64,000 nucleotides of DNA. Source: an uncultured Christensenella sp. (GTDB lineage: Bacteria; Bacillota; Clostridia; Christensenellales; UBA3700). The notes beneath the pieces were generated by a model. That model was not told the origin of the DNA, ran no database searches, and saw only the letters and a program-made list of their open reading frames with translations. Shown in pieces: positions 1-64,000 of the stretch; position 1 is the stretch's first letter, and every line of letters begins with the position of its first letter. Made by a program: the position numbers and the translations under genes. The stretch covers positions 118,073-182,072 of the forward strand of contig CASDWJ010000029.1 of assembly GCA_949284695.1 (NCBI GenBank). Reading direction: 5' to 3'.

Positions 1-101
1 TTGGCTACGACGCCGTTCACGACACCGTCCACGAGATGGCGAAGGACGAGGCGAGACACGGTTGCGGCTTCAAGGGTCTCTACGAGCGTTTCTTCAAATA
101 A
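1..101 (+). CDS. Rubrerythrin-like diiron protein, C-terminal end (partial)
   Basis: The third forward frame is open from the window edge to a TAA at 99-101 and gives 32 residues containing [11 protein letters not shown]. This matches the last diiron-ligand helix (ExxH) of rubrerythrin or NADH peroxidase family ferritin-like proteins, which reduce peroxide in anaerobes. The protein ends soon after this helix with no CxxC rubredoxin tail, which fits a reverse rubrerythrin (rubredoxin at the N terminus) or a ferritin-like-only form. The start lies outside the window. It converges on the glycogen operon, with a hairpin between them. Confidence 0.6.
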
Positions 102-126
102 GACAACACAACTATCTTTATATTGC

Positions 127-167
127 AAAAATCCCCTCGCGGCGATGCCCGAGGGGGTTTTTTATTT
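127..167. terminator. Bidirectional Rho-independent terminator
   Basis: A 7-bp stem CCCCTCG/CGAGGGG (133-139 with 150-156) is followed by a T run on the plus strand and preceded by an A run. It can therefore end both the rubrerythrin-like gene and the convergent glycogen operon. Confidence 0.8.
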
Positions 168-192
168 GATTTTCCGCATTGAACACAGCGGG

Positions 193-2019
193 TCAGATCT
201 TGTCGTTGTCCACAAAGACCACGGCTCTGTTGTGAGGCAGTTTCGCTCCCGAGGCAAAAATCTCTCCCGTGAGCGCGTCTTTTATCTCTCCCGCGACGTT
301 GAGCGCTTTGGCAACGCCCGACGTGTTGACCGCGACAGTCAGCTTGTGTTTTTTCGCGCGGCGTTCAAGATACACCACTCCGCCCGACTCGTAGATGTTC
401 GTACTGCCCGTGATAATGCTCCTGTACTTCTTTCTGAGCGCGCCGAGCTTTCTGTAATGCGCGAGAAGTTCTTCGTCCTGCGAGTTCCAGTTCATCGGTC
501 TGCGGCAAAGAGGGTCTTCGTATCCCTGCATTCCCGACTCGTCGCCGTAATAGACGGACGGTATGCCCGGCAGGAAGAACTGAAGCGTCGACGCCACTTT
601 GAGCCTTGCTTTTGCGGTAGCGAGGATATCTCCCTGAAGCACTACCTGCGCTCTGCCCGACTTGTCGAGCGCGCTGACGTTGTAGTCGCTGAGTCTGTTG
701 AGCACTCTGACCGTATCGTGCGATCCGACAAGCGTCATCGTGCAGTCGAGCGAATTTTTGGGATAATTTTCGAGAATCGTCATTATCGCTTCGACGAACG
801 CGCGCGGTCTGCCCCCTCTCGAATAGTTGATGATCGCGTCCTTGAACGGATAGTTCATCACGCCGTCGAGTTCTTTGCCGAGCAGATAATGCCTGCGCTT
901 TAAGTAACTTATCTTGTTGGACGCGTCCTCCCAGACCTCGCCGATCAGCAGTTTTTTTCCGCTGACCGACTTGACCGCCGTGCGGATATGTTCCACAAAC
1001 TCCTCGGGAAGCTCGTCGACGACGTCCAGTCTCCAGGCGCTGACGCCCAGTCTCGACCATTTGTCTATCACTCCGCCCTTGCCGAAAATGAGGTTGCGGT
1101 AGCCTTCTGCGTTCTTATTCACCGTCGGGCATACGGTCACTCCCCACCAGCAACGGTATTCGTCGGGGTATTTTGTGAAGTCGTACCAGCGGTAATACGG
1201 CGACTGCCTGGACTGATAAGCGCCGAGGCTGTCGTAAGTGCCGAACTTGTTGAAATAGATGCTGTCCGCTCCCGTATGGTTGAACACGCCGTCGAGCATT
1301 ATGTAAATGCCCTTGCGCTTTGCCTTGTCGATCAGTTCTTTGAACTTCTCCTCGTTGCCGAGAAGCGGGTCGACGGTCATATAATCACCCGTATCGTAGC
1401 GGTGATTTGACGAAGATCTGAATATCGGAGACAGATATATGACGGTGACGCCGAGCGACTTGAGATAGGGCAATTTGTCGATTATGCCCTGAAAATTGCC
1501 GCCGTAAAAGTCGTTGGCACGATAAACTCCGTCCTCGTCTCTGAGGGTAAGGGGCTCGTTCCAGTTTTTATAGACCCTGTGGGTGGACGTGTCCGCGCCC
1601 TCGTCTGTCCCCTTGCAGAACCTGTCTGCGAAAATATGGTAAATAACGCCGCCTTTGAAGCGCGCGGGAGTGTCGTAGTCCTTTGAATATACCGTGAGCT
1701 GAAAATCGCTTTTAGTGCGCGGGTTGACGTATTCGATCAACCCTTCTTCGCTGAAAATCTCGAATTTATACCAGTAAAGCCCCGATTTAGGCGCGGTGAT
1801 CCTGCAACCGAAAACGCTGGTCATGCCGTCCTTTTTCCCCAGATAAGAAAGGGTATATCTCGTGACGTTGCCCGTCGCGTCGTCAGTCAGCGCGAGGACG
1901 ACGCAATTTATATAAACGCCGTCCTGCGCATACGCTTTAAAATCTAATCTTGAGCCTTCTTTGACTGCGCCGAAAGGGCGTTTGCAGTCCTTCGAGCGGC
2001 TGTCAAAATAAAACTGCAT
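193..2019 (-). CDS. Alpha-amylase family glycoside hydrolase (GH13)
   Basis: This 608-aa protein is a GH13 hydrolase of the neopullulanase/cyclomaltodextrinase type, acting on alpha-1,4-glucans. An N-terminal beta domain (about 1-115) resembles the starch-binding domain of that subgroup. The (beta/alpha)8 barrel carries the four conserved regions: DGVFNH (243-248), WRLDVVDE with nucleophile D332, GEVWED with acid/base E361, and GSHDT with D435. No signal peptide is visible, so it is probably cytoplasmic and acts on glycogen or on dextrins released by GlgP. It is the last gene of the glg operon. Its ATG overlaps the glgP stop by one base (TAATG), which suggests translational coupling. The exact substrate (debranching or maltodextrin hydrolysis) cannot be read from the sequence. 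Confidence 0.9.
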   Translation of the reverse strand: MQFYFDSRSKDCKRPFGAVKEGSRLDFKAYAQDGVYINCVVLALTDDATGNVTRYTLSYLGKKDGMTSVFGCRITAPKSGLYWYKFEIFSEEGLIEYVNPRTKSDFQLTVYSKDYDTPARFKGGVIYHIFADRFCKGTDEGADTSTHRVYKNWNEPLTLRDEDGVYRANDFYGGNFQGIIDKLPYLKSLGVTVIYLSPIFRSSSNHRYDTGDYMTVDPLLGNEEKFKELIDKAKRKGIYIMLDGVFNHTGADSIYFNKFGTYDSLGAYQSRQSPYYRWYDFTKYPDEYRCWWGVTVCPTVNKNAEGYRNLIFGKGGVIDKWSRLGVSAWRLDVVDELPEEFVEHIRTAVKSVSGKKLLIGEVWEDASNKISYLKRRHYLLGKELDGVMNYPFKDAIINYSRGGRPRAFVEAIMTILENYPKNSLDCTMTLVGSHDTVRVLNRLSDYNVSALDKSGRAQVVLQGDILATAKARLKVASTLQFFLPGIPSVYYGDESGMQGYEDPLCRRPMNWNSQDEELLAHYRKLGALRKKYRSIITGSTNIYESGGVVYLERRAKKHKLTVAVNTSGVAKALNVAGEIKDALTGEIFASGAKLPHNRAVVFVDNDKI

Positions 2020-4466
2020 TACTTCTTCGTGGTTTTGCTTTCCTTAACGGGTTTGAGGTTCCAGATCCTCGTGGCATACTCTTTCACGCTTCTGTCCGAG
2101 GAGAAGAATCCCGCGTTTGCCGTGTTCATAAGAGACATTCTGCCCCATCTTTCTCTGTCGCTGTACGCCTTGTCGAGCCTGTCGTGAGCGTCGCAGTAAG
2201 ACTGGAAGTCCGCAAGCACCTTGTAGTGGTCGGCGTTGCCGCCGCCGCCAACGGTCAGGCTGTCTGCTATCTCGCCGAAGTAGACGCCCGCGATGCCGTG
2301 TCTCAGACCGTCGATGACAGCTTTTATGCGCGCGTTGTTGTTGTAGTATCTCGTCGGCTCGTAACCGTTCCTGCAAAGCTCCTCGATCTCGTTCGCGAGC
2401 AGACCGAAGATGAAGATGTTCTCGTCGCCCACTCTCTCGTGGATCTCGATATTCGCGCCGTCCATCGTGCCTATCGTGACCGCGCCGTTGATCATGAACT
2501 TCATGTTGCCGGTACCCGAAGCCTCTTTACCCGCAATGGATATCTGCTCCGACACGTCGGATGCGGGCATTATCTTTTCCGCGAGCGTGACGCGGTAGTT
2601 CTCGAGGAACACGACCTTGATCTTGTCGTTGACCTGCGGGTCGTTGTTGATCAGGTTGCCCAGCGAATATATCAGGCGGATTATCTGCTTTGCCATATAG
2701 TAGCTGGAAGCCGCCTTTGCGCCGAATATGAACGTCCTCGGATTCATCTGAATGCCGGGATTGTTCTTTATCGTGTAATAAAGATCGAGTATGTGGAGCG
2801 CGTTGAGGAGCTGTCTCTTGTACTCGTGCAGACGCTTGACCTGTACGTCGAAGATAGAATCGGGATCGATGGATACGCCCGCGATCTCCTTGACGTAATT
2901 GGAGAATTCGACCTTGTTCGCGCGTTTTATCTCAAGCCACTTGTCGAGCACGTCTCTCTTGCCCTTGAACTGCTCGAGCTTCTTGAGCTCGTCCGCGTCC
3001 TTGAGGAAGGAGTCGCCGATAAGCTCGGTGATGAAAGCCGACAGCCTCGGGTTGGCCTGACAGAGCCATCTGCGGTAAGTGATACCGTTGGTGACGTTGG
3101 TGAAAACGCTCGGGTTCATCTTGTAATAGTCGTTGAACACGTCGTTCTTGAGGATCTCGCTGTGCAGTTCGGAAACGCCGTTGACGGTGTGCGAAGCCGC
3201 GAGACAGAGGTTTGCCATCTTGATCTGGTTGTGAGAAAGGATAGCGTTGTACGCGACCTTGTTCCAGTCGTTGGGATAGAACTCCCACAGCTTGTTGCAG
3301 AATCTCTGGTTGATCTCGCCGATGATCTGATAGATACGCGGCAGGAGCTGTTTAAACAAGTTCTCAGGCCACTTCTCGAGCGCCTCCGCCATGACGGTGT
3401 GGTTGGTGTAAGAAATGGTACGGGTGACGATGTCCCACGCCTTTTCCCAGCTGTAGCCGTACTCGTCGAGCAGAAGTCTCATCAGCTCGGGTATGCACAG
3501 CGTCGGGTGCGTGTCGTTGATGTGGATCGCCACCTTGTCGGGGAGCGAATCCAGCGTGCCGTAATCTCTCAGATGCGTCTTGAAAATAGACTGTATCGAA
3601 GCAGAGACGAAGAAGTACTGCTGTTTGAGTCTGAGCATCTTGCCTTCGGTGTGGTGGTCTGCCGGGTAAAGCACCTTGGTGATGCTCTCCGCGAGCGCTT
3701 TGTTCTCGAGCGACTTGACGTATTCTCCCTGCGCAAAGAGCTGCATATCGAAGTCGACGGGCGCTTTTGCCGTCCACAGACGCAGCTTGTTGACCGCGTC
3801 CACGTTGTAACCGCTGATGTTCATATCGTACGGCACCGCCTGAATGGTGTCGCAGTCGTGATAATCCACGTAAAGCCTGCCGTTGTCCCAGTGCTGGCTG
3901 ACCGTACCGCCGAACCTGACCTCAAAGGTGTCCTCCACTCTCGGAGAGAGCCATACGTCGCCCTCGTTGAGCCATTCGTCGGGCATTTCGAGCTGCCAGC
4001 CGTCCGATATCTTCTGTTTGAAAATGCCGTAGTCGTATCTGATCGAGAAACCGCTTGCGACATAATTGAGGTTGGTCAGCGATTCCATATAAGCGGCGGC
4101 AAGTCTGCCGAGGCCGCCGTTGCCGAGACCTGCGTCGGGCTCTATCGCGTAAAGGTCGCCGAGCTTAAAGCCGTAATGCTCTACCGCTTTTTCAAACACG
4201 TCGGTCATGCCGAGGTTGAAAAGATGGTTCTTCAGCGATCTGCCGAGAAGGAATTCCATCGACATATAGTAGACCTGTTTGGTCTTCTGCTCTTTCCTTC
4301 TCCTCTTGAAATCAAGTCTTTTTTCGGTCAAAATATCCCTTACCGTCATACAAACAGCGCGGTAAGCCTGCGCGGGACTCGCGTCCGCGAGCGGTTTGCC
4401 GAAATAGGTCTGAGATTTCATTTCCAAAATCTCTTCGATTCTTTTTGTATTAAGTTTTTGTTCCAT
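2019..4466 (-). CDS. glgP: Glycogen/starch/alpha-glucan phosphorylase
   Basis: This 815-aa GT35 enzyme releases glucose-1-phosphate from the non-reducing ends of glycogen using pyridoxal phosphate. The PLP site SGTGNMKFMING carries the Schiff-base lysine at about K656, and GLGNGGLGRLAA and HINDTHP are further conserved blocks. The length is normal for the family. I chose the ATG at 4466 because GGAGA lies just upstream. An ATG 27 nt further out would start inside a hairpin and lacks a ribosome site. It follows glgA after a 128-nt gap that holds its own promoter and a hairpin, so it may be expressed both from the glgB promoter and separately. The stop overlaps the start of the amylase gene. 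Confidence 0.96.
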   Translation of the reverse strand: MEQKLNTKRIEEILEMKSQTYFGKPLADASPAQAYRAVCMTVRDILTEKRLDFKRRRKEQKTKQVYYMSMEFLLGRSLKNHLFNLGMTDVFEKAVEHYGFKLGDLYAIEPDAGLGNGGLGRLAAAYMESLTNLNYVASGFSIRYDYGIFKQKISDGWQLEMPDEWLNEGDVWLSPRVEDTFEVRFGGTVSQHWDNGRLYVDYHDCDTIQAVPYDMNISGYNVDAVNKLRLWTAKAPVDFDMQLFAQGEYVKSLENKALAESITKVLYPADHHTEGKMLRLKQQYFFVSASIQSIFKTHLRDYGTLDSLPDKVAIHINDTHPTLCIPELMRLLLDEYGYSWEKAWDIVTRTISYTNHTVMAEALEKWPENLFKQLLPRIYQIIGEINQRFCNKLWEFYPNDWNKVAYNAILSHNQIKMANLCLAASHTVNGVSELHSEILKNDVFNDYYKMNPSVFTNVTNGITYRRWLCQANPRLSAFITELIGDSFLKDADELKKLEQFKGKRDVLDKWLEIKRANKVEFSNYVKEIAGVSIDPDSIFDVQVKRLHEYKRQLLNALHILDLYYTIKNNPGIQMNPRTFIFGAKAASSYYMAKQIIRLIYSLGNLINNDPQVNDKIKVVFLENYRVTLAEKIMPASDVSEQISIAGKEASGTGNMKFMINGAVTIGTMDGANIEIHERVGDENIFIFGLLANEIEELCRNGYEPTRYYNNNARIKAVIDGLRHGIAGVYFGEIADSLTVGGGGNADHYKVLADFQSYCDAHDRLDKAYSDRERWGRMSLMNTANAGFFSSDRSVKEYATRIWNLKPVKESKTTKK

Positions 4467-4478
4467 ATATTCTCCGTT

Positions 4479-4519
4479 AAAAAAACTATGCAAAGGCTTG
4501 CCCTGAAAGACAAGCCTTT
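4479..4519 (-). terminator. Hairpin plus U7 ahead of glgP: terminator or attenuator
   Basis: On the minus strand a perfect 9-bp stem AAAGGCTTG/CAAGCCTTT with a 10-nt loop (4519 to 4492) is followed after six bases by seven Ts (4485-4479). It could end glgA transcripts partly. Because the likely glgP promoter lies upstream of it, it also forms the 5' leader of glgP and could act as an attenuator or an mRNA-stabilising cap. Confidence 0.6.
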
Positions 4520-4538
4520 ATTTATCTCACAATACTGT

Positions 4539-4567
4539 ATTATAAACTAAATTTTGCCTTTTGTATA
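4539..4567 (-). promoter_or_regulatory. Probable internal promoter for glgP
   Basis: The minus strand shows a -10 box TATAAT (4539-4544) and, 17 bp upstream, TATACA (4562-4567) as a weaker -35 box. The predicted start is about 10 nt ahead of the glgP leader hairpin. Confidence 0.5.
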
Positions 4568-4594
4568 GCAATTGATACGCGTTTTGAAGTGTCT

Positions 4595-6439
4595 TTACAG
4601 ATTTTCGTACAGCGCGACGTACTGCTTGCAGATGTTGTTCCAGGAGAAATCCTGACTCATCGCGTTCTGCACGAGCTTCTTCCAGTCGTCCTTGTAATCG
4701 TAATACAAGCCGACTGCTCTCTCTATCGCGTAAAGCATGTCGTGCGCGTTGTAAGAATAGAACGTGAAACCTGTGCCCTGACCCGTTGCGCCGTTGTACG
4801 GAACGACGGTGTCCTTGAGACCGCCCGTCTCTCTGACGACGGGGATCGTGCCGTATCTCATCGAGATCATCTGGCTGAGGCCGCACGGCTCGAACTTGCT
4901 GGGCATAAGGAAGATATCTGCGCCCGCATAGATCTTGCTCGCGAGATCGCCCGAGAAGCCGAGCACCGCACGCAGTTTGTCCGGGAAGCGCTTCTGCATA
5001 TCCTTGAGCAGAGACTCGTACTTCCAGTCGCCGCTGCCGAGCACGACCATCTGAACGCCCTTGGAGAGTATCGCCTCGAAAACGTTGGCAATGAGTTCCA
5101 TACCCTTCTGTTCGGTGAGACGGGTGACCATGCCGATAACGGGCACGTTGGGATTCTGATCGAGATTGAGCATCTGCTGAAGTCCCTTCTTATTTGCCGC
5201 CTTGTCCGCGACCGTCTCCTTGGTGTAATTCTTGAAAAGCGCCTTGTCGGTGGCGGGGTCGTTGATGTCGACGTCGATGCCGTTGATAATGCCGCTGAGC
5301 TTATACTTTCTCGCGCCGAGAATGTCCTGCAGACCAAAACTGTAATAGCTGTTGAGTATCTCCTCCGCGTAGGTCGGCGACACGGTCGTGACCTTGTTGG
5401 AGCACTCTATCGCGCCCTTCATGAAGTTGACGCAGTTCTGATACAGAACGAGCGATTTCTTGTCCGCGGGAAGTCCGAGGATGTCGTCGCAAATCTCCGT
5501 GCCGTATTTGCCCTGGAACTGGATATTGTGTATCGTGAACACCGTGCGCGCGCTCTTGCAATAGGGCGAGTTGCGGTAGTACACGTCGAGATATACGGGA
5601 GTGAGACCCGTGTGCCAGTCGTGACAATGAATGATGTCAGGCGTGAAATCCATGATCGGCAACGCTTCGAGCACGGCTTTGGAGAAGAACGCAAACCTCT
5701 CTGCGTCGTCGTAATGACCGTAAAGGCCGTTGCGTTTGAAATAATACTCGTTGTCGATAAAGTAATAGGTCACGCCGTCGTATTTCTGCGTGAACACGCC
5801 GCAATACTGATATCTCCATGCGAGCGACACATAGCAGCATCCGAGATACTGCATCGTCGTACGGAATTTGTCGGGGATATTGAAATAGAGCGGGAGCACG
5901 ACCCTGACGTCGTAGTCCTCTTTGAGAAGCGCTTTGGGGAGCGCAGCCGCTACGTCGCCGAGACCGCCCGTCTTGACGTAGGGCAAAGCCTCCGCCGCGA
6001 CAAAGAGCACCTTTTTCCTGTACTTCTTCTCTGTGGGAGCCGCGGGTTTTTCAGTCTTTGCTTCAGCCGCTTTTCCGACTTTGACTTCAGCGTTGCTCTC
6101 CTCTGCCTTTTCTGCTTTTACAGCGGGTTTCTCGGCAGGCGCGGGAGCTTTTTTGACATCTGTCTTTTGAGCTTTCTTCACTTTTGTCTCAACGGCTTTC
6201 GGAGCTGCCTTTTCTTCGACTTTCTCGACGACCCCGGCAACTTTCTCCTGCGCTTTTGTCTCGACCTTTTCAGCCTTCTTTTCCGCCTTTTTCTCAACGG
6301 CAACCGGCTTTTCAGCCGCTTTTACCGCCGTCTCCTCAGCTTTTACGACTGCGGACTTTTTCTCTTCCTTGGCGGCAACTGCCGGATTTGCGACGGGTTT
6401 TTCTGCCGCCGCAGGCTTTTTCTGAGCTTTTTTAGCCAT
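4595..6439 (-). CDS. glgA: Glycogen synthase (ADP-glucose) with a long Lys/Ala/Glu/Pro-rich N-terminal extension
   Basis: This 614-aa GT5 glycosyltransferase elongates alpha-1,4-glucan from ADP-glucose. The enzyme core begins near residue 143 (KKVLFVAAEALPYVKTGG), with the KTGGLGDV nucleotide-sugar loop at 156-163. The C-terminal FEPCGLSQMISMRYG and TGGLKDT blocks are intact. The core is about 470 residues, the usual GlgA size. The first 142 residues are low-complexity, made almost entirely of K, A, E, P and V with repeated EKPA/EKKAEK units like histone H1 or a coiled-coil tether, and are not part of the family. The start ATG has a strong AGGAGAAAGG site and there is no good internal start before residue 143, so the extension is probably translated. 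It lies 18 nt after glgD in the operon. Confidence 0.95.
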   Translation of the reverse strand: MAKKAQKKPAAAEKPVANPAVAAKEEKKSAVVKAEETAVKAAEKPVAVEKKAEKKAEKVETKAQEKVAGVVEKVEEKAAPKAVETKVKKAQKTDVKKAPAPAEKPAVKAEKAEESNAEVKVGKAAEAKTEKPAAPTEKKYRKKVLFVAAEALPYVKTGGLGDVAAALPKALLKEDYDVRVVLPLYFNIPDKFRTTMQYLGCCYVSLAWRYQYCGVFTQKYDGVTYYFIDNEYYFKRNGLYGHYDDAERFAFFSKAVLEALPIMDFTPDIIHCHDWHTGLTPVYLDVYYRNSPYCKSARTVFTIHNIQFQGKYGTEICDDILGLPADKKSLVLYQNCVNFMKGAIECSNKVTTVSPTYAEEILNSYYSFGLQDILGARKYKLSGIINGIDVDINDPATDKALFKNYTKETVADKAANKKGLQQMLNLDQNPNVPVIGMVTRLTEQKGMELIANVFEAILSKGVQMVVLGSGDWKYESLLKDMQKRFPDKLRAVLGFSGDLASKIYAGADIFLMPSKFEPCGLSQMISMRYGTIPVVRETGGLKDTVVPYNGATGQGTGFTFYSYNAHDMLYAIERAVGLYYDYKDDWKKLVQNAMSQDFSWNNICKQYVALYENL

Positions 6440-6457
6440 TATCCTTTCTCCTGTTTA

Positions 6458-7573
6458 TTAAACTACTTTGTTTTTGACGATGACGACCGGGTAATTCTTC
6501 GATCCGCCTATCGTCTGGTCTTCGGTAACGGTCACGTCTTTGTCCGTTATCGTATATTTTAGTTCGGAATACTTCATTATATGACCGTTTTCCATAACTA
6601 TCGAATTGGATATCACCGCGCCTTGTTCAACAACTACGCCACGGAAAAGTATGCTGTTTTCCACTTTTCCCGCTATGTCGCAGCCGTCCGCGATCAGTGA
6701 ATTCTTGACCTCTGCGCCCTCTCTGTAAAGCGTGGGCACCGAGTCTTTGACCTTGGTGAAGATCTTGCCGTAGCGGTAGAACAGATCGTTTCTTATCGCG
6801 GGATCGAGGATCTTCATGCTCTCGGTATAATAGGACTTGACGTCGTCGATGATCGCCGCATAGCCCTCCACGTGGTAGCTGTATATCGACAGCGAATCCA
6901 CCTTCTGCTGAATGATGTTCTTCTCGAAGTCGAGGTTGCCTCTCTCGTAAGAATCGGTGATCAGATTGATCAGCAGGTTTTTCTTGATGAGGTAGATATT
7001 GAGTCCCACTTCGCTCTGCTCCTCGGAAGCGTTGGCGGTAAGTCTCACTCCCGTCACTCTGCCCGTGAAGTCCTTGTCGACGAGCACTCTCTTGGAAGAA
7101 GTGGGGTGCGAGGTGTAGGTCAGCATCGTGATGTCGGCGCCGTTGGCGACGTGCTGATTGTATACGTCCTCGAAATCTATGTTGGAAGCGATATTGCTGT
7201 TGGTGACTATGACGTATTCTTCGTTAGCTCTCTCGAGGTAGTCGATTATGCCGTACATAGCCTCGATCTTGCCCTTGAACATACTTCTCGAAGTGTTGGA
7301 AGAATAGGGCGAGAATATCGCTATACCGCTGTTCTTGCGGTTGAGGTCCCAGTCACGACCCATTCTGAGGTGGTCGGTCAGAGACGAATAGTTGCTTCTC
7401 GTGACGATGCCGATCGTCGTGATGTTGCTGTTGACGAGGTTGGACAGCGTAAAGTCGATAAAGCGGTACCTGCCGCAGAACGGAAGCGACGCCGTCGTCC
7501 TGTGAATAGTGAGTTCGTTGAGTTTGGTTTCGTTATCGCTTGCGAAAACTATACTCATTATCAGATTGTTCAT
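6458..7573 (-). CDS. glgD: Glucose-1-phosphate adenylyltransferase subunit GlgD
   Basis: This 371-aa protein is the GlgD-type partner of GlgC. It has the nucleotidyltransferase fold followed by a C-terminal left-handed beta-helix (hexapeptide repeats, from about residue 270). Unlike GlgC it lacks the GGxGTRL pyrophosphorylase signature near the N terminus (MNNLIMSIVFASDNE instead). This is typical of GlgD, which is regarded as a non-catalytic or regulatory subunit of the GlgCD heterotetramer. The start at 7573 follows GGGAGGAAAG. Longer readings upstream are open frame only. It lies 11 nt after glgC and 18 nt before glgA, in one operon. Confidence 0.93.
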   Translation of the reverse strand: MNNLIMSIVFASDNETKLNELTIHRTTASLPFCGRYRFIDFTLSNLVNSNITTIGIVTRSNYSSLTDHLRMGRDWDLNRKNSGIAIFSPYSSNTSRSMFKGKIEAMYGIIDYLERANEEYVIVTNSNIASNIDFEDVYNQHVANGADITMLTYTSHPTSSKRVLVDKDFTGRVTGVRLTANASEEQSEVGLNIYLIKKNLLINLITDSYERGNLDFEKNIIQQKVDSLSIYSYHVEGYAAIIDDVKSYYTESMKILDPAIRNDLFYRYGKIFTKVKDSVPTLYREGAEVKNSLIADGCDIAGKVENSILFRGVVVEQGAVISNSIVMENGHIMKYSELKYTITDKDVTVTEDQTIGGSKNYPVVIVKNKVV

Positions 7574-7584
7574 ACTTTCCTCCC

Positions 7585-8778
7585 TTAATCGACCATTGCT
7601 TTGACGGGAACTATCTGACCCGCCTTGACTTCCGCGCCCGGTCCGACGACGGTGATCTGCCACTCGCCCTTGACCATACCCGTCTGGGTATCGCCGACCT
7701 TTGCGTTCTCTCCGATCACGGCTCCGTCGCCGACGATCGCGTATCTTACGACCGCGCCCGACTTGATGACCGCGCCCGGCATGATGGTGCTGTCTTCGAC
7801 GACCGCGCCTTCCTCTACCTTAACGCAGGAAGAAATGACGCTGTTCCTGATCACGCCGTCTATCTCGCAACCCTCGGTGACGAGCGAATTGACGACTTCT
7901 GCATGATCGCCCATATAGTGAGGCGGCTCTGCGGCGTTTCTCGCGTATATCTTCCAGCTGCTGTCCTCGAGGCGCAGACCGCTCTTCTTGTCGAGAAGGT
8001 CCATGTTCGCCTCCCAGAGACTGGAGATCGTGCCGACGTCCTTCCAGTAACCGTCGAACTTATAAGCGAACAGTTTCTGTCCGTCCTTGAGCATATTGGG
8101 GATTATGTTCTTGCCGAAGTCGTTGCTGCTATTTTCGTCCGCTTCGTCCTCGATGAGGTATTTCTTGAGTTCTTTCCAGGTAAAGATGTATATACCCATA
8201 GAAGCGTTGGTGCTCTTGGGCTGCTTGGGCTTCTCCTCGAACTCGTAGACCGAGCCGTCGGGATTTGTGTTCATTATGCCGAAACGCGACGCTTCCTCTA
8301 TGCTGACGTTGATGACCGCGATCGTGCACGCCGCGCCCTTTTTCTTGTGATAGTCGAGCATCTGCGAGTAGTCCATCTTGTAAATATGGTCGCCCGAGAG
8401 CACGAGCACGTACTCGGGCGAGAACTTGTCGATGAACTCGATGTTCTGATAAATAGCGTTGGCGGTGCCCTTGTACCAGTCCGACTTTGCGCTCTTCATA
8501 TAGGGCGGCAGGACGTAAACTCCGCCGTTGAGCCTGTCGAGGTCCCACGGCTGACCGTTGCCGATATACTGGTTGAGCGCGAAAGGTCTGTACTGAGTCA
8601 GCACGCCGATCGTGTCGATGTTCGAGTTGATGCAGTTTGACAGCGGAAAGTCTATGATCTTATACTTTCCACCGAAAGATACCGCCGGCTTTGCGAGATT
8701 CGCGGTAAGGCTGTACAGTCTCGTACCCTGTCCGCCCGCGAGAAGCATAGCTACACACTCTTTTTTGTTGGAATACAT
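7585..8778 (-). CDS. glgC: Glucose-1-phosphate adenylyltransferase catalytic subunit
   Basis: This 397-aa enzyme makes ADP-glucose from ATP and glucose-1-phosphate, the committed step of glycogen synthesis. The nucleotide loop [16 protein letters not shown] is at residues 10-25, followed by [19 protein letters not shown], the [11 protein letters not shown] metal/substrate motif, and a C-terminal beta-helix after about residue 290. The start is fixed by a GGAGGAGAAT site directly upstream. The 45-nt gap to glgB contains a short hairpin (GTGGT/ACCAC at 8803-8816). It pairs genetically and probably physically with GlgD. Confidence 0.97.
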
Positions 8779-8823
8779 ATTCTCCTCCTCATCAGATATG
8801 TCGTGGTTTTGACCACACGTAAA

Positions 8824-10755
8824 TTATTTTTTATTTATTGCGGTCTTTTCGACCTTCTTCTTTCTCTTTTTTGCTTTGCCCGCCTTGAGATATATCACGC
8901 TGTCGGGCGCGACGTCCACGCTGATGTACTGATCGAAGCCGTGCATCTTGCCCTCGAAAGGCTCGTACTTCAGCACGCCCGAGTTGCCGCCGTACTTGGG
9001 CGAATTGCTGTCGAGCGTCACGTCGTAATACTTGAACTCGGGCACGCCGAGGCAGTAATTCTGTCGCCTGACCGGGCTGAAATTGACGATCGCGATCGTA
9101 TAATCGCCGTTTTTCGCCTCGCGCTTGAACGCGACGATATTCTGCGTATTGTCGTCGACGCATATCCACTTGAAGCCGTCGTAACTGCAATCCTCCTCGT
9201 ACATCTCTTTGTGAGCGAGATAATACGCGTTGATGTCCTTGACGAAATTGTGCAGATTGCGGTGGCTGTCGTAGTCGAGCAGGAACCAGTCGAGCTGTTT
9301 TTTATAATCCCATTCGATAAACTGACCGAACTCCCCGCCCATGAAAAGCAGTTTCTTGCCGGGGTGCGCCATCATATAGCCGATGAACGCCTTGTCGCCG
9401 TCGAACTTCTCCTTGTACTCTCCCGGCATCTTGTCGAGAAGCGACTTCTTGCCGTGCACGACCTCGTCGTGCGAAACGGGAAGAATATAGTTTTCCGAGA
9501 AAGCGTAAGTGATCGAGAAAGTGATCTTGTCGTGCATATCCTTGCGGAAGAACGGGTTGGCGGATACGTAACAGAGTATGTCGTTCATCCAGCCCATATT
9601 CCACTTGAAATTAAAGCCGAGACCGCCGTCGTAAGCGGGCTTTGTCACCATCGGGAAAGCGGTGGATTCTTCGGCTATCATCAGAAGTCCCGGGTGCTTG
9701 GAAAGCAGCTCCGTATTGAGTTGTTTGATAAAATCTATCGCCTCGAGGTTGTAATTGCCGCCGAAAGCGTTGGCGCGCCACGCGCCGTCTCTCCTGCCGT
9801 AATCGAGATAGAGCATGCTCGCGACCGCGTCCATTCTGATGCCGTCGACGTGGAACTCGTTGACCCAGTAGCTCGCCGACGAGATAAGGAAGCTCCTGAC
9901 CTCGTTCCTTCCGTAGTCGAACACGCGCGTGCCCCACTCCTTGTGCTCCTTCTTGAGCTCGTCGGTATACTCGTAAAGAGGCTCGCCGTCAAACTCGTAA
10001 AGACCGTGCGCGTCCTTGGGGAAATGCGCGACGACCCAGTCGAGGATCACGCCTATGCCGCTCTTGTGCATCTTGTCGACGAAGTATCTGAAGTCGTCGG
10101 GCGTACCGTAACGCGACGTCGGGCAGAACATGCCGGTGACCTGATATCCCCAGCTTCCGTCAAAAGGATACTCTGTGACGGGAAGTATCTCGACGTGAGT
10201 GTATCCCATCTTCTTGACGTACGCACTCAGCTCGTCCGCGATCTTGCGGTAATTGTAGATGTTGCCGTCCTCGTATCTGCGCCAGCTGCCGAGGTGTACC
10301 TCATAGATGTTCATCGGCGCGTGATAGGGGTCGTATTTCTTCTTCGCGTCCTGCCACTTGGAATCGCCCCAGGTATAGCTCGACTCAAACAGCTTGGAAG
10401 CGTTGGCGGGAGCGGTCTCGGAATGGGCGGCGAACGGGTCGCACTTCATCAGGATGTCGCCGCTTTTTGTCTGAATGCTGAACTTGTAAGTTGCGAAGTT
10501 TTCAAGCCCCGCGACCTTGCACTCCCAGATGTCGCCCTCCCTCGTCATCGGGTTGACGTCTCTGTCCCATTTGTTGAAGTCTCCGACTACGCTGACGCTT
10601 TTCGCGTGCGGTGCCCAGACTCTGAAAGTCCATATGTTTTCCTTGCCTTTTTTTTCTTTGGAAGGGCAGAAAAGTTTATAAGCCTCGTAATTCGTACCTT
10701 CGTGAAAAAGGTATACGGGCAGACTCAGTTCTTTCTTCTCGGATTTTTCGACCAT
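8824..10755 (-). CDS. glgB: 1,4-alpha-glucan branching enzyme
   Basis: This 643-aa GH13 enzyme introduces alpha-1,6 branches in glycogen. An N-terminal CBM48-like domain (about 40-125) precedes the barrel with DWVVAHFPKD (239-248), DGIRMD with nucleophile D309, AEEST with acid/base E362, and SHDEVVHG with D430. An all-beta domain closes the protein. The extreme C terminus is a basic tail (KAGKAKKRKKKVEK and onward), unusual for the family and reminiscent of the charged extension on GlgA here. The start has GAGGAAG about 8 nt upstream. It is the first gene of the operon, behind a strong promoter. Confidence 0.96.
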   Translation of the reverse strand: MVEKSEKKELSLPVYLFHEGTNYEAYKLFCPSKEKKGKENIWTFRVWAPHAKSVSVVGDFNKWDRDVNPMTREGDIWECKVAGLENFATYKFSIQTKSGDILMKCDPFAAHSETAPANASKLFESSYTWGDSKWQDAKKKYDPYHAPMNIYEVHLGSWRRYEDGNIYNYRKIADELSAYVKKMGYTHVEILPVTEYPFDGSWGYQVTGMFCPTSRYGTPDDFRYFVDKMHKSGIGVILDWVVAHFPKDAHGLYEFDGEPLYEYTDELKKEHKEWGTRVFDYGRNEVRSFLISSASYWVNEFHVDGIRMDAVASMLYLDYGRRDGAWRANAFGGNYNLEAIDFIKQLNTELLSKHPGLLMIAEESTAFPMVTKPAYDGGLGFNFKWNMGWMNDILCYVSANPFFRKDMHDKITFSITYAFSENYILPVSHDEVVHGKKSLLDKMPGEYKEKFDGDKAFIGYMMAHPGKKLLFMGGEFGQFIEWDYKKQLDWFLLDYDSHRNLHNFVKDINAYYLAHKEMYEEDCSYDGFKWICVDDNTQNIVAFKREAKNGDYTIAIVNFSPVRRQNYCLGVPEFKYYDVTLDSNSPKYGGNSGVLKYEPFEGKMHGFDQYISVDVAPDSVIYLKAGKAKKRKKKVEKTAINKK

Positions 10756-10786
10756 ACAGACTTCCTCTTTGTATTTACTTGTAATT

Positions 10787-10816
10787 ATTATAACATAACA
10801 GACATTGTATTTTCAA
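10787..10816 (-). promoter_or_regulatory. Main promoter of the glycogen operon
   Basis: On the minus strand, TTGAAA (10811-10816) and TATAAT (10787-10792) are separated by 18 bp. This is a near-consensus sigma-A promoter with a leader of about 25 nt before glgB. Confidence 0.85.
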
Positions 10817-10824
10817 TATACAAT
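10804..10824. promoter_or_regulatory. Perfect inverted repeat overlapping the glgB -35 box
   Basis: ATTGTAT-N7-ATACAAT (arms 10804-10810 and 10818-10824) is a perfect 7-bp dyad. Its centre contains the -35 box, the usual place for a repressor operator. No cognate regulator is recognisable next to the operon. Confidence 0.45.
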
Positions 10825-10907
10825 ATCAAATTTTTTGTCTATATTTCACCGCTTTTTGACTGTTTTTCCGCAATGATCTATATTTTTTGACACTATATGC
10901 CGCCCTT

Positions 10908-11894
10908 TCAGGTCTTTTCGCATTTTTCGGGATATTCAAGACCCGACAACTTTCTGCAGTCGTCCATAATTTTCATCACTTCGACCGTATCCGAAGGGGT
11001 CATGAAGCGGCACTCGCCCTCTCCTCTCCGCACGCTGTCGGCAAACGCGTCGAACTCGTAGACGTAACCTTTCTTTCCCTTCACCGTCCTCTTTTTTCTG
11101 CCGTCACCGTCGTAGAATACGGCTTTTTTCGGCCGCGTATAATTGGGCATCTCCACTCTGCCTTTTTCGCCCTCTATCACGCCTTTGAAGCTCCTCAATC
11201 CCTTGAGGGTGCAACTGAGATCGCACACCGCGCCGTCAGCGTAGGTCAGCTTTATGTCGTCCTCGTAATCTATCCCGTCGGCAAGCTCTGCCCTGCACTC
11301 GATCTTTTCGGGCACACCGAGGAGCATATGCGCGAAAGATACGGGATAGACGCCGACGTCGAGAAGCGCGCCTCCCGCGTATTCGGGTCTGAACAGCCTG
11401 TCCGACAAGAAGGGTCTGATCCAGGTCGCGGGTGTGGAAAAACCGCCTTTAAAACGCGTTATTTTCCCTATCTCGCCTCTCGCCACCGCTTCTGCGACCC
11501 CGAGCACGACGGGTTGGAATCTCGTCCACATCGCTTCGCAGACGAGCACGTTCTTCTCCTTTGCGAGCGCGAATACCCTCTCAGCCTGCGCCGCGTTGAC
11601 GGTAAACGCCTTTTCTACGAGCACGGGTTTGCCCGCCTCGACGCACTCTATAGCCGCCGCGTAATGCGCAGAATGAGGCGTGGCGACGTATACGCCGTCG
11701 ACGTTGCCGTCCGCAAGCGCTTGTGCGAGAGTGCGCGGACACGCCGCGCCGTACTTGTCGGCAAGTTTTTTCGCGTGCGCGAACGTTCGCGAATACACCG
11801 AGACGACCTCGTGTCTGCCGCTCTTTTTCATCGCCCTGCAGGCGACCTTTGCCATCATACCCGCGCCTACGACGCACCAACGGAATTTTTTCAT
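10908..11894 (-). CDS. Gfo/Idh/MocA family NAD(P)-dependent oxidoreductase
   Basis: This 328-aa protein has an N-terminal Rossmann fold with VVGAGMMA (8-15), the EKAFT variant of the family EKP motif near residue 94 (its lysine is the usual catalytic residue), and a C-terminal domain with GGALLDVGVYP. The family oxidises or reduces sugars, polyols and trans-dihydrodiols. The GGALLDVGVYP form is common in dihydrodiol-dehydrogenase-like members, but the substrate cannot be named. The start has GAGGAG 6 nt upstream. It has its own promoter and lies upstream of glgB on the same strand, so it is probably not part of the glg unit. Confidence 0.88.
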   Translation of the reverse strand: MKKFRWCVVGAGMMAKVACRAMKKSGRHEVVSVYSRTFAHAKKLADKYGAACPRTLAQALADGNVDGVYVATPHSAHYAAAIECVEAGKPVLVEKAFTVNAAQAERVFALAKEKNVLVCEAMWTRFQPVVLGVAEAVARGEIGKITRFKGGFSTPATWIRPFLSDRLFRPEYAGGALLDVGVYPVSFAHMLLGVPEKIECRAELADGIDYEDDIKLTYADGAVCDLSCTLKGLRSFKGVIEGEKGRVEMPNYTRPKKAVFYDGDGRKKRTVKGKKGYVYEFDAFADSVRRGEGECRFMTPSDTVEVMKIMDDCRKLSGLEYPEKCEKT

Positions 11895-11912
11895 ATTTCA
11901 TCTCCTCTTTAC

Positions 11913-11941
11913 AGTTTAGCACCGCGCGGCGCGCGTTTCAA
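11913..11941 (-). promoter_or_regulatory. Promoter of the Gfo/Idh/MocA gene
   Basis: Minus-strand TTGAAA (11936-11941), a 17-bp spacer and TAAACT (11913-11918) lie about 20 nt from the ATG. It is divergent from the ABC-F promoter. Confidence 0.7.
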
Positions 11942-11958
11942 TACGGACGGCAAAAAAG

Positions 11959-11987
11959 TTGACTGTTTTCGCAGTATATTGTAAAAT
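11959..11987 (+). promoter_or_regulatory. Promoter of the ABC-F gene, ending 10 nt from the start codon
   Basis: TTGACT (11959-11964), a 17-bp spacer and TAAAAT (11982-11987). The ATG is at 11998, so transcription should begin about 3-5 nt before it and leave no room for a Shine-Dalgarno sequence. Confidence 0.75.
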
Positions 11988-11997
11988 AATCGGTGCT

Positions 11998-13560
11998 ATG
12001 AGTATTCTCTCTATCAAGGGGCTGACCCACGTATTCGACAACAAAGTGCTTTTCGACAACGCAGATCTCACCGTCAACAACGGCGAGCACATCGGCGTGG
12101 TCGGTCTCAACGGCGCGGGCAAATCCACATTTATGAATATAATCTCGGGAAGGCTTTCTCAGGACGCGGGCGAGATCAGATGGCTCTCCGGCATACGCTT
12201 CGGCTACCTTGATCAACACGCGAATATCGACCGCTCGCAGACCGTGATGCAGTACCTCGAAGGCTCGTTCAGACATCTTTTCACTCTGAGCGAGGCTCTC
12301 GAAAATCTATATGCAGCCATGGGCGAGGAGACCGATCCCGACAAACTGGACGCGATGATCGCGAGAAGCAGCCGTATGCAGGAACAGCTCGAAAACGAGA
12401 ATTTCTACGACCTCGAATCTCAAATCAAAAAAGTCGCGGGAGGTCTCGGCATAAGCGCTTTCGGTTACGACACCGTAATCTCCAAGTTGAGCGGCGGACA
12501 GCGCGCCAAGCTGATGCTCGCCAAACTTCTTCTCGAAAACCTCGACGTCATGCTTCTCGACGAGCCGACCAACTTCCTCGACTTAGAGCACATCGAGTGG
12601 CTGAGAAAATTTCTCGACTCATACAAAGGCACTTTCATACTCATATCGCACGACACCGTCTTCCTCAACGACGTATGCAAGATAATCGTCAACATAGAAA
12701 ACGGTCAGATAAAGAAATACTGGGGCAATTACGACGAATATCTCGCCCAGCACGAACAGAACGCGAAACAGTATGCCGACAGCTACGAGCGCCAGCAACG
12801 CGAGATAAAGAAGATGGAGGATTACATCGCACGCAACAAGGCGCGCGCGGCGACCGCAGGCATGGCTAACAGCCGCAAAAAAATGCTCGACCGCATAGAA
12901 GTCCTGCAAAAGCCCGTCAGCACCGAAAAACCCGTCTTCCGCTTCCCATATACCCTCGTCGTAACCAAAAAACTGCTCGAAGTCAAGGATCTCGAAGTCG
13001 GTTATGACGGCAAGGCGATCCTGCCGCCCGTCTCGTTCACCGTGGGCAGCGATACAAAACTGTGGATACGCGGCACCAACGGCATTGGCAAGACTACCCT
13101 GCTCAAGACGATAATGGGCAAACTCAAACCCGTATCGGGCGGTTTTTCGTACAACCCCAACGCCAAGGTGAATTATATCGAACAGGATCTGATCTTCAGG
13201 ACTTACGGCTACAACGCGGTCTCGTTCATGAACGAGACCTTCCCCAGAATGTCCGCAAAAGAGATACGCACAAAACTCGCGGGCGTTGGCATCAAAGGCG
13301 ACCTCGCGACCAAGGCGATAGGCAACCTCAGCGGCGGCGAACAGGTCAAGATCAAGCTGTGCGCGCTGATGCAGAGAGAGAGCAACCTGCTCGTACTCGA
13401 CGAGCCGACCAACCACCTCGACGTAAACGCAAAAGAGGCGCTTTTCGAAGCGCTTGCGGAATACGAAGGCGCGGTCATACTCGTCAGCCACGAGCCGCTG
13501 TATGCAGAAAAACTGTGCGAAAAAGTTTTCGATGTGGAAAACGTAAAACTCGGAAATTGA
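11998..13560 (+). CDS. ABC-F family ATP-binding protein (ribosome-associated type)
   Basis: This 520-aa soluble protein has two ABC ATPase domains and no membrane segments, which defines the ABC-F family (EttA, Uup, YbiT, antibiotic-resistance factors) that acts on the ribosomal E site. Domain 1 has Walker A GLNGAGKST (37-45), signature LSGGQRAKL and Walker B MLLDEPTNFLD. A charged helical linker follows (about 245-310). Domain 2 has GTNGIGKTT, LSGGEQVKI and LVLDEPTNHLD. The layout is closest to YbiT/Uup-like housekeeping members, though a resistance role cannot be excluded. A TTG 39 nt upstream is in frame but lies inside the -35 box, so the ATG at 11998 is preferred. The mRNA looks leaderless. 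Confidence 0.93.
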   Translation: MSILSIKGLTHVFDNKVLFDNADLTVNNGEHIGVVGLNGAGKSTFMNIISGRLSQDAGEIRWLSGIRFGYLDQHANIDRSQTVMQYLEGSFRHLFTLSEALENLYAAMGEETDPDKLDAMIARSSRMQEQLENENFYDLESQIKKVAGGLGISAFGYDTVISKLSGGQRAKLMLAKLLLENLDVMLLDEPTNFLDLEHIEWLRKFLDSYKGTFILISHDTVFLNDVCKIIVNIENGQIKKYWGNYDEYLAQHEQNAKQYADSYERQQREIKKMEDYIARNKARAATAGMANSRKKMLDRIEVLQKPVSTEKPVFRFPYTLVVTKKLLEVKDLEVGYDGKAILPPVSFTVGSDTKLWIRGTNGIGKTTLLKTIMGKLKPVSGGFSYNPNAKVNYIEQDLIFRTYGYNAVSFMNETFPRMSAKEIRTKLAGVGIKGDLATKAIGNLSGGEQVKIKLCALMQRESNLLVLDEPTNHLDVNAKEALFEALAEYEGAVILVSHEPLYAEKLCEKVFDVENVKLGN

Positions 13561-13619
13561 CGGCTTTTCCCGCATGACGTCGCGACGGCGGATACTGCCG
13601 ATAAAAGACTATATCGACT

Positions 13620-13648
13620 CGCTTCCTTTTAACAAGGGAGCGTTTTTT
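13620..13648 (+). terminator. Rho-independent terminator of the ABC-F gene
   Basis: CGCTTCCTT (13620-13628) pairs with AAGGGAGCG (13634-13642) through a 5-nt loop with one G-U wobble, followed by six Ts. Confidence 0.8.
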
Positions 13649-13670
13649 ATGCCTTATCATGCTTACTACG

Positions 13671-13699
13671 TTGTGTTTTTAGGCTTGAAGCATTATAAT
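13671..13699 (+). promoter_or_regulatory. Promoter of the Rsm22-like gene, 6 nt from the start codon
   Basis: TTGTGT (13671-13676), a 17-bp spacer and TATAAT (13694-13699). The ATG at 13706 falls exactly where transcription should begin. Confidence 0.75.
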
Positions 13700-13705
13700 G
13701 AAGAT

Positions 13706-14671
13706 ATGATTTTACCTGCTTACGTAAGAGAACAGACCGAAAAGCTCGCCGAAAGGTATAAGCCTTCCGATCTCAAAAAGATCTCGTCGGCGATCTCTGA
13801 GGCGTATGCGAACAACAAAGGCGACGATTCCCGTCTTATCACCACCGACGAACAGGCGGCGGTATATGCCGCGGTGCGTATGCCTGCAACTTACGCGGCG
13901 GTTTATTCCGCCCTGAAAGCTATCGCAGACGGCGAGAGTTTTTCGTCTATGCTCGACGTAGGCGCGGGCACGGGCGCGGCATTCTTTGCGGCACACGAAG
14001 TGACGGGAGTGAGCGGCGCTACGCTCGTCGAACGCGAAAAGTCGATGATATCCGTAGCGCGCACCTTCTGCAAAGCGGGAGGACTTGAAGCCGTGATAAT
14101 AAAAAGCGACGCGACGACATTCGATCCCGACGGCAAATACGACCTTGTGACCGTATCTTACGCGCTTAACGAAATGAACGCGGAAGCACGCGAAAAATTG
14201 CTGGACAAACTCTTTGCGGCGACGAACAGACTGCTCCTTGTCGTCGAAAGCGGCACACCGAAAGCGTTCGCGCTTCAGAAAGAGACAAGAAGCTACCTTG
14301 CCCGAAAAGGCGCGCGCCTCGTCGCGCCCTGCCCCGACGGCGCGGTCTGCTCTCTCCCGGGCGACGACTGGTGCCACTTCACCTGCCGCGTAGAACGCAG
14401 TCGTCTGCACAAATTCGTCAAAGGCGGCGACGCGCCGTACGAGGACGAGAAGTTCACCTATTCCGCATTCTGCACGGACGGCTCGCTCAAGGCGTGCAAA
14501 GCGCGCGTGCTTCGCCACCCGATCACGGAAAAGGGAAAGATAACGCTTGCCGTATGCGACGGAAAAAGCATGTCTCCCTTGACTCTCAGAAAGGGTGACG
14601 ACGGATACAAAGAAGCGCGCAAGCTCGGCGCGGGAGACGCGTTCGACATACCGCCCGACCGGTCCGACTGA
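13706..14671 (+). CDS. Small ribosomal subunit Rsm22-family methyltransferase-like protein
   Basis: This 321-aa protein has a class I SAM-binding fold (MLDVGAGTGAAFFA, then the LVEREKSMI acidic loop). The C-terminal Rsm22/METTL17 hallmark follows: four cysteines (CPDGAVC, then WCHFTC, as Cx5C-x7-Cx3C) and YEDEKFTYSAF. In mitochondrial homologues these cysteines bind an Fe-S cluster and the protein assists small-subunit assembly. The bacterial members are predicted rRNA methyltransferases or assembly factors. The ATG at 13706 is preferred over one at 13649, because the apparent ribosome site of the latter is the 3' arm of the preceding terminator. There is no Shine-Dalgarno sequence, and the promoter position implies a leaderless transcript. 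Confidence 0.82.
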   Translation: MILPAYVREQTEKLAERYKPSDLKKISSAISEAYANNKGDDSRLITTDEQAAVYAAVRMPATYAAVYSALKAIADGESFSSMLDVGAGTGAAFFAAHEVTGVSGATLVEREKSMISVARTFCKAGGLEAVIIKSDATTFDPDGKYDLVTVSYALNEMNAEAREKLLDKLFAATNRLLLVVESGTPKAFALQKETRSYLARKGARLVAPCPDGAVCSLPGDDWCHFTCRVERSRLHKFVKGGDAPYEDEKFTYSAFCTDGSLKACKARVLRHPITEKGKITLAVCDGKSMSPLTLRKGDDGYKEARKLGAGDAFDIPPDRSD

Positions 14672-14700
14672 AAAGTCAAAAAGCTCCGCACAGTGATGTA

Positions 14701-14745
14701 CACCTCCAAAAGTGTCTAACTTTTGGGGTTCACCTACCCCCCCCA
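14701..14745. mobile_element. Possible decayed IS-end-like palindrome
   Basis: CCAAAAG-N7-CTTTTGG (14707-14727) is followed by GGTTCACC. This resembles from memory the terminal inverted repeats of some IS3-family elements (TGAACCCCAAAAGTTAGACA on the other strand). There is no transposase and no second end nearby. It could equally be a weak hairpin behind the Rsm22-like gene. Confidence 0.25.
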
Positions 14746-14804
14746 AGGCGTACCTTTTACGCGTTTTTTACAATGCTCCTCTGAAACACTCGGGCGCGCG
14801 TGAA

Positions 14805-14831
14805 ACAAAAAACCGCCTGAACGGCGGTTCT
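14805..14831 (-). terminator. Rho-independent terminator of the ClC gene
   Basis: On the minus strand AACCGCC/GGCGGTT (14811-14817 with 14823-14829) is a 7-bp stem followed by TTTTGTTT. Confidence 0.8.
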
Positions 14832-14870
14832 TTAAGTTCATTAAATACGGCGCGCGATCGCGCTGTCGTT

Positions 14871-16433
14871 TTACTTTATCATTCCGAGGATATAATCGTA
14901 AGTCTTCTCCACGTCGTCGGTATTAGCCTTGATGACGATGATATCGCCCGGCTCGAGGCGCATCTCTCCGTCGGCGATGAGGCTCTCCTCGCCTCTCACT
15001 ATCTTAGTCACGAGGCAGTTGGCGGGCCACAGCACGTCGTTGATGCTCTTGCCCGCGAGGAAAGATCCGAGCTCAATCTCCACCTCGAGGCGCACGTCCT
15101 TGGTCTCTTTTTTCTGTCTCCTCTCGAGGGTGCGCTCGAGCATTTCGTCGTAAAGCGGACGGTTGCCGAGAAGTTCCGCGACGAGGAACGCCGTGAATAT
15201 CGCTATCGAAGCGGGCAGGAAGCCGGAATTGTAGCCGGTTATTTCGACTATCAGCACTATCGCGGTCAGCGGAGCGCGCACGCTCGCGCCGAAGAACGTC
15301 GTCATCGCCACGCAGACTATCAGTTTGTAACAGTCGGGATCCATACCCCACAGCATGAACAGTTTGCCGAATATGCCGCCGACGAGCGCGCCTATCGCAA
15401 GCATGGGCACAAACATACCGCCCGTCGCGCCGCTGTTGAAGCATATCACTATCATCAACATCTTGACGAAGAGTATCAGCAGAAGCATCTGCACCGTGAA
15501 ATCCTGTTCCGCGATCTTTTCGATGAGCCCGTGACCGCCGGTATTCGCGTCGGCAAGCAGAAGCCCGACTACGCCCGTCAGCAAAAACGCGACGAGAAGT
15601 CTCGCCCAGTACGGGGTCTGCTTTTCTATCTTGTCGGTCGCTCTCTGAGAGCGGTTGAGCGCGAAGTTGAAGAATATCGCGGTTACGCCGCAGCCCAGTC
15701 CCAAAAGGAAAAGCATCCACAATTGATTTATCGGGAGCATTTCGAGCACGCCGAGTTCAAACAGCATATTGTCGGCGCCGCCCCAGAGCTGAGCGACGAG
15801 CCTGTACGTTATCGTTGCGAATATCACAGACGACGAAGTCGAGAGCAAAAGCATGGGAGTGACCCTTCTGTGCCCTTCTTCTATCGCGAAAAGTATGCCC
15901 GTCAGCGGAGCGTTGAACGCGACGGCAAGACCTGCGCTCGCGCCGCCCGTGACGACGTATCTCTGCCATGCCGCACGCGCTTTCATCAGCTTTGCCGCGC
16001 CCTGAGCGGTAGTCGCGCCGATCTGCACGCTGGGTCCTTCGCTACCGAGCGACAGTCCGGCAAAAAAGCTGATAAAACTGCCTATGCAGGTAGATATCAG
16101 CACTCTCAGCCATCTGAACGTCAGAAGGCCTCTCATCACGCCTTCCGTCTGCGGGATACCGCTTCCTCTGACCTCTGGAGTAAACTTGTGCACGAGCCAC
16201 ATTGCCATAGCCAGCGCCGCAAGTCCGACGAACAGGAGCGGGATATAAGCGGGGTTTGCTCTGAACCAGTCGTAGATCTGCACCGAAGTGCTCGTCAGCA
16301 GATTGGCGGCATAATTGAAAAACGCGACCGTCAGCCCGGCGAGTATGCCCGCCAGACCGCAATAAAATATCACGGGGATAACGATATTCCTTATCTTGTA
16401 CGCGTAAGCGCTTCTTCTCTCTTTTGCAGTCAT
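14871..16433 (-). CDS. ClC-type chloride channel or H+/Cl- antiporter with a C-terminal TrkA-C (RCK-C) domain
   Basis: This 520-aa integral membrane protein carries the anion-selectivity blocks GSGIP (90-94) and GSEGP (130-134). E132 sits at the gating-glutamate position, and FNAPLTGILFAIEE provides the inner proton glutamate near 185-186. This argues for an H+/Cl- exchanger rather than a fluoride CLC-F, which would have GREGT-like motifs. About ten or more hydrophobic helices span residues 15-415. Residues of about 435-520 form a soluble RCK-C-like domain (RLEPGDIIVIKA) that probably gates the channel by ligand binding. A ribosome site AAAGGAC precedes the ATG and the gene has its own consensus promoter. 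Confidence 0.92.
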   Translation of the reverse strand: MTAKERRSAYAYKIRNIVIPVIFYCGLAGILAGLTVAFFNYAANLLTSTSVQIYDWFRANPAYIPLLFVGLAALAMAMWLVHKFTPEVRGSGIPQTEGVMRGLLTFRWLRVLISTCIGSFISFFAGLSLGSEGPSVQIGATTAQGAAKLMKARAAWQRYVVTGGASAGLAVAFNAPLTGILFAIEEGHRRVTPMLLLSTSSSVIFATITYRLVAQLWGGADNMLFELGVLEMLPINQLWMLFLLGLGCGVTAIFFNFALNRSQRATDKIEKQTPYWARLLVAFLLTGVVGLLLADANTGGHGLIEKIAEQDFTVQMLLLILFVKMLMIVICFNSGATGGMFVPMLAIGALVGGIFGKLFMLWGMDPDCYKLIVCVAMTTFFGASVRAPLTAIVLIVEITGYNSGFLPASIAIFTAFLVAELLGNRPLYDEMLERTLERRQKKETKDVRLEVEIELGSFLAGKSINDVLWPANCLVTKIVRGEESLIADGEMRLEPGDIIVIKANTDDVEKTYDYILGMIK

Positions 16434-16454
16434 AGTAAGTCCTTTACCTTGAAT

Positions 16455-16483
16455 ATTTTACTCGCAAATCCCCCGATTGTCAA
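16455..16483 (-). promoter_or_regulatory. Consensus promoter of the ClC gene
   Basis: Minus-strand TTGACA (16478-16483), a 17-bp spacer and TAAAAT (16455-16460), 21 nt before the ATG. The rest of the 16434-16681 gap holds no gene. It contains a TACGCGTACGCGTA palindrome at about 16508-16521. Confidence 0.85.
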
Positions 16484-16681
16484 CGCATATTTTCGCGCGC
16501 GCACTACGCGTACGCGTAAAAACTCAAAATCGTCTCCCTTTTTGCCTTTCCGCATTCGGCTTTATTGCCAAAAGAAATGAACGTTCTTTTATATCTCTCC
16601 GACTGCATATCGTTGAGTGCCGTCCGCGCGATCTCACCGCCGCAACGCTTGCGTGTCAACGCGCATACGTCGCAGGGCAAA

Positions 16682-16707
16682 ACAAAAACCGCCCCGAAGG
16701 GCGGTCT
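16682..16707 (-). terminator. Rho-independent terminator of the small membrane protein gene
   Basis: On the minus strand ACCGCCC and GGGCGGT pair around a TTCG-type tetraloop and are followed by TTTTGTTTT. Confidence 0.85.
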
Positions 16708-16726
16708 TTCTCAGTTTCGTATCCGA

Positions 16727-17029
16727 TCAGAAAATGATGTTGCCGCAAATTGCGAGTACGAAATAAAGCACCAGCAATATGATGCAGACGATCTTCCACC
16801 CCTTGCCCTTCGCGCAAGCGTAAGACCATGCGGGGAACGCGATAGCCACGCCCAGCATGAGCGCCGCAACGATCGTGAATATGTTTTTGAGCGATCCCAT
16901 ATCTGCGCCGATAGCGTTGAGTATGAGCTGTACCACGAACAAAATGCTTGCGATCGCAAGTGCCCAGAACGCACAGAGCTTTGTCAAGTCTCTCTTTGCC
17001 GCGCCTTCAGTTCTCTGTTTCTTTGCCAT
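16727..17029 (-). CDS. Small membrane protein, three predicted helices
   Basis: This 100-aa protein was not recognised as a named family. A basic N terminus (MAKKQRTEGAAKRD) precedes three hydrophobic stretches (about 18-38, 48-70 and 79-100), the last running to the C terminus. The start at 17029 follows GGAGGAAAG. A longer open frame upstream has no ribosome site. It lies downstream of the GAPDH gene, separated by a strong hairpin, so it may be partly co-transcribed with it. Confidence 0.75.
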   Translation of the reverse strand: MAKKQRTEGAAKRDLTKLCAFWALAIASILFVVQLILNAIGADMGSLKNIFTIVAALMLGVAIAFPAWSYACAKGKGWKIVCIILLVLYFVLAICGNIIF

Positions 17030-17070
17030 AAAACTTTCCTCCTTTTGGAATGTCAGGTTGATTTTACAAG

Positions 17071-17103
17071 TTCGCCCCGAAGCACTGCGTGCCACGGGGC
17101 GAA
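17071..17103 (-). terminator. Strong hairpin between GAPDH and the small membrane protein gene
   Basis: A 9-bp stem TTCGCCCCG/CGGGGCGAA (17071-17079 with 17095-17103) encloses a second GCAC/GTGC pairing. No clear T run follows on the minus strand, so it may be an mRNA 3'-end stabiliser rather than a full terminator. Confidence 0.5.
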
Positions 17104-17138
17104 AAGTTTCGTTTAAAGTTGTTAACTTACGCCCGCAA

Positions 17139-18197
17139 TTACTTCAGCTCTGCGAAGTACTTGATGGTCCTGACCATCTGGCTGGTGTAAGAATTCTCGT
17201 TGTCGTACCAGGAGACGACCTGTACCTGATAGGTGTCGTCGTCGATCTTGGAGACCATGGTCTGGGTAGCGTCGAACAGCGAGCCGTAGGTCATGCCGAT
17301 AACGTCGGAAGATACGATCTCGTCGGTGTTGTAACCGAAAGACTCGGTAGCTTCTGCCTTCATAGCGGCGTCGATGCCCTCTTTGGTGACGTCCTTGCCC
17401 TTAACGACAGCGACGAGGATGGTCGTAGAACCGGTAGCCGTAGGAACACGCTGAGCGGAACCGATCAGCTTGCCGTTGAGCTCGGGGATAACGAGACCGA
17501 TAGCCTTAGCCGCGCCGGTGCTGTTGGGAACGATGTTCTGAGCGCCTGCTCTGGATCTTCTGAGGTCGCCCTTTCTCTGCGGACCGTCGAGGATCATCTG
17601 GTCGCCGGTGTATGCGTGAACGGTGGTCATGATACCGCTGACGATGGGAGCGTAATCGTTGAGCGCCTTAGCCATGGGAGCGAGGCAGTTGGTCGTGCAG
17701 GAAGCTGCGGAAATGATGTTGTCCTCGGTGGTGAGGGTCTTGTGGTTTACGTTGTAAACGATGGTGGGAAGGTCGTTGCCTGCAGGAGCGGAGATGACGA
17801 CTTTCTTAGCGCCGGCGGTGACGTGAGCCATAGCCTTAGCCTTGCTGGTGTAGAAACCGGTGCACTCGAGAACTACGTCTACCTTGAGTTCGCCCCAGGG
17901 AAGTTCTGCCGCATTAGCCTTTGCGTAGATCGTGATTTCCTTTCCGTCGACGATGATGGAACCGGGAACCTTAACGGTCTTGCCGTCCTCTTCCATAACG
18001 GCGTCCTTGTAGGTTACCTCGTGGCTTCTCGCGTAGTTGCCCTGCATGGTGTCGTACTTGAGAAGGTGAGCCAGCATCTTGGGGCTGGTGAGGTCGTTGA
18101 TAGCGACTACTTCGTAGCCCTTAGCTCCGAACATTTGTCTGAAAGCCAATCTGCCGATACGGCCGAAACCGTTGATAGCGACTCTAACATTTGCCAT
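17139..18197 (-). CDS. gap: Type I glyceraldehyde-3-phosphate dehydrogenase
   Basis: This 352-aa glycolytic enzyme oxidises glyceraldehyde-3-phosphate with NAD+ and phosphate. It has the dinucleotide motif NGFGRIGR (9-16), NDLT after beta-2 (N34-D35, consistent with NAD), the active site SCTTNC with C167 and H194, and the C-terminal [13 protein letters not shown]. It is slightly longer than the usual 335 residues. The start at 18197 follows GGAGGACTT. The promoter has a 17-bp spacer. It is monocistronic or coupled with the small membrane protein gene. Confidence 0.97.
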
Positions 18198-18251
18198 AAT
18201 ATATAAGTCCTCCAAAAATAAATTCAAAATGCGTCTTTCGACATCGCTATA

Positions 18252-18280
18252 ATTTTAACAACTATTGCGTATTTTTGCAA
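18252..18280 (-). promoter_or_regulatory. Promoter of the GAPDH gene
   Basis: Minus-strand TTGCAA (18275-18280), a 17-bp spacer and TAAAAT (18252-18257), with a leader of about 50 nt. Confidence 0.75.
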
Positions 18281-18339
18281 CTGATTGTATGTAAAATTAT
18301 ACTTCTTTGCCGCTGTTTTTTGCAAAATCGCGGATCTGA

Positions 18340-18385
18340 AATATTTACGCCGACCTGCTTTGAGCGGGTCGGCGTCGGTTTTTCG
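18340..18385 (-). terminator. Terminator-like hairpin downstream of the BspA-type gene
   Basis: CGCCGACC/GGTCGGCG (18348-18355 with 18367-18374) forms an 8-bp stem. The T run is on the plus-strand side (TCGGTTTTT), with a weaker TAAATATTT after it on the minus strand. It starts right at the stop codon of the BspA-type gene. Confidence 0.55.
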
Positions 18386-19990
18386 TCATTCCGGCCACGT
18401 ATAGAGGTAGTCGAACGTTATATCGTTGTTGCCGCTGTCGTTGAGCGCGTCGATAAAATCTTTGACAGTGCCGTCTCTGTAGCCGTACACGTTGAGTTTT
18501 GTCACTCCGTCGAATACGTCTTCGTCAAGCGTACAATCACCGCCCTCGAAATAAACGCCCTTAACGTTGCTCGAAGAAATAAATCCCTTGCCTATCTCGC
18601 TGACGTTTGGCAGGAAGAGTTTGTCCGCCTTGAGTCCGCTGAACGCATACGCGCCGATCTTCTTCAGCTTGGACGAAATGTCCGCAGAAAGCAGGAAGTT
18701 GAAAGAATTGGCATTCGCGTTGCTCTGATCGTTTACACAATCGGTGCTGTCGTACTGACCGATATATGCGAGAAGCTCGCTCTTATCCGCCGTCATAAGC
18801 AGATAATGAGATATGGCGGTCGTCTCTGTCTTTTCGGAGTTGAACTTATAATAATCGTCCAGCCTGACCACGACGAAATTCTTGTTGCCGTCCGCTACGG
18901 TGAACTTGATGGTGCCCGTGCCGTTGGCTATGCCGCCGAACGCGCCGTCGCCTATCGTCTCTACGTTCGCGCCGATAGTGAATTCTACGAGGTTGGTGCA
19001 ACCGTTGAACGCAAGCGCGGGGATAGACGTCAGCGTATCGGGAAGCGAAACGCTCGTAAGACGAGTACAATCCTTGAAAATGCCCTCCTCGAGGATCTTG
19101 ATCTGACTGCCCTCCGCGAACGTGACCGTCTTGAGATAAGTGCAGCCGCTGAACGCGTAGCTGTCTATCTGCGTCACGTTGACGGGGATCTCGACCTTGG
19201 AGAAGGACGAATTGGTGATGTTCGCGAACGCATAATCCCCTATCGTGTTGAGCGACGTGGGAAGGGTGAACCCGTTGACGGACGTCTTGTAGAATGCCTT
19301 TTCTGCGATATTGGAGACCGCGCTCTCTGTGCCGAAGTCGATTTTTGCGAGCAACGTGCAGTTTTCGAACGCGCTGTCGGAGATCTTCTGCAATTTACTG
19401 CCGAATACTACGCTGTTTATCTTGGAACAATCCTTGAAAGCCTCCTCTCCGAGAGAGGTGAGCTGAGAAGGCAGAGTCACCACTTTGTTGTTGCTGTCGT
19501 TGCCCGTATAGCTGAGCGAAGTGCAACCCTCGAAGGCATTGTCGCCTATCGTGGTCACGCCGTCAGGTATCACGATATGTTCGAGTTTCGTGCAATCCTC
19601 GAACGCGCTCGCGGGGATAACTTTGAGAGACGACGGGAGCTGTACGTAAGTCAGCGTAGTCTGCCCTTTGAAACATTCTTCCTCGAGCGTGAGTTCCGCT
19701 ATCGCGTCGTCAAACACGAGGCTGGTCGCGGTGGAAGACGAGAACGCGCCTTTGGCTATCTTCGCGACGCGTCTGCCGCCTATCTTTTCGGGCACGGTCA
19801 CCGTCGTATCGCTTCCGCTGTAAGAGATTATCGTGACGGTCTTGCCGTCGACTTCGTAGGTAAAGCCGTTGCTTGTCCTCGCGCCGCTCGAAGACGAGTA
19901 GACCGAGATAAAATAGCCGCCGAGGGCTACGAGTATCACGGCAACGACGACGAGTACGGATACGAGTATGATTTTTTGTCTGGAAGTCAT
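18386..19990 (-). CDS. BspA-type leucine-rich-repeat surface protein (LRR_5)
   Basis: This 534-aa protein begins with a single membrane segment (about 6-30), is otherwise extracellular, and contains about nine repeats of the BspA class. Their recurring pattern is an IGDxAFxGCTxLxxVxLPxSLxxI type. These repeats occur in surface proteins of gut and oral bacteria that bind host proteins or take part in adhesion. The N-terminal helix lacks a lipobox, so it is probably a membrane anchor or uncleaved signal. The start at 19990 (MTSRQKII) is chosen because the helix begins there. The Shine-Dalgarno sequence (AAGGTAAAAG) is weak. It has its own promoter and a leader of about 85 nt. Confidence 0.85.
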   Translation of the reverse strand: MTSRQKIILVSVLVVVAVILVALGGYFISVYSSSSGARTSNGFTYEVDGKTVTIISYSGSDTTVTVPEKIGGRRVAKIAKGAFSSSTATSLVFDDAIAELTLEEECFKGQTTLTYVQLPSSLKVIPASAFEDCTKLEHIVIPDGVTTIGDNAFEGCTSLSYTGNDSNNKVVTLPSQLTSLGEEAFKDCSKINSVVFGSKLQKISDSAFENCTLLAKIDFGTESAVSNIAEKAFYKTSVNGFTLPTSLNTIGDYAFANITNSSFSKVEIPVNVTQIDSYAFSGCTYLKTVTFAEGSQIKILEEGIFKDCTRLTSVSLPDTLTSIPALAFNGCTNLVEFTIGANVETIGDGAFGGIANGTGTIKFTVADGNKNFVVVRLDDYYKFNSEKTETTAISHYLLMTADKSELLAYIGQYDSTDCVNDQSNANANSFNFLLSADISSKLKKIGAYAFSGLKADKLFLPNVSEIGKGFISSSNVKGVYFEGGDCTLDEDVFDGVTKLNVYGYRDGTVKDFIDALNDSGNNDITFDYLYTWPE

Positions 19991-20082
19991 ATCTTTTACC
20001 TTTTCGATTTTGTTTAGTATTCCGAATTGCAGACGATATATTCCCGAAAATGCCGTCCCGGGGAAAACCGTCCTCAAACGCT

Positions 20083-20111
20083 ATTATAACACAGCTTATG
20101 TCTACAATCAA
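20083..20111 (-). promoter_or_regulatory. Promoter of the BspA-type gene
   Basis: Minus-strand TTGATT (20106-20111), a 17-bp spacer and TATAAT (20083-20088). Confidence 0.8.
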
Positions 20112-20178
20112 TTAAAAAATTTTATTATCGGTCAATTTTTAGCGTCGGGAAGGTGCGAAAAACAGCAATACCGCGATT

Positions 20179-21765
20179 TCAGCCGCCGATCAGATTGCCG
20201 ATGAGCAAAAGCGCCGTCTTTATCCCGTCTACCGCCGCCGAGGTTATGCCGCCCGCGTATCCCGCGCCCTCGCCGCACGGCATGAAGCCTTTCACGCTGC
20301 TGTCGCCGCGCTCGTCACGCAATATCCTGACGGGAGAACTCGAGCGGGTCTCCACGCCCGTCAGCAACGCGTCTGCGCACGCGAAGCCCTTTATCTTTCT
20401 TTCAAACTGCGGCAACGCTTCTCTCAATCCTCTGCAAACGTAATCGGGCAGACAGTCGTCTATCTCCCCCGTCGCGACGCCTCTCGGATAACTCGGCTTC
20501 ACGTCTCCTGTCGTCTGCGTGGGTCTGCGGGCGAGAAAATCCCCCACCCTCTGACACGTCGCCCTGCCGCCGCCGACGCGGTAAGCCGTCCTCTCGTATC
20601 TCCTCTGAAATCCGACTCCCGCAAGCGGATCTTCGCCGCCGAAATCGGACGGGGTCACGCCGACGAGCAACGCGCTGTTGCAGTTGACTCCGTCGCGGGC
20701 GTAAACGCTCATACCGTTGGTGACTATGCCGCCCTTTTCCGATTCTGCCGCCACAACGCTCCCTCCCGGACACATACAGAAGGAATAGCACCCTCTGCCG
20801 TCCGAAGTCTTTGCCGAGACCTTGTAGTCCGCGGGCGGAAGATCCTTGTATCTGAAGCCGTAACGCGACGCGTTCATCGCCGATTGCAGATGTTCTATCC
20901 TGACTCCTATCGCAAAGGGTTTTGCGGTCATCAGTACGCGCCCCGAAAGGGTAGCGAACGTGTCTCTCGCGCTGTGTCCTATCGCCGCTATACACGCGAC
21001 GCAAGGCAAGCGGTACTCCCCTTGCGGCCCCTCGACGAGCGCTTCTTCGATCCTGCCGTCTTTGACGGAAATGTCCTTGAACTTGTGCCTGAACCTGACT
21101 TCGCCGCCCTCGGAGATTATGGTACGGCGCATAGCTACAACAACTTCCACCAACTTGTCCGTGCCGATATGTGGCTTTGAATCGTAGACTATCTCGCGCG
21201 GCGCGCCGTGTGCCGCAAACTCCTCCAGCACGGTCGCTATCAGAGTGCTGTTGACCCCCGTATTGAGCTTTCCGTCCGAAAAAGTGCCCGCGCCGCCCTC
21301 TCCGAACTGCACGTTGCTCTCCTCGTCGAGTTCTCCGCCCTGCGAATACTCCCTGACCTTTTTCGTCCTTTCCTCTACGCAGTCTCCTCTCTCGAGCACG
21401 ACGGGTCTGAGTCCCGCATAGGCGAGAGTAAGCGCGGCGAAAAGTCCCGCAGGGCCGCTGCCCACGACTACGACGTTGCCGTCCGCGGAGACCTTGGTCT
21501 CTCTCGCGATATCTTTGAGCAGGCGCGTCTTGCCCACCTTGGAATATGCGTTGCCCTTTTTCGCGAGAAATTCGTCTTCGTCTTTGAGATTCACGCCCAC
21601 GGAGAGCACGAAGGTCGCCCTTCTCCCTCTGCAATCGAGCGAACGGCGCAACGTCCTGACTTCTTCTATTTCTTTTTCGTCCACACCGAGGATACGCGCG
21701 GTCTCTTTCAGCACGTCTCTTTGAGTGAATCCCTCGGGCAAAGCCACGTCGTTGAGTTTAAACAT
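20179..21765 (-). CDS. FAD-dependent NAD(P)-type oxidoreductase (COG2509-like)
   Basis: This 528-aa flavoprotein has an N-terminal ferredoxin-like or RNA-binding-like segment (about 1-80), then the FAD Rossmann motif VVVVGSGPAGLFAA (from about residue 97), the SNVQFGEGGAGTFSDGKLN block, and the C-terminal GEGAGYAGGITSAAVDG FAD-binding signature. This architecture is the COG2509 uncharacterised dehydrogenase family widespread in Clostridia. The physiological substrate is unknown. Its ATG overlaps the 3' end of the upstream flavoprotein gene by 8 nt (ATGTTTAA), so the two are translationally coupled. Confidence 0.88.
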   Translation of the reverse strand: MFKLNDVALPEGFTQRDVLKETARILGVDEKEIEEVRTLRRSLDCRGRRATFVLSVGVNLKDEDEFLAKKGNAYSKVGKTRLLKDIARETKVSADGNVVVVGSGPAGLFAALTLAYAGLRPVVLERGDCVEERTKKVREYSQGGELDEESNVQFGEGGAGTFSDGKLNTGVNSTLIATVLEEFAAHGAPREIVYDSKPHIGTDKLVEVVVAMRRTIISEGGEVRFRHKFKDISVKDGRIEEALVEGPQGEYRLPCVACIAAIGHSARDTFATLSGRVLMTAKPFAIGVRIEHLQSAMNASRYGFRYKDLPPADYKVSAKTSDGRGCYSFCMCPGGSVVAAESEKGGIVTNGMSVYARDGVNCNSALLVGVTPSDFGGEDPLAGVGFQRRYERTAYRVGGGRATCQRVGDFLARRPTQTTGDVKPSYPRGVATGEIDDCLPDYVCRGLREALPQFERKIKGFACADALLTGVETRSSSPVRILRDERGDSSVKGFMPCGEGAGYAGGITSAAVDGIKTALLLIGNLIGG

Positions 21766-22930
21766 TTCCTTCTCCCGCTATCGCTCTTGCCGCGGCGTAT
21801 GCGCTCGCCCACGCCCAGTGCAGATTGTATCCTCCGCACTCTCCGTCCACGTCGAGCGCCTCTCCCGTAGCGTAAAGTCCTTTTATCTTTACCGACTCCG
21901 TCGTGACCGGATTGAAACCGGCAAGTTCAAGTCCTCCGACCGCGACCTGCGCGTTCTTTATATCGCAAGCGCCGTCGAACTCAAGCGAGAAATTCTTGAG
22001 CGTGCGCGCAAGCAGTGCGGCATTGTCTCCCGCCTTTCCCGTCGCTCCCGCACGCTTTGCGACCGCGACGGCGAGCGCCCTGTGAAGATATGCGCAGAGC
22101 GCCTGTACGCAGTCTCCGTCCGAAGACGCAAAAAACGCCTCGACCTCTCCCGTGCTCTTGTCGGGCGCGAAATCTATCGATCCGACGCACTTTATCCCTT
22201 TCCTCAACAGTCGCGAATATACGGACGAAGCCTCGAACGCGAGAATGCCCGACAAAGCCTTGTCCTTGAAAAGCAGTTCGCCCTGTCTGCAAAAGACCTT
22301 GCTTTCGCCGTCATACAGCGTCAGAGCCGCCCTCGCGCGCACTCCCGAAGCGCCTTTGACAGAGCCGCACGGGATATAGGATATAGCCGCGGATTTTGCG
22401 GTACGTTTGTGCCCGAGCGGAGCGAGCAGATCGAGCGAATCAATGCCCGAAGTCGCGTTGCTTCCCGTTGAAAAAACGACGTTTTCTCCGCTGTAAACCG
22501 CGTCCTTCGTCGCGACGACGAAACCTCTTTCTTGCTTTTCTATATGCGTGACCCCGGCACCGCATATCAGCTCCGCGCCCTCTTTATTCGCGGCGTCGAG
22601 GAGCGCGTTGACGACGTTGCCCGCGCAAAAACTGTACGGGTATATCCTGCCGTCTTCCCGTCTGAGTTCGAGCCCTACCGAAGCGAAGAACTCAGCGAGT
22701 CTGCCGTCGAACGCGTCGAGAGCGCTCTTTACGAAGTCGGGCGCGTTGTATCTGTCCGCGCAAACGCCGACGTTGGAGAGATTGCATCTGCCGTTGCCCG
22801 AAGCGAGCACTTTTTTGAGCGCTCTGTCCTGAGCCTCGAGCACCGCGACTCTGCGCCCTTTGCGGGCGAGGAATATCGCCGTTGCGATCCCGGAAGCGCC
22901 TCCGCCTATAACAATATCCTGAAATTTCAT
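21758..22930 (-). CDS. BaiN/HI0933-family FAD-binding flavoprotein
   Basis: This 390-aa protein matches the HI0933-like (aminoacetone oxidase family / BaiN) flavoproteins. It has IVIGGGASGIATAIFLARKG at 6-25, the GNGRCNLSN block near 47-55, and the closing GEALDVDGECGGYNLHWAW motif. Some members reduce unsaturated bile-acid intermediates, but the family is broad and no substrate can be assigned. It is the first gene of a two-gene flavoprotein operon. The ATG at 22930 lies 6 nt downstream of a TATAAT box and has no ribosome site, which suggests a leaderless mRNA. Confidence 0.9.
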   Translation of the reverse strand: MKFQDIVIGGGASGIATAIFLARKGRRVAVLEAQDRALKKVLASGNGRCNLSNVGVCADRYNAPDFVKSALDAFDGRLAEFFASVGLELRREDGRIYPYSFCAGNVVNALLDAANKEGAELICGAGVTHIEKQERGFVVATKDAVYSGENVVFSTGSNATSGIDSLDLLAPLGHKRTAKSAAISYIPCGSVKGASGVRARAALTLYDGESKVFCRQGELLFKDKALSGILAFEASSVYSRLLRKGIKCVGSIDFAPDKSTGEVEAFFASSDGDCVQALCAYLHRALAVAVAKRAGATGKAGDNAALLARTLKNFSLEFDGACDIKNAQVAVGGLELAGFNPVTTESVKIKGLYATGEALDVDGECGGYNLHWAWASAYAAARAIAGEGNV

Positions 22931-22936
22931 AACAAT

Positions 22937-22965
22937 ATTATAGCAGACGGAGACCGCGCGAACAA
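22937..22965 (-). promoter_or_regulatory. Promoter of the flavoprotein operon, 6 nt from the start codon
   Basis: Minus-strand TTGTTC (22960-22965), a 17-bp spacer and TATAAT (22937-22942), with the ATG at 22930. The remaining gap to 23131 shows no gene. Confidence 0.75.
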
Positions 22966-23130
22966 GCCGTAGAGCATCCCGTTTTGAGTTTTTTGCCGAT
23001 GAATATTTCTTATGCCGACGGCATTTTCCCGGGAATTACGGGCGCGACTTTTCCACAGAGCGCTAAAAGCGCACGCTTCCTTGCGCGTGCCGACCCGTTT
23101 TTGCTTTTCCCGCCCTTTGCGTCGTCGGAC

Positions 23131-23177
23131 ACAAAACAAGCTCCGCGTTCCGCAAAACGGAGCGCGAAGCTGTGTTC
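23131..23177. terminator. Terminator hairpin downstream of the surface-protein operon
   Basis: A 13-bp imperfect stem (23140-23152 with 23158-23170, one mismatch and one wobble) has TTGTTTTG after it on the minus strand and TTTTTTT nearby on the plus strand. It ends the operon that closes with the small lipoprotein. Confidence 0.65.
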
Positions 23178-23225
23178 GTTTTTTTGTCTGTCGACTGCCT
23201 GTGTCTTTACTTTTCGCCGACTCAA

Positions 23226-23741
23226 TCAGGCGTAATACGGAGTGACGGTTATCGTAACCGTACTGCCGTTGGTGCCGACGTAGTCGATCTGGGTGGAGAT
23301 CAGCTTTTTCGCGTCGGTGTCGACCTTGATGACTATCTTGGCGTTCTGCGCGTCAGCTATATCGAGCACCGCTGCGGTGTTCTGGATATCTGCCTTATAG
23401 GTCGCGATAGTGTCCTCGAAGCTCGTCGTCGCATTGGCGAGGTAGTCGGCGGACAGATTGAGCGTCGCGCCGTCCTTGGACAGATCGAGGTCGGAGGCTT
23501 CTATCCCGTCTCTCTTGAAATTGATCGTCTCTGCGCCGTTCTCGGTCTTGTACTCGTAGAAGGTAACGCCGTCCTTGCTGACTTTGACGTAGACGTCTCT
23601 GCCCGACTCGCCGCTCGAAGTCTTGAACGTGGCGAGATTCCATATCTCCTCGGTCGTGATCTTTACGTTACAAGCGACGAAGGAGAGCACGAGGACGAGA
23701 GCCGTCAGCGCTATTAAAAATGCGGTAAATGTCTTTTTCAT
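23226..23741 (-). CDS. Small predicted lipoprotein of the surface operon
   Basis: This 171-aa protein has a lipoprotein-type signal peptide (KK, a hydrophobic core, then FVAC with lipidated C24). The mature part is short, beta-rich and rich in D, T and K. It was not recognised as a named family. It is the last gene of a four-gene operon with three giant surface proteins and begins 14 nt after the 2204-aa protein, with GAGG in the gap. It could be an accessory or anchoring component of the same surface structure, which is inferred from position only. Confidence 0.75.
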   Translation of the reverse strand: MKKTFTAFLIALTALVLVLSFVACNVKITTEEIWNLATFKTSSGESGRDVYVKVSKDGVTFYEYKTENGAETINFKRDGIEASDLDLSKDGATLNLSADYLANATTSFEDTIATYKADIQNTAAVLDIADAQNAKIVIKVDTDAKKLISTQIDYVGTNGSTVTITVTPYYA

Positions 23742-23755
23742 AGTTTAGTTACCTC

Positions 23756-26700
23756 TCAGAATACGAACTTTTTCTTTGCGACTATTGCCGCGACGACCAC
23801 TGCGAGCACGCTTGCCGCCGCCGCAGCCGCGCCCTTGCCTGCCGCCTTTCTCGCGACGTTCTGCGCCGCGATGACGTCGCCGTTGACCTCTGCGATCAGA
23901 GCGTCGTAAGACGACCTGAGACTGTTCAGCTTGGTCTCGTCGACGTTTGCCTTGTCGCCGCTACCGAGCGCCTCGTAAGCCTCCATCATCTTGTCGTAGT
24001 TGTCAAGATCTGCCGCCGTAACGGTATTGCCCATCGCGCCGAACAGCTTGTTGAACTCTGCGGGATCTGCGCCGGTAGCGATCCTGAGGGTCAGGACGTT
24101 GGACTCGCCGTATGCCTCGCTCTCCGTCAGCTTGACGGATATATCGTACGTCTTGCCCGCCACGAGACCTGTGATCTCGCCGCTCTTCCAGGTCTTGCCG
24201 CCGTCGAGGCTGTAAACGAACTCTCTGTCGTCTTTGACCTCGAGCACGATCTTGTTGTGATATGCGCTGAAAGTCACGTCGTCTTCGGAGATGACAGCCG
24301 CCTGTTTCTTATCGGTCGTTACCTTTGTGAAGTAAATGCCGGACTCGTAATAGTTCTCGTTTGCGTTGAATCTTATCGCGACCTCATACTCGGTTTCGGG
24401 CAGGAGTCCCGTAATGCTGTCTGTCGCTCCGTCCCAGCTGCCGTCCTTGAGAATGATGACGGCATCGAGCATTGCGTTGTTTGCCGCGACGCTGAACCCG
24501 TTCCAGAGAGACGTGATCGTGACGTTGGAGCTGTTGGGATTGGGCGCAGTGGCTTTTTCTACCGTGTAGGTAACCTGAACGGATCCCTGATAGTTGGAAT
24601 TCTCGCCCGCGGTCATCGTAACGGTGTAAACACCCGCGTTCTTTATCTCGCTTACGGGGTTGCCGTTGAGCTCATAGCCGAATATCACGTCGCCGTACTT
24701 AGCGTCGACCGAAAGCGTTACCGCGTTGCCGTCGTAGACGGACGAAGTGACCGATATCGTGCCGTCGAACGCCGCTTTTCCGACCGTATAGGTCAGAGTC
24801 GCGCTGCCCGCGTAATTGCCGCTGACGGGCGTAACGGTAACGGTATATTCGCCCGCGTCGACAATGTCGGCCACGGGAGAGCCGTTCTTGCTGATCGAAA
24901 TGCTGACTTCGCTTTCGACCACGCCGCCGACGTTCACAGTCTTGACGCTCTCGTCGTAGACCGAGCTTTCTTCAACGAGATATGCGACCTCGCCGAGATC
25001 GGCAACGGTGACTTCGAGAGAAGCCGCGTTGGTGACGGTAATGTTGTAATTGCCTGCCGCCGCACCCGCGAATTCAAGCGTTACGGAATCTGCGTAATTG
25101 CCGACCGCCATTTCAGCAACGTTGCCGCCGCCGACAAGCACGTAATAGGGCTGGAGGTCGTCCGCGTCGAACAGTTCGCTGTCCGAAGTGAAGTATACGC
25201 TTCCCGCAGGAACGATGATGCCCGTACCGTAAGCGGAGACCGCATTTGCTACGGTGACGTTGACGGATACGTTGGTGATCGTGACAGTCGCGTCGCTTCC
25301 GTTCACGGAGCCGACCGTGTAATTGCCGCTCGCGAACTCGCCCGCAGCCACGGTATAAACGCCTATGCCGACGGGCACGCCGTCGATCAATTCGCTGTTG
25401 AGGAAGTACTGCACGGTCAGCGCTTCGTCCTCGTCGCCGTCGATATAGCCGTCGACCGTGACGGTTATCGGATGCTCTTTGGTGTCGTATTCGGTCTCAA
25501 CGGAAGTGAACGTAACGCTGACTTCCTTGGGATCGACGTCGTAAGTCGCGCCCTCTGCGATATCGAGCACGTAGTTCTGCGTATTGGTGAGGATCGCGCC
25601 GAGCGCGTATGTGCCCACGGGGAGATTGACCGCGTCGACAACCTGCTCGCCGTCCTTATACAGAACGTATTCGAGCACGATCGTATCGCCGCCGACGAGA
25701 CCCTCGACGCTGTAGTCGCCCGTGCCTACGGTCAGCGGATCGCTGCCGTAAGTTTTCTGCCTGTTGTTGAGAGTGACGTTGAGAACTTTCGCAACACGGG
25801 TAACTGTGCCTGTCTTATAGCTGAACTCATAATTGTTCTCTGCTCCCTGATGCTCGGTTTTTACGACTGCCGTGACGTTGATGGCTGCAGTAGAACCGAC
25901 GTTCGCGCCGAGATCAGTCGAATAGGAATAGGTGAACCAATCCTGCTCGCCGTCGACGAAGCCGTCAAAGCCTTCTCCCGTCGTGACGATAACGCCGTTG
26001 GCGCCGATCGTACCGTTGTCTGTGCCGTATTCAAGCGTTGAATCGACGGGCGTGATCTCTACCTTTCTCTTGTCGACGCTGAACGTAACGGTGAATTCTC
26101 CGTCCGCCTGTCCGCTTTCTGAGAGATCTTCGTGGATGTAGTATATTGCGTTTGCTTCTTCTGTCAGGCTGAACTTGACCGCCTTGCCGTCTGCGTTGTT
26201 TACAAACGTAAAGCTGTCAGTCACCCATGCGATGCCCGGATTTTCGGGATCGAGATTGGTGGCTCTGAGCGATACGGTATACGTGCCGCCGTTGTAAAGC
26301 GCGCTCGTTGCATACGTTTTGCCGTCGGCTATCGGAGTCACGACTTCGACGCCGTCCTTATCCGTCACGACCACTTCCAGCTCGAGTTCGAGACCCGTGA
26401 TCGTGCAGTCAGCGTTGTCTCCCGCTTCGTATACATTGTAGATCTGGTAATTGTTAGCATTCGGGTTAACGAGGCTGGGACGGAACTCATAAGGATAAGT
26501 GCCTCTGACGGGGCTCTCGTCCATCGGGATGTCTATCAGATAGAACGTAAGCATATTGCCGTCCTCGGGCAGGAATTCGTTGCTGCCCGGAGCGTATGAC
26601 CACATATTGGAGAAATCTTCTTCCGTTATTTCGTCGAAATGCGTGCCGTAAGGAACGCTGATGTCGTTGACGATGATCGTGACGGTCCTCTGAGTTATCG

Positions 26701-29700
26701 CAAGCATACCGCCCTTGATCTCGTAGTTGACCGAAAGTGCGGGATTGTCGCCGCAATTGACCTCGGGTTCGACTCTGTAATTACCCGCGTCTCTGACGCC
26801 CTTGGTGCCCACGGAATAGTCGCCTTCTTCAGTCTCGCAGATATATTCTACGTTTCCTGTGAGGCTGTACTTGCCTTTATCTCCCTCGACGAGCTGACTG
26901 TCGAGATCTCCTCCCTCGAGAGACAGCGTGAAGGTCTGACCGTTGTATTCGGCCCGGTATTCTCCGCTATCCTCGTCGTAGTTGAGACCTTCGTCCGAGA
27001 ACTGCCACGTCATAGTCGCTTTCTTTATAGTGAAAGCAAGCTCTGTCGTGCCGACGTCGCCGGTCATATCGTAGTTGGGGTTCTGATATATATCAAAGCC
27101 TTCCGTCTGAGTGACGACCGCGATATAATCGCCGGCATTGGTGACCATGGATACGGGTTCTGCACCTTCCTGCGCCACCCACTTGCCGCCCGCGCTGTCA
27201 AAAGTAGCGGGATAGATATTGACCTGGAAACTCATGAATGCAAGGTCGAACGCACCGATACCGCTCTGCGTAAAGCGGAAGCCGTGAGCCTTGCCGTCGT
27301 AAACGTAGGTATTGTCGGGCGCAAGCTCGAAGTTGTTGGGTTTGATATCGAACTGTACGGCAACGGGCGTGATCTCGATTTTTATCTTCTGCACGCACTG
27401 TACGTAGTTGTTGTTGACGCTCGATTTGATGAGGCAGTCATAGACGCCCGCATCGTAAATTTCGTCGGGGCTGTAACCGTCCTCGCTATCGTCGCCTTCT
27501 ACATATTTTCTGAAATACGCGCTGAAGTTGCTCTTATAATTGAGCGTCTCGTCCACGCTGACGATGCTGATCGGATTTTCTTTGAGTTCGTTGAGCGCGG
27601 AAGCGGTAATTCCTATACTGTCGTACGTGAAAGAATATTCGTTAAGACCGACGAATTTGAGAGCGGCAGGGTTGATAGTGAACTCTTTCTCGAGTTCTCC
27701 CGTAAGTTCGTAATTCGCTCTGCCCGCCATCGTAAGGCTGACGACCATCGTATAGGTGCCCGCGTCTATGTTGGACACGCCGGTTGTCTGATCTTTGTTG
27801 TACGATATCGAGACGACCGCGCTCTGATCCACGCCGCTGATCTGATTGGCTATGTTGACTGTCGGGGACTGATTGGTCGCGTTGTACGTAAACTCCGTAT
27901 CTCCCGTGATCGTCGACGTCAGCGTTCTCTTGGTGATCGCGAAATCGTGATACTCAACCGCGTCGGAAAGGGCGTAGTTGCTGTTGGAAAGAGAGACGAT
28001 CCTGACCCTGTAATTGCCGACGTTCCTGACTTCGCTCGTCTCGTTTTCGACGTCGCCGTTGACCGTGTAATATTTCAGATTGGCGGTCACGGTATCGCCG
28101 CCGATGATCTCTCCGTTGAAATTCACGTCATACGTTTTAATCGTGTTGTCGTATATCAGATCTGCCGCAGATTTTGCTATCACGGAGGGGGTGATGCTCA
28201 GCGGAATGATGCTGTATACGTAATATCTCATGGATATCGGCGCCGCACCTTGCGAAGGCAGTACGTTTTCTGCCTTGTATGCCACATAATTCTTGCCGTT
28301 GACCGTAGCGTAATAAGCATACGTGTCGTTGGTCTCGTTCGTTCTGAAACTCAGATACCAGTTGTTGACGTTCTTGGTCTGATCGTCTCCGATCGCGATA
28401 TAAGAACCGCTTCCGTTGATCTGCGCCGCCCACTGAGAATCGTCGTATGACGTGGCTACCGCCCCGCCTAAAAACGCGTCGTTGAGATAAAACTGCACTC
28501 CCGGAGCGACGACCGTAGTACCGTCGTACTCCCTCTCGGATACGGAGTAAGTCCTCACGCCTACAGAACCTGCAACGCTGTCCGTACTGCTCCAGCCGTC
28601 CTGACCTTCTATCTTATAGAACGCCGCCTGACCGGTAACGAACGAATACGTATGGTTTACCGTTGACGTGTTGGAGATAGACACGACCTCCCTTCTCGTC
28701 GCGGTCTCGTAAGAGGTAGCGCTCGCCTGATTCCATCTCGTGAAAGTATTGACGGTCGTGCCTTGCGATTCGATTACGTTCTGCGTATAAGACCAGAGTA
28801 TCGACCTGTTGTCCGTCTCGTCGGTAACGTCGTAGATGAGGTTGAGACTATTGCCGTCGTCGCTGAACTGAATGTCGACGTTGCGGTCAGCCGCATTGAC
28901 TGTCAGCCAGTTGGTGCCGTCCTCGACGACTTGAATATAGGAGAACGCCTTGTCGGTTACGTTGCCGTAAGCGACCATGCGGTATGTGGGTTTGCTTTCG
29001 TTGTATATAAAGTAGTTACCGCTGATATTGGTAGCGACGCCGTTGTTGATATAAGAACCGCTGATACCGACCAGGGAGCCTGTTTCATTTATCGTAGTTG
29101 TATAGTCGTAAGAGCCGTGCACGTTACCTTTCATGATAACGTTACCCTGCCAGTTGCTGACTATGTTTTTGATATAAGCGTTGCCGAGACCTGCAACCAT
29201 GAACTCTTCGGCAGAGTTGTTGCCGTCGGCTACGCACCCTACGAGACCGCCCGCGAGACCCATCTTCGCGCTGTTGGTGGTTTCGTAATACGCAGTGCCG
29301 ACATCGCCGTTGATCGTACCGCCGCCGGTAATGTAAATGTCGCTGACGAGGCAGTCGTTCTGCAATATGCCGATCGCTCCTGCCGAGACGGCTCTCGGAG
29401 TACCGGTATTGTTGCCCGCCTGATCGTTACCGACGCTGTAAGTATATATGCTCATGCTGTTGCTGAGTTCTACCGTACTGTCGGTAAAAGAGCTGTTGTA
29501 GGCATATCCGGCAAGAGTACCGAAAGCTACGGTAGCGTGATAAGGACGGCTCTGGTTGCCGACTCTCGCGCCTCCGTTGACTTTCTTGCTCGCGCTGAAA
29601 GTGCCGCCGTTGTAAATGCGGCAATTGGTAACCGTAGTGCCCTGCCCCGCGTCGTTTACGCTCATAACGCCGAACACGCCGCCGTAAAGATAGGACGCAG

Positions 29701-30370
29701 CGTCGGTTGACTCTTTTCTCGAGAAAGACGCGGTATATTCAAAGTTGATATTGCTTATCGTCGCGCCGAGAGCGTAGTCTGCAAAACCGCCGCTGACCTT
29801 TATGTATACAGGCTCGTCATCGTACGTTATAAGACCGAACCTTACTTCTCTCGGGGTAAACTGGAACATCGTACCCGTGCCGTAACCGCTGTCACCGTTG
29901 GGCAGATTGAGCACTTCCTGCGCGGTATTGCCGCCGCTGCCGAGCTGAGTGATATCGTCGAGATGATTGATGACGACCGTCGCACCGCAACCGTCGATCA
30001 CCGTACTGTCGAGATAAGCCGCGCTCTTAGCGGTATAGGTGATCTTATCGCCGTTATCGTCGTACGGCTTGAGCCTGTACTTTGCGTTTCCGACCGGCAC
30101 GCCTCCGCCAAGATAATTTTCAAACTGAGCCTGATTGGTTATCTCGATATAATCGGTGAGGCTGTTGTAATGCTCCATAGCCTCACTCTGAGACATCTCG
30201 TTGTAGATGCCAGAGATCATTCCTTCCGATTGCTCTGCCGTAACGGCGAAAGCGTTGTCCTTCTCGTTGTTTGTCATCGCCTGACCGAATATCAGGGCGC
30301 AGAACACTACGACGAGGACTATCGCCGCAAGCACGACGGAAGAAATCAGTTTCTTCTTTGCCTTTTCCAT
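23756..30370 (-). CDS. Giant cell-surface protein with MBG/Ig-like repeats (2204 aa)
   Basis: A signal or anchor helix (about 8-31) leads into a beta-helix-like region (about 40-450) with repeated N/G/T-rich strands such as SNINFEYT and VTNCRIYNGG. Many tandem MBG/YDG-like beta domains (about 680-1980) follow, recognisable by recurring YDG, NAGxYTVTV, NYxxS and ITKxxxT blocks. Fibronectin-like modules come next, then a helical stretch and a C-terminal membrane helix with the basic tail KKKFVF. No LPxTG motif is present, so anchoring is by the C-terminal helix. The start at 30370 is fixed by CGGAGGGAAA. The role is probably extracellular adhesion or scaffolding. It lies downstream of two other giant proteins, with hairpins in the 74-nt gap. 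Confidence 0.8.
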   Translation of the reverse strand: MEKAKKKLISSVVLAAIVLVVVFCALIFGQAMTNNEKDNAFAVTAEQSEGMISGIYNEMSQSEAMEHYNSLTDYIEITNQAQFENYLGGGVPVGNAKYRLKPYDDNGDKITYTAKSAAYLDSTVIDGCGATVVINHLDDITQLGSGGNTAQEVLNLPNGDSGYGTGTMFQFTPREVRFGLITYDDEPVYIKVSGGFADYALGATISNINFEYTASFSRKESTDAASYLYGGVFGVMSVNDAGQGTTVTNCRIYNGGTFSASKKVNGGARVGNQSRPYHATVAFGTLAGYAYNSSFTDSTVELSNSMSIYTYSVGNDQAGNNTGTPRAVSAGAIGILQNDCLVSDIYITGGGTINGDVGTAYYETTNSAKMGLAGGLVGCVADGNNSAEEFMVAGLGNAYIKNIVSNWQGNVIMKGNVHGSYDYTTTINETGSLVGISGSYINNGVATNISGNYFIYNESKPTYRMVAYGNVTDKAFSYIQVVEDGTNWLTVNAADRNVDIQFSDDGNSLNLIYDVTDETDNRSILWSYTQNVIESQGTTVNTFTRWNQASATSYETATRREVVSISNTSTVNHTYSFVTGQAAFYKIEGQDGWSSTDSVAGSVGVRTYSVSEREYDGTTVVAPGVQFYLNDAFLGGAVATSYDDSQWAAQINGSGSYIAIGDDQTKNVNNWYLSFRTNETNDTYAYYATVNGKNYVAYKAENVLPSQGAAPISMRYYVYSIIPLSITPSVIAKSAADLIYDNTIKTYDVNFNGEIIGGDTVTANLKYYTVNGDVENETSEVRNVGNYRVRIVSLSNSNYALSDAVEYHDFAITKRTLTSTITGDTEFTYNATNQSPTVNIANQISGVDQSAVVSISYNKDQTTGVSNIDAGTYTMVVSLTMAGRANYELTGELEKEFTINPAALKFVGLNEYSFTYDSIGITASALNELKENPISIVSVDETLNYKSNFSAYFRKYVEGDDSEDGYSPDEIYDAGVYDCLIKSSVNNNYVQCVQKIKIEITPVAVQFDIKPNNFELAPDNTYVYDGKAHGFRFTQSGIGAFDLAFMSFQVNIYPATFDSAGGKWVAQEGAEPVSMVTNAGDYIAVVTQTEGFDIYQNPNYDMTGDVGTTELAFTIKKATMTWQFSDEGLNYDEDSGEYRAEYNGQTFTLSLEGGDLDSQLVEGDKGKYSLTGNVEYICETEEGDYSVGTKGVRDAGNYRVEPEVNCGDNPALSVNYEIKGGMLAITQRTVTIIVNDISVPYGTHFDEITEEDFSNMWSYAPGSNEFLPEDGNMLTFYLIDIPMDESPVRGTYPYEFRPSLVNPNANNYQIYNVYEAGDNADCTITGLELELEVVVTDKDGVEVVTPIADGKTYATSALYNGGTYTVSLRATNLDPENPGIAWVTDSFTFVNNADGKAVKFSLTEEANAIYYIHEDLSESGQADGEFTVTFSVDKRKVEITPVDSTLEYGTDNGTIGANGVIVTTGEGFDGFVDGEQDWFTYSYSTDLGANVGSTAAINVTAVVKTEHQGAENNYEFSYKTGTVTRVAKVLNVTLNNRQKTYGSDPLTVGTGDYSVEGLVGGDTIVLEYVLYKDGEQVVDAVNLPVGTYALGAILTNTQNYVLDIAEGATYDVDPKEVSVTFTSVETEYDTKEHPITVTVDGYIDGDEDEALTVQYFLNSELIDGVPVGIGVYTVAAGEFASGNYTVGSVNGSDATVTITNVSVNVTVANAVSAYGTGIIVPAGSVYFTSDSELFDADDLQPYYVLVGGGNVAEMAVGNYADSVTLEFAGAAAGNYNITVTNAASLEVTVADLGEVAYLVEESSVYDESVKTVNVGGVVESEVSISISKNGSPVADIVDAGEYTVTVTPVSGNYAGSATLTYTVGKAAFDGTISVTSSVYDGNAVTLSVDAKYGDVIFGYELNGNPVSEIKNAGVYTVTMTAGENSNYQGSVQVTYTVEKATAPNPNSSNVTITSLWNGFSVAANNAMLDAVIILKDGSWDGATDSITGLLPETEYEVAIRFNANENYYESGIYFTKVTTDKKQAAVISEDDVTFSAYHNKIVLEVKDDREFVYSLDGGKTWKSGEITGLVAGKTYDISVKLTESEAYGESNVLTLRIATGADPAEFNKLFGAMGNTVTAADLDNYDKMMEAYEALGSGDKANVDETKLNSLRSSYDALIAEVNGDVIAAQNVARKAAGKGAAAAAASVLAVVVAAIVAKKKFVF

Positions 30371-30385
30371 ACATTTCCCTCCGTA

Positions 30386-30433
30386 AACCGTCCGCTGACG
30401 GTTACCTTTCTCCGCGGCGGCAAAGCCGCGGAG
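30386..30433 (-). other. Two intercistronic hairpins
   Basis: AACCGTC/GACGGTT (30386-30392 with 30397-30403) and CTCCGCGGC/GCCGCGGAG (30410-30418 with 30425-30433) are perfect stems in the gap between the two anchored giant genes. No T run follows, so processing or mRNA stabilisation is more likely than termination. Confidence 0.55.
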
Positions 30434-30444
30434 TATCACTTACC

Positions 30445-33400
30445 TTAAATTATGTTGTAGCGGTTGTTCTTTTTCTTTGATTTCCTGACCGCCGCTATTA
30501 TTACTCCCGCAACGGCTGCGATGATCGCTACCGCGCAAACCGCTACCACCACTATGACGACGATGTCGGGGCTGTCCTTGGGTTGCGTCACGTTGCCTAT
30601 CGAAGCGCCGCACAGATCGCACTTGCCGTCTCCGTTCTCGTCGACGTGAGGACAATTCTCGTCAACGTACATCGACTGACCGCACTTATCGCAGATCCCG
30701 TCGCCGTTCTTATCTTCGTGATCGCACACTCTGTTGCCCGTACCTTGCGCAAGCGTGAGATTGTAGCTCTTTACTTCGCTGAGATCGTAGTTGTCTGAGC
30801 TGAACGTCACGGTATATTCGCCTGCCGGCAGACTGCCGTATGCGTCGGGCGTAACGATGACTCCCTCGGAATTTGTGAAGACAAGTTCCGCCTGCTCCGT
30901 CTTGCCGCCCACGCCCTCGAAAGTCGCTTCGAGTCTCATCAGGTCGGTGTCCGAAGTCAGTCCTTCATTGTTGACGATATCTTCTATCACAGAGACGTCA
31001 ACGGAAGTGACCTTGGGCGCCGTGATCGTAAGAGTGACCTCGTAGGTCTTGCTCTCGTAATTGGGGATAACGACCTGTATCTCACCGTCGTACACGCCGA
31101 CGTTGGTCGCCTTCAACTCTCCGTACACGGTTATCTGGCTGAATTTGTCCTTGTTGAGCGTATAAGCTACAGACTGCTCCTCTCCGTTATAGACGACCTC
31201 TACGTCGCGTCCGTTGTCGAACGTGATCGGGTTGTCCTTATCGGGATAAGGCGCGGTGGTGATTATCACGTACGCGCTGGCCTCGTAAGTCACGTAGTTG
31301 GGGCAGGATATCCTGAGCCTGACCTCGTTCCTGCCGACGTTGGTATACTCGGGCGCTGTCTTGTAATACAGGAGACCTCTGCCGTATTCTATGACTACGT
31401 CTTCTTCTCCGACGAGGTTACTGCCCGTGATGTCCGCTTCGAGTTTGTATTTGTTGCCGTCGTACACGTGCGAGATACCGATCACGGTTTCGCCGCTGAT
31501 AGCTCCTCCGAACACGACGCCGGTGATCGTCGCCGCCTCGATCGTCATTGTCAGGTCGAGCGTTATAGGATTGTAATTGGCGTCTCCGTCGTAAACGAGC
31601 CTGTAAGAATACTGTCCTACGTCGAGATATTTGCCGTTGTTGGAGGACGCGTCAAAGTCTACGTACGACTCGCTGTTCTCGTCCCAATACTGAGGTCTGA
31701 CGCTTGCGCTGAGATCTTTCTTGGTGCTTGCCGACTGAACTTTTGCATCGGACCAGTCTATCCACTGCAACATCTTGTTGTAAGTCTTGGTCTGCGCCGT
31801 AACTCCCGATATCACGGTATCCGCCTTGGAGACGGTAAACGATATATACTGCTCGTTGCTTCCCTGAGTGCCGCTTTCTGCTCTCGTATACTCTTTTCTG
31901 GCGAACTTGGTGAGTTCTTCTACCTGTGCGTTCTCCGCTCTTGTGGGATCGAACACAACGGTGACGTAGTATTCGCCGACTTCTGTCACGTGATCGACGG
32001 GGGTGCCGTCGGCATTTGTCAGAACTTTCAGAGATCCCGTTCCGAGCTTTTCGTAATACGTAACGGTGAACACGACGTTGTTCCTTATCTCGTCAGCATA
32101 TTTCTCGTCGAGATCGGGGATATACTTGACTGCTCCTCCGTCGTTGTACTGCACAGTCTTATCGGGCACTCTGACGTCAAGATAGGTCGCAAGTATCGAG
32201 AAGGTCTGCTGATATTGTCCGTCCTCTACCAGAGTGTAGTTGAGATCGGTGATCCTGGCTACCGCCGTATACGTGCCTATATCCTTGATGGACGTGAGAG
32301 TGATATCCGAGCCGTTTGCGTTCTTCCAGGTGACCGCGGCATATACGACGTTGCCGTCAACGTCGGTATATTCTGCCGTAACGACGTGCTCCGCCGCGTC
32401 ATAAGGAATATTGAACGAGTATTGCTTTGCGCCGTCAAGCGCAAACGTGAGTCTGACTTCTCTTGCAGATACGGTTATCGGAATGCTTCCGCTTATCGAC
32501 ACGGTGTAATTGGCTCCCGCATTGCCGATGTAGCTGTCGCCCGACTTCACGAGCTCTGCAAAGTCATCCATAACGTAGGCGGGGCTGTCGATCTTGATCG
32601 CGTCAACGTATGCGCTGTAAACGCCGCCCACGTTCATATAAGTTTCTCCGCTCTTGCCCGAGCTCTTGAATCTGAACGACATCGTACCGCCGGACTCGTC
32701 GTTTTTGATCGTCGCGACCATGCCGTCGAACACGTTGCCGTACGTCCAGCTGAAGGTGACTTCACCGCTTGCTCCGACGTTATACGACCCGTTGCTCATG
32801 ACGATGTCCTGACCTTCGCTGAATATCTGAGAAATATCGAATGCCATGTTGAGCCTGTTGATCGTCGTCGGTATCGCAAGCGTCTTCTGCTCGTCCTCCG
32901 CGAAAGTACCGTCGTAACTTACCGCGATACTCATCTCTATCGGGCTGACGTCGCTGGTAGTCACCGACAGATTGATATAACATTCTCCGGAATCCGTCTG
33001 CGTATATTCTGTTACGAATCTGAGCCACGACGTTCTGAAGTTGTTCTCCTCTGTGTTGGCGTAGAACCAACCTGACCAGAACTGCCCTTTCTCGGGTTTT
33101 ACGTCGTCGGATATCGTATAAGAGAACGTGATGTCGTCATAATAATTCACGCCGTCGGGGCTGTACTTGCCCGCGCCGTTGGTGCCGTCGTATGTCTTGC
33201 TGAAGAACTCGGAGAGCGAAACGCCGTCGATACCGCTGACAAGCTCTGCGAGATTGTAGCTCTCGCCCGTGCTCGCCTTGGAAACAGTAACGTACTGTGC
33301 GTTGATCGTTATGTTTGCGCCGTTGAGGTCTACCGTGAATTTGCTGTACGGGTGGCTGGATACCAGTCGTATGACTACGGGGTCAGCCACGTCATAACCT

Positions 33401-36400
33401 TCGACGTCGGATGCAAACTTGACGAATACCGCCGCGTTTTCCATTCCTTCGGGTATCAGCATGCTTGCTCCTGTCCCCGAAACGACCGTGGAGTCGAACT
33501 CGTATCTGGTCCACTGCACGCCGTCGGGAGGGGTCTCGACGTCATCGGCGAGCGTGGTATTGTTGTCGATATAATACCATACGCTGAGTCCCGCTCCTCC
33601 GAAATAAGGAAGAAAATCCAGTCCGAGTTTGCTGAACGATCTGCCGGAACCTTTTCTGAAACTGTAGGTTACGGAAAACTCTTTGCCGCCAGTAACCGTT
33701 CCGAACGTAATGGGCGTCGTATCTATATTAACAAACTCTCCGCCGTTGAGCGAATGCGTAGCGGAATTGCCCAGCGCGTCGCTGACCGATATCTGGACCG
33801 TGCGCGCGCCCGCTAAGAGCATGAAGATCTCCGCATTGCCGTTGCCGTCTGCAACCGTCACGTAGTTGTCCTCGTTCATGTTGCCGTAGCTTCCGCCGAC
33901 GACCGCTTCCATAACGCCAACCGTGTCAGCGCTTATGCCGCTGCGGTTTTCGTCGCTGACTTCGGCGACGACGATCATCTCCTCGTTATACCATCTGCCC
34001 GACAATACTTCTGCATTATCGAGAGCGGTATAATTTTCCGGATTCTGCGCGATAAGCTGCTGGATTTCGTCGATCCCCGCCCCGTTGAACTGATCTGCGG
34101 GATAATATTTCTCGGATGAGAGCACGGGGGTCGCGTTGTCTATTCTTATCGTTGCCGTTTTATTCTGAGTTGCCGCTTTTGTCGTATCTGCGACCTCGAC
34201 GTATGTGACGCCGTCAGGTTTGAGCACGTATGCCTTGACGTTGTAGATCGTCCTGCCGTTTCTCGGGGTCGTCGTCGTCTCGGTGATACTGAAGTTGTTG
34301 GTGCCCGTCAGATTGAGAGGAATGATCTCTGTCGTCGCTCCGCCCTGATAGGAGTAAGCGTCGATGATCGTCGTATTCCAGTTGGTGGAATTGTTGGCAG
34401 AGAACGTGACGGGGATCGTCGCGCTCTTGGTCCAGCCCGACACCGTATAATCCAGCGACAACGTCGCGTTGGTGATTATTACGGTAGAATTGATGCCCTT
34501 GTTGACCGCGAGCGTTCTCTGCGTCGCGTCGTAATACGCATATCCGTCATTCTCCTCGCCGTCGATGATAGCGCAAGGCTGGATGTAATAAGTATCGGGA
34601 TATACCGTCTCGCTCTGTGCGATAGAGCCAACCTTCGCGCCCGAATACTTCCAGGTGTAACAGCTGTCGGACGGAGTGACTACTCCTCCCACTCCGGTAA
34701 GTTCGAGAGTGGGCATCATATCCGAAATCGTCTGACCGTTGTATTGTCTTGTCGTGCTGATCGCTCTCTTTATCGAGTAATCGTACGTCGCGCCGAATTT
34801 GACGACGTATGTGCCCTTCGCCATGGTCGAAGCGTAATATTGCACGAAAGATCCCATCTTATCCGTCGGTTTGTTGACGTTGCTGGTTATCTCCGTTTCC
34901 GGATTTATGCCCGAGCCTATCGCATAGATATCCGTACCCCATATCATACAACCCTGGAAAGAGCTGTCGTACGTGGGACGGTACCCGTTGGGATAAGCCG
35001 ATCTTGTAACGGATTCGAGCTGTATCTCCCTGTTCTCCATAAAGCCTTTTGCCTTCGCCTGCACGCGCAGGTAGTTGCCCTCGAAGTTTATGCTGACCTC
35101 GCTGTCACCCGTCGACGTATACAGAGCGTGATCCCAGCCGTATACTTCTATCCAGTTGGAGTTCATCTTGGCAGGGCTGAGAGAAGCCGATTCAAGCGAA
35201 TGGCCGATATCGAGAGTGTCGTTGCCCGTCTCCTCCTTGTAGTTGAACGTGAAGATGATAAGGTCCTGTTTGTCGCTTCCCTGATCTGCGGTCAGCAGAT
35301 AGTCGAAAGGCATTCCTCTCGTTGCTCGCGCCGCGCCTGTAAACGTCGTGACTACGTCTACGTAGCTGGTCTTACCGTAGGAATCTCTGCGGTAACCCGT
35401 CCAGTTGGAAATGATACCCTTGACCTGGTTGGCGCCCATTGCGGTCGGCTCAACATAATATACGTTGTCCAGTTCTACGAATTTCAGCTTGCCTGAAGTT
35501 ACGCCGCCCGCGTATGCGAGAGACCAGGCGTAATTCTGGCTTGCGAGAGTTTTGGTATCTCCTCTCTGCGCCCAGGCATTGATATCCGCGTTGCCGTCGA
35601 GGTAGCAATAGGTTATCTGAGCGTTGTCACCCTTGATCCAGCCCGCGATACCGCCTGCGAACGCCGCGGTAAATTCACCGCCGAGTCCGCTTGTCGTCGA
35701 ACCGTCCGCCTGCGCCCATATCTGACCGCCGACGTACATATAGCAGTTGTTGATGATGCCGAAGCCCATATTCACACCCGCTATACCGCCAACCGCCGCA
35801 CAGTTTCTGTAAGCGTGCGTGGGACCGTAAGTGCCGCCGCCTCTCGTATCGCTCGCCTTGGTATTGCCGTTGAATATCGCCTGCTGATTGACGTATACGT
35901 TGTCTATCGTGCCGATATTTACGCCCGTTACGATACCGTAGCCGTACGGTGCGTCGGGTTGTTCTGCCGAGTCGAGGGAGTTGGTGTCCTCGATCTTGCC
36001 TTCACTGTTTACGGTGCCGCCGTCTCTCATAGCGCCGTCAGCGATAGAATAGTTGACCGTCATATTGGCGATCGTGCCCGCGTTGACGCCGACGACGAGG
36101 CCTACGCCTCTCACGCCGTCGCCGTTGTCCGAGGGAAAGTTGTTGCTTGAACTGCCGATATCGCTCTGGGTGACTTTGTAATAGGCGGAATTGTCACCCT
36201 TTATTCCTTTCGTCGAAGAATTGAGCGTCGCGCTGAACACGATATTGAGGTCGTATCCGTTGCCGTCAAGTATACCGACGAATTTCTGCGAGCCGACGTC
36301 TGCCGTCATACTGCTCTGAGCCCAGTCGATGTCGTTGCCGAATACGATTATCTTGTTCGTGCCCGCGTCCGCCTTTGCGCCGGAAGCCGTCTCGAGCTGC

Positions 36401-36681
36401 TGTCTGAGTTCGTTGGCGTTGTATACCCATACGACAGAGTAGTCGCTGCCCACGCCGAACCTGTATCTGACGTCGCTCTCCTGACCTTCTTTGAGATGTT
36501 CGATCTCGCCGACGCCGTGATCGCCTATGACCGCGTCTCTTGCATTGGTATTTATCTCGTATGCCTGTACGGTATTGCCGTCGTTGCTGAACAGCACCGC
36601 AAACAACGTGGTTGCCACGAGAATCACGAGCATTGCAAGTATGACCGTAACGGTAAGTTTATTGTTTTTGAGTTTTCCCAT
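30445..36681 (-). CDS. Giant membrane-anchored surface protein with paired Cys/His/Asp motifs near the anchor (2078 aa)
   Basis: The N-terminal helix (about 9-31) is a signal or anchor. Residues of about 60-430 form a G/N-rich beta-helix-like region (for example GILDGNGYDLNI, GVNAGTIANMTV, GLUG-like). A long beta-sandwich region with Ig/MBG-like modules follows (about 700-1960; YDG and NVGxYxYRxVYDGDANYxP blocks). At 1986-2001 and 2010-2025 the motif C-x-H-x-D-x-N-G-D-G-x-C-D-x-C-G occurs twice, combining an EF-hand-like DxNGDG loop with a zinc-ribbon-like Cys pair. A membrane helix (about 2040-2065) and the basic tail RKSKKKNNRYNII end the protein. The ribosome site CGGAGGG lies inside the end of the upstream gene, one base after whose stop this ATG begins. 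Confidence 0.8.
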   Translation of the reverse strand: MGKLKNNKLTVTVILAMLVILVATTLFAVLFSNDGNTVQAYEINTNARDAVIGDHGVGEIEHLKEGQESDVRYRFGVGSDYSVVWVYNANELRQQLETASGAKADAGTNKIIVFGNDIDWAQSSMTADVGSQKFVGILDGNGYDLNIVFSATLNSSTKGIKGDNSAYYKVTQSDIGSSSNNFPSDNGDGVRGVGLVVGVNAGTIANMTVNYSIADGAMRDGGTVNSEGKIEDTNSLDSAEQPDAPYGYGIVTGVNIGTIDNVYVNQQAIFNGNTKASDTRGGGTYGPTHAYRNCAAVGGIAGVNMGFGIINNCYMYVGGQIWAQADGSTTSGLGGEFTAAFAGGIAGWIKGDNAQITYCYLDGNADINAWAQRGDTKTLASQNYAWSLAYAGGVTSGKLKFVELDNVYYVEPTAMGANQVKGIISNWTGYRRDSYGKTSYVDVVTTFTGAARATRGMPFDYLLTADQGSDKQDLIIFTFNYKEETGNDTLDIGHSLESASLSPAKMNSNWIEVYGWDHALYTSTGDSEVSINFEGNYLRVQAKAKGFMENREIQLESVTRSAYPNGYRPTYDSSFQGCMIWGTDIYAIGSGINPETEITSNVNKPTDKMGSFVQYYASTMAKGTYVVKFGATYDYSIKRAISTTRQYNGQTISDMMPTLELTGVGGVVTPSDSCYTWKYSGAKVGSIAQSETVYPDTYYIQPCAIIDGEENDGYAYYDATQRTLAVNKGINSTVIITNATLSLDYTVSGWTKSATIPVTFSANNSTNWNTTIIDAYSYQGGATTEIIPLNLTGTNNFSITETTTTPRNGRTIYNVKAYVLKPDGVTYVEVADTTKAATQNKTATIRIDNATPVLSSEKYYPADQFNGAGIDEIQQLIAQNPENYTALDNAEVLSGRWYNEEMIVVAEVSDENRSGISADTVGVMEAVVGGSYGNMNEDNYVTVADGNGNAEIFMLLAGARTVQISVSDALGNSATHSLNGGEFVNIDTTPITFGTVTGGKEFSVTYSFRKGSGRSFSKLGLDFLPYFGGAGLSVWYYIDNNTTLADDVETPPDGVQWTRYEFDSTVVSGTGASMLIPEGMENAAVFVKFASDVEGYDVADPVVIRLVSSHPYSKFTVDLNGANITINAQYVTVSKASTGESYNLAELVSGIDGVSLSEFFSKTYDGTNGAGKYSPDGVNYYDDITFSYTISDDVKPEKGQFWSGWFYANTEENNFRTSWLRFVTEYTQTDSGECYINLSVTTSDVSPIEMSIAVSYDGTFAEDEQKTLAIPTTINRLNMAFDISQIFSEGQDIVMSNGSYNVGASGEVTFSWTYGNVFDGMVATIKNDESGGTMSFRFKSSGKSGETYMNVGGVYSAYVDAIKIDSPAYVMDDFAELVKSGDSYIGNAGANYTVSISGSIPITVSAREVRLTFALDGAKQYSFNIPYDAAEHVVTAEYTDVDGNVVYAAVTWKNANGSDITLTSIKDIGTYTAVARITDLNYTLVEDGQYQQTFSILATYLDVRVPDKTVQYNDGGAVKYIPDLDEKYADEIRNNVVFTVTYYEKLGTGSLKVLTNADGTPVDHVTEVGEYYVTVVFDPTRAENAQVEELTKFARKEYTRAESGTQGSNEQYISFTVSKADTVISGVTAQTKTYNKMLQWIDWSDAKVQSASTKKDLSASVRPQYWDENSESYVDFDASSNNGKYLDVGQYSYRLVYDGDANYNPITLDLTMTIEAATITGVVFGGAISGETVIGISHVYDGNKYKLEADITGSNLVGEEDVVIEYGRGLLYYKTAPEYTNVGRNEVRLRISCPNYVTYEASAYVIITTAPYPDKDNPITFDNGRDVEVVYNGEEQSVAYTLNKDKFSQITVYGELKATNVGVYDGEIQVVIPNYESKTYEVTLTITAPKVTSVDVSVIEDIVNNEGLTSDTDLMRLEATFEGVGGKTEQAELVFTNSEGVIVTPDAYGSLPAGEYTVTFSSDNYDLSEVKSYNLTLAQGTGNRVCDHEDKNGDGICDKCGQSMYVDENCPHVDENGDGKCDLCGASIGNVTQPKDSPDIVVIVVVAVCAVAIIAAVAGVIIAAVRKSKKKNNRYNII

Positions 36682-36682
36682 G

Positions 36683-39600
36683 TCAGTTTCCCTCCGTCGC
36701 TTCGGTTTTCAACGTAGTCTCCATTACGCAGACCTTGCCCGTCATTTCGTAGCTGTAATAATTGCCTCCGCCGTCCGTGAACGATATCGGAATCGCATAG
36801 CTGCTTGAAGCAAGGTTTGCCGCGCTGTCAACGGGATCTTCGAGATAATACCAGTTGACGAGACCGGACGTCGCGCTCTGCGGCATCGCCGACAGATCCG
36901 CATATACGGTGACCGCACGCGTCGTGTATACCTTGATATAATTGACTGTCTTGTCTCCTTCCGTAACCTGGACGATATCGCCTCTGTTCGCGTCGGTGAT
37001 CTCACCTTCGAACACTTCGAGGTCTCCTTCGCACCAGTACGTCATGTTCAGATCGATATAGCCTGCTCTCAGCTGAGCTATTTCGTCGGAGAAGTTCGCG
37101 AAGTAAAGACCGGTGTTCGTGTCGTACATTACAGCCACGAAATCATAGCCGAAATACTGATATCCGATATCGAGCAGACCGCCCTCTTTCGTAGCTATCG
37201 TCTTCATCTTCACGGGCACGGTAACTTCGTCGTAACCGCCGTTGGAGAGAGCGACTTTTGCTATCGCGTTGCCTTCTTCACCCGACGAGAATCTGATGTC
37301 GGTGAAGTCCCACGACGCTACGGTGACAGTCACGGCGTTGTCCGGAATATTGCTGTCTCCTACATAATAGGGATCTTCGAACAACACTTCGAGCGTAGTG
37401 CCGAACTCGCTGTAATAGTTGGTCGTCAGGCCGCCTTCCTCTTTCGTCTTGTAGCCGAACGGGTCGAGTACCAGCTCGCTGTAAGCGTAGACGGGATCCT
37501 GCTTCGCCGCGACTTTGTATCTTATCGTATAGTTGTTGAGACCGTCCTTGGTAAGCATTACGGTGATCTCTCTGACCTCGCTGCCCGCCATGGAGACGTC
37601 GATGCTGTCGGCGCCCACCCACTGGTAAACTCCGACGACCGCCTTGGTCTGATCGGCGTTGTCGTAGGTGACCTCGATGCTCGACGGGAACGGATCTTTG
37701 CCCAGATAGAGCACGTCTATCGGGTTGACCTCATAATAGTCGTCGCCCTCTCCCGCACCCGCGATGTTGAGCTTGGATATCGCCATACCGTCAACGTATA
37801 CGCCGACGTATGCCTTCTGCAGGAAGTTGTTCTCAAACGCGGTGACGTCGGTTATACCGTTCGCCGCTGCCGCCGTCTTGTACTCGTCTGTCAGGAAGCC
37901 GATCTCTATCTGCCACTGCTCGCTGTAACTGTCGTAAGCGGGCACGTAGGTCAGCGCATTCAGGGCGGCGCCTGCCGCGTTGTACCAGCGTATCGGCATT
38001 TCCATTACCGCATTGGACGAGAACTTGATCCACGCCGTCGTCGGGAAGTAAGCAAGCTTGCCTTCGTCGTCAAGCGCGTTGTACTCGTAAGGACGCACCG
38101 TGAATATCTCCTGCGTCAGATCTTCGTCGAAGTAGATCGCAACGATCGAGTTCTTGACGACGTTGACGGTGATCTCTCTGCTCCAGCCGAAGTAAGCCGT
38201 CTCGAGCGCGTCGTAACCTTCCGTCGTCGGATCCACGCCCGTTCTCGCGCCGTATCTGTCCTTGTCGAGAGACACTGTGCCGCCGTACTTGCCCTCGCTT
38301 GTGTAGGCAAGCAGGGTCTCGTCAAACGCATGTCCCTGGTCGTTGGTGTCGATCGCCACGTCAACGTAAACCTGCTCGTTGTACGACTGCGTCACGCCGT
38401 CTCTGCTCTCGTAATAGTACGCTACGGCTGTCTCGGGCTTGATGCTCGTCTCGCTGTAACCTATCTTGTTGAGGAAGTAGGTGTACGGGTTGATCTCGAG
38501 CGAATCGAGCGTACTGCCGAGACCGAGCGCGGATATCACCTTGGTGTTGACGTTGACGGTGAGCGTTACCGTCTGCTGCTCAGGCGAACCTTTTGCAAGC
38601 AACGCGCTGACGGGCACGCTGACGAACGTCATGTCCGTGCTGAGTTTGTTTTCGATGGCGATTGCCGAAGAATCGGGCACCTGCCATTCGTCGACGTATA
38701 TTCTCGAAGTCGCGCCGTCGCTGTATTTAATATACAGATACTCGGGCGTAAACTGCGATATATCCCTGCTGCTCGACGTGAATTCGTACAAGTCGATCTC
38801 ATAGGTATTGGGCTCGCTTCCTCCTCCGACGATGTCGACCACCGTACTGTCGAGGAAGTTCACCGTCATCGCCATGCTGACGCCGTTCTTGAAGACGACG
38901 TTGACCTGCTTGGAGTGCGCTTCGTACGTACTGGGCGCGTAACTGAACGTCGTCATATCCTCTGTACGTATGTTGCGGCTGACGCCCGTCCTGAGATTGA
39001 TCGTGATCTCGGATACAAGGTCGTCGTACGCGTGCGTCTCGATCGGGTCGATAGAGACTATGTCGTTTGCCGGCAGGACGTTGACTTTGATCTCGAGCGT
39101 CCTCTCTTCACCGAAATCCGCAACCGCGAATACCGTGATCACCGTCGCTTCGGTAGCCGTACTCTTGTTGGCGTTGGCGATCTCGACGATGTTGAGCAGA
39201 TTCATCGTGCTCGAAGTCAATTGTGCGTCTTTGTTTATCTCGCCGTTTGCGTCTGCCATATAGAACTTGACTTCGGACTTCTTGACGGTTGCGTTGTACT
39301 GATAACGCGCCGTCTTGTTGGCGAAATACTTGTTGTACAGCTGGCTGTATGCCGTTGCCGGGTCGCCGCTGTATTCGTAAGGCTCGACGTTGACAGAGCG
39401 CGTGATGTCGCCCCAGTCTATGACGCCCGCTACGGACACGCCGTCTACGGTGTTATCCTCCTGACCTACCGACGGCGACTTGTTGAACAGATAGAGTTCC
39501 GTCTTGTAGTTGGAGCTTCTCGTGCCCTCTCTGTATTCGGTAGTCCTTACGCCGCCGTTGTACGTCGTATGCGACAGCGGGTTGCCCTGATCGTCGACTA

Positions 39601-42600
39601 CTGCTTCGTTGTCGTCGTACCCCTTGATATAGAGATTGGCGAACGTACCGTCGAGAGTGTTGAGTCCCACGTTGAGTCTGTTGAATACCGGGAGCGGCAA
39701 CAGTCTCATGAGTATGTCGTGGATCTCCTCGTAAGTGCTGTTGAGCAGCGCATCCGTGATGAGCGGAGAAAGCGCGCTGCTGACCATATTGGCGACTACT
39801 TCTTTGAGCATTGGTGTGAGCTGTGCCTTAAGCGTCTGCCAGAAGCCCTGCGAATCGTTGTTTACTCTGTCCCAGTTGACGCTGGCAAGATAGTTGGTGC
39901 CGAACATATCGGGAGCGAGCTCCGCAAGGTTGAGTATCGTGTCGGGTCCGAAGATCAGAGACATAACGCCGTCGATGATCCTGTTGATCTCGTAAGCGTC
40001 GAACGATACGTCGATGTTGAATACGCCCGCGGACGTCAGTCTCACGTCAATGCCGCCGCTGAGGAGCTTGAGCACGTCGAGATCTGCAAACAGCTCTGCA
40101 AACGGGCTGGGTTCTTCCGTGGTCGTCGTGTCGCCTTCTGCAAGCGGCGCAACGCCTTCTTCGGACATCGTTTCCACGCCTTCTGCCTCTTTGCCTGCAT
40201 TGTCGATCTGATCTATCAGATTCTGGAATACGGGCGCGAGCTTGCCGACGAGATCGAGATCCACGTCTATCGCCACGTAATCGCCGAGGTCGACGACGAG
40301 CGTGATGTTGTTCTTGGCGAGATATATCGACATCTTGCCTGTATTGTAATTGAGCGCAATATAAGCGAGAGGCTTGGTATTGGATGTGACCGTCGTGTCG
40401 TTGAAGTCTGCATTTGCATTAACTCTCGAAATGGTCACGAGGAATGCGCCCTTTGCTATCGTCGGCGAGTTCGCCGCGTCGGTAAGCACTCTGTTGGCTG
40501 TAAGTTTTTCAACAGAAAGCCTCAGATACTTGTCGGCTCCGCCGGTGTCTATATTGTTGCTGAGCACGTCGATTGACAGCGCGATGTCGAGTCTGTCGAG
40601 AAGCGTTCTCGCCATCGTCTCGCCGTTGGTCGCGTCGATCGCGTCTATGGACGTATCGACGAAAACTTCGTCGTCTTCGCTCTGTCTGCCGACCTGCAGT
40701 TTGAACTCGGAGCGGAAGTCTACGACGTCGCTGAGTCCGAGGTCGAGGTTGATCTCGCCGTCCACCATGTCGAGTTCGAGACCGAGATCGATATCGAAGC
40801 CGAGGCTTATGCCGAGCAGCGAGCTGAAGATGTTGTTGATCGTTTCAGCCGCAAGGTTGACGTAAAGATTAACGTTCTGCGCACTGATGCCGCTGAGAAG
40901 CATCATGATGAGATCGGTCGTGGTATCGCTGCTCTCACCCTCTGCCGCGGGCTCTGCCATATTGAGTCCCTGCGCGACGCTGTTTGCGACTTCGTCAGGC
41001 TGAATGTTCTCCTCGGGAGTCAGCAGACCGTTGATGATGTCGGACAGATTGAGGTTGCCGATATCGGCAAGCATGTCGTTGACGTAGCCGAAAAGCAACG
41101 TGACCAGATTGCTGTTGCTGAGCTTGACGGCGAACAGACCGAGACCTCTCAGGTCGAGGACTAAGTCTCCGCCCGAAATGCCGAGGCTTATGATATCCTT
41201 TTCACCGTACCTGAACGCGATCAGCATCTTGGAGTTGAGGACGTTGTCGAGATCGAGGTCCCACTTGAGAGTCAGCGTGGACGAGCTGTTCCAGTCGTCC
41301 AGATACAGATCTATCGGCAGATCGAGATACTGTCCCTGCGATATCATTATATTGTTGATGACTTTGGAGAGATCGACGTGGCTGTCGTATGTGGAAAGAT
41401 CCATTGTCACGTCGATAGACAGGAAGCCGACCGTGTTGACTATCGCGTCTATGAGATCGTCGGTATAGCTTGCAAGATCAGCCTGCACCCTCTCCTTGGT
41501 GGTCTGCAGTCTGTCGCGCACATAGCCGACAGTCAGCGGATACTCGGGGGTTCCTATTTCGATCTCCATCCTGAAATTCTGGCTCTGATCTGCTTCTTCG
41601 GGAGGCATAAAGTTGCCGCTTGCCTCTATCGTCCAGCCTTGCGTACGCGTGATATCCAGATCGAGCGCAAGATCGATCGCGCCGAGATCGAAGTCTCCGA
41701 GATCGACGTTCAGCTTTTCAAGAAGCATTCCGACCGCGCCGAGAGTGAGCGAAGCGTAGATCTTCTCTGCGTTGAGACCGAAGATTATGCTGCCGAAGTC
41801 GGACAACGTCGTACCCGCCGCGGTGCCGTCGCTCTCAGCAAACAGCGCGCTCGTGGATACTTCGCCCGACGCGGTGCCGCTCTCCTCGTCAGATCCGAAC
41901 AGCGACATTATGTCGAATGAGAGATCGAAGTCGTTGAGACCCTGATCTCCGATCTTGATGCCGTCGAACAAGTCGAGCAGAGTCTGAACGAAGTCGAACT
42001 CTATGCTCAGCTTGGGCAACGTGATGTTCATTATCTTTATATTGGTAAGGTCAAGAAGGATATGCGGTTTCCATTCTCCCGTACCCGTCGACGTATCCTG
42101 CGTATAGAAGCCGTAGACGCCCAGCATTACCTTGCCTGCATCCATGCCCGTCATACCGCCTATGCTTATGTCGTCGAGCGCGGTGATCTCTATCGCAAAC
42201 ATTGAATTTGCGCGCGTATTCCTATCTATAGATATCATTATGGAGAGCTCTACGTTCATATGGAACGGCTGATCGAACTTCCATTCGAGAGGTACGCCGT
42301 CAAGCTCTTTGATACCGAGACCCGCGAGGAACTTGCCTATCGCGTAAGTGCCCTCGTTGAACGTGACCTCCGCTCTCGCGTTGAGGTCGACGCCCGAAAG
42401 CACAGACCCAAGCAACTCGCCTACGTTGCTCGAATAAGTCGTGAGCGAGAGCTTTTCGTCGATATACTCGGCAAGCGTGGACGCGTCGGAGTTCATGAAC
42501 TCGTTCTGCGTAAAGCCGAGCATGAAGTTGTGCGCCTTGAGCGACACTTCGATCGGATCGCTCGTCACTTTATTGCCGATTTCGTCAGTGACGTAGGTGC

Positions 42601-44974
42601 CGTCTTCGTTCTTGTCGGGCACGCCTGCTACCGCCGATATCTCAATGCTCTCAAGTCCTTCGTCGAACAGATTGAGAGCGAGCTTGCCCGTCAGGGCTAT
42701 CGGCAGATCTATCGGGCTGTCGCCGAGGAACTGGTTGATAGCGTCGAACAGCTTCTGATTGACGTCGATAACGATCTGATCGTTCGTCGCATAGATGGAA
42801 TCCTGGAATCCGACCACGCTTGCGACCGCCCAGATCAGCTGCTGGATGCTGGGGCTGATATAGACGACGTCTTCGCCCGTCTCCTCGTCCTCTGCAACCG
42901 TTATCACGTCGCCTGCCTGAGGAGCGAGATTGAGACCCTTCGCTTCGCCTGCCGCCTTGTACTGATCCCAGTCTGTGCCGAAATACTCGTCGATCGCATC
43001 GGTGACCAGACCGACGAGCTTGTCGACGACGCCTTTGAGGTTGATGCCGTCGACCCTGATGTTGTTTGCCTTCCAGTAGTCGGGCATCATGCTGTTGAGC
43101 GATACGTAGATCGAACCGTTCCTGTAGTAGATGCCGAGCAACATGGGTACGGAAGTGTTGATGCTTCCGTCACGGTTTATCGGATATATTTCGAGTGCTA
43201 TGAGATTGTTGTCGTCGACGCTGCCTTCGTAGTTGAGATCGAGGTCGACGTTCGCCTTGATCCTGTAACCGAATTCTGCTTTGAGCACGAGAGTATCCTC
43301 GGGCAGTCCGAGATCGGGTGCGAACAGGTTGACGAGTTTTGCGACGTCAAGGCCGTTGCCGTCGCTGTAGATCTGAAGATCAAGATCGAATTGTATGTTG
43401 GACAGAGAGAATTCCGTCGTCTCCTTCTGAGCCACGGCATCCTTAACGTCGGTGAAATCAACGGGGTTCTCAGTTCTGATCTCAGCCTTGTCGACTATCC
43501 AGCTGAAGAGCTGCCCGTCGACACCGTTGTCGGGATCGTTGTCCTCTGCGGTCAGACTGATATTGGTCAGGACGAGATCGTCAAGCGCTTCGTCGCGCTC
43601 GAAGTCTGCGAACATGTACACTTTGAGCTGCGGTATCGTGCTGTTGAGCCAGTTGAACAGCGGCGTCAGATTGAGATTGATGTTGATGCCTGCCGCCTGC
43701 AACAGCGCACCGAGGTCGACGAGGTCAAGAAGGTCGCTTATGCCCTGGACAAGCGAGTTGAGCTTGATCTCGAATCTGTACGACTCGTTGATGCGTTTGT
43801 CGTCGGCGTTCCTGATCGTCGACGTATAATACGGCGAGTTGAACAACAGGTTGACAAGCACGCCCGCGATGTCTATACCGCCTATCGAATTCTTAAGCGA
43901 ATCCAGAACTTCTCCGAGATCGAGATCGACAAGGAGATCTCCGAGGAACGCTACGACGTAATCGGGTTTGATGTCGGTGAAATGTATGAGCGGCTGATCC
44001 TGTCCGACGTCGACATACATCTCGTTGCCGATGAAGTAGATCGCAAAAGAGGTCTCGCCGAGCATCGTCACTCTGAACATGAATTCGTTCTGACCGCCGA
44101 CGTCGAAGTTGCCCTGCATGTCTATCTTTGCAGTGCCGGCATCAGTAGTCATCGTGGTCTGCAGATCGAGCGTAGCCGTGGACGAACGGTCGGGCAATGC
44201 GCCGAAAACCTTCTGGAGCGAAGCGAGCGCTGCCGGATACTTGCTCTCGTATCTGTACTCTCCGCTTTCGGTATCCTCTGTCCACTTAGCGTAAAGCGTG
44301 GTGTCCTGCGTGATGGTCAGCGGGAATCTCGCCGCCGAACCCGTCATACTGCTTCTCGTATACCACGCTACGAACTTCCAGCCCTCTCTGGTCGTGACGG
44401 GCGATTCCTGTATCACGCTGCACTGCATATTTGCGATGGGCGTGCCGCCGTTGGTCACGAACTTAACCGTGAAGTTCTCACCGTCTCCCACGACCCACTT
44501 GCCGTAGAAGGTCGTATCCTCGGTCAGTATGTAAGGATACTCGACAGCCGTCCTGTACGACGAGTCGAGATACCAGCCCGAGAAAGTATATCCGTCATTC
44601 TGCGGCGGAGTCGGCGCAAGTTTCAGTTTGGCTGCCTGCTGGGTCGTTTTCGACCCGAAGTTCACAAGCGTCAGCGTGTACTGAACAAGATACTTGGCAT
44701 ACAGCGTCGTTTCCGATTTGAGCTCCATCGGGAACGTCGCCGGCTGTTGCAGTTCCGCATCGGTGTACCATGCGTCGAACTCGTAGCCTTCTTTAGTCGG
44801 CGCGTCGGGTGCGACGTTAAGGTCGGACAGATAGCGAACGGTTTCTTCGCCATCGCCGAGACTGAGCGTTACGGCATAGGTCTCTTCCGTGGGTGTACAG
44901 CCGATGACCGCAACGAGCACCAATGCAAGGATAACAACCAGAACCGATGTTACCAGCAATGCTTTTTTTCTCAT
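36683..44974 (-). CDS. Giant surface lipoprotein with InlB repeats, repeated beta/helix domains and tandem Ig-like domains (2763 aa)
   Basis: The signal peptide ends in the lipobox VIGC with lipidated C26. Three InlB B-repeats (Listeria-Bacteroides type, each ending in YAKY, YGKW or YAKW) span about 30-240. Residues of about 250-1720 hold several repeats of one design: antiparallel strands such as GNEMYVDVG, GSIYVSLNS or GKMSIYLAKN, followed by an amphipathic L/D/V/I-rich helical stretch (VVDKLVGLV, LVDLDLGEVLDSL). I read this as tandem LolA/LppX-like half-barrels, by pattern only. Residues of about 1760-2700 hold six or seven tandem Ig-like domains, each opening with a V-x-[DNR]-P-[YF]-x-Y-like motif (VRPYEY, INPYTY, LDPFGY). 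The start at 44974 follows GGGAGAAT. It is the first gene of the surface operon. Confidence 0.8.
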   Translation of the reverse strand: MRKKALLVTSVLVVILALVLVAVIGCTPTEETYAVTLSLGDGEETVRYLSDLNVAPDAPTKEGYEFDAWYTDAELQQPATFPMELKSETTLYAKYLVQYTLTLVNFGSKTTQQAAKLKLAPTPPQNDGYTFSGWYLDSSYRTAVEYPYILTEDTTFYGKWVVGDGENFTVKFVTNGGTPIANMQCSVIQESPVTTREGWKFVAWYTRSSMTGSAARFPLTITQDTTLYAKWTEDTESGEYRYESKYPAALASLQKVFGALPDRSSTATLDLQTTMTTDAGTAKIDMQGNFDVGGQNEFMFRVTMLGETSFAIYFIGNEMYVDVGQDQPLIHFTDIKPDYVVAFLGDLLVDLDLGEVLDSLKNSIGGIDIAGVLVNLLFNSPYYTSTIRNADDKRINESYRFEIKLNSLVQGISDLLDLVDLGALLQAAGININLNLTPLFNWLNSTIPQLKVYMFADFERDEALDDLVLTNISLTAEDNDPDNGVDGQLFSWIVDKAEIRTENPVDFTDVKDAVAQKETTEFSLSNIQFDLDLQIYSDGNGLDVAKLVNLFAPDLGLPEDTLVLKAEFGYRIKANVDLDLNYEGSVDDNNLIALEIYPINRDGSINTSVPMLLGIYYRNGSIYVSLNSMMPDYWKANNIRVDGINLKGVVDKLVGLVTDAIDEYFGTDWDQYKAAGEAKGLNLAPQAGDVITVAEDEETGEDVVYISPSIQQLIWAVASVVGFQDSIYATNDQIVIDVNQKLFDAINQFLGDSPIDLPIALTGKLALNLFDEGLESIEISAVAGVPDKNEDGTYVTDEIGNKVTSDPIEVSLKAHNFMLGFTQNEFMNSDASTLAEYIDEKLSLTTYSSNVGELLGSVLSGVDLNARAEVTFNEGTYAIGKFLAGLGIKELDGVPLEWKFDQPFHMNVELSIMISIDRNTRANSMFAIEITALDDISIGGMTGMDAGKVMLGVYGFYTQDTSTGTGEWKPHILLDLTNIKIMNITLPKLSIEFDFVQTLLDLFDGIKIGDQGLNDFDLSFDIMSLFGSDEESGTASGEVSTSALFAESDGTAAGTTLSDFGSIIFGLNAEKIYASLTLGAVGMLLEKLNVDLGDFDLGAIDLALDLDITRTQGWTIEASGNFMPPEEADQSQNFRMEIEIGTPEYPLTVGYVRDRLQTTKERVQADLASYTDDLIDAIVNTVGFLSIDVTMDLSTYDSHVDLSKVINNIMISQGQYLDLPIDLYLDDWNSSSTLTLKWDLDLDNVLNSKMLIAFRYGEKDIISLGISGGDLVLDLRGLGLFAVKLSNSNLVTLLFGYVNDMLADIGNLNLSDIINGLLTPEENIQPDEVANSVAQGLNMAEPAAEGESSDTTTDLIMMLLSGISAQNVNLYVNLAAETINNIFSSLLGISLGFDIDLGLELDMVDGEINLDLGLSDVVDFRSEFKLQVGRQSEDDEVFVDTSIDAIDATNGETMARTLLDRLDIALSIDVLSNNIDTGGADKYLRLSVEKLTANRVLTDAANSPTIAKGAFLVTISRVNANADFNDTTVTSNTKPLAYIALNYNTGKMSIYLAKNNITLVVDLGDYVAIDVDLDLVGKLAPVFQNLIDQIDNAGKEAEGVETMSEEGVAPLAEGDTTTTEEPSPFAELFADLDVLKLLSGGIDVRLTSAGVFNIDVSFDAYEINRIIDGVMSLIFGPDTILNLAELAPDMFGTNYLASVNWDRVNNDSQGFWQTLKAQLTPMLKEVVANMVSSALSPLITDALLNSTYEEIHDILMRLLPLPVFNRLNVGLNTLDGTFANLYIKGYDDNEAVVDDQGNPLSHTTYNGGVRTTEYREGTRSSNYKTELYLFNKSPSVGQEDNTVDGVSVAGVIDWGDITRSVNVEPYEYSGDPATAYSQLYNKYFANKTARYQYNATVKKSEVKFYMADANGEINKDAQLTSSTMNLLNIVEIANANKSTATEATVITVFAVADFGEERTLEIKVNVLPANDIVSIDPIETHAYDDLVSEITINLRTGVSRNIRTEDMTTFSYAPSTYEAHSKQVNVVFKNGVSMAMTVNFLDSTVVDIVGGGSEPNTYEIDLYEFTSSSRDISQFTPEYLYIKYSDGATSRIYVDEWQVPDSSAIAIENKLSTDMTFVSVPVSALLAKGSPEQQTVTLTVNVNTKVISALGLGSTLDSLEINPYTYFLNKIGYSETSIKPETAVAYYYESRDGVTQSYNEQVYVDVAIDTNDQGHAFDETLLAYTSEGKYGGTVSLDKDRYGARTGVDPTTEGYDALETAYFGWSREITVNVVKNSIVAIYFDEDLTQEIFTVRPYEYNALDDEGKLAYFPTTAWIKFSSNAVMEMPIRWYNAAGAALNALTYVPAYDSYSEQWQIEIGFLTDEYKTAAAANGITDVTAFENNFLQKAYVGVYVDGMAISKLNIAGAGEGDDYYEVNPIDVLYLGKDPFPSSIEVTYDNADQTKAVVGVYQWVGADSIDVSMAGSEVREITVMLTKDGLNNYTIRYKVAAKQDPVYAYSELVLDPFGYKTKEEGGLTTNYYSEFGTTLEVLFEDPYYVGDSNIPDNAVTVTVASWDFTDIRFSSGEEGNAIAKVALSNGGYDEVTVPVKMKTIATKEGGLLDIGYQYFGYDFVAVMYDTNTGLYFANFSDEIAQLRAGYIDLNMTYWCEGDLEVFEGEITDANRGDIVQVTEGDKTVNYIKVYTTRAVTVYADLSAMPQSATSGLVNWYYLEDPVDSAANLASSSYAIPISFTDGGGNYYSYEMTGKVCVMETTLKTEATEGN

Positions 44975-45435
44975 AACACATTCTCCCATATTTTTTGCAC
45001 GCATATAAATTTCCCACACGCGTGCTGGATTTCACTTAAAATAATGAAATTGTGTCCTTAAATTTTCCTTAACGTATTTTATATATAATATGCCGTCGAA
45101 ATATTAAAAAAGGCTTTTATAAACACATTCAGGGGAATTTTTAATGTCCGACAACAAATTATGTTTTACATAAATTTTACACAATTTTTCGCCGTTTTTC
45201 GCGCGACGAGACATTTTATGGCTGATTTCTTCCGTCAGCCGCTTTGACAGCACGCAATCGGCACGATTTTCGTTCAAAATGTTTTTTACACGTATTTTTA
45301 ATGATATTTCACGTAAATAGCGGTATAAAATCCGCGGCTTTTTTACTCGTTTTTTAAGATATCCCGGGGTCGATCTCTTTCAGCGGCAAGAATCCCTGCG
45401 CCGCGCATTCCGACCTCGTTTGCACAATGTGAAAA
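44975..45435. other. Long AT-rich intergenic leader without a gene
   Basis: About 460 bases separate the surface operon from the kinase gene. I see no coding region. The part nearest the operon is A/T-rich with several -10-like boxes (for example TATATAAAAT near 45070 on the minus strand) but no -35 at a good distance. A short hairpin GGCTGA/TCAGCC lies at 45220-45240. A long regulated 5' region for the giant-protein operon is likely. Confidence 0.5.
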
Positions 45436-45461
45436 CAAAAAAAAGGCGCCGCGAGGTGCCT
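45436..45461 (-). terminator. Rho-independent terminator of the two-component operon
   Basis: On the minus strand AGGCACC-TCGC-GGCGCCT (one mismatch, 45444-45461) is followed by eight Ts. Confidence 0.8.
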
Positions 45462-45472
45462 CTATCTGACTT

Positions 45473-46750
45473 TCAGCGGTTTGTCTCCGCTCCCTTTTTC
45501 TGTTTTACCAGGAACTCGATCTCGACAACGAAACCGTGCGGAACGTTGTTCCTGACGTATATCTTGCCTCCGAGAAAATGGGTGATCTCCTTGACTATCG
45601 CGAGACCGAGTCCCGACCCTCCCGTCTTGCTGTTCCTCGACTCGTCACTGCGGTAGAAGCGGTCGAATATCTTCTTGATGTCGGCTTCGTCAACGCCTTT
45701 ACCGGTGTCTTTTACGGACAGGAATATCTTATTTTCCGATTTCGTCAGATAGACGCCGACTTGCTCTCCTTCAACGGTGTATTTGAGCGCGTTGTCAAGC
45801 AGAGCTATGAGTATCTGACGGTATTTATCCTTGTCGATCGCCAGCCAGATGTCGTCGGTTATGCCGTCTTCGAATTCTTTCCCGTCCATTTCGCACATTA
45901 TCGCAAAAGGCTCGACGATCTCTCTCGTCAGCTGACTTATGTCGGTATTTTCCACGTTCAGTATCGTCTTGTTTGAGTCTGACGAAGAAAGTACGAGCAT
46001 TTCCTTGATCATGCGCTTGAGCCTCTGCGTCTCTTTGATGGCGTTTACCAAAGCTTCGGATACGTCTTCGACCCTTTTGTCGGGATTGGCGAGCGCCGTG
46101 GAAATATTGGTATTTATGATCGCGAGAGGGGTGTTGAATTCGTGCGAGATGTCGGATATGAGCCTTGCGTTCCTGTCAAGCGACTTCTGCAACGGCTTGG
46201 TCTGCGATTTGACCGCAAAAATGCCGAGAACGCTCTGTACCGCGAAGGCGAAACATATCATCACCGAGCATATCATCAATATGTTGTTTTTCATCTCGTT
46301 CGATGAAGTGAGATCTACGTAGACCCTTACGTATGCCGCCTCTCCGTCGGGCGTAGTCATCGTATGCGTCGCCGCAAGATACTCTTTTCCGCCCATCTCG
46401 GAGCGCACAAGACCGTAATAATCCGAAGGAAGCGCATACGCCACCCCCTCGAAATCGTTGTTGCCGTATCCATCGTCGGTCAGCAGGCGCTTGTTGTAAT
46501 CGTAATATACCACGATGTAATCGGGATAATCTCTCATTATATCGTCTTTCGACTTGACGTTGCTGTCGGCAAGTCTCAGCACGGCTTCTTTCGCGCTGTC
46601 GGAATTGAAATTGTAGAAAACGTAGTTCACGCCGACGACCAGTATCATTATGACTACTATTATCATAATGAGAGGGAGCACTACGTCTGTCAGGACGAGA
46701 GTTCCTACCTGAGTCGTCAACGTCTTGTCGTTTTTCTTCTTGCCACTCAT
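45473..46750 (-). CDS. Membrane sensor histidine kinase
   Basis: This 425-aa kinase has two membrane helices (about 24-47 and 154-180) around an extracytoplasmic sensor of about 105 residues. The cytoplasmic part has the H-box SDISHEFNTPLA with phospho-accepting H203, the N-box LLDNALKYT, G1 DTGKGVD, F-box FDRFYRSDE and G2 GGSGLGLAI, all intact. The start at 46750 follows GGAGAAT. An in-frame upstream ATG has no ribosome site. It is downstream of its cognate response regulator (145-nt gap) and directly upstream of the giant surface operon. It may control that operon, which is inferred from position only. Confidence 0.93.
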   Translation of the reverse strand: MSGKKKNDKTLTTQVGTLVLTDVVLPLIMIIVVIMILVVGVNYVFYNFNSDSAKEAVLRLADSNVKSKDDIMRDYPDYIVVYYDYNKRLLTDDGYGNNDFEGVAYALPSDYYGLVRSEMGGKEYLAATHTMTTPDGEAAYVRVYVDLTSSNEMKNNILMICSVMICFAFAVQSVLGIFAVKSQTKPLQKSLDRNARLISDISHEFNTPLAIINTNISTALANPDKRVEDVSEALVNAIKETQRLKRMIKEMLVLSSSDSNKTILNVENTDISQLTREIVEPFAIMCEMDGKEFEDGITDDIWLAIDKDKYRQILIALLDNALKYTVEGEQVGVYLTKSENKIFLSVKDTGKGVDEADIKKIFDRFYRSDESRNSKTGGSGLGLAIVKEITHFLGGKIYVRNNVPHGFVVEIEFLVKQKKGAETNR

Positions 46751-46894
46751 TGCAATTCTCCGTGCCCTCAGGCAATGGTATCGTAAGATCCGCGCGGCTC
46801 CGCCTGTCACCACGGACCGTAGCGACAAAACCGTCGGAAATTTATCGACGAAACGAGGCTGCCCCGCAAAGGGATACAGCCACGTCGTCAGTCT

Positions 46895-47569
46895 TTATTC
46901 TTCAGGGTGTTCGCTCCACATGTAGCCGACGTTTTTGACCGTCTTGAGATGATTGCTTTCGCCGTACTTCGCAAGCAGTTTTCTGAGATTGCTTATGTAA
47001 ACTTCGGTGACGGTAATGATCGTCTCGCTGTCAAAACCCCATATCCTGTTGAAAAGCTGTTCTTTGGGTATGATGATGTTGCGGTTCCTGATCAGATATT
47101 CCAGTATGTCGTACATCTTGCCGGATACTTTGACGTATTTGCCGTTGATCTTGAACATCTTGCCGGCAAAATCGAGTTCAATGTTGTCACAGACGTAATT
47201 GGTTTTGAAGTTGTTGTTATGCCTGCGGAGAATAGCCTCCACTCTCGCAAGGAATTCGTCGCGCTCGAACGGCTTGGTCATATAATCGTCCGCCCCGAGT
47301 TTGAGCCCTTCGATCTTCTTCTGCACGTCGTCCACCGCCGTGAGTATCAGCAGAGGACAATTGTTGTTCTTCCTCAGCTGTTTGAGCAGCTCGAGCCCGC
47401 TCATCTTGGGCAACATAAGATCGAGCACGATCAGATCGTAGCTCTTTGTCCCCGCCATAAAAAATCCTTCTTCCCCGTCGTAAGCGCTGTCGCTTTTCCC
47501 CATGACGGAAAGAATGTTCACGATCGCTTCGTTGAGCGCTTCGTTGTCCTCAATTACCAGAAATTTCAT
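46895..47569 (-). CDS. OmpR/PhoB-family response regulator
   Basis: This 224-aa protein has an N-terminal receiver (MKFLVIEDNE; phosphoacceptor D50 in LIVLDLMLP; T77; K99 in MTKPF) and a C-terminal winged helix (about 125-222) with the ITVTEVYISNLRKLL recognition helix. It acts as a DNA-binding transcription factor switched by the downstream kinase. I chose the start at 47569, where the receiver fold begins. A longer open frame upstream crosses the promoter. Confidence 0.95.
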   Translation of the reverse strand: MKFLVIEDNEALNEAIVNILSVMGKSDSAYDGEEGFFMAGTKSYDLIVLDLMLPKMSGLELLKQLRKNNNCPLLILTAVDDVQKKIEGLKLGADDYMTKPFERDEFLARVEAILRRHNNNFKTNYVCDNIELDFAGKMFKINGKYVKVSGKMYDILEYLIRNRNIIIPKEQLFNRIWGFDSETIITVTEVYISNLRKLLAKYGESNHLKTVKNVGYMWSEHPEE

Positions 47570-47609
47570 ATCAAGCCTGCCTCCGTACCGTCTGTATTTC
47601 CGCACTTTA

Positions 47610-47638
47610 AGTATAACACAGTTTTTGAACGTGTACAA
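47610..47638 (-). promoter_or_regulatory. Promoter of the response regulator/kinase operon
   Basis: Minus-strand TTGTAC (47633-47638), a 17-bp spacer and TATACT (47610-47615), with a leader of about 35 nt. Confidence 0.75.
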
Positions 47639-47851
47639 CAAAAAAACTTGTTTATAGATGTGCGCCGCCCGTTGCCGCGCCCGTATGCACCAAGAAAAAA
47701 CCCGTTTACGGTCATGCCGCTCGCACAGCCGCAAGGCGCTCTCCGCGCCGCCCTCATTTTTCCCGGCGCAGTAAAAACTCGCTTTCAAAACGCACGAAAA
47801 CGGACGTTTTCCGCGGCGACGTATAAAGCCGAAACGACGTCTGTTTGACGT

Positions 47852-47890
47852 TTTATAACCCTTGCGACATTGATAATAATTGATATTACT
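47852..47890. repeat. 39-bp direct repeat, copy 1
   Basis: It matches the copy at 47998 at 37 of 39 positions. The core TAATA-N5-TATTA is a partial dyad of the A/T-rich kind bound by many regulators. Confidence 0.8.
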
Positions 47891-47997
47891 GTTTTTCTCG
47901 TCGGATTTTCGACGATCGGACGCAATTTTAAGACGAACATTTCCCCGTTTTCGTCCGCATTCGGCAACTCGGCGCGCCTGAGAGCCCTTCTAAAAGG

Positions 47998-48036
47998 TTT
48001 ATAACCCTTACGACATTGATAATAATTGTTATTACT
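47998..48036. repeat. 39-bp direct repeat, copy 2
   Basis: Same sequence as copy 1 except for two bases. One change turns the core into a better dyad, TAATAA-TTG-TTATTA. Confidence 0.8.
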
Positions 48037-48148
48037 ATATTATTTTCAGATTCTGAAATATATTGACCGCGTTGAATCAAATCCGCTCCGTGTCTTTCCC
48101 TCGGATCGACGCTGTCCCGTTCGGCACATTATCGTAACAAAAATTCCG

Positions 48149-48271
48149 TCAGAAAGATCCCTGTCGACAACATCCTTCTCTTAATCCTTTTTTTGCACCC
48201 GCGACAGATAATTCGGACAATAGTCCCGCATCGTTTTCGTTCCGATCTTTTTCTTCTTTAAATTCCCGCAT
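48149..48271 (-). pseudogene. Truncated paralogue of the FxLYD-like membrane protein gene
   Basis: An ATG at 48271, preceded by AGGAATGTT, opens 40 codons starting MREFKEEKDRNENDAGLLSE. This is about 65% identical to the first 20 residues of the intact gene at 56541-57038 (MQEIKEENDRKEGNEGVLSE). The similarity then stops, no membrane segment follows, and a TGA ends the frame at 48149. The homology extends upstream through the leader, so this is a decayed duplicate and not chance. Confidence 0.75.
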
Positions 48272-48327
48272 AACATTCCTACGCTCGTTTTTATATCGCA
48301 TAACTTTCCACGTACCGCAATCGGGAC
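48212..48327. repeat. Left copy of a 117-bp imperfect direct repeat flanking the helicase/exonuclease-like cassette
   Basis: It aligns with 56979-57095 in the same orientation at roughly 80% identity by eye. It covers the start of the FxLYD-like gene, its ribosome site and about 55 bp upstream, including the shared run AACTTTCCACGTACC. Confidence 0.75.
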
Positions 48328-48462
48328 CTGATACAAAATTTTATATTCTATCAATCTGAAAATTAAATTACGTCAGACAGATAACTCCCGAAAAGTAACC
48401 TCACCGACGGATCAAGACAAAGTGACCGCCCGCCATTCTATCTTTAACGTTATTCGCAGTAT

Positions 48463-48484
48463 AAAAAACGAGCCTTTAGGCTCG
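48463..48484 (-). terminator. Rho-independent terminator of the helicase operon
   Basis: On the minus strand CGAGCC-TAAA-GGCTCG is followed by TTTTTT. The same terminator core occurs in the two structured repeats at 57.2 and 57.4 kb, and the flank toward 48530 also resembles the flank of the 57.4-kb copy. Confidence 0.9.
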
Positions 48485-48555
48485 ATTATATTCGGTTGAA
48501 TACCCGAAGTGCATATCGAATCCGACTCAGACGAATTCAACAATGCATTTGCAAT

Positions 48556-48623
48556 AAAAAAAGTAGTGAACCGCCAAACACCGTAAAAGCATCAACACTG
48601 TTCTGATAAGAACTGTCACTACT
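48556..48623 (-). terminator. Structured element with an 8-bp outer stem and U run after the helicase gene
   Basis: On the minus strand AGTAGTGA (48623-48616) pairs perfectly with TCACTACT (48569-48562) and is followed by a T run. The 46-nt loop holds a second hairpin GTTCT-N4-AGAAC (48613-48600). It is a terminator with an unusually long structured loop, or a small RNA 3' end. Confidence 0.5.
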
Positions 48624-48675
48624 CATTGACAGGATAAACCGTTTAAAAGAATTTGTCAATCCGGTAAACGACGCG

Positions 48676-51600
48676 TTAACTGATTTTTTTGTCCGCTTTT
48701 TTTATTCTTTCAAACAGGCTTGCCACTTCTTTTTCAAGCGACTGTATCTTTTCAACCGAATATTGCTTATATAATGAGGTTTCAGAAAGCATTCTGATTT
48801 TCTCTTCATTGTCGGAAATGGCTTTTTTCATATTTTCAATAATCCCATTAAAGCTTTTCAGAAAATTCTTCAGCCTGATTACGTTGCCCTTAACATTTTC
48901 TCCGAAGACCGCATAATAACTTACGCCAAGCCTTTCAAAACGGATATACGGTTTACTCTTTAATTGTCTGTCCGGCACGAACATATCGAAACCGATAAAA
49001 TTGCCGATACAACCGATAGGCGCGGCAAACAGATTTTTTGCGATAACCTCGGCGCAACCCTCTGTTTCGTCAAGGTATTCGCCGATCTTTACGCTTTGCG
49101 CATAGCGCGCGTTTTCATAAGTTATTTCGAGTTTTTGTCCGAGCTTTAAGTTTTCGTCTTTCTTCTCCTGCATTTCTTCAGCTTGTTTGCGTTTAATTCC
49201 TGCATCGGTCTGCATTACTATTCTCGCGAGCCTCAATTCATTCAACTTTTCTGCGTATTCTTTCATAAGAGGCTCATCCAAAGCAAGCGCTTTGACCTGA
49301 GCGTAGCTCAGCTCCTGATTTTCAAGATCTTCCATCGTTCTGTCTTTCTGCGCTCCGCTGAGAAATTGGGCAATAAACTTTTGCTTGTTTTCCAGTATCT
49401 GCCAGGAATACGCGTCAAAGCTACCTTTGACAACGTATCTGAAAATCAGAATTTCATCGTTTTCATTGCCGCGTCTGATTATTCTGCCCTCTCTCTGAAC
49501 CATATCGGCAGGCCTCCACGGTATGTCGAGGTGATGCAACGCTTTGAGTTTGCGCTGCACGTTGGCACCTATACCCAGCTTGACGGTAGACCCTATGAGG
49601 ATCCTGATCTTCCCGCTGTTTATACTGTTGAAAAGACTAATTCGCGCTTCTTCGTTTTCACACGAATGCACAAACGCTATCTCTCTGCCGGGAATGCCTT
49701 TTTCTCCGAGTCTGACCTTTAATTCGGCATATAAATTAAAGACTTTATTCAATGGCGTAGCAATGTCGCAAAAAACTATCTGACACCCTGACGGATAATT
49801 TTTATATATCTCGTAAACCTTATTTACGCACGCGTATATCTTATTGTGTATATCGTACGGCTGCGGTATCCCCACAAGAGTAGTACTCAGTGCCGCTTTT
49901 CTTCCGTCCGTAGTGATTTTAAGCATATTGTCTTTTTCTTTCATCACCTGTTTCGCACGGATCTTCTCAGTTCTTTCATAAAGCCCTTGCATATACAAAC
50001 TCAGTTCTTTTCCCTTTTCGACAACTTCGTCACAATAGATGCGTTTTTCAGGCAGATCTTTTCCGTTCGCTGCATGGAAAACGGCAACTTCCGCAAAAAG
50101 TCGCGACAGTTCCGGCAGATTAACAAATTTCGAGAACCTGCTGACCAGCCTGAAAGCAGAAGTGTCAACGTCTATTTCACATACTTTTTCTAACCTTGCA
50201 AAAGTCTTGACCCAATTGTCGAACTGAATGAGATTCATCTTTTCAAGAGTTCTGCTTTGCAGATAAACCTGCATATTGTATGTATCCGATATAGAATTGC
50301 AAAGAGGAGTCCCGGTTGCCAGCACCGCACCCCTTCCCCCGTTCATCTCCTGTACGCATCTGACCTTCAACAACATGTCAAGGCATTTTTCCGATCCTTT
50401 CAGATTGACTCCGCGAACGTTTCTCATACAGGTCTTTATCGGGATGTTTTTGTAGTTATGCGCTTCGTCGAGAAAAATGGTGTTTATTCCGAGTTCTTCA
50501 AAGGTTACCCCGCTCAGAGCGAAAGGCGTTATCGCAGATATGAAATCGTTGATGCTTCCGGCGATCTGCTTTTGCCGACTCGCAAGAGCTTTGGCGTTCG
50601 GCGTGCAGGATATTTTCGGATCGCATATCGCGGCTTCCAGTTTGGCTATTTCGTGTTTCATTTTCTCAGTCAGATATTTTGCAGATAAAGGGATCAACCC
50701 GAAACAACTGTAAGCAATTATTATTCCGTCAAAATCTCCGTCTCTGATGAGCCTCAGCACCTTTTGTCTTTTCTCCACGCCGAACGAATCCGGCGAAACT
50801 ACGAGTATATTCGCTTCGGGGTATAGTTTTTTAAACATAACTTCCCATTGCCCCACTATATTGTTGGGTACGACAAACAGGTTTTTTTCAGACATGCCCA
50901 TCTGCCTCATACACATGGCCGCAGCGATCATAACGTATGTTTTACCTGCCCCGACGTCGAAGGCAAGTAATGTGTTGGGCGTGGAAATTATCTTCTGCAC
51001 GGCATTTTTCTGGTAATCGTACAATCGGATCTGCGTTGTCATATCCTTAAACTTCAATTTGCTCCCGTCGTACTTTTGCCCGCCCCTTTCTCCGAAAAGA
51101 TCGTTATACGCCTCTTCTATCTCATAGCGGCGATCCTCGTCCTGCCATACCCAGTCCTGAAAAGCCTGCATTATCTTCTTTTGTTTTTCGATTGCCGCAA
51201 GCGTAATGCTCTCGCAATACTTCCCTCCCGAATAAACTTTTATTTCCCTTAGGTTGAGGGTGGCTTCAAGTATTCTCATAGCGTTGAAATACGGCAATCC
51301 GTATACATAATTTACTTCTTCGGAATTCAGATGGCAAAGCGAACAGCTCCAATGCCCGGTAATCGGCTCGTAATATATCAGGTTGTCAGGTCTCGACAAC
51401 TTAAAAACTTCCCTCAAAAAATCTTTTACTATATCGAGCGATATCCACGGCACGCCTAAATATACGTTTATGTCCCGATAACCGATGCGGTGCTCGACCG
51501 TTCCCGACACCTGAATCGAGCGCTTTTCTTTTTGCGTTTTCAATTCAAGGGCATTCCTGTAAATTTTCATCCACCTGTCTAACGTGAATTCTGCCAGATC

Positions 51601-52236
51601 TCTTTCCGAAAGATAGTCGGCAAGCTCTTTTTCGAACGGCATTTCAACGTTATTGTCATCGGATTTGCCCCCTTCCGCAATACTTCTCAACGTAAAATCT
51701 TCAGCGTTGAACACTGAGTAATCCCGAGCGAGCAACTCTTGCACAATTTGCTTTTTCAGGGCATTTTGAGGTAATACGATCAGTTTTTTGATAATTTCGT
51801 CTTTCGGCTTCGTTCTCATTGCAGGAAAGCGGTTTTTAAGCAAAATATTCTGCAGTTCGATTTTCCAAAGCACAGACAATTGTTGTTTAATCTCCGCTTT
51901 TTTGTTCCCCGTCGCTGCGCGTATTACTTTTATCCCGTCCTTTTCAACGCACCATATCCCCCAATCCGACGGCATTTTTGCTATTGCTTCTTTGACGTGA
52001 GTTGCCCCGACGACAAGTGTGTTTTCATCAAAAAAAGCGACGTATGCGTCGATCTGCCTTTTAATTCTGGCAAAATTGTCGCTGTCGCTTTTGATTTCAA
52101 ATCCGCACAGTTTGTCGGTGACAAGCATTACGTCACATATCGACGAACCTATGCTCTTTTCCTGAAAAATTCTGTAAGTCTTGTTTGTTGCCGAAAGATA
52201 TTCTATGAGTATCCTTCTTATCTCTTTATCGGTCAT
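48676..52236 (-). CDS. SNF2-type helicase with N-terminal PD-(D/E)xK (sce7726-like) domain
   Basis: This protein has 1186 aa. Residues 20-80 resemble the sce7726/PD-(D/E)xK nuclease-like fold: D35 in SSICDVMLV, E47-x-K49 in GFEIKSD, and Q61 in the following helix. A middle segment of unknown fold contains WSCSLCH. The helicase core follows: Walker A DVGAGKT, box II FLDEAHNYKN, motif III ATGTPL, and motif VI QREGRIIRRGN in the second RecA lobe. The last about 110 residues are coiled-coil-like. The helicase half resembles SNF2-like proteins carried by phages and conjugative elements, which often act with DNA methylases, but no methylase is adjacent. The promoter upstream has a TATAAT and a poor -35, so activation is plausible. 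It is the last gene of the left cassette. Confidence 0.82.
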   Translation of the reverse strand: MTDKEIRRILIEYLSATNKTYRIFQEKSIGSSICDVMLVTDKLCGFEIKSDSDNFARIKRQIDAYVAFFDENTLVVGATHVKEAIAKMPSDWGIWCVEKDGIKVIRAATGNKKAEIKQQLSVLWKIELQNILLKNRFPAMRTKPKDEIIKKLIVLPQNALKKQIVQELLARDYSVFNAEDFTLRSIAEGGKSDDNNVEMPFEKELADYLSERDLAEFTLDRWMKIYRNALELKTQKEKRSIQVSGTVEHRIGYRDINVYLGVPWISLDIVKDFLREVFKLSRPDNLIYYEPITGHWSCSLCHLNSEEVNYVYGLPYFNAMRILEATLNLREIKVYSGGKYCESITLAAIEKQKKIMQAFQDWVWQDEDRRYEIEEAYNDLFGERGGQKYDGSKLKFKDMTTQIRLYDYQKNAVQKIISTPNTLLAFDVGAGKTYVMIAAAMCMRQMGMSEKNLFVVPNNIVGQWEVMFKKLYPEANILVVSPDSFGVEKRQKVLRLIRDGDFDGIIIAYSCFGLIPLSAKYLTEKMKHEIAKLEAAICDPKISCTPNAKALASRQKQIAGSINDFISAITPFALSGVTFEELGINTIFLDEAHNYKNIPIKTCMRNVRGVNLKGSEKCLDMLLKVRCVQEMNGGRGAVLATGTPLCNSISDTYNMQVYLQSRTLEKMNLIQFDNWVKTFARLEKVCEIDVDTSAFRLVSRFSKFVNLPELSRLFAEVAVFHAANGKDLPEKRIYCDEVVEKGKELSLYMQGLYERTEKIRAKQVMKEKDNMLKITTDGRKAALSTTLVGIPQPYDIHNKIYACVNKVYEIYKNYPSGCQIVFCDIATPLNKVFNLYAELKVRLGEKGIPGREIAFVHSCENEEARISLFNSINSGKIRILIGSTVKLGIGANVQRKLKALHHLDIPWRPADMVQREGRIIRRGNENDEILIFRYVVKGSFDAYSWQILENKQKFIAQFLSGAQKDRTMEDLENQELSYAQVKALALDEPLMKEYAEKLNELRLARIVMQTDAGIKRKQAEEMQEKKDENLKLGQKLEITYENARYAQSVKIGEYLDETEGCAEVIAKNLFAAPIGCIGNFIGFDMFVPDRQLKSKPYIRFERLGVSYYAVFGENVKGNVIRLKNFLKSFNGIIENMKKAISDNEEKIRMLSETSLYKQYSVEKIQSLEKEVASLFERIKKADKKIS

Positions 52237-52263
52237 AAAGTCGCTATCCTTTCCACATCAAAA

Positions 52264-52269
52264 ATTATA
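52264..52269 (-). promoter_or_regulatory. -10 box of the helicase gene
   Basis: TATAAT on the minus strand lies 28 nt before the ATG. No recognisable -35 is present at 16-18 bp. The 150-nt gap upstream contains TATGC/GCATA arms that could form a regulator site. Confidence 0.45.
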
Positions 52270-52386
52270 GCGCTTGTTATGTACCGATTATGGGAATCGA
52301 AGTATGCGAATAAGCATAATCTACGCTTTCGATCATACTATCCACATTGTCTCTTTTCTATTGTTTCAACGCAACTTTTCGTCGCT

Positions 52387-53352
52387 CTAAATAATACCTG
52401 TTTTACTTATTATATCTGTTATTTCTTCTAATGCCTTGCTATACAAATCCATTCTTCTAAGTGCCGCAGGGTGGTAAGTCCACAAGACTACCACATCTTT
52501 TCTCTCCAGCAACTTGTTTATCCTTATCTTCAAATCGTCGTTTTGAACGACACAAGTGTTTTTATTAGGATAATTCTCAAACAATTTGCTGACTTTGAGT
52601 GATTTTCTTGACAACTCTTTTTCGGACATATTCTGATGCTCAGAATCGGTGATCCCCAAGGCAACGTCAATAGATAAAGCATAAGTCGGTCCGACAGCGA
52701 AAATAACGACGTCGGGATTTGCTATTTTTATTTCCCTCTGCAAGAGAGAATAGTTTTCATTATCATATTCATACTTTGCAGAAAGATATACTTCGTCCAT
52801 ATATGTTAAAGACCATTCTGTTTCCGTTTTGCCCTCTGATCGGACAAAATGAACCTTGTCAACGTCATCCCAACACAACGATGCGTCGTTCAGCTTTTTT
52901 ATGTATCTGAAAAAATCCCAGAATGCAGACGAATTGTACTCATTATCTTTATCAGGCTGTTTTAATCTTTGTTGAACGTTAAGATAATCGTTTGCCCAAT
53001 TCTGCATTCTTTTAGCCGGCCAATGTTCTTCTTTGTTATCTACATCCTTAAAGAGAATACCCGGCTCTATTCCTTTCCACTGCCTGCTCCAACTCCCCAG
53101 TTTCCGCGCAGCCTGCCCGATTATCATGATTTTCTTCTTGTTACTTCCGATATATTCGTCCGTCAACCCCATGCAAAAAGGACATGAGATTTCTGTGTCT
53201 ATCCCTTTTGTCGCACTGTTTTCTTCTCCGTCTCCGCTGTGTTTGCCGTCGTCGGTAGGTTCTGTGATATAGGGAATCATTACTTTCTCATACCAGGCTT
53301 GCTGCGCTTTTAAAAGCAGATTGTTTTTGTCTTTTTCATTATTTCCGCTCAT
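52387..53352 (-). CDS. Uncharacterised protein with uracil-DNA-glycosylase-fold-like motifs
   Basis: This 321-aa protein was not recognised as a named family. A CPFCMG cysteine pair (57-62) is followed by KIMIIGQAARKLG (74-86). Late in the protein, WTYHPAA (H294-P295) is arranged like the GQDPY-type and HPSP-type motifs of the uracil-DNA glycosylase superfamily. The strand pattern VVIFAVGPTY and VVVLWTYHP fits that alpha/beta fold. The catalytic aspartate of true UDGs is not evident, so a nucleic-acid or nucleotide-binding role is as likely as base excision. The ATG follows AAGGAG. It lies 37 nt after the WYL gene and is probably in the same operon. Confidence 0.6.
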   Translation of the reverse strand: MSGNNEKDKNNLLLKAQQAWYEKVMIPYITEPTDDGKHSGDGEENSATKGIDTEISCPFCMGLTDEYIGSNKKKIMIIGQAARKLGSWSRQWKGIEPGILFKDVDNKEEHWPAKRMQNWANDYLNVQQRLKQPDKDNEYNSSAFWDFFRYIKKLNDASLCWDDVDKVHFVRSEGKTETEWSLTYMDEVYLSAKYEYDNENYSLLQREIKIANPDVVIFAVGPTYALSIDVALGITDSEHQNMSEKELSRKSLKVSKLFENYPNKNTCVVQNDDLKIRINKLLERKDVVVLWTYHPAALRRMDLYSKALEEITDIISKTGII

Positions 53353-53389
53353 GATTTTTTCTCCTTAATCCTTGCGTTAACAACGCTGT

Positions 53390-54379
53390 TTACTTTTCTT
53401 CTCGGCAGCCGTATTTCTTTGCGGCATAATTGAGGCCGTCTACCACCTCTTGTCTCAACGATGCGGGCGAAATCACCTCTACGTAACACGCATACTGCAT
53501 CGCCCAATACAGCATCGCCTTTTTGGACGCCTTGAACGTCGCGGTTATCTTGCCGTCGTCGCATTTGCAAAACCGCACGTCGAAGCCGAACCAATCCACA
53601 ATCTGATCTGCCATCCGTTCTTCGCACGATACGGTGACCGTCTCGGGTCTGTCTGAAAACATATAAGGCATACTTGCGGATATTTCCCTGTAATCGATAC
53701 CGTTCTCGTAGCCTTTCACCTTTCTCAGATCGGTCAGAGGCTCGTCGGTGATCTCGATATCCGTTATCCTGTCCAGCCTGTAAAAATTGATATTCTTCCA
53801 CTTTTCCTGCCGCGCCATAAGAAAATAATGCTGATTGTGCAGTATCAGTTGGTATGGACTGACCTTATGGAAAGAACTTATGTGCAGCTTTTTATCTATG
53901 CCGTACTTGTTGTAATTGAAGGATATCACCTTGCCGCTTTCGATCGCGCAGTCAATGACGTCAATATTGTAAAACAGCGACATATTGTCCGACTTGTTCC
54001 AGTCGTTTACCGTATACACGTTTTTAACGTGCGACCGAAAATAGACATTCGACTGCGCGCAGAGTTTTTCTATCAGTTCTTTTGAGTGTTTCGCGTTTAT
54101 ATGCCGACTCGACAATACGCCGTCTATTAAAAGGCGCAGTTCCGGGTCCTCGAAATCACGCTCGGCAAGATAACATCCGTTTCTCGTGTTTTCTATCTCA
54201 TAGCCCGCCTCTCTCAGAAGAGAGATGTTGCGTCCTATTGCTTTTCTCTCTATCTCAATACCGTAACCGTCGGCAAGCAGCTTTGCGATATCTTCCTGTT
54301 TCAACGGATGATCGACATCGCTCTTGTCTTTAAGAATTTGTAAGATCCTCAACAGCGCAAGTTTTTTACTCTCCACCAT
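53390..54379 (-). CDS. WYL-domain transcriptional regulator
   Basis: This 329-aa protein has an N-terminal winged helix (about 1-75; ILQILKDKSD..., ISLLREAGYEI) followed by a WYL domain (about 130-220; HKVSPYQLILHNQHYFLMARQE, then INFYRLDRI). A C-terminal WCX-like extension ends it. WYL proteins bind nucleic-acid ligands and commonly repress or activate phage-defence and DNA-damage loci. The start at 54379 is preferred because GAGGTGG lies 4 nt upstream. It separates the exonuclease-like genes from the UDG-like and helicase genes. A perfect 12-bp palindrome lies 63 nt before its start, a possible autoregulatory site. Confidence 0.9.
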   Translation of the reverse strand: MVESKKLALLRILQILKDKSDVDHPLKQEDIAKLLADGYGIEIERKAIGRNISLLREAGYEIENTRNGCYLAERDFEDPELRLLIDGVLSSRHINAKHSKELIEKLCAQSNVYFRSHVKNVYTVNDWNKSDNMSLFYNIDVIDCAIESGKVISFNYNKYGIDKKLHISSFHKVSPYQLILHNQHYFLMARQEKWKNINFYRLDRITDIEITDEPLTDLRKVKGYENGIDYREISASMPYMFSDRPETVTVSCEERMADQIVDWFGFDVRFCKCDDGKITATFKASKKAMLYWAMQYACYVEVISPASLRQEVVDGLNYAAKKYGCREEK

Positions 54380-54441
54380 AAGCCACCTCTTTTTGCCAGG
54401 CAGTAACCCACCGGCGTTTTTTCTACTAAAAGCATACGCTT

Positions 54442-54453
54442 TGTCGTGCGACA
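54442..54453. promoter_or_regulatory. 12-bp palindrome ahead of the WYL regulator
   Basis: TGTCGTGCGACA is a perfect palindrome in the 106-nt gap between the WYL gene and the exonuclease-like gene. A looser GTG-N14-CAC dyad overlaps it. This is a candidate operator. Confidence 0.4.
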
Positions 54454-54485
54454 TTTTTGGTACACGATAAGTTTAGCACAAGATT

Positions 54486-55028
54486 TCAGTATCTGCAATG
54501 GGCAAAATCGTCTTCAAGCGCAAGCCTGCCGAAAATCATTGCGGTAAGTATAGCCGCTCCCGTTGCTCCGTCAAATTGCGATCGCGGGTAAAAACGTCTT
54601 GCAAAATAATCTGTTGAATAGTCTTCTATCTTGTCTCCGTATACACTTTTTGCAATGCTCAGGTTGTCGAGAATCCTGTTGTCAACGCGTTCGGCACTAC
54701 GCTCCGTTATCGCATTTAATAAAAATATATCCTCGGGTTTATGCACTACGATAATGCTTGTGCTTATGAATTTCAACAGCTTTGCAGTATTGTCGGTATC
54801 GTCATACATCACCGGTTTTCTCTCTGTACGGCACGACTTTTCCGATCCCGCAACGCTGTATGTACGGACGCATATTTTATCTGTGATCCGTACTCGGTCC
54901 TTTATATCTTTATCGGCAATCTCCCACCCTTCGAATCTGACCGCGCCTATCTCAACCTGCCCGTCGTTATTAGGTTCCCACGCGATCGCTACGAATGTTT
55001 TTCTTTCTATCAATTCCGTTAAATGCAT
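54486..55028 (-). CDS. Degenerate DnaQ-like (DEDDh) exonuclease-fold protein
   Basis: This 180-aa protein follows the epsilon/DnaQ exonuclease pattern in order. The Exo I-like strand VAIAWEP...VEIGAVRFEG (13-34) parallels VAIDFET...EIGAVRV. The Exo II-like segment is IIVVHKPEDIFLL (92-104). The Exo III-like segment is DGATGAAILTAMIF (153-166), in the place of HrAldDArATaelF. The catalytic set looks broken: the first Asp is A16, the Exo III His is D153 and its Asp is A158, while E18 and D100 remain. It should bind but not cleave nucleic acid. The ATG at 55028 has AAGGAG 5 nt upstream; a GTG two codons earlier lies within the ribosome site. It begins 9 nt after the preceding gene. Confidence 0.55.
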   Translation of the reverse strand: MHLTELIERKTFVAIAWEPNNDGQVEIGAVRFEGWEIADKDIKDRVRITDKICVRTYSVAGSEKSCRTERKPVMYDDTDNTAKLLKFISTSIIVVHKPEDIFLLNAITERSAERVDNRILDNLSIAKSVYGDKIEDYSTDYFARRFYPRSQFDGATGAAILTAMIFGRLALEDDFAHCRY

Positions 55029-55037
55029 TCTCACTCC

Positions 55038-55895
55038 TTAAAAAGGCAAAATGTTTTCGTTTATTTCATTAACAAGCTTTACCACGTTTTCCTGACTCAG
55101 TACGGACCGAAACTCCTCCGGACAAAAGAAAACCGTCTGACCGTAATAGTTTTCCAGTATTTTCAGCGCAGCTTCTATATCCAGACTTTTCCCTGCCGCC
55201 TCAACCAGCCCGCTGACAAACAAAGGATAGTTGTCTGCGCAGAATTTCATTTCTTCCGCTCTGTCGGCGAGTTTTGCCGTTATTGCGAACTTGAAATATT
55301 CTGTAAGCGCCCGCTGTTCTTCATCGTCTTTGTTTTCTCCTTCGATATAAAAACCACCGTTTGCCAAGAGCAAAAGTCGGCAATCTTTTTTTGCGTTTAT
55401 AAACACGGGCCCGATATTTCTCATATAATCAAAAATGTCCGGCAGTATCATCTCTTCAGGCGATTCCGCTTTTTTTATTATACCTTCCAATATCCCTTTG
55501 AGAGTATCTGTCGGCATCGTATCTTCGCCGTAGAAAAACTTCCTTATACGGCCGTTTTTCTTGATATAGTTTCCGATCAGCCCTTTGCTTATATCGTGAT
55601 GGTATACGGGAGCGGATTTGTGCTCGATAAGGAGCCTTTCTGTCATTATGTCCAGCTCCTGATTATCATATATCAGTTTGTAAGAAATGTCGTCCGACAA
55701 TTCTATACATACATTTACGGCGTTATTCTTATAGTAATCGTCGATACAATATTCATCGTCAACAACAAGTTGAAATACTTTCTCGTAAATCGTTCTCTCT
55801 TTTTCGTTTTGATAAAATATAAAATTTATGCCGTCCGACATCGTCTTATCAATGATTGTGCCGTTGATCACCGCTGTTACTTTTTTGATCTTCAT
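55038..55895 (-). CDS. Protein resembling an eroded YhaN/RecF-type ABC ATPase head without coiled coil
   Basis: This 285-aa protein matches no named family with certainty. Its N terminus follows the start of YhaN/RecF-like ATPases: MKIKKV...IDKTMSDGINFIFYQNEKERTI aligns with KDKTIEFSDGINLIYGPNEAGKST, so the Walker A loop (27-36) has lost its glycines and lysine. Near the C terminus, EEQRALTEYFKFAITAKLAD aligns with the LSxGTREQLYLALRLAL signature, YPLFVSG (223-229) stands where Walker B PLILDD should be, and GQTVFFCPEE matches the GQVIIFTCHEH strand. ATP hydrolysis therefore looks impossible. The long coiled coil is absent. It sits between the two exonuclease-like genes, with tight spacing (9 and 29 nt). 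Confidence 0.5.
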   Translation of the reverse strand: MKIKKVTAVINGTIIDKTMSDGINFIFYQNEKERTIYEKVFQLVVDDEYCIDDYYKNNAVNVCIELSDDISYKLIYDNQELDIMTERLLIEHKSAPVYHHDISKGLIGNYIKKNGRIRKFFYGEDTMPTDTLKGILEGIIKKAESPEEMILPDIFDYMRNIGPVFINAKKDCRLLLLANGGFYIEGENKDDEEQRALTEYFKFAITAKLADRAEEMKFCADNYPLFVSGLVEAAGKSLDIEAALKILENYYGQTVFFCPEEFRSVLSQENVVKLVNEINENILPF

Positions 55896-55924
55896 TTTTG
55901 TTTATTCTCCTGTAATGCTTGCGT

Positions 55925-56461
55925 TTACCGTCCGCCGTCGGCAGCAACGTAAAATTTCCCGTTTTTTGCAATAAGTTTATGAAACAACAGATCGTCCAGA
56001 ATTTTACACGCCTCGCCAAAACCGCTTTCGGTAATTCTCTGCACGTCTGCAAGCGTCGTCTCTCCTTTTCTCGCTTCTTGTAAAACCAGTTCATAGCGAT
56101 CGTCAAAATAACACGTGCCGTTCGCGCGTCTGACGTCGGCAAGCGTTCTCACGTCGACAAACCTCACCCCAAGCGCCCTTTCGCAAAATCCTATGTCATC
56201 GCATATTATGTGCGATCTCCCGATAAAGCGTAAAAATTCTTGCCTGACTTCTGCCTGCGGCGGATATTTTTCAAGCTCTTTATTGCTGACCCCGAGAAAC
56301 TTCTCGATAAACTTTTCAAGCGCTCTTATCGGTTTGCAAGGTTTATCAAAAATTTCGGCATGCAGATCCGACCCGAACAAAACCGCTTCAAATCTGATCA
56401 AAGACGGCTTTTCGCTATCCGTGTCCGATTGCGTCAACTTTATATATGCGTATCTGTCCAT
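55925..56461 (-). CDS. Degenerate DnaQ-like exonuclease-fold protein with C-terminal winged helix
   Basis: This 178-aa protein has residues 1-110 that track the DnaQ family. CKPIRALEKFIEKFLGVSNK parallels the P-x-x-F-x-x-x-x-x-G-I-T-N segment, EVRQEFLRFIGRSHIICDDIGF parallels the EFLEFLGDAVLVAHNAGF segment, and VDVRTLADVRR parallels VDTLxLARR. All catalytic acids seem lost (Exo I reads IKLTQ, Exo II ICDDIGFC, and Exo III is absent). Residues of about 122-170 (ELVLQEARKGETTLADVQR, ACKILDDLLFHKLI) resemble an FtsK-gamma-like winged helix and could bind DNA. I prefer the ATG at 56461, because the first ATG (56470) overlaps the AAAGGA site. It is the second gene of the cassette. Confidence 0.55.
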   Translation of the reverse strand: MDRYAYIKLTQSDTDSEKPSLIRFEAVLFGSDLHAEIFDKPCKPIRALEKFIEKFLGVSNKELEKYPPQAEVRQEFLRFIGRSHIICDDIGFCERALGVRFVDVRTLADVRRANGTCYFDDRYELVLQEARKGETTLADVQRITESGFGEACKILDDLLFHKLIAKNGKFYVAADGGR

Positions 56462-56540
56462 ATTTTTCATTTCCTTTTGCGCGCAACGGCGCCCTGCGTT
56501 TGACCGCTTCCGGACGCGTTGCCTGTCTTTGTAAAATCGT

Positions 56541-57038
56541 TTAATTTTGCTTGAGAACGCTATAATTCAGCTTGCTTATACTCGCGCATTTTTCTGCATA
56601 TTCGGAAAAATAATACGACTCCGAAGCCGTGCCGACGATCTTCACTGTATCCCCGGGCATGATGAGCTCGTACGACGAACTGACGGTAGTGCTTTTATTC
56701 CCGTTCACGTCGTAAACTACGCATTCAAACCTGACCTTGATCGGATCGTTTGACTTGTTTTTCACCTCTACGGACACGCCCGGTTTCATCCCGTAACCGC
56801 CGAGATACCCGACAAGTTTCGGCTCGCTGACTTCTTCCATCGCGCTTTCTACGCACGCCTTGGAGTTTGACACGACGTAAACGACCACACACAAAAAAAT
56901 CAGAATGCCTATCGCGATCAATATCTTTCTCACGGTTTGCGCTCTCTTATATGCCGCCGCGAGTTCCTGTTTCTGTTGTTCGGACAATACTCCCTCGTTG
57001 CCCTCTTTCCGATCATTTTCTTCTTTGATTTCCTGCAT
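56541..57038 (-). CDS. Single-pass membrane protein with extracellular FxLYD-like domain
   Basis: This 165-aa protein has a charged cytoplasmic N terminus (about 1-36), one membrane helix (about 37-58) and an extracellular beta domain. The domain contains VEVKNKSNDPIKVRFECVVYD and GDTVKI, typical of FxLYD-type domains of Clostridia membrane proteins of unknown function. The start at 57038 follows GGAGGAAT. A decayed copy of its 5' end lies 8.8 kb away at 48149-48271. It may be the first gene of the cassette or an unrelated neighbour; 79 nt separate it from the next gene. Confidence 0.75.
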   Translation of the reverse strand: MQEIKEENDRKEGNEGVLSEQQKQELAAAYKRAQTVRKILIAIGILIFLCVVVYVVSNSKACVESAMEEVSEPKLVGYLGGYGMKPGVSVEVKNKSNDPIKVRFECVVYDVNGNKSTTVSSSYELIMPGDTVKIVGTASESYYFSEYAEKCASISKLNYSVLKQN

Positions 57039-57095
57039 AATATTCCTCCGTTTGTTTTTTATATCGTAGAACTTTCCACGTACCACGAACGGGAC
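56979..57095. repeat. Right copy of the imperfect direct repeat flanking the cassette
   Basis: It pairs with 48212-48327. Here it overlaps an intact gene start and its upstream region. Confidence 0.75.
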
Positions 57096-57147
57096 TTCAC
57101 GCAAAAATCCCTTTGTTTTTTACACAACAGTAAACTCCCCGCCGCGC

Positions 57148-57248
57148 CGACCTCCCGTTGCGTGCAAGCGCACGCAACGGTCGCAACAAGCTCTTCAGCT
57201 CCACCACGCATAAAAAAAACGAGCCTTTCGGCTCGCTTATGCGTGGTG
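57148..57248. repeat. Structured repeat with terminator, copy 1
   Basis: It is about 90% identical to 57350-57455. It contains a perfect 10-bp hairpin CGTTGCGTGC/GCACGCAACG (57156-57179) and a 47-bp inverted repeat with 12-bp outer arms (CACCACGCATAA/TTATGCGTGGTG, 57202-57248). The latter encloses a terminator CGAGCC-N4-GGCTCG with its T run (minus strand). Open frames across it look spurious. Confidence 0.85.
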
Positions 57249-57349
57249 CGAACTAATATCTGTTGCAATACAACGAGGAGAGTTTTCGCCATACGGCGAA
57301 AGCCCTCACCTTATATTCATTACCTCTGACATTGTCTTTTCCGTTCGGG

Positions 57350-57455
57350 CGACCTCCTGTTGCGTGCGATTCTGCACGCAACGGTCGCAACAAGCTCCTC
57401 AGCTCCGCCACGCATAAAAAAACGAGCCTTTCGGCTCGCTTCTTATGCATGGTGG
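57350..57455. repeat. Structured repeat with terminator, copy 2
   Basis: It has the same layout as copy 1, with GTTGCGTGC/GCACGCAAC (57359-57382) and outer arms CCACGCATAA/TTATGCATGG (one mismatch). The minus-strand CGAGCC-GAAA-GGCTCG followed by seven Ts is the terminator of the hsdR/metallopeptidase operon. Between the copies (57249-57349) no gene is seen, only a short hairpin around TTTCGCC/GGCGAAA. Confidence 0.85.
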
Positions 57456-57541
57456 AGAACCCGAAAAGTAAATCGAATCATTTTTATTTATCTTTATCGA
57501 TAAAATTCAGATTGATTACCAAACAAATCATCTATCGTATT

Positions 57542-58270
57542 TTACAATCCTTGCACAACTTCCGTATCGAGTTGTTTTTTTCTTTCTTTCCAGTCAGGCA
57601 TATGCACGGTCAGAAAATTGTAAAAATTAGCGCTGTGATTGGGATATAATAAATGCGTCATCTCGTGCAATATTACGTATTGAATACACAACACGTCCGC
57701 TTTCAGCAAATATTCGTTCAGCGTTATTTTATTAAGATGCCTGGTACAACTGCCCCAAAGCGTTTTCATCTTTTTAATAACGATTCCGGGCTTGCATATT
57801 CCGTATTTTTTGAAGATCGAATTGAACAGCAAATCAACCTGAGCAGAATAAACGTTCAAGGCCTGTTGTCTCCACCACGCGCCGAAAAGCTTGCTTAAAG
57901 AATCTTCGTCCTTATCGTCCTTCATGTAAACGAATATCTTTTTTTCATCCTGTTCGACGGCGTTTCTATCCGCTTTGACCTTTATTATACGCATATCTTT
58001 TCCTAGCATCTGCGTGGAAGATCCGCTTCTGAGCTCAGGCAAATTGTTATGTCCGTCGGTCGAACGGTAAACTTCGAGTTTTTCTACAATCCAATCCTTT
58101 CGGCTGCTTAAAAAATATTCAACCCAGTCGTCTTTTACAGCAAGCGGCACCGAGAGTTTAACAGTCAGATCCCTGTAAACCCTCAGATGCACGTTTTTAA
58201 TATCTTTTCTTATTACGCAAACTTTCACGTTGCCGTACGGCGACCGCGTCTGCAAAACAAATTCATCCAT
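57542..58270 (-). CDS. YgjP/SprT-like zinc metallopeptidase (DUF45, M48-type annotation)
   Basis: This 242-aa protein has the zinc site HEMTHLLYPNHS (H202-E203, H206, H212), preceded by MKTLWGSCT and ITLNEYLLKA, all hallmarks of the YgjP-like family. An N-terminal beta domain contains LRVYRDLTVKLSVP. These genes are frequently found directly after hsdR in type I restriction loci, where their role is unknown. The ATG shares a base with the hsdR stop (TGATG), so translation is coupled. Confidence 0.92.
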   Translation of the reverse strand: MDEFVLQTRSPYGNVKVCVIRKDIKNVHLRVYRDLTVKLSVPLAVKDDWVEYFLSSRKDWIVEKLEVYRSTDGHNNLPELRSGSSTQMLGKDMRIIKVKADRNAVEQDEKKIFVYMKDDKDEDSLSKLFGAWWRQQALNVYSAQVDLLFNSIFKKYGICKPGIVIKKMKTLWGSCTRHLNKITLNEYLLKADVLCIQYVILHEMTHLLYPNHSANFYNFLTVHMPDWKERKKQLDTEVVQGL

Positions 58271-61200
58271 CAGAATCTCGCTACCGCAACTTTCATTATT
58301 TCATCGATGATGAGATCTATCAGATCGACGTTGTTTTTATCGATCGTAATTCCTATACTGTCGAACATATCGAAAAGTACGTCGTCAAGCGCCCTGCGTA
58401 TATCTTTATGAGCCATAACGTTCTGCTTCCAGTCCCTTTTTGTATGACGGATAACGACTTCTTTGATTTTCACCGCATAAGACGCTATGATCTCCTCGAT
58501 ACACTCAGGCACGTCGATGTTTTTGTTTCTCAACGTAATCACTACGCAGCCGTAAAAGGCTTTGCTGTCTCCGTCTGCGGCAATACTCGAAGGATATTGA
58601 CTGCGCGATATGCCCTGACGGAAATCCTCTGCAAGAATTTCCATTTGCTGATAATATTTATCCGCATCGCGGGACAAGTCGTATTCTTCAATCGTCCTTT
58701 TAATTTTAGCGGAAAACTCCTCGAATTTGAGCGGATCGTCGTATCGTATCTGCTTTAGGCTTGACTCTATTCTCGTCTTTATCGCGTCAGCTCTTGCCTC
58801 GTTAGAGTCCATGCCCCTCAGAAGCTCCGCCATTGATTTTTTATCGCCGATAGAAACGGGACTTACGATCTGCAAAACTTCAGACGAATTGACAAAAGTA
58901 TCGATAAGGTTTTTGATACCCTTCTCGTATTTTGAAAATTCTACGGAATCGTCGTTGCGCTGCATAACGCTGTCCTTGAGCTTTCTGAAAAACAGATATT
59001 CTTGCCTATACGTTTCGATTCCGTCATGCCCCACAGCGACATACAGTGCTCTGTCAGAAATCGCAAGGTTGAGAAGCTGCGCAAATCTCCTGAGCTTTTC
59101 GTAAAACTCTTTTCTCTTTGTTTCGTCCTTAAGCGCGTTTTGCCATAATCCAGCAGGGGTACCCTTGTCGTATTCGGGGAACATATCTCTGAGTTCCGCA
59201 TAAGCCTTTTTAAGCTTTTCTTTTTCGTCCTCGGTACCGTAAACCATGCCTTTGATATCATCTTTGTCAAAATTGCGCATCCCGGACTCTGCATCCGAAT
59301 ACAAGTCTATTGCCTTATTGAGCTTTGTGAAAATACCCCTGTAATCTATTATAAGCCCGAAATCCTTACCTTCGTGCACTCTGTTGACGCGGGCGATAGC
59401 CTGCAAAAGATTGTGTTCTTTCATAGACTTGTCGACGTAGAGAACGCCTGCAACGGGTGCGTCGAAGCCCGTCAGAAGCATATCCTTAACGATCAATATA
59501 TTCACGTCGTCATTGTCGGGATCTTTGAACTGACCGCAGACCGTTTCGTAATACTTATCGTCTTTTATACCGAAAAGCGGTTTCACAACTGCGTTGCGGT
59601 ATTCGTTTATCGTTGCAATATCCGCATCGCTTACGACTGCCTCTCCGTCCTCGTCCGACTTTGCGCCGAAAGTTATTACGACCCTGGGATGCACTCCCAT
59701 AACCTCGTTTTTCTTCATGATGTTATAAACCTGTACCGCCGCCGCACGCGAAGAACAGACAACCATCGCCTTGAGCTTCTTTGGAATACAATAGTTGACA
59801 AAGTGATCGCAGATATCGAATGCCATCACGTTAAGGCGGCTTTTGGAGTTTGCTATGCTTTCAAATCTACTGAACTTGTGCGACAGTTCTTCTTTGACGT
59901 TTGAAGGAAGTCCCTCTGTCAGAGAGTCAAAATAAACGTCTATCCTATCGCTCGGCGGATCGGTAACTATCTTTCTGCCTTCGTATACAAGCGGAACTGT
60001 AATGCCGTCTTGTATGGATTCGTCCATAGTGTAGTTATGTATCGGATCGCCGAACTTCTGATACGTATTCTTCTTTTTATTTGCGATAAGCGGCGTACCC
60101 GTAAACGCTATCAGCGTAGCTTTGGGCAAAACGTCTCTCATATAGTTGAACATGCCGCCGTATTCGCTGCGGTGCGCCTCGTCGATGAGGACGTAAAACT
60201 TTTCACTGTCAGGCTCAAGATACTTATATCTGCAAACCGCAGCAAACTTATTGATAAGCGTCGTTATAACCACGTTGCTCTTGTCCCTGAGCAAGGTTTT
60301 AAGTCCCTTGCCCGTAGCGGCTCTTACGGGGTTCATCGCGGTGTTTGCAAAATTGTCTTTTATCTGCTTGTCGAGGTTTTTTCTGTCTGTAATTATAATA
60401 AACCTCGGATTTTCCGCCGCTTTTTCGATCTGTATCTTCTTGACGAGCATGACCATGGTAAGCGACTTGCCGCTGCCCTGAGTATGCCATATAACGCCGC
60501 CTTGGCTGTCCGAATTGTCCTCACCGTTTATTCTCGCCATCGTCTTGTTTACGGCAAAAAACTGCTGATGACGGCAGACTTTTTTAATATTATTGTCAAA
60601 GAGGATAAAGAACTTTATTATGTCAAGCAACCTCTTCTTGTCAAGAAGCGAAACGCAAGCCTTGTCCTGTTCCGTAATCTGCCCGTCGGGGGAACATTTT
60701 TCACAAATTTCTTTTTGCCAGTCAACGCTGTCTTTGTCCTCTCTCCACTCCACGAAATACTCTGCCGTTGTGCCGGACGTACCGTACAACACCTTCTCAG
60801 GCTTTACGGCAAGCACAAGTTGAGAATACTTGAACAGCTGAGGTATATATTCGGGAGTCATGTTCCTGACATTCTGCAAAACGCCTTCCATAATGTCTAT
60901 GCTCGATTTTTTGCACTCGACGACGACAACGGGAATACCGTTGCACATAATAACTATGTCAGGGCGGGCATACTGTCCGTTTGCCCTTTCAACGCTGAAT
61001 TCTTCAGTCACCTGCCAGATGTTGTTATCGGGGTGCTCAAAGTCTATGTACTTTATATCGAATGACTTTTTGACGGGATCATGCTTGTCCACAACTATCT
61101 TTTCTTCTACGCTGATGCCGAGCGTGAGCAGATTGTAGACCTCTTTGCTTGCCAGCGCAAGCCCCTGCAAAAGCGAAACGTCAAGTTCCTTGATCGCCCT

Positions 61201-61422
61201 TTCGATCCCTTCGTCTGAAAACGGTCTTTCAAAGCCCATGTAGGTATAATGCTGACTGCGCATGAATTTTACAAGCTCGTCTTTGAACAGCACGTTGTTA
61301 AGCGTACCCCTCTTGAGTTCCGCCTCGCTCCTGCTGACGTATTCATACCCCATCTTTTCAAGAAATCTTATCATCCTTTCCTGACATTCGGGGCGTTCAT
61401 TGAAAATTCTGTGATCTAACAT
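58270..61422 (-). CDS. hsdR: Type I restriction endonuclease, R subunit
   Basis: This 1050-aa protein is the motor and nuclease subunit of a type I restriction-modification complex. The PD-(D/E)xK nuclease site is D155...E169-C-K171 (ARPDIVIM, VVVVECKKS). The SF2 translocase has Walker A TQGSGKS (314-320), DEAH at 414-417 and TGTP at 441-444. The second lobe carries MLLTGFDAP and QAIARVNRV. A C-terminal helical region binds the methylase in known systems. All motifs are intact. The start has GGAGC 5 nt upstream. It is downstream of three inserted genes that separate it from hsdS; hsdM must lie beyond the window if present. Confidence 0.95.
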   Translation of the reverse strand: MLDHRIFNERPECQERMIRFLEKMGYEYVSRSEAELKRGTLNNVLFKDELVKFMRSQHYTYMGFERPFSDEGIERAIKELDVSLLQGLALASKEVYNLLTLGISVEEKIVVDKHDPVKKSFDIKYIDFEHPDNNIWQVTEEFSVERANGQYARPDIVIMCNGIPVVVVECKKSSIDIMEGVLQNVRNMTPEYIPQLFKYSQLVLAVKPEKVLYGTSGTTAEYFVEWREDKDSVDWQKEICEKCSPDGQITEQDKACVSLLDKKRLLDIIKFFILFDNNIKKVCRHQQFFAVNKTMARINGEDNSDSQGGVIWHTQGSGKSLTMVMLVKKIQIEKAAENPRFIIITDRKNLDKQIKDNFANTAMNPVRAATGKGLKTLLRDKSNVVITTLINKFAAVCRYKYLEPDSEKFYVLIDEAHRSEYGGMFNYMRDVLPKATLIAFTGTPLIANKKKNTYQKFGDPIHNYTMDESIQDGITVPLVYEGRKIVTDPPSDRIDVYFDSLTEGLPSNVKEELSHKFSRFESIANSKSRLNVMAFDICDHFVNYCIPKKLKAMVVCSSRAAAVQVYNIMKKNEVMGVHPRVVITFGAKSDEDGEAVVSDADIATINEYRNAVVKPLFGIKDDKYYETVCGQFKDPDNDDVNILIVKDMLLTGFDAPVAGVLYVDKSMKEHNLLQAIARVNRVHEGKDFGLIIDYRGIFTKLNKAIDLYSDAESGMRNFDKDDIKGMVYGTEDEKEKLKKAYAELRDMFPEYDKGTPAGLWQNALKDETKRKEFYEKLRRFAQLLNLAISDRALYVAVGHDGIETYRQEYLFFRKLKDSVMQRNDDSVEFSKYEKGIKNLIDTFVNSSEVLQIVSPVSIGDKKSMAELLRGMDSNEARADAIKTRIESSLKQIRYDDPLKFEEFSAKIKRTIEEYDLSRDADKYYQQMEILAEDFRQGISRSQYPSSIAADGDSKAFYGCVVITLRNKNIDVPECIEEIIASYAVKIKEVVIRHTKRDWKQNVMAHKDIRRALDDVLFDMFDSIGITIDKNNVDLIDLIIDEIMKVAVARF

Positions 61423-61431
61423 GATTGCTCC

Positions 61432-62205
61432 TTATTCCACTTTCGTTATGTGTCTGTTTTTCTTGTCATTCCAACTACTGGGATGTGTAGATTTCAGAAA
61501 AGTTATATCTTCATTACGATTTTCTTTTTGTATTTCACTTTTTATTTCATTTTTAACTTGATCTTTATATGTGTATGTACAACAATTAATCACAACCCTC
61601 GGTTTATGAGAAAATAATCTATCTGTAAAATCTTGCCTAACATTTACTTGTTTCCACATTCCAGAAAAAATGTTATTCCTATATTTATCAGTATCTTCTC
61701 CCAAACTACATTGATATTGAATTGGATTAATAAAAACTATTCTATATCTTAAATGAACCAACTCACATTGATTATTTGCAATTGCAGCTTCTAACATCTC
61801 TTCAAAATAAAATCTAAAATTACCACATGTCGCTCCCATCGCCGGACCAATTGCATGTTTATTATCGAATTCTTTTTGATGAGGACTTTCCAAAATAATG
61901 GCCATAACAGGTATATGCTTCATCTTACTTATAATCTTGCTGTTATTTGCCCTGTTATCTTTGACTGTAAAGTCAAAACAAGGGCAAAATTCCACAACTT
62001 TACCTTTAACAACTTTAATTATAGCAATATACTGATCAGGGCAAGCCATAGCGTTATCATTACAATCTTTTGCTAAATTCGATAAGACTATATCGTCAAA
62101 GCGACAAATATTCGTATGATTAATTTGATTATATGTACTAATAGCTATTGTTTCAAATTCAGAAATCCCAACACCTGTTTCCATTATCGGCGATTTTTTG
62201 CACAT
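61432..62205 (-). CDS. Uncharacterised protein with UDG-like fold motifs, inside the type I locus
   Basis: This 257-aa protein was not assigned to a named family. The block VMAIILESPHQKEF...AIGPAMG is followed by RIVFINPIQYQ, then PRVVINCC and STHPSSW. It is ordered like uracil-DNA-glycosylase-superfamily motifs (a substrate loop after beta-1, a later HPSx motif). It differs in sequence from the UDG-like protein at 52387-53352. The coding sequence is clearly more A/T-rich than hsdR, pointing to separate acquisition. It begins after GGGGG and ends 9 nt before hsdR, so it is co-transcribed with the restriction genes. Confidence 0.6.
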   Translation of the reverse strand: MCKKSPIMETGVGISEFETIAISTYNQINHTNICRFDDIVLSNLAKDCNDNAMACPDQYIAIIKVVKGKVVEFCPCFDFTVKDNRANNSKIISKMKHIPVMAIILESPHQKEFDNKHAIGPAMGATCGNFRFYFEEMLEAAIANNQCELVHLRYRIVFINPIQYQCSLGEDTDKYRNNIFSGMWKQVNVRQDFTDRLFSHKPRVVINCCTYTYKDQVKNEIKSEIQKENRNEDITFLKSTHPSSWNDKKNRHITKVE

Positions 62206-62217
62206 AATTTACCCCCT

Positions 62218-62424
62218 TTATTCTGTTGTTTGCAAAGCAAACAATCTATCTTTAATCAACATGTAAGCATACCCCTGAACCATACCTTCAAGATAGTCAT
62301 AGTTTATCTTGACTTTGCCGCACTTTATCTCTTTGTCAACAAACTTCTTTACCGCCTCTTTTTCAGGCTTGGATAAAATCAGCCTTGTATCGATATAGCG
62401 GTGTATCTTTTGTATCAAGTCCAT
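62218..62424 (-). CDS. Small helical protein, 68 aa, inside the type I locus
   Basis: The ATG has GAGGAAA upstream and overlaps the DUF2971 gene by 10 nt (ATGGACTTGA), a typical coupled arrangement that supports it as real. The product is charged and probably all-helical (KPEKEAVKKFVDKEI), with no recognised family. It could be a small partner of one of its neighbours. Confidence 0.6.
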   Translation of the reverse strand: MDLIQKIHRYIDTRLILSKPEKEAVKKFVDKEIKCGKVKINYDYLEGMVQGYAYMLIKDRLFALQTTE

Positions 62425-63227
62425 CGATTTTCCTCTTTTTCAAATTGATATCGGCACATCGAACATAACGTCTTGTAATTAAGAAGCCCGAAAAATTCGC
62501 TTTTCATTATTACCTCTTTTTCCGTTAATTGCCTATATAAATCATCATATTTACTTTTAAAACACGGTCCGATTGTAATTAAAAGACTTTGTATAACTTC
62601 ATCAGGAATATCAACAAATATTTTATCATATTCATATTCTTGTGGCAATTCTATCTTTATTCTGGTTTCTTTCTCATAACTCCAAGCACTATTTTTTACA
62701 TACCCTGTCATTTCAGGACGTTTATCAATATTATTCAAATCAACATCTTTATTTAATGCCAACCTATCTCCATCATGCCACAACCGTAATGTTTCTTTCT
62801 TTTGAGCATAGACAATATCAGTTAAAGTTACTTTTATATTTTCAATCAATTCGCCCTTTCTTCCGTCCCATAGATAAATTGAATGAATGTTCTTTATCCA
62901 GTTAAGCATTTGTTTTTTAGGAATAGCAATCCTTACCGCATCCTGAGCAGGCAGACCATACAGTCCCCACATAGCCATGTTTTCAGAAGATCCATAAGCA
63001 AAACTTCCTATATATGTTTTACGCCATATTTCCTTCGTGCCTTTGACCAGAGTTTCATGGTGATCGTTTAATGAACGTGCGGTTCCTCTTGTCAACAAAA
63101 AAGATTTACTATTATATATTTTTACAAGGCTATCCCAAGATGTATAATGATAATAAAATTTATGCCTTTGGCCGTTTGTTTCAAGATATTCTATTAAATC
63201 TACGGCAGAAGTTACCTCTTTTTTCAT
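62415..63227 (-). CDS. DUF2971-domain protein
   Basis: This 270-aa protein has the DUF2971 layout: FYYHYTSWDSLVKI near the N terminus, then LTRGTARSLNDHHE, MAMWGLYG and a late YEKETRIKI. The family occurs often in defence islands and its biochemical role is unknown. Its ribosome site GAGGGTG lies in the last codons of hsdS. Base composition is A/T-rich. It is the first of three genes inserted between hsdS and hsdR. Confidence 0.8.
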   Translation of the reverse strand: MKKEVTSAVDLIEYLETNGQRHKFYYHYTSWDSLVKIYNSKSFLLTRGTARSLNDHHETLVKGTKEIWRKTYIGSFAYGSSENMAMWGLYGLPAQDAVRIAIPKKQMLNWIKNIHSIYLWDGRKGELIENIKVTLTDIVYAQKKETLRLWHDGDRLALNKDVDLNNIDKRPEMTGYVKNSAWSYEKETRIKIELPQEYEYDKIFVDIPDEVIQSLLITIGPCFKSKYDDLYRQLTEKEVIMKSEFFGLLNYKTLCSMCRYQFEKEENRWT

Positions 63228-63228
63228 T

Positions 63229-64000
63229 TCACACCCTCACAATGCCCGTCAAAAGATATTGTTGCAATGCCTTGCGTTGCTTGATAATTTTGTCTAGTTT
63301 TTTAGTGTTATATAAAATAAAGTTATCAATTTGTTCAAAAAACAATGCGATTTTTTCTTGCTCACAAGATGTGGGGACTGTAGTTTCAACGTTTTGTACA
63401 ACATTAATATAATGTCGTACATGTCCAAGATTATCTATATTTGAATTAGCTAATCTTTCATAACAAAATCTCAAATTATTATCGCTTTTAGCCGTTAATA
63501 TCTTCAATGATGAAGATTTTACCATAAAACTAAAATCTACATATTTACAATCAAGCGTAAAATCATCAAAAATTATACATGGCTTATTATATGTTTTTGT
63601 TTCATGCGAGTATCCCAAAATAAAGCTCTTATTTGCCGTTAAGACTGGTGTATTATAGGAATCATCATATTCCTCATTTGAAACAATATATTCATCTGGT
63701 CTCTCATAATCAAATATATCTGAAAACCTACATTTATTCCAAGGCTCGGTAAAACCTGCAAAACGGATTTCAGGGTATAGACTGCCTTTTTTAGGGAACA
63801 TTTTGCTCAAATAATATTTTTTCAAGTTCTGATACGATTTTATCAGCTTCTCCTGCAAATCAATCGCCTTATCCCATTGCATCAATATCTCTGCTATACG
63901 GGATTGTTCTTTGATTGTTGGCAAATTAATATGAACTTTACCTAACAATGTACCATTTGTTAAAGCTCTCGTAGTAATTGAACTATTTTTTATAATTTCA
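63229..64000 (-). CDS. hsdS: Type I restriction-modification specificity subunit (partial)
   Basis: The frame stays open to the window end (257 codons seen), so the N terminus is missing. It shows the end of the first half (NGTLLGKVHINLPTIKEQ, then the helical conserved region IAEILMQWDKAI) and a complete second target-recognition domain (from EIRFAGFTEPW). A second conserved helix with CEQEKIALFFEQIDNFI ends it. HsdS chooses the DNA target for the HsdM and HsdR subunits. An apparent TTG start at 63948 is internal and not used. Confidence 0.93.
   Translation of the reverse strand, partial: EIIKNSSITTRALTNGTLLGKVHINLPTIKEQSRIAEILMQWDKAIDLQEKLIKSYQNLKKYYLSKMFPKKGSLYPEIRFAGFTEPWNKCRFSDIFDYERPDEYIVSNEEYDDSYNTPVLTANKSFILGYSHETKTYNKPCIIFDDFTLDCKYVDFSFMVKSSSLKILTAKSDNNLRFCYERLANSNIDNLGHVRHYINVVQNVETTVPTSCEQEKIALFFEQIDNFILYNTKKLDKIIKQRKALQQYLLTGIVRV

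Follow-up and report, generated by a model that had tools for sequence, protein, structure and literature searches.

The window analysed here, a stretch of 64,000 nucleotides, encodes two exonuclease-like proteins, P1 and P3, that appear to have lost an intact catalytic site, together with a third protein, P2, of unproven fold. Judged from the sequence, the loss of the exonuclease site is firm, and comparison with one relative, genome G021, provides good evidence that all three genes are under purifying selection. Dead enzymes that are kept by selection point to functions supplied by binding alone. We tentatively favour the reading that the genes form part of a single WYL-controlled unit, in which enzymes of replication and repair have become binding proteins without catalytic activity. 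The first-pass annotation knew of no described system with this composition, and in the open-licence papers that we searched no description of such a cassette was found either.

Gene row and genomic context

The three reading frames singled out by the first-pass annotation lie where it placed them, tightly spaced on the minus strand (Table 1), with the open frame of P3 running from 55925 to 56470 and those of P2 and P1 coinciding with the genes. The unit appears to exceed these three genes, so that a three-gene cassette looks too narrow a description. Because terminator-like hairpins stand before and after it, a longer row, consisting of membrane protein, P3, P2, P1, WYL regulator, UDG-like protein and SNF2 helicase, may be a single unit. 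The hairpin pattern matched 16 times in the region against 9.6 matches expected from shuffles; a weaker terminator-like match was recorded at 48632-48613, and others fall within the unit.

Table 1. Positions of the genes and hairpins of the window and of the miniature polymerases
Feature	Sequence	Positions	Strand	Remark
Terminator-like hairpin upstream of the unit	window	57217..57238	-	pattern match only
Membrane protein, FxLYD-like domain; first cassette gene	window	56541..57035	-	one hydrophobic stretch by eye
P3: truncated DnaQ/DEDDh domain, predicted to lack catalytic residues, with C-terminal FtsK-gamma-like winged helix	window	55925..56461	-	
P2: 285 aa, fold unproven, without Walker motifs; gene partner of the membrane protein	window	55038..55895	-	
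P1: PolC-type exonuclease fold, predicted to lack an intact DEDDh site	window	54486..55034	-	
WYL-domain (plus WCX) transcription regulator	window	53390..54454	-	Pfam WYL and WCX over cut-off
UDG-superfamily-like protein	window	52387..53352	-	phmmer links; PF03167 match of linked L093
SNF2-type helicase, N-terminal sce7726 domain	window	48676..52236	-	NCBIfam sce7726 and Pfam SNF2 over cut-off
Terminator-like hairpin downstream of the unit	window	48469..48484	-	pattern match only
Miniature polymerase III alpha	L040	6935-8041		
Miniature polymerase III alpha	L073	853-1941		
Miniature polymerase III alpha	L095	5879-6799		
Miniature polymerase III alpha	L100	10076-10912		
Miniature polymerase III alpha	L103	3007-3798		
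Miniature polymerase III alpha	L142	4468-5514		

In the first 44 kb of the window, the G+C content ranges from 0.51 to 0.57; it drops to 0.49 between 44 and 48 kb and further to 0.32-0.45 in the remainder. The cassette is located in the GC-poor part and has type I restriction genes for neighbours. Upstream are the gene of HsdR, a type I restriction subunit, and that of a YgjP metallopeptidase; a specificity-subunit-like fragment, named by eye, is located at the window's end. The cassette and the SNF2 gene are common to the window and G021, and the genes beyond the membrane protein are unlike in the two. Beyond the SNF2 gene, both carry the same histidine kinase gene, a flank at which G020, G016 and G023 carry other genes and which the contigs of G013 and G014 end too early to cover. 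Similar hairpins and repeated stretches occur at window 57217-57450, where the cassette borders on the YgjP gene.

At the other end of the row, the UDG-like protein is linked by phmmer to proteins of the loci L093, L100, L101 and L103 (E 6e-49 to 1.5e-13). The same slot in G021 is occupied by a different UDG-like protein, which matches PF03167 at E 9e-5, while the L093 protein does so at E 1.3e-4, both falling just under the cut-off. A UDG-fold anti-phage glycosylase, Brig1, has reportedly been described. The SNF2 helicase gene follows the cassette in both genomes, its product being 97% identical in G021. DISARM combines DrmD with DrmA, DrmB, DrmC and a methylase; among ten proteins scanned, the SNF2 gene gave DrmD and DrmA helicase matches, the former at E 3e-14 and far under the model cut-off, and DrmB and DrmC were found in none of the ten.

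Exonuclease-like folds of P1 and P3

P1, whose likely start is the ATG at 55028 that matches its homologues, yields by itself a weak NCBIfam 3'-5' exonuclease match (E 4e-5, far under the model cut-off), and its homologue in G031 exceeds the Pfam RNase_T cut-off. The family comprises five full-length members, from the window, G021, G031, G238 and G137, with identities down to 30%. A profile built from these five retrieved the PolC exonuclease 2p1j from the PDB at E 5e-12 with 165 positions aligned, and all eight PDB sequences at E <= 1 were exonucleases or polymerases containing one. In the reverse direction, a profile of six intact exonuclease domains from relatives, run on eight sequences, found every P1 member (E 1.2e-8 to 2e-23). 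P1 is thus similar to the RNase_T/DnaQ domain, and it shares with P3 the sequence signature of the PolC/DnaQ DEDDh 3'-5' exonucleases (PF00929).

The catalytic set of these enzymes (Asp, Glu, Asp, His, Asp) was found intact in none of the five, which sets the family apart from PolC/DnaQ exonucleases. In the order window, G021, G031, G238 and G137, the ExoI Asp column, taken from the 2p1j alignment, holds A, A, F, H and D, and the ExoI Glu site, ungapped and two residues on, holds E, E, Q, N and G. The ExoII Asp site reads D, D, T, T and D, with a one-residue gap needed in the window and G021 and an insertion in G137. At the ExoIII sites, where the G021 row is unaligned and its letters were read from the five-member alignment, the His position holds D, D, F, K and D and the Asp position A, A, N, M and P. 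Both ExoIII residues are therefore absent from the entire family, the ExoI Asp is retained in G137 only and the ExoI Glu (E18) in the window and G021 only, and each member keeps at most two of the five DEDDh residues. Two other features are conserved in the family instead, an HLxxxIE stretch in the N-terminal part and a D-x3-H-x2-Y motif in the C-terminal part. P1 had been annotated as a DnaQ fold lacking the DEDDh acids on account of A16, D153 and A158 (counted from the ATG at 55028), and these residues do occupy the sites of the ExoI Asp and of the ExoIII His and Asp. A full loss of the catalytic residues, on the other hand, did not hold, as E18 is kept and ExoII has an alignable Asp. Since this Asp is alignable in the window, G021 and G137, the site loss in P1 is partial.

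An active enzyme could be reconciled with this pattern if the P1 family used other conserved residues, perhaps together with the ExoII Asp, for metal binding and catalysis. The invariance of E7, D78, D131, D172 and H176 (alignment numbering) across the five members would fit such a function, as would the Asp that aligns at ExoII in three of them. However, the invariant residues lie outside the DEDDh columns, neither ExoIII residue survives in any member, and P3 is missing part of the domain. We know of no DEDD enzyme that works through relocated residues of this kind and regard retained activity as very unlikely.

The RNase_T match of P3 (E 1e-4) narrowly misses the cut-off, which its G021 orthologue exceeds. 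The DnaQ match stops near residue 100, and the ExoIII-bearing part is absent. The ExoI sites are occupied by Lys and Thr in a weak alignment (E 0.34), and the ExoII site by Cys, aligned in G021 and with identical letters in the window. The earlier description of P3 as a DnaQ-like fold devoid of catalytic sites is borne out by these replacements and by the truncation, neither the catalytic set nor the full domain of an active DEDDh exonuclease being found. P3 further departs from PolC/DnaQ exonucleases in its C-terminus, which resembles the FtsK-gamma winged helix. A local six-sequence profile recovered this helix at E 5.6e-5 in the window and 0.013 in G021, and the two rank 1 and 2 over 1000 shuffles, the G021 score being weak; Pfam FtsK_gamma itself gave no match to P3. 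Besides the window's own, 16 P3 matches were obtained, which have E values of at least 1.9e-5 and cover the DnaQ part only. A structure model of P3, based on two sequences, was unusable (mean pLDDT 38.6).

Full-length P1 occurs in four of 248 order genomes, weak unrelated hits being set aside. Outside the window's genus, a close WYL homologue is found no more than 3.3 kb away from two of three full-length genes (1.7 kb in G031, 3.2 kb in G137), and the 20 kb examined for the G238 gene gave no WYL match. By our own arithmetic, allowing up to 4 WYL genes per 1.7-Mb genome, the chance of this linkage is near 0.001. P1 matches within long frames of G234, G231 and G055 were rejected as dead P1, given their intact DEDDh motifs and polymerase-like frames; a second G231 match sits in a 54-aa frame. 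Viral, phage and plasmid matches resemble ordinary polymerases or exonucleases by annotation or position. Directly after P1 in G031, a second DnaQ-like protein of 245 aa (L038 10262-10999) was detected with the local exonuclease profile; it has Lys at the single DEDDh column that aligned.

P2, its membrane partner and selection on the frames

P2 had been interpreted as an eroded YhaN/RecF-like ATPase without Walker A and Walker B. Walker motifs are indeed absent from the protein, but the proposed descent found no profile similarity in its favour, and an ATPase ancestry is unproven. Although the helix and strand order of P2 can be read, by eye and in a low-confidence model, as an ABC head of the YhaN/RecF/Rad50 type, this AlphaFold2 model, built from three sequences, has a mean pLDDT of 35.2 and gave no Foldseek match at E <= 0.001. 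Searches of Pfam, NCBIfam, PHROG and the PDB likewise returned no meaningful match. ABC profiles derived from relatives' ATPases (47 N-terminal and 21 C-terminal stretches) failed to recognise P2, whose scores fell among the shuffled controls, whereas three intact ABC frames scored E <= 5e-9. In the C-terminal test, a P2-like protein of L105 reached 5.2 bits, slightly more than the best shuffle with 4.0 bits. The test is a weak one, because the C-terminal set was picked by pattern and includes transporter-type ABC proteins, and because Walker-centred profiles punish the loss of Walker motifs.

The P2 family has three members, those of G021 and G002 being 80% and 38-40% identical to the window protein. 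They were found in three of 46 family genomes and in three of 396 order genomes, two unrelated weak matches being set aside; in the class sample (n=291) P2 was confined to its own genome. A pattern-based scan of a genome collection placed P2 at two loci, in the uncultured Christensenellaceae bin118 and in Candidatus Alloclostridium intestinigallinarum, and no match was found in phages, plasmids or IMG/VR. Weak matches in G155 and G064 were discarded, as they sit within unrelated long frames. Homologues of the membrane protein adjoin P2 in G021 and G002 and a P2-like gene in three f19 genomes. In the window and G002, P2 is located close behind the membrane protein, and P3 stands between them in the window and G021. 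The G002 membrane protein scores 23.5 against the 23-bit NCBIfam cut-off for FxLYD, and the window copy stays below it. In G196, G266 and G296, which belong to another family, a protein of about 290 aa directly follows a membrane protein of the same family and is possibly a distant P2 relative. When the profiles of P2 and of the P2-like proteins from the f19 genomes were compared, only 26 columns could be aligned (E 0.11), so that this kinship rests mainly on the position after the membrane protein.

The sparse occurrence of P1 and P2 also bears on the idea that P1 and P3 are structural partners of the cell's own replicases and have no part in defence. The PolC exonuclease domain is the closest match to P1, and ImuB provides a known inactive polymerase-family partner, which together with iPolY is a precedent for retained dead replication-family proteins (PMC12926913). 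These two precedents are Y-family polymerases, whereas the proteins of the cassette and its relatives are DnaQ or polymerase III alpha fragments. Against a role as host accessory subunits stand the low counts given above for P2 and full-length P1, the variable-region context and the intact exonuclease domains that relatives carry in long polymerase-like frames, and we judge it unlikely.

The first-pass annotation had further suggested that the proteins are kept by selection, since the reading frames remain intact, and the comparison of the window with G021 agrees. By the NG86 method, dN/dS was 0.34 for P1, 0.32 for P2, 0.25 for P3 and 0.11 for the WYL regulator, with bootstrap upper limits of 0.72, 0.48 and 0.37 for the first three; this is a test on one genome pair, in which P1 has just 41 differences. 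Each of the four values lies below all 200 neutral simulations (means 0.81 to 0.90), and 40, 6 and 5 of the 200 simulations remained without a new stop for P1, P2 and P3, respectively. YN00 gave higher estimates of about 0.47 (P1), 0.45 (P2), 0.31 (P3) and 0.17 (WYL). The dS values vary among the genes from 0.08 to 0.77 and are saturated for the membrane protein, differences that suggest recombination. Because dN/dS is below neutral in all three genes, decay is unlikely. Pseudogenes on their way out would be in keeping with the variation of the catalytic losses between P1 members and with a P1 remnant in G040, which indicates that the gene can decay, and the selection test does draw on a single close pair. 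Yet family-specific P1 motifs are preserved at about 30% identity, and together with the dN/dS values this makes neutral decay highly improbable in our view. The G040 remnant (L041 9752-9946; 65 residues matched, in a 77-aa frame) lies near a transposase-like fragment, recognised by eye, and an FtsK-gamma-like gene. Apparent internal stops in P2 of G002 and in the WYL genes of G175 and G236 were dismissed as signs of decay, their coordinates showing natural gene ends.

WYL regulators and their replisome-derived neighbours

The regulator of the row contains both WYL and WCX domains according to Pfam, and a WYL homologue at E <= 1e-20 is present in 140 of 297 sampled order genomes. CapW is said to be a WYL regulator of defence loci. 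BrxR loci likewise have a WYL regulator near restriction and helicase genes, and homologues of BrxR are found together with restriction and BREX systems (PMC9122601). A CBASS regulator is the subject of PMC9122588. The cassette differs from BrxR and CapW loci in that its neighbours are dead replication enzymes and its regulation is predicted. With PafBC and DriD, WYL regulators of the DNA-damage response, the cassette regulator has the WYL domain and DNA-repair-type neighbours in common. Activation by ssDNA is shown for PafBC (PMC11804915) and stated for DriD (PMC12340889), and PMC11804915 and PMC9122601 present WYL proteins as ssDNA-sensing or defence regulators; for the cassette regulator, an ssDNA response is proposed.

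Under our tentative model of a WYL-controlled unit, DNA damage or phage replication would expose ssDNA or stalled ends, upon which the WYL protein would activate the unit. P1 and P3 might then hold primer ends or replication proteins without cutting them, P2 and the membrane protein could serve as anchors or signal relays, and the SNF2 helicase and the UDG-like protein would act on DNA. The unit probably serves to defend the cell against mobile DNA or to respond to DNA damage. If several replisome parts have been retired in this manner near one type of regulator, this would reveal a way for cells to detect or stop foreign replication that needs neither a nuclease nor a polymerase.

A wider survey of the order covered 43 WYL loci. 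Of 40 WYL neighbourhoods retrieved, L078 and L104 were left out, no WYL frame having been called, and several loci were cut by contig ends. Some WYL homologues in other families adjoin other replisome-derived genes, among them dead polymerase III alpha genes, an association that is new here. Near these WYL genes, we found proteins of 263-368 aa related to DNA polymerase III alpha. Those of L040 and L142 have Pfam palm and finger matches, the L040 protein also matches PDB 3e0d (E 9e-15), and phmmer links it to the proteins of L073, L095, L100 and L103 (the last at 8e-9). Compared to 25 intact palms, the miniature polymerases lack the PDxDxDF motif, the one with the catalytic aspartates, as seen in an alignment that spans the motif in G167 and G314 and as read separately for the other three. 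An FtsK-gamma-like helix opens the dead polymerases of L040, L073 and L142.

Scanning 248 genomes for the polymerase yielded five short proteins at E <= 7e-73, in frames of 270-368 aa, and the other matches listed were mostly frames of more than 1000 aa, the length to be expected of DnaE or PolC. In G137, G167, G175 and G236, whose polymerases had all been used to build the scan profile, a dead polymerase and a WYL gene are at most 5 kb apart; in G314 the two are adjacent. The dead polymerase of G213, found afresh, is on a 12-kb contig without a WYL match. Among the 38 retained loci that had been selected by WYL alone, four have a dead polymerase (L073, L095, L100, L103) and three a P2-like gene (L099, L102, L105); neither was found in the other 31. 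Most WYL loci have no such neighbours, as 27 of the 43 bear no label at all and two labels are cross-hits or part cross-hits (POL for L007 and Q2 for L076 were left uncounted as cross-hits). The association of WYL genes with dead replisome proteins is real for some branches and not general.

These loci could draw on a shared pool of inactivated and miniaturised replisome proteins that serve as sensors or decoys of replication forks and include DnaQ, polymerase III alpha and possibly an ATPase, an extension that we consider rather doubtful. If true, it would amount to a previously undescribed principle of defence or damage response. As possible roles of the three proteins, the first-pass annotation had offered a sensor of DNA ends or replication forks and a decoy for phage anti-defence proteins. 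A narrower proposal, that the dead enzymes mimic the replisome parts attacked by phages and act as decoys for anti-defence or replication-takeover proteins, would explain why DnaQ, polymerase III alpha, the DnaB C-terminal domain and FtsK-gamma occur truncated or stand-alone near WYL regulators. The DnaB-like protein of L075, however, keeps its Walker A motif by eye, so that not all of these proteins are dead, and a decoy function seems to us quite unlikely.

Several further gene arrangements were observed at these loci. L075 (7061-9123) carries, in a row, a stand-alone DnaB C-terminal domain, a WYL regulator and a stand-alone FtsK-gamma domain. Related PD-(D/E)XK proteins are encoded near WYL genes in G002 (L007 10400-11587, over the Pfam PDDEXK_4 cut-off) and G137 (L040 8108-9415). 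By eye, metallophosphatase-like genes are found near P1 or WYL loci (L039 10181-10909, L100 11294-12106, L101 11124-11630), and Sel1-repeat-like genes near WYL genes (L099 6159-6977, L103 4224-4997, L105 7170-7907, L038 13408-14235).
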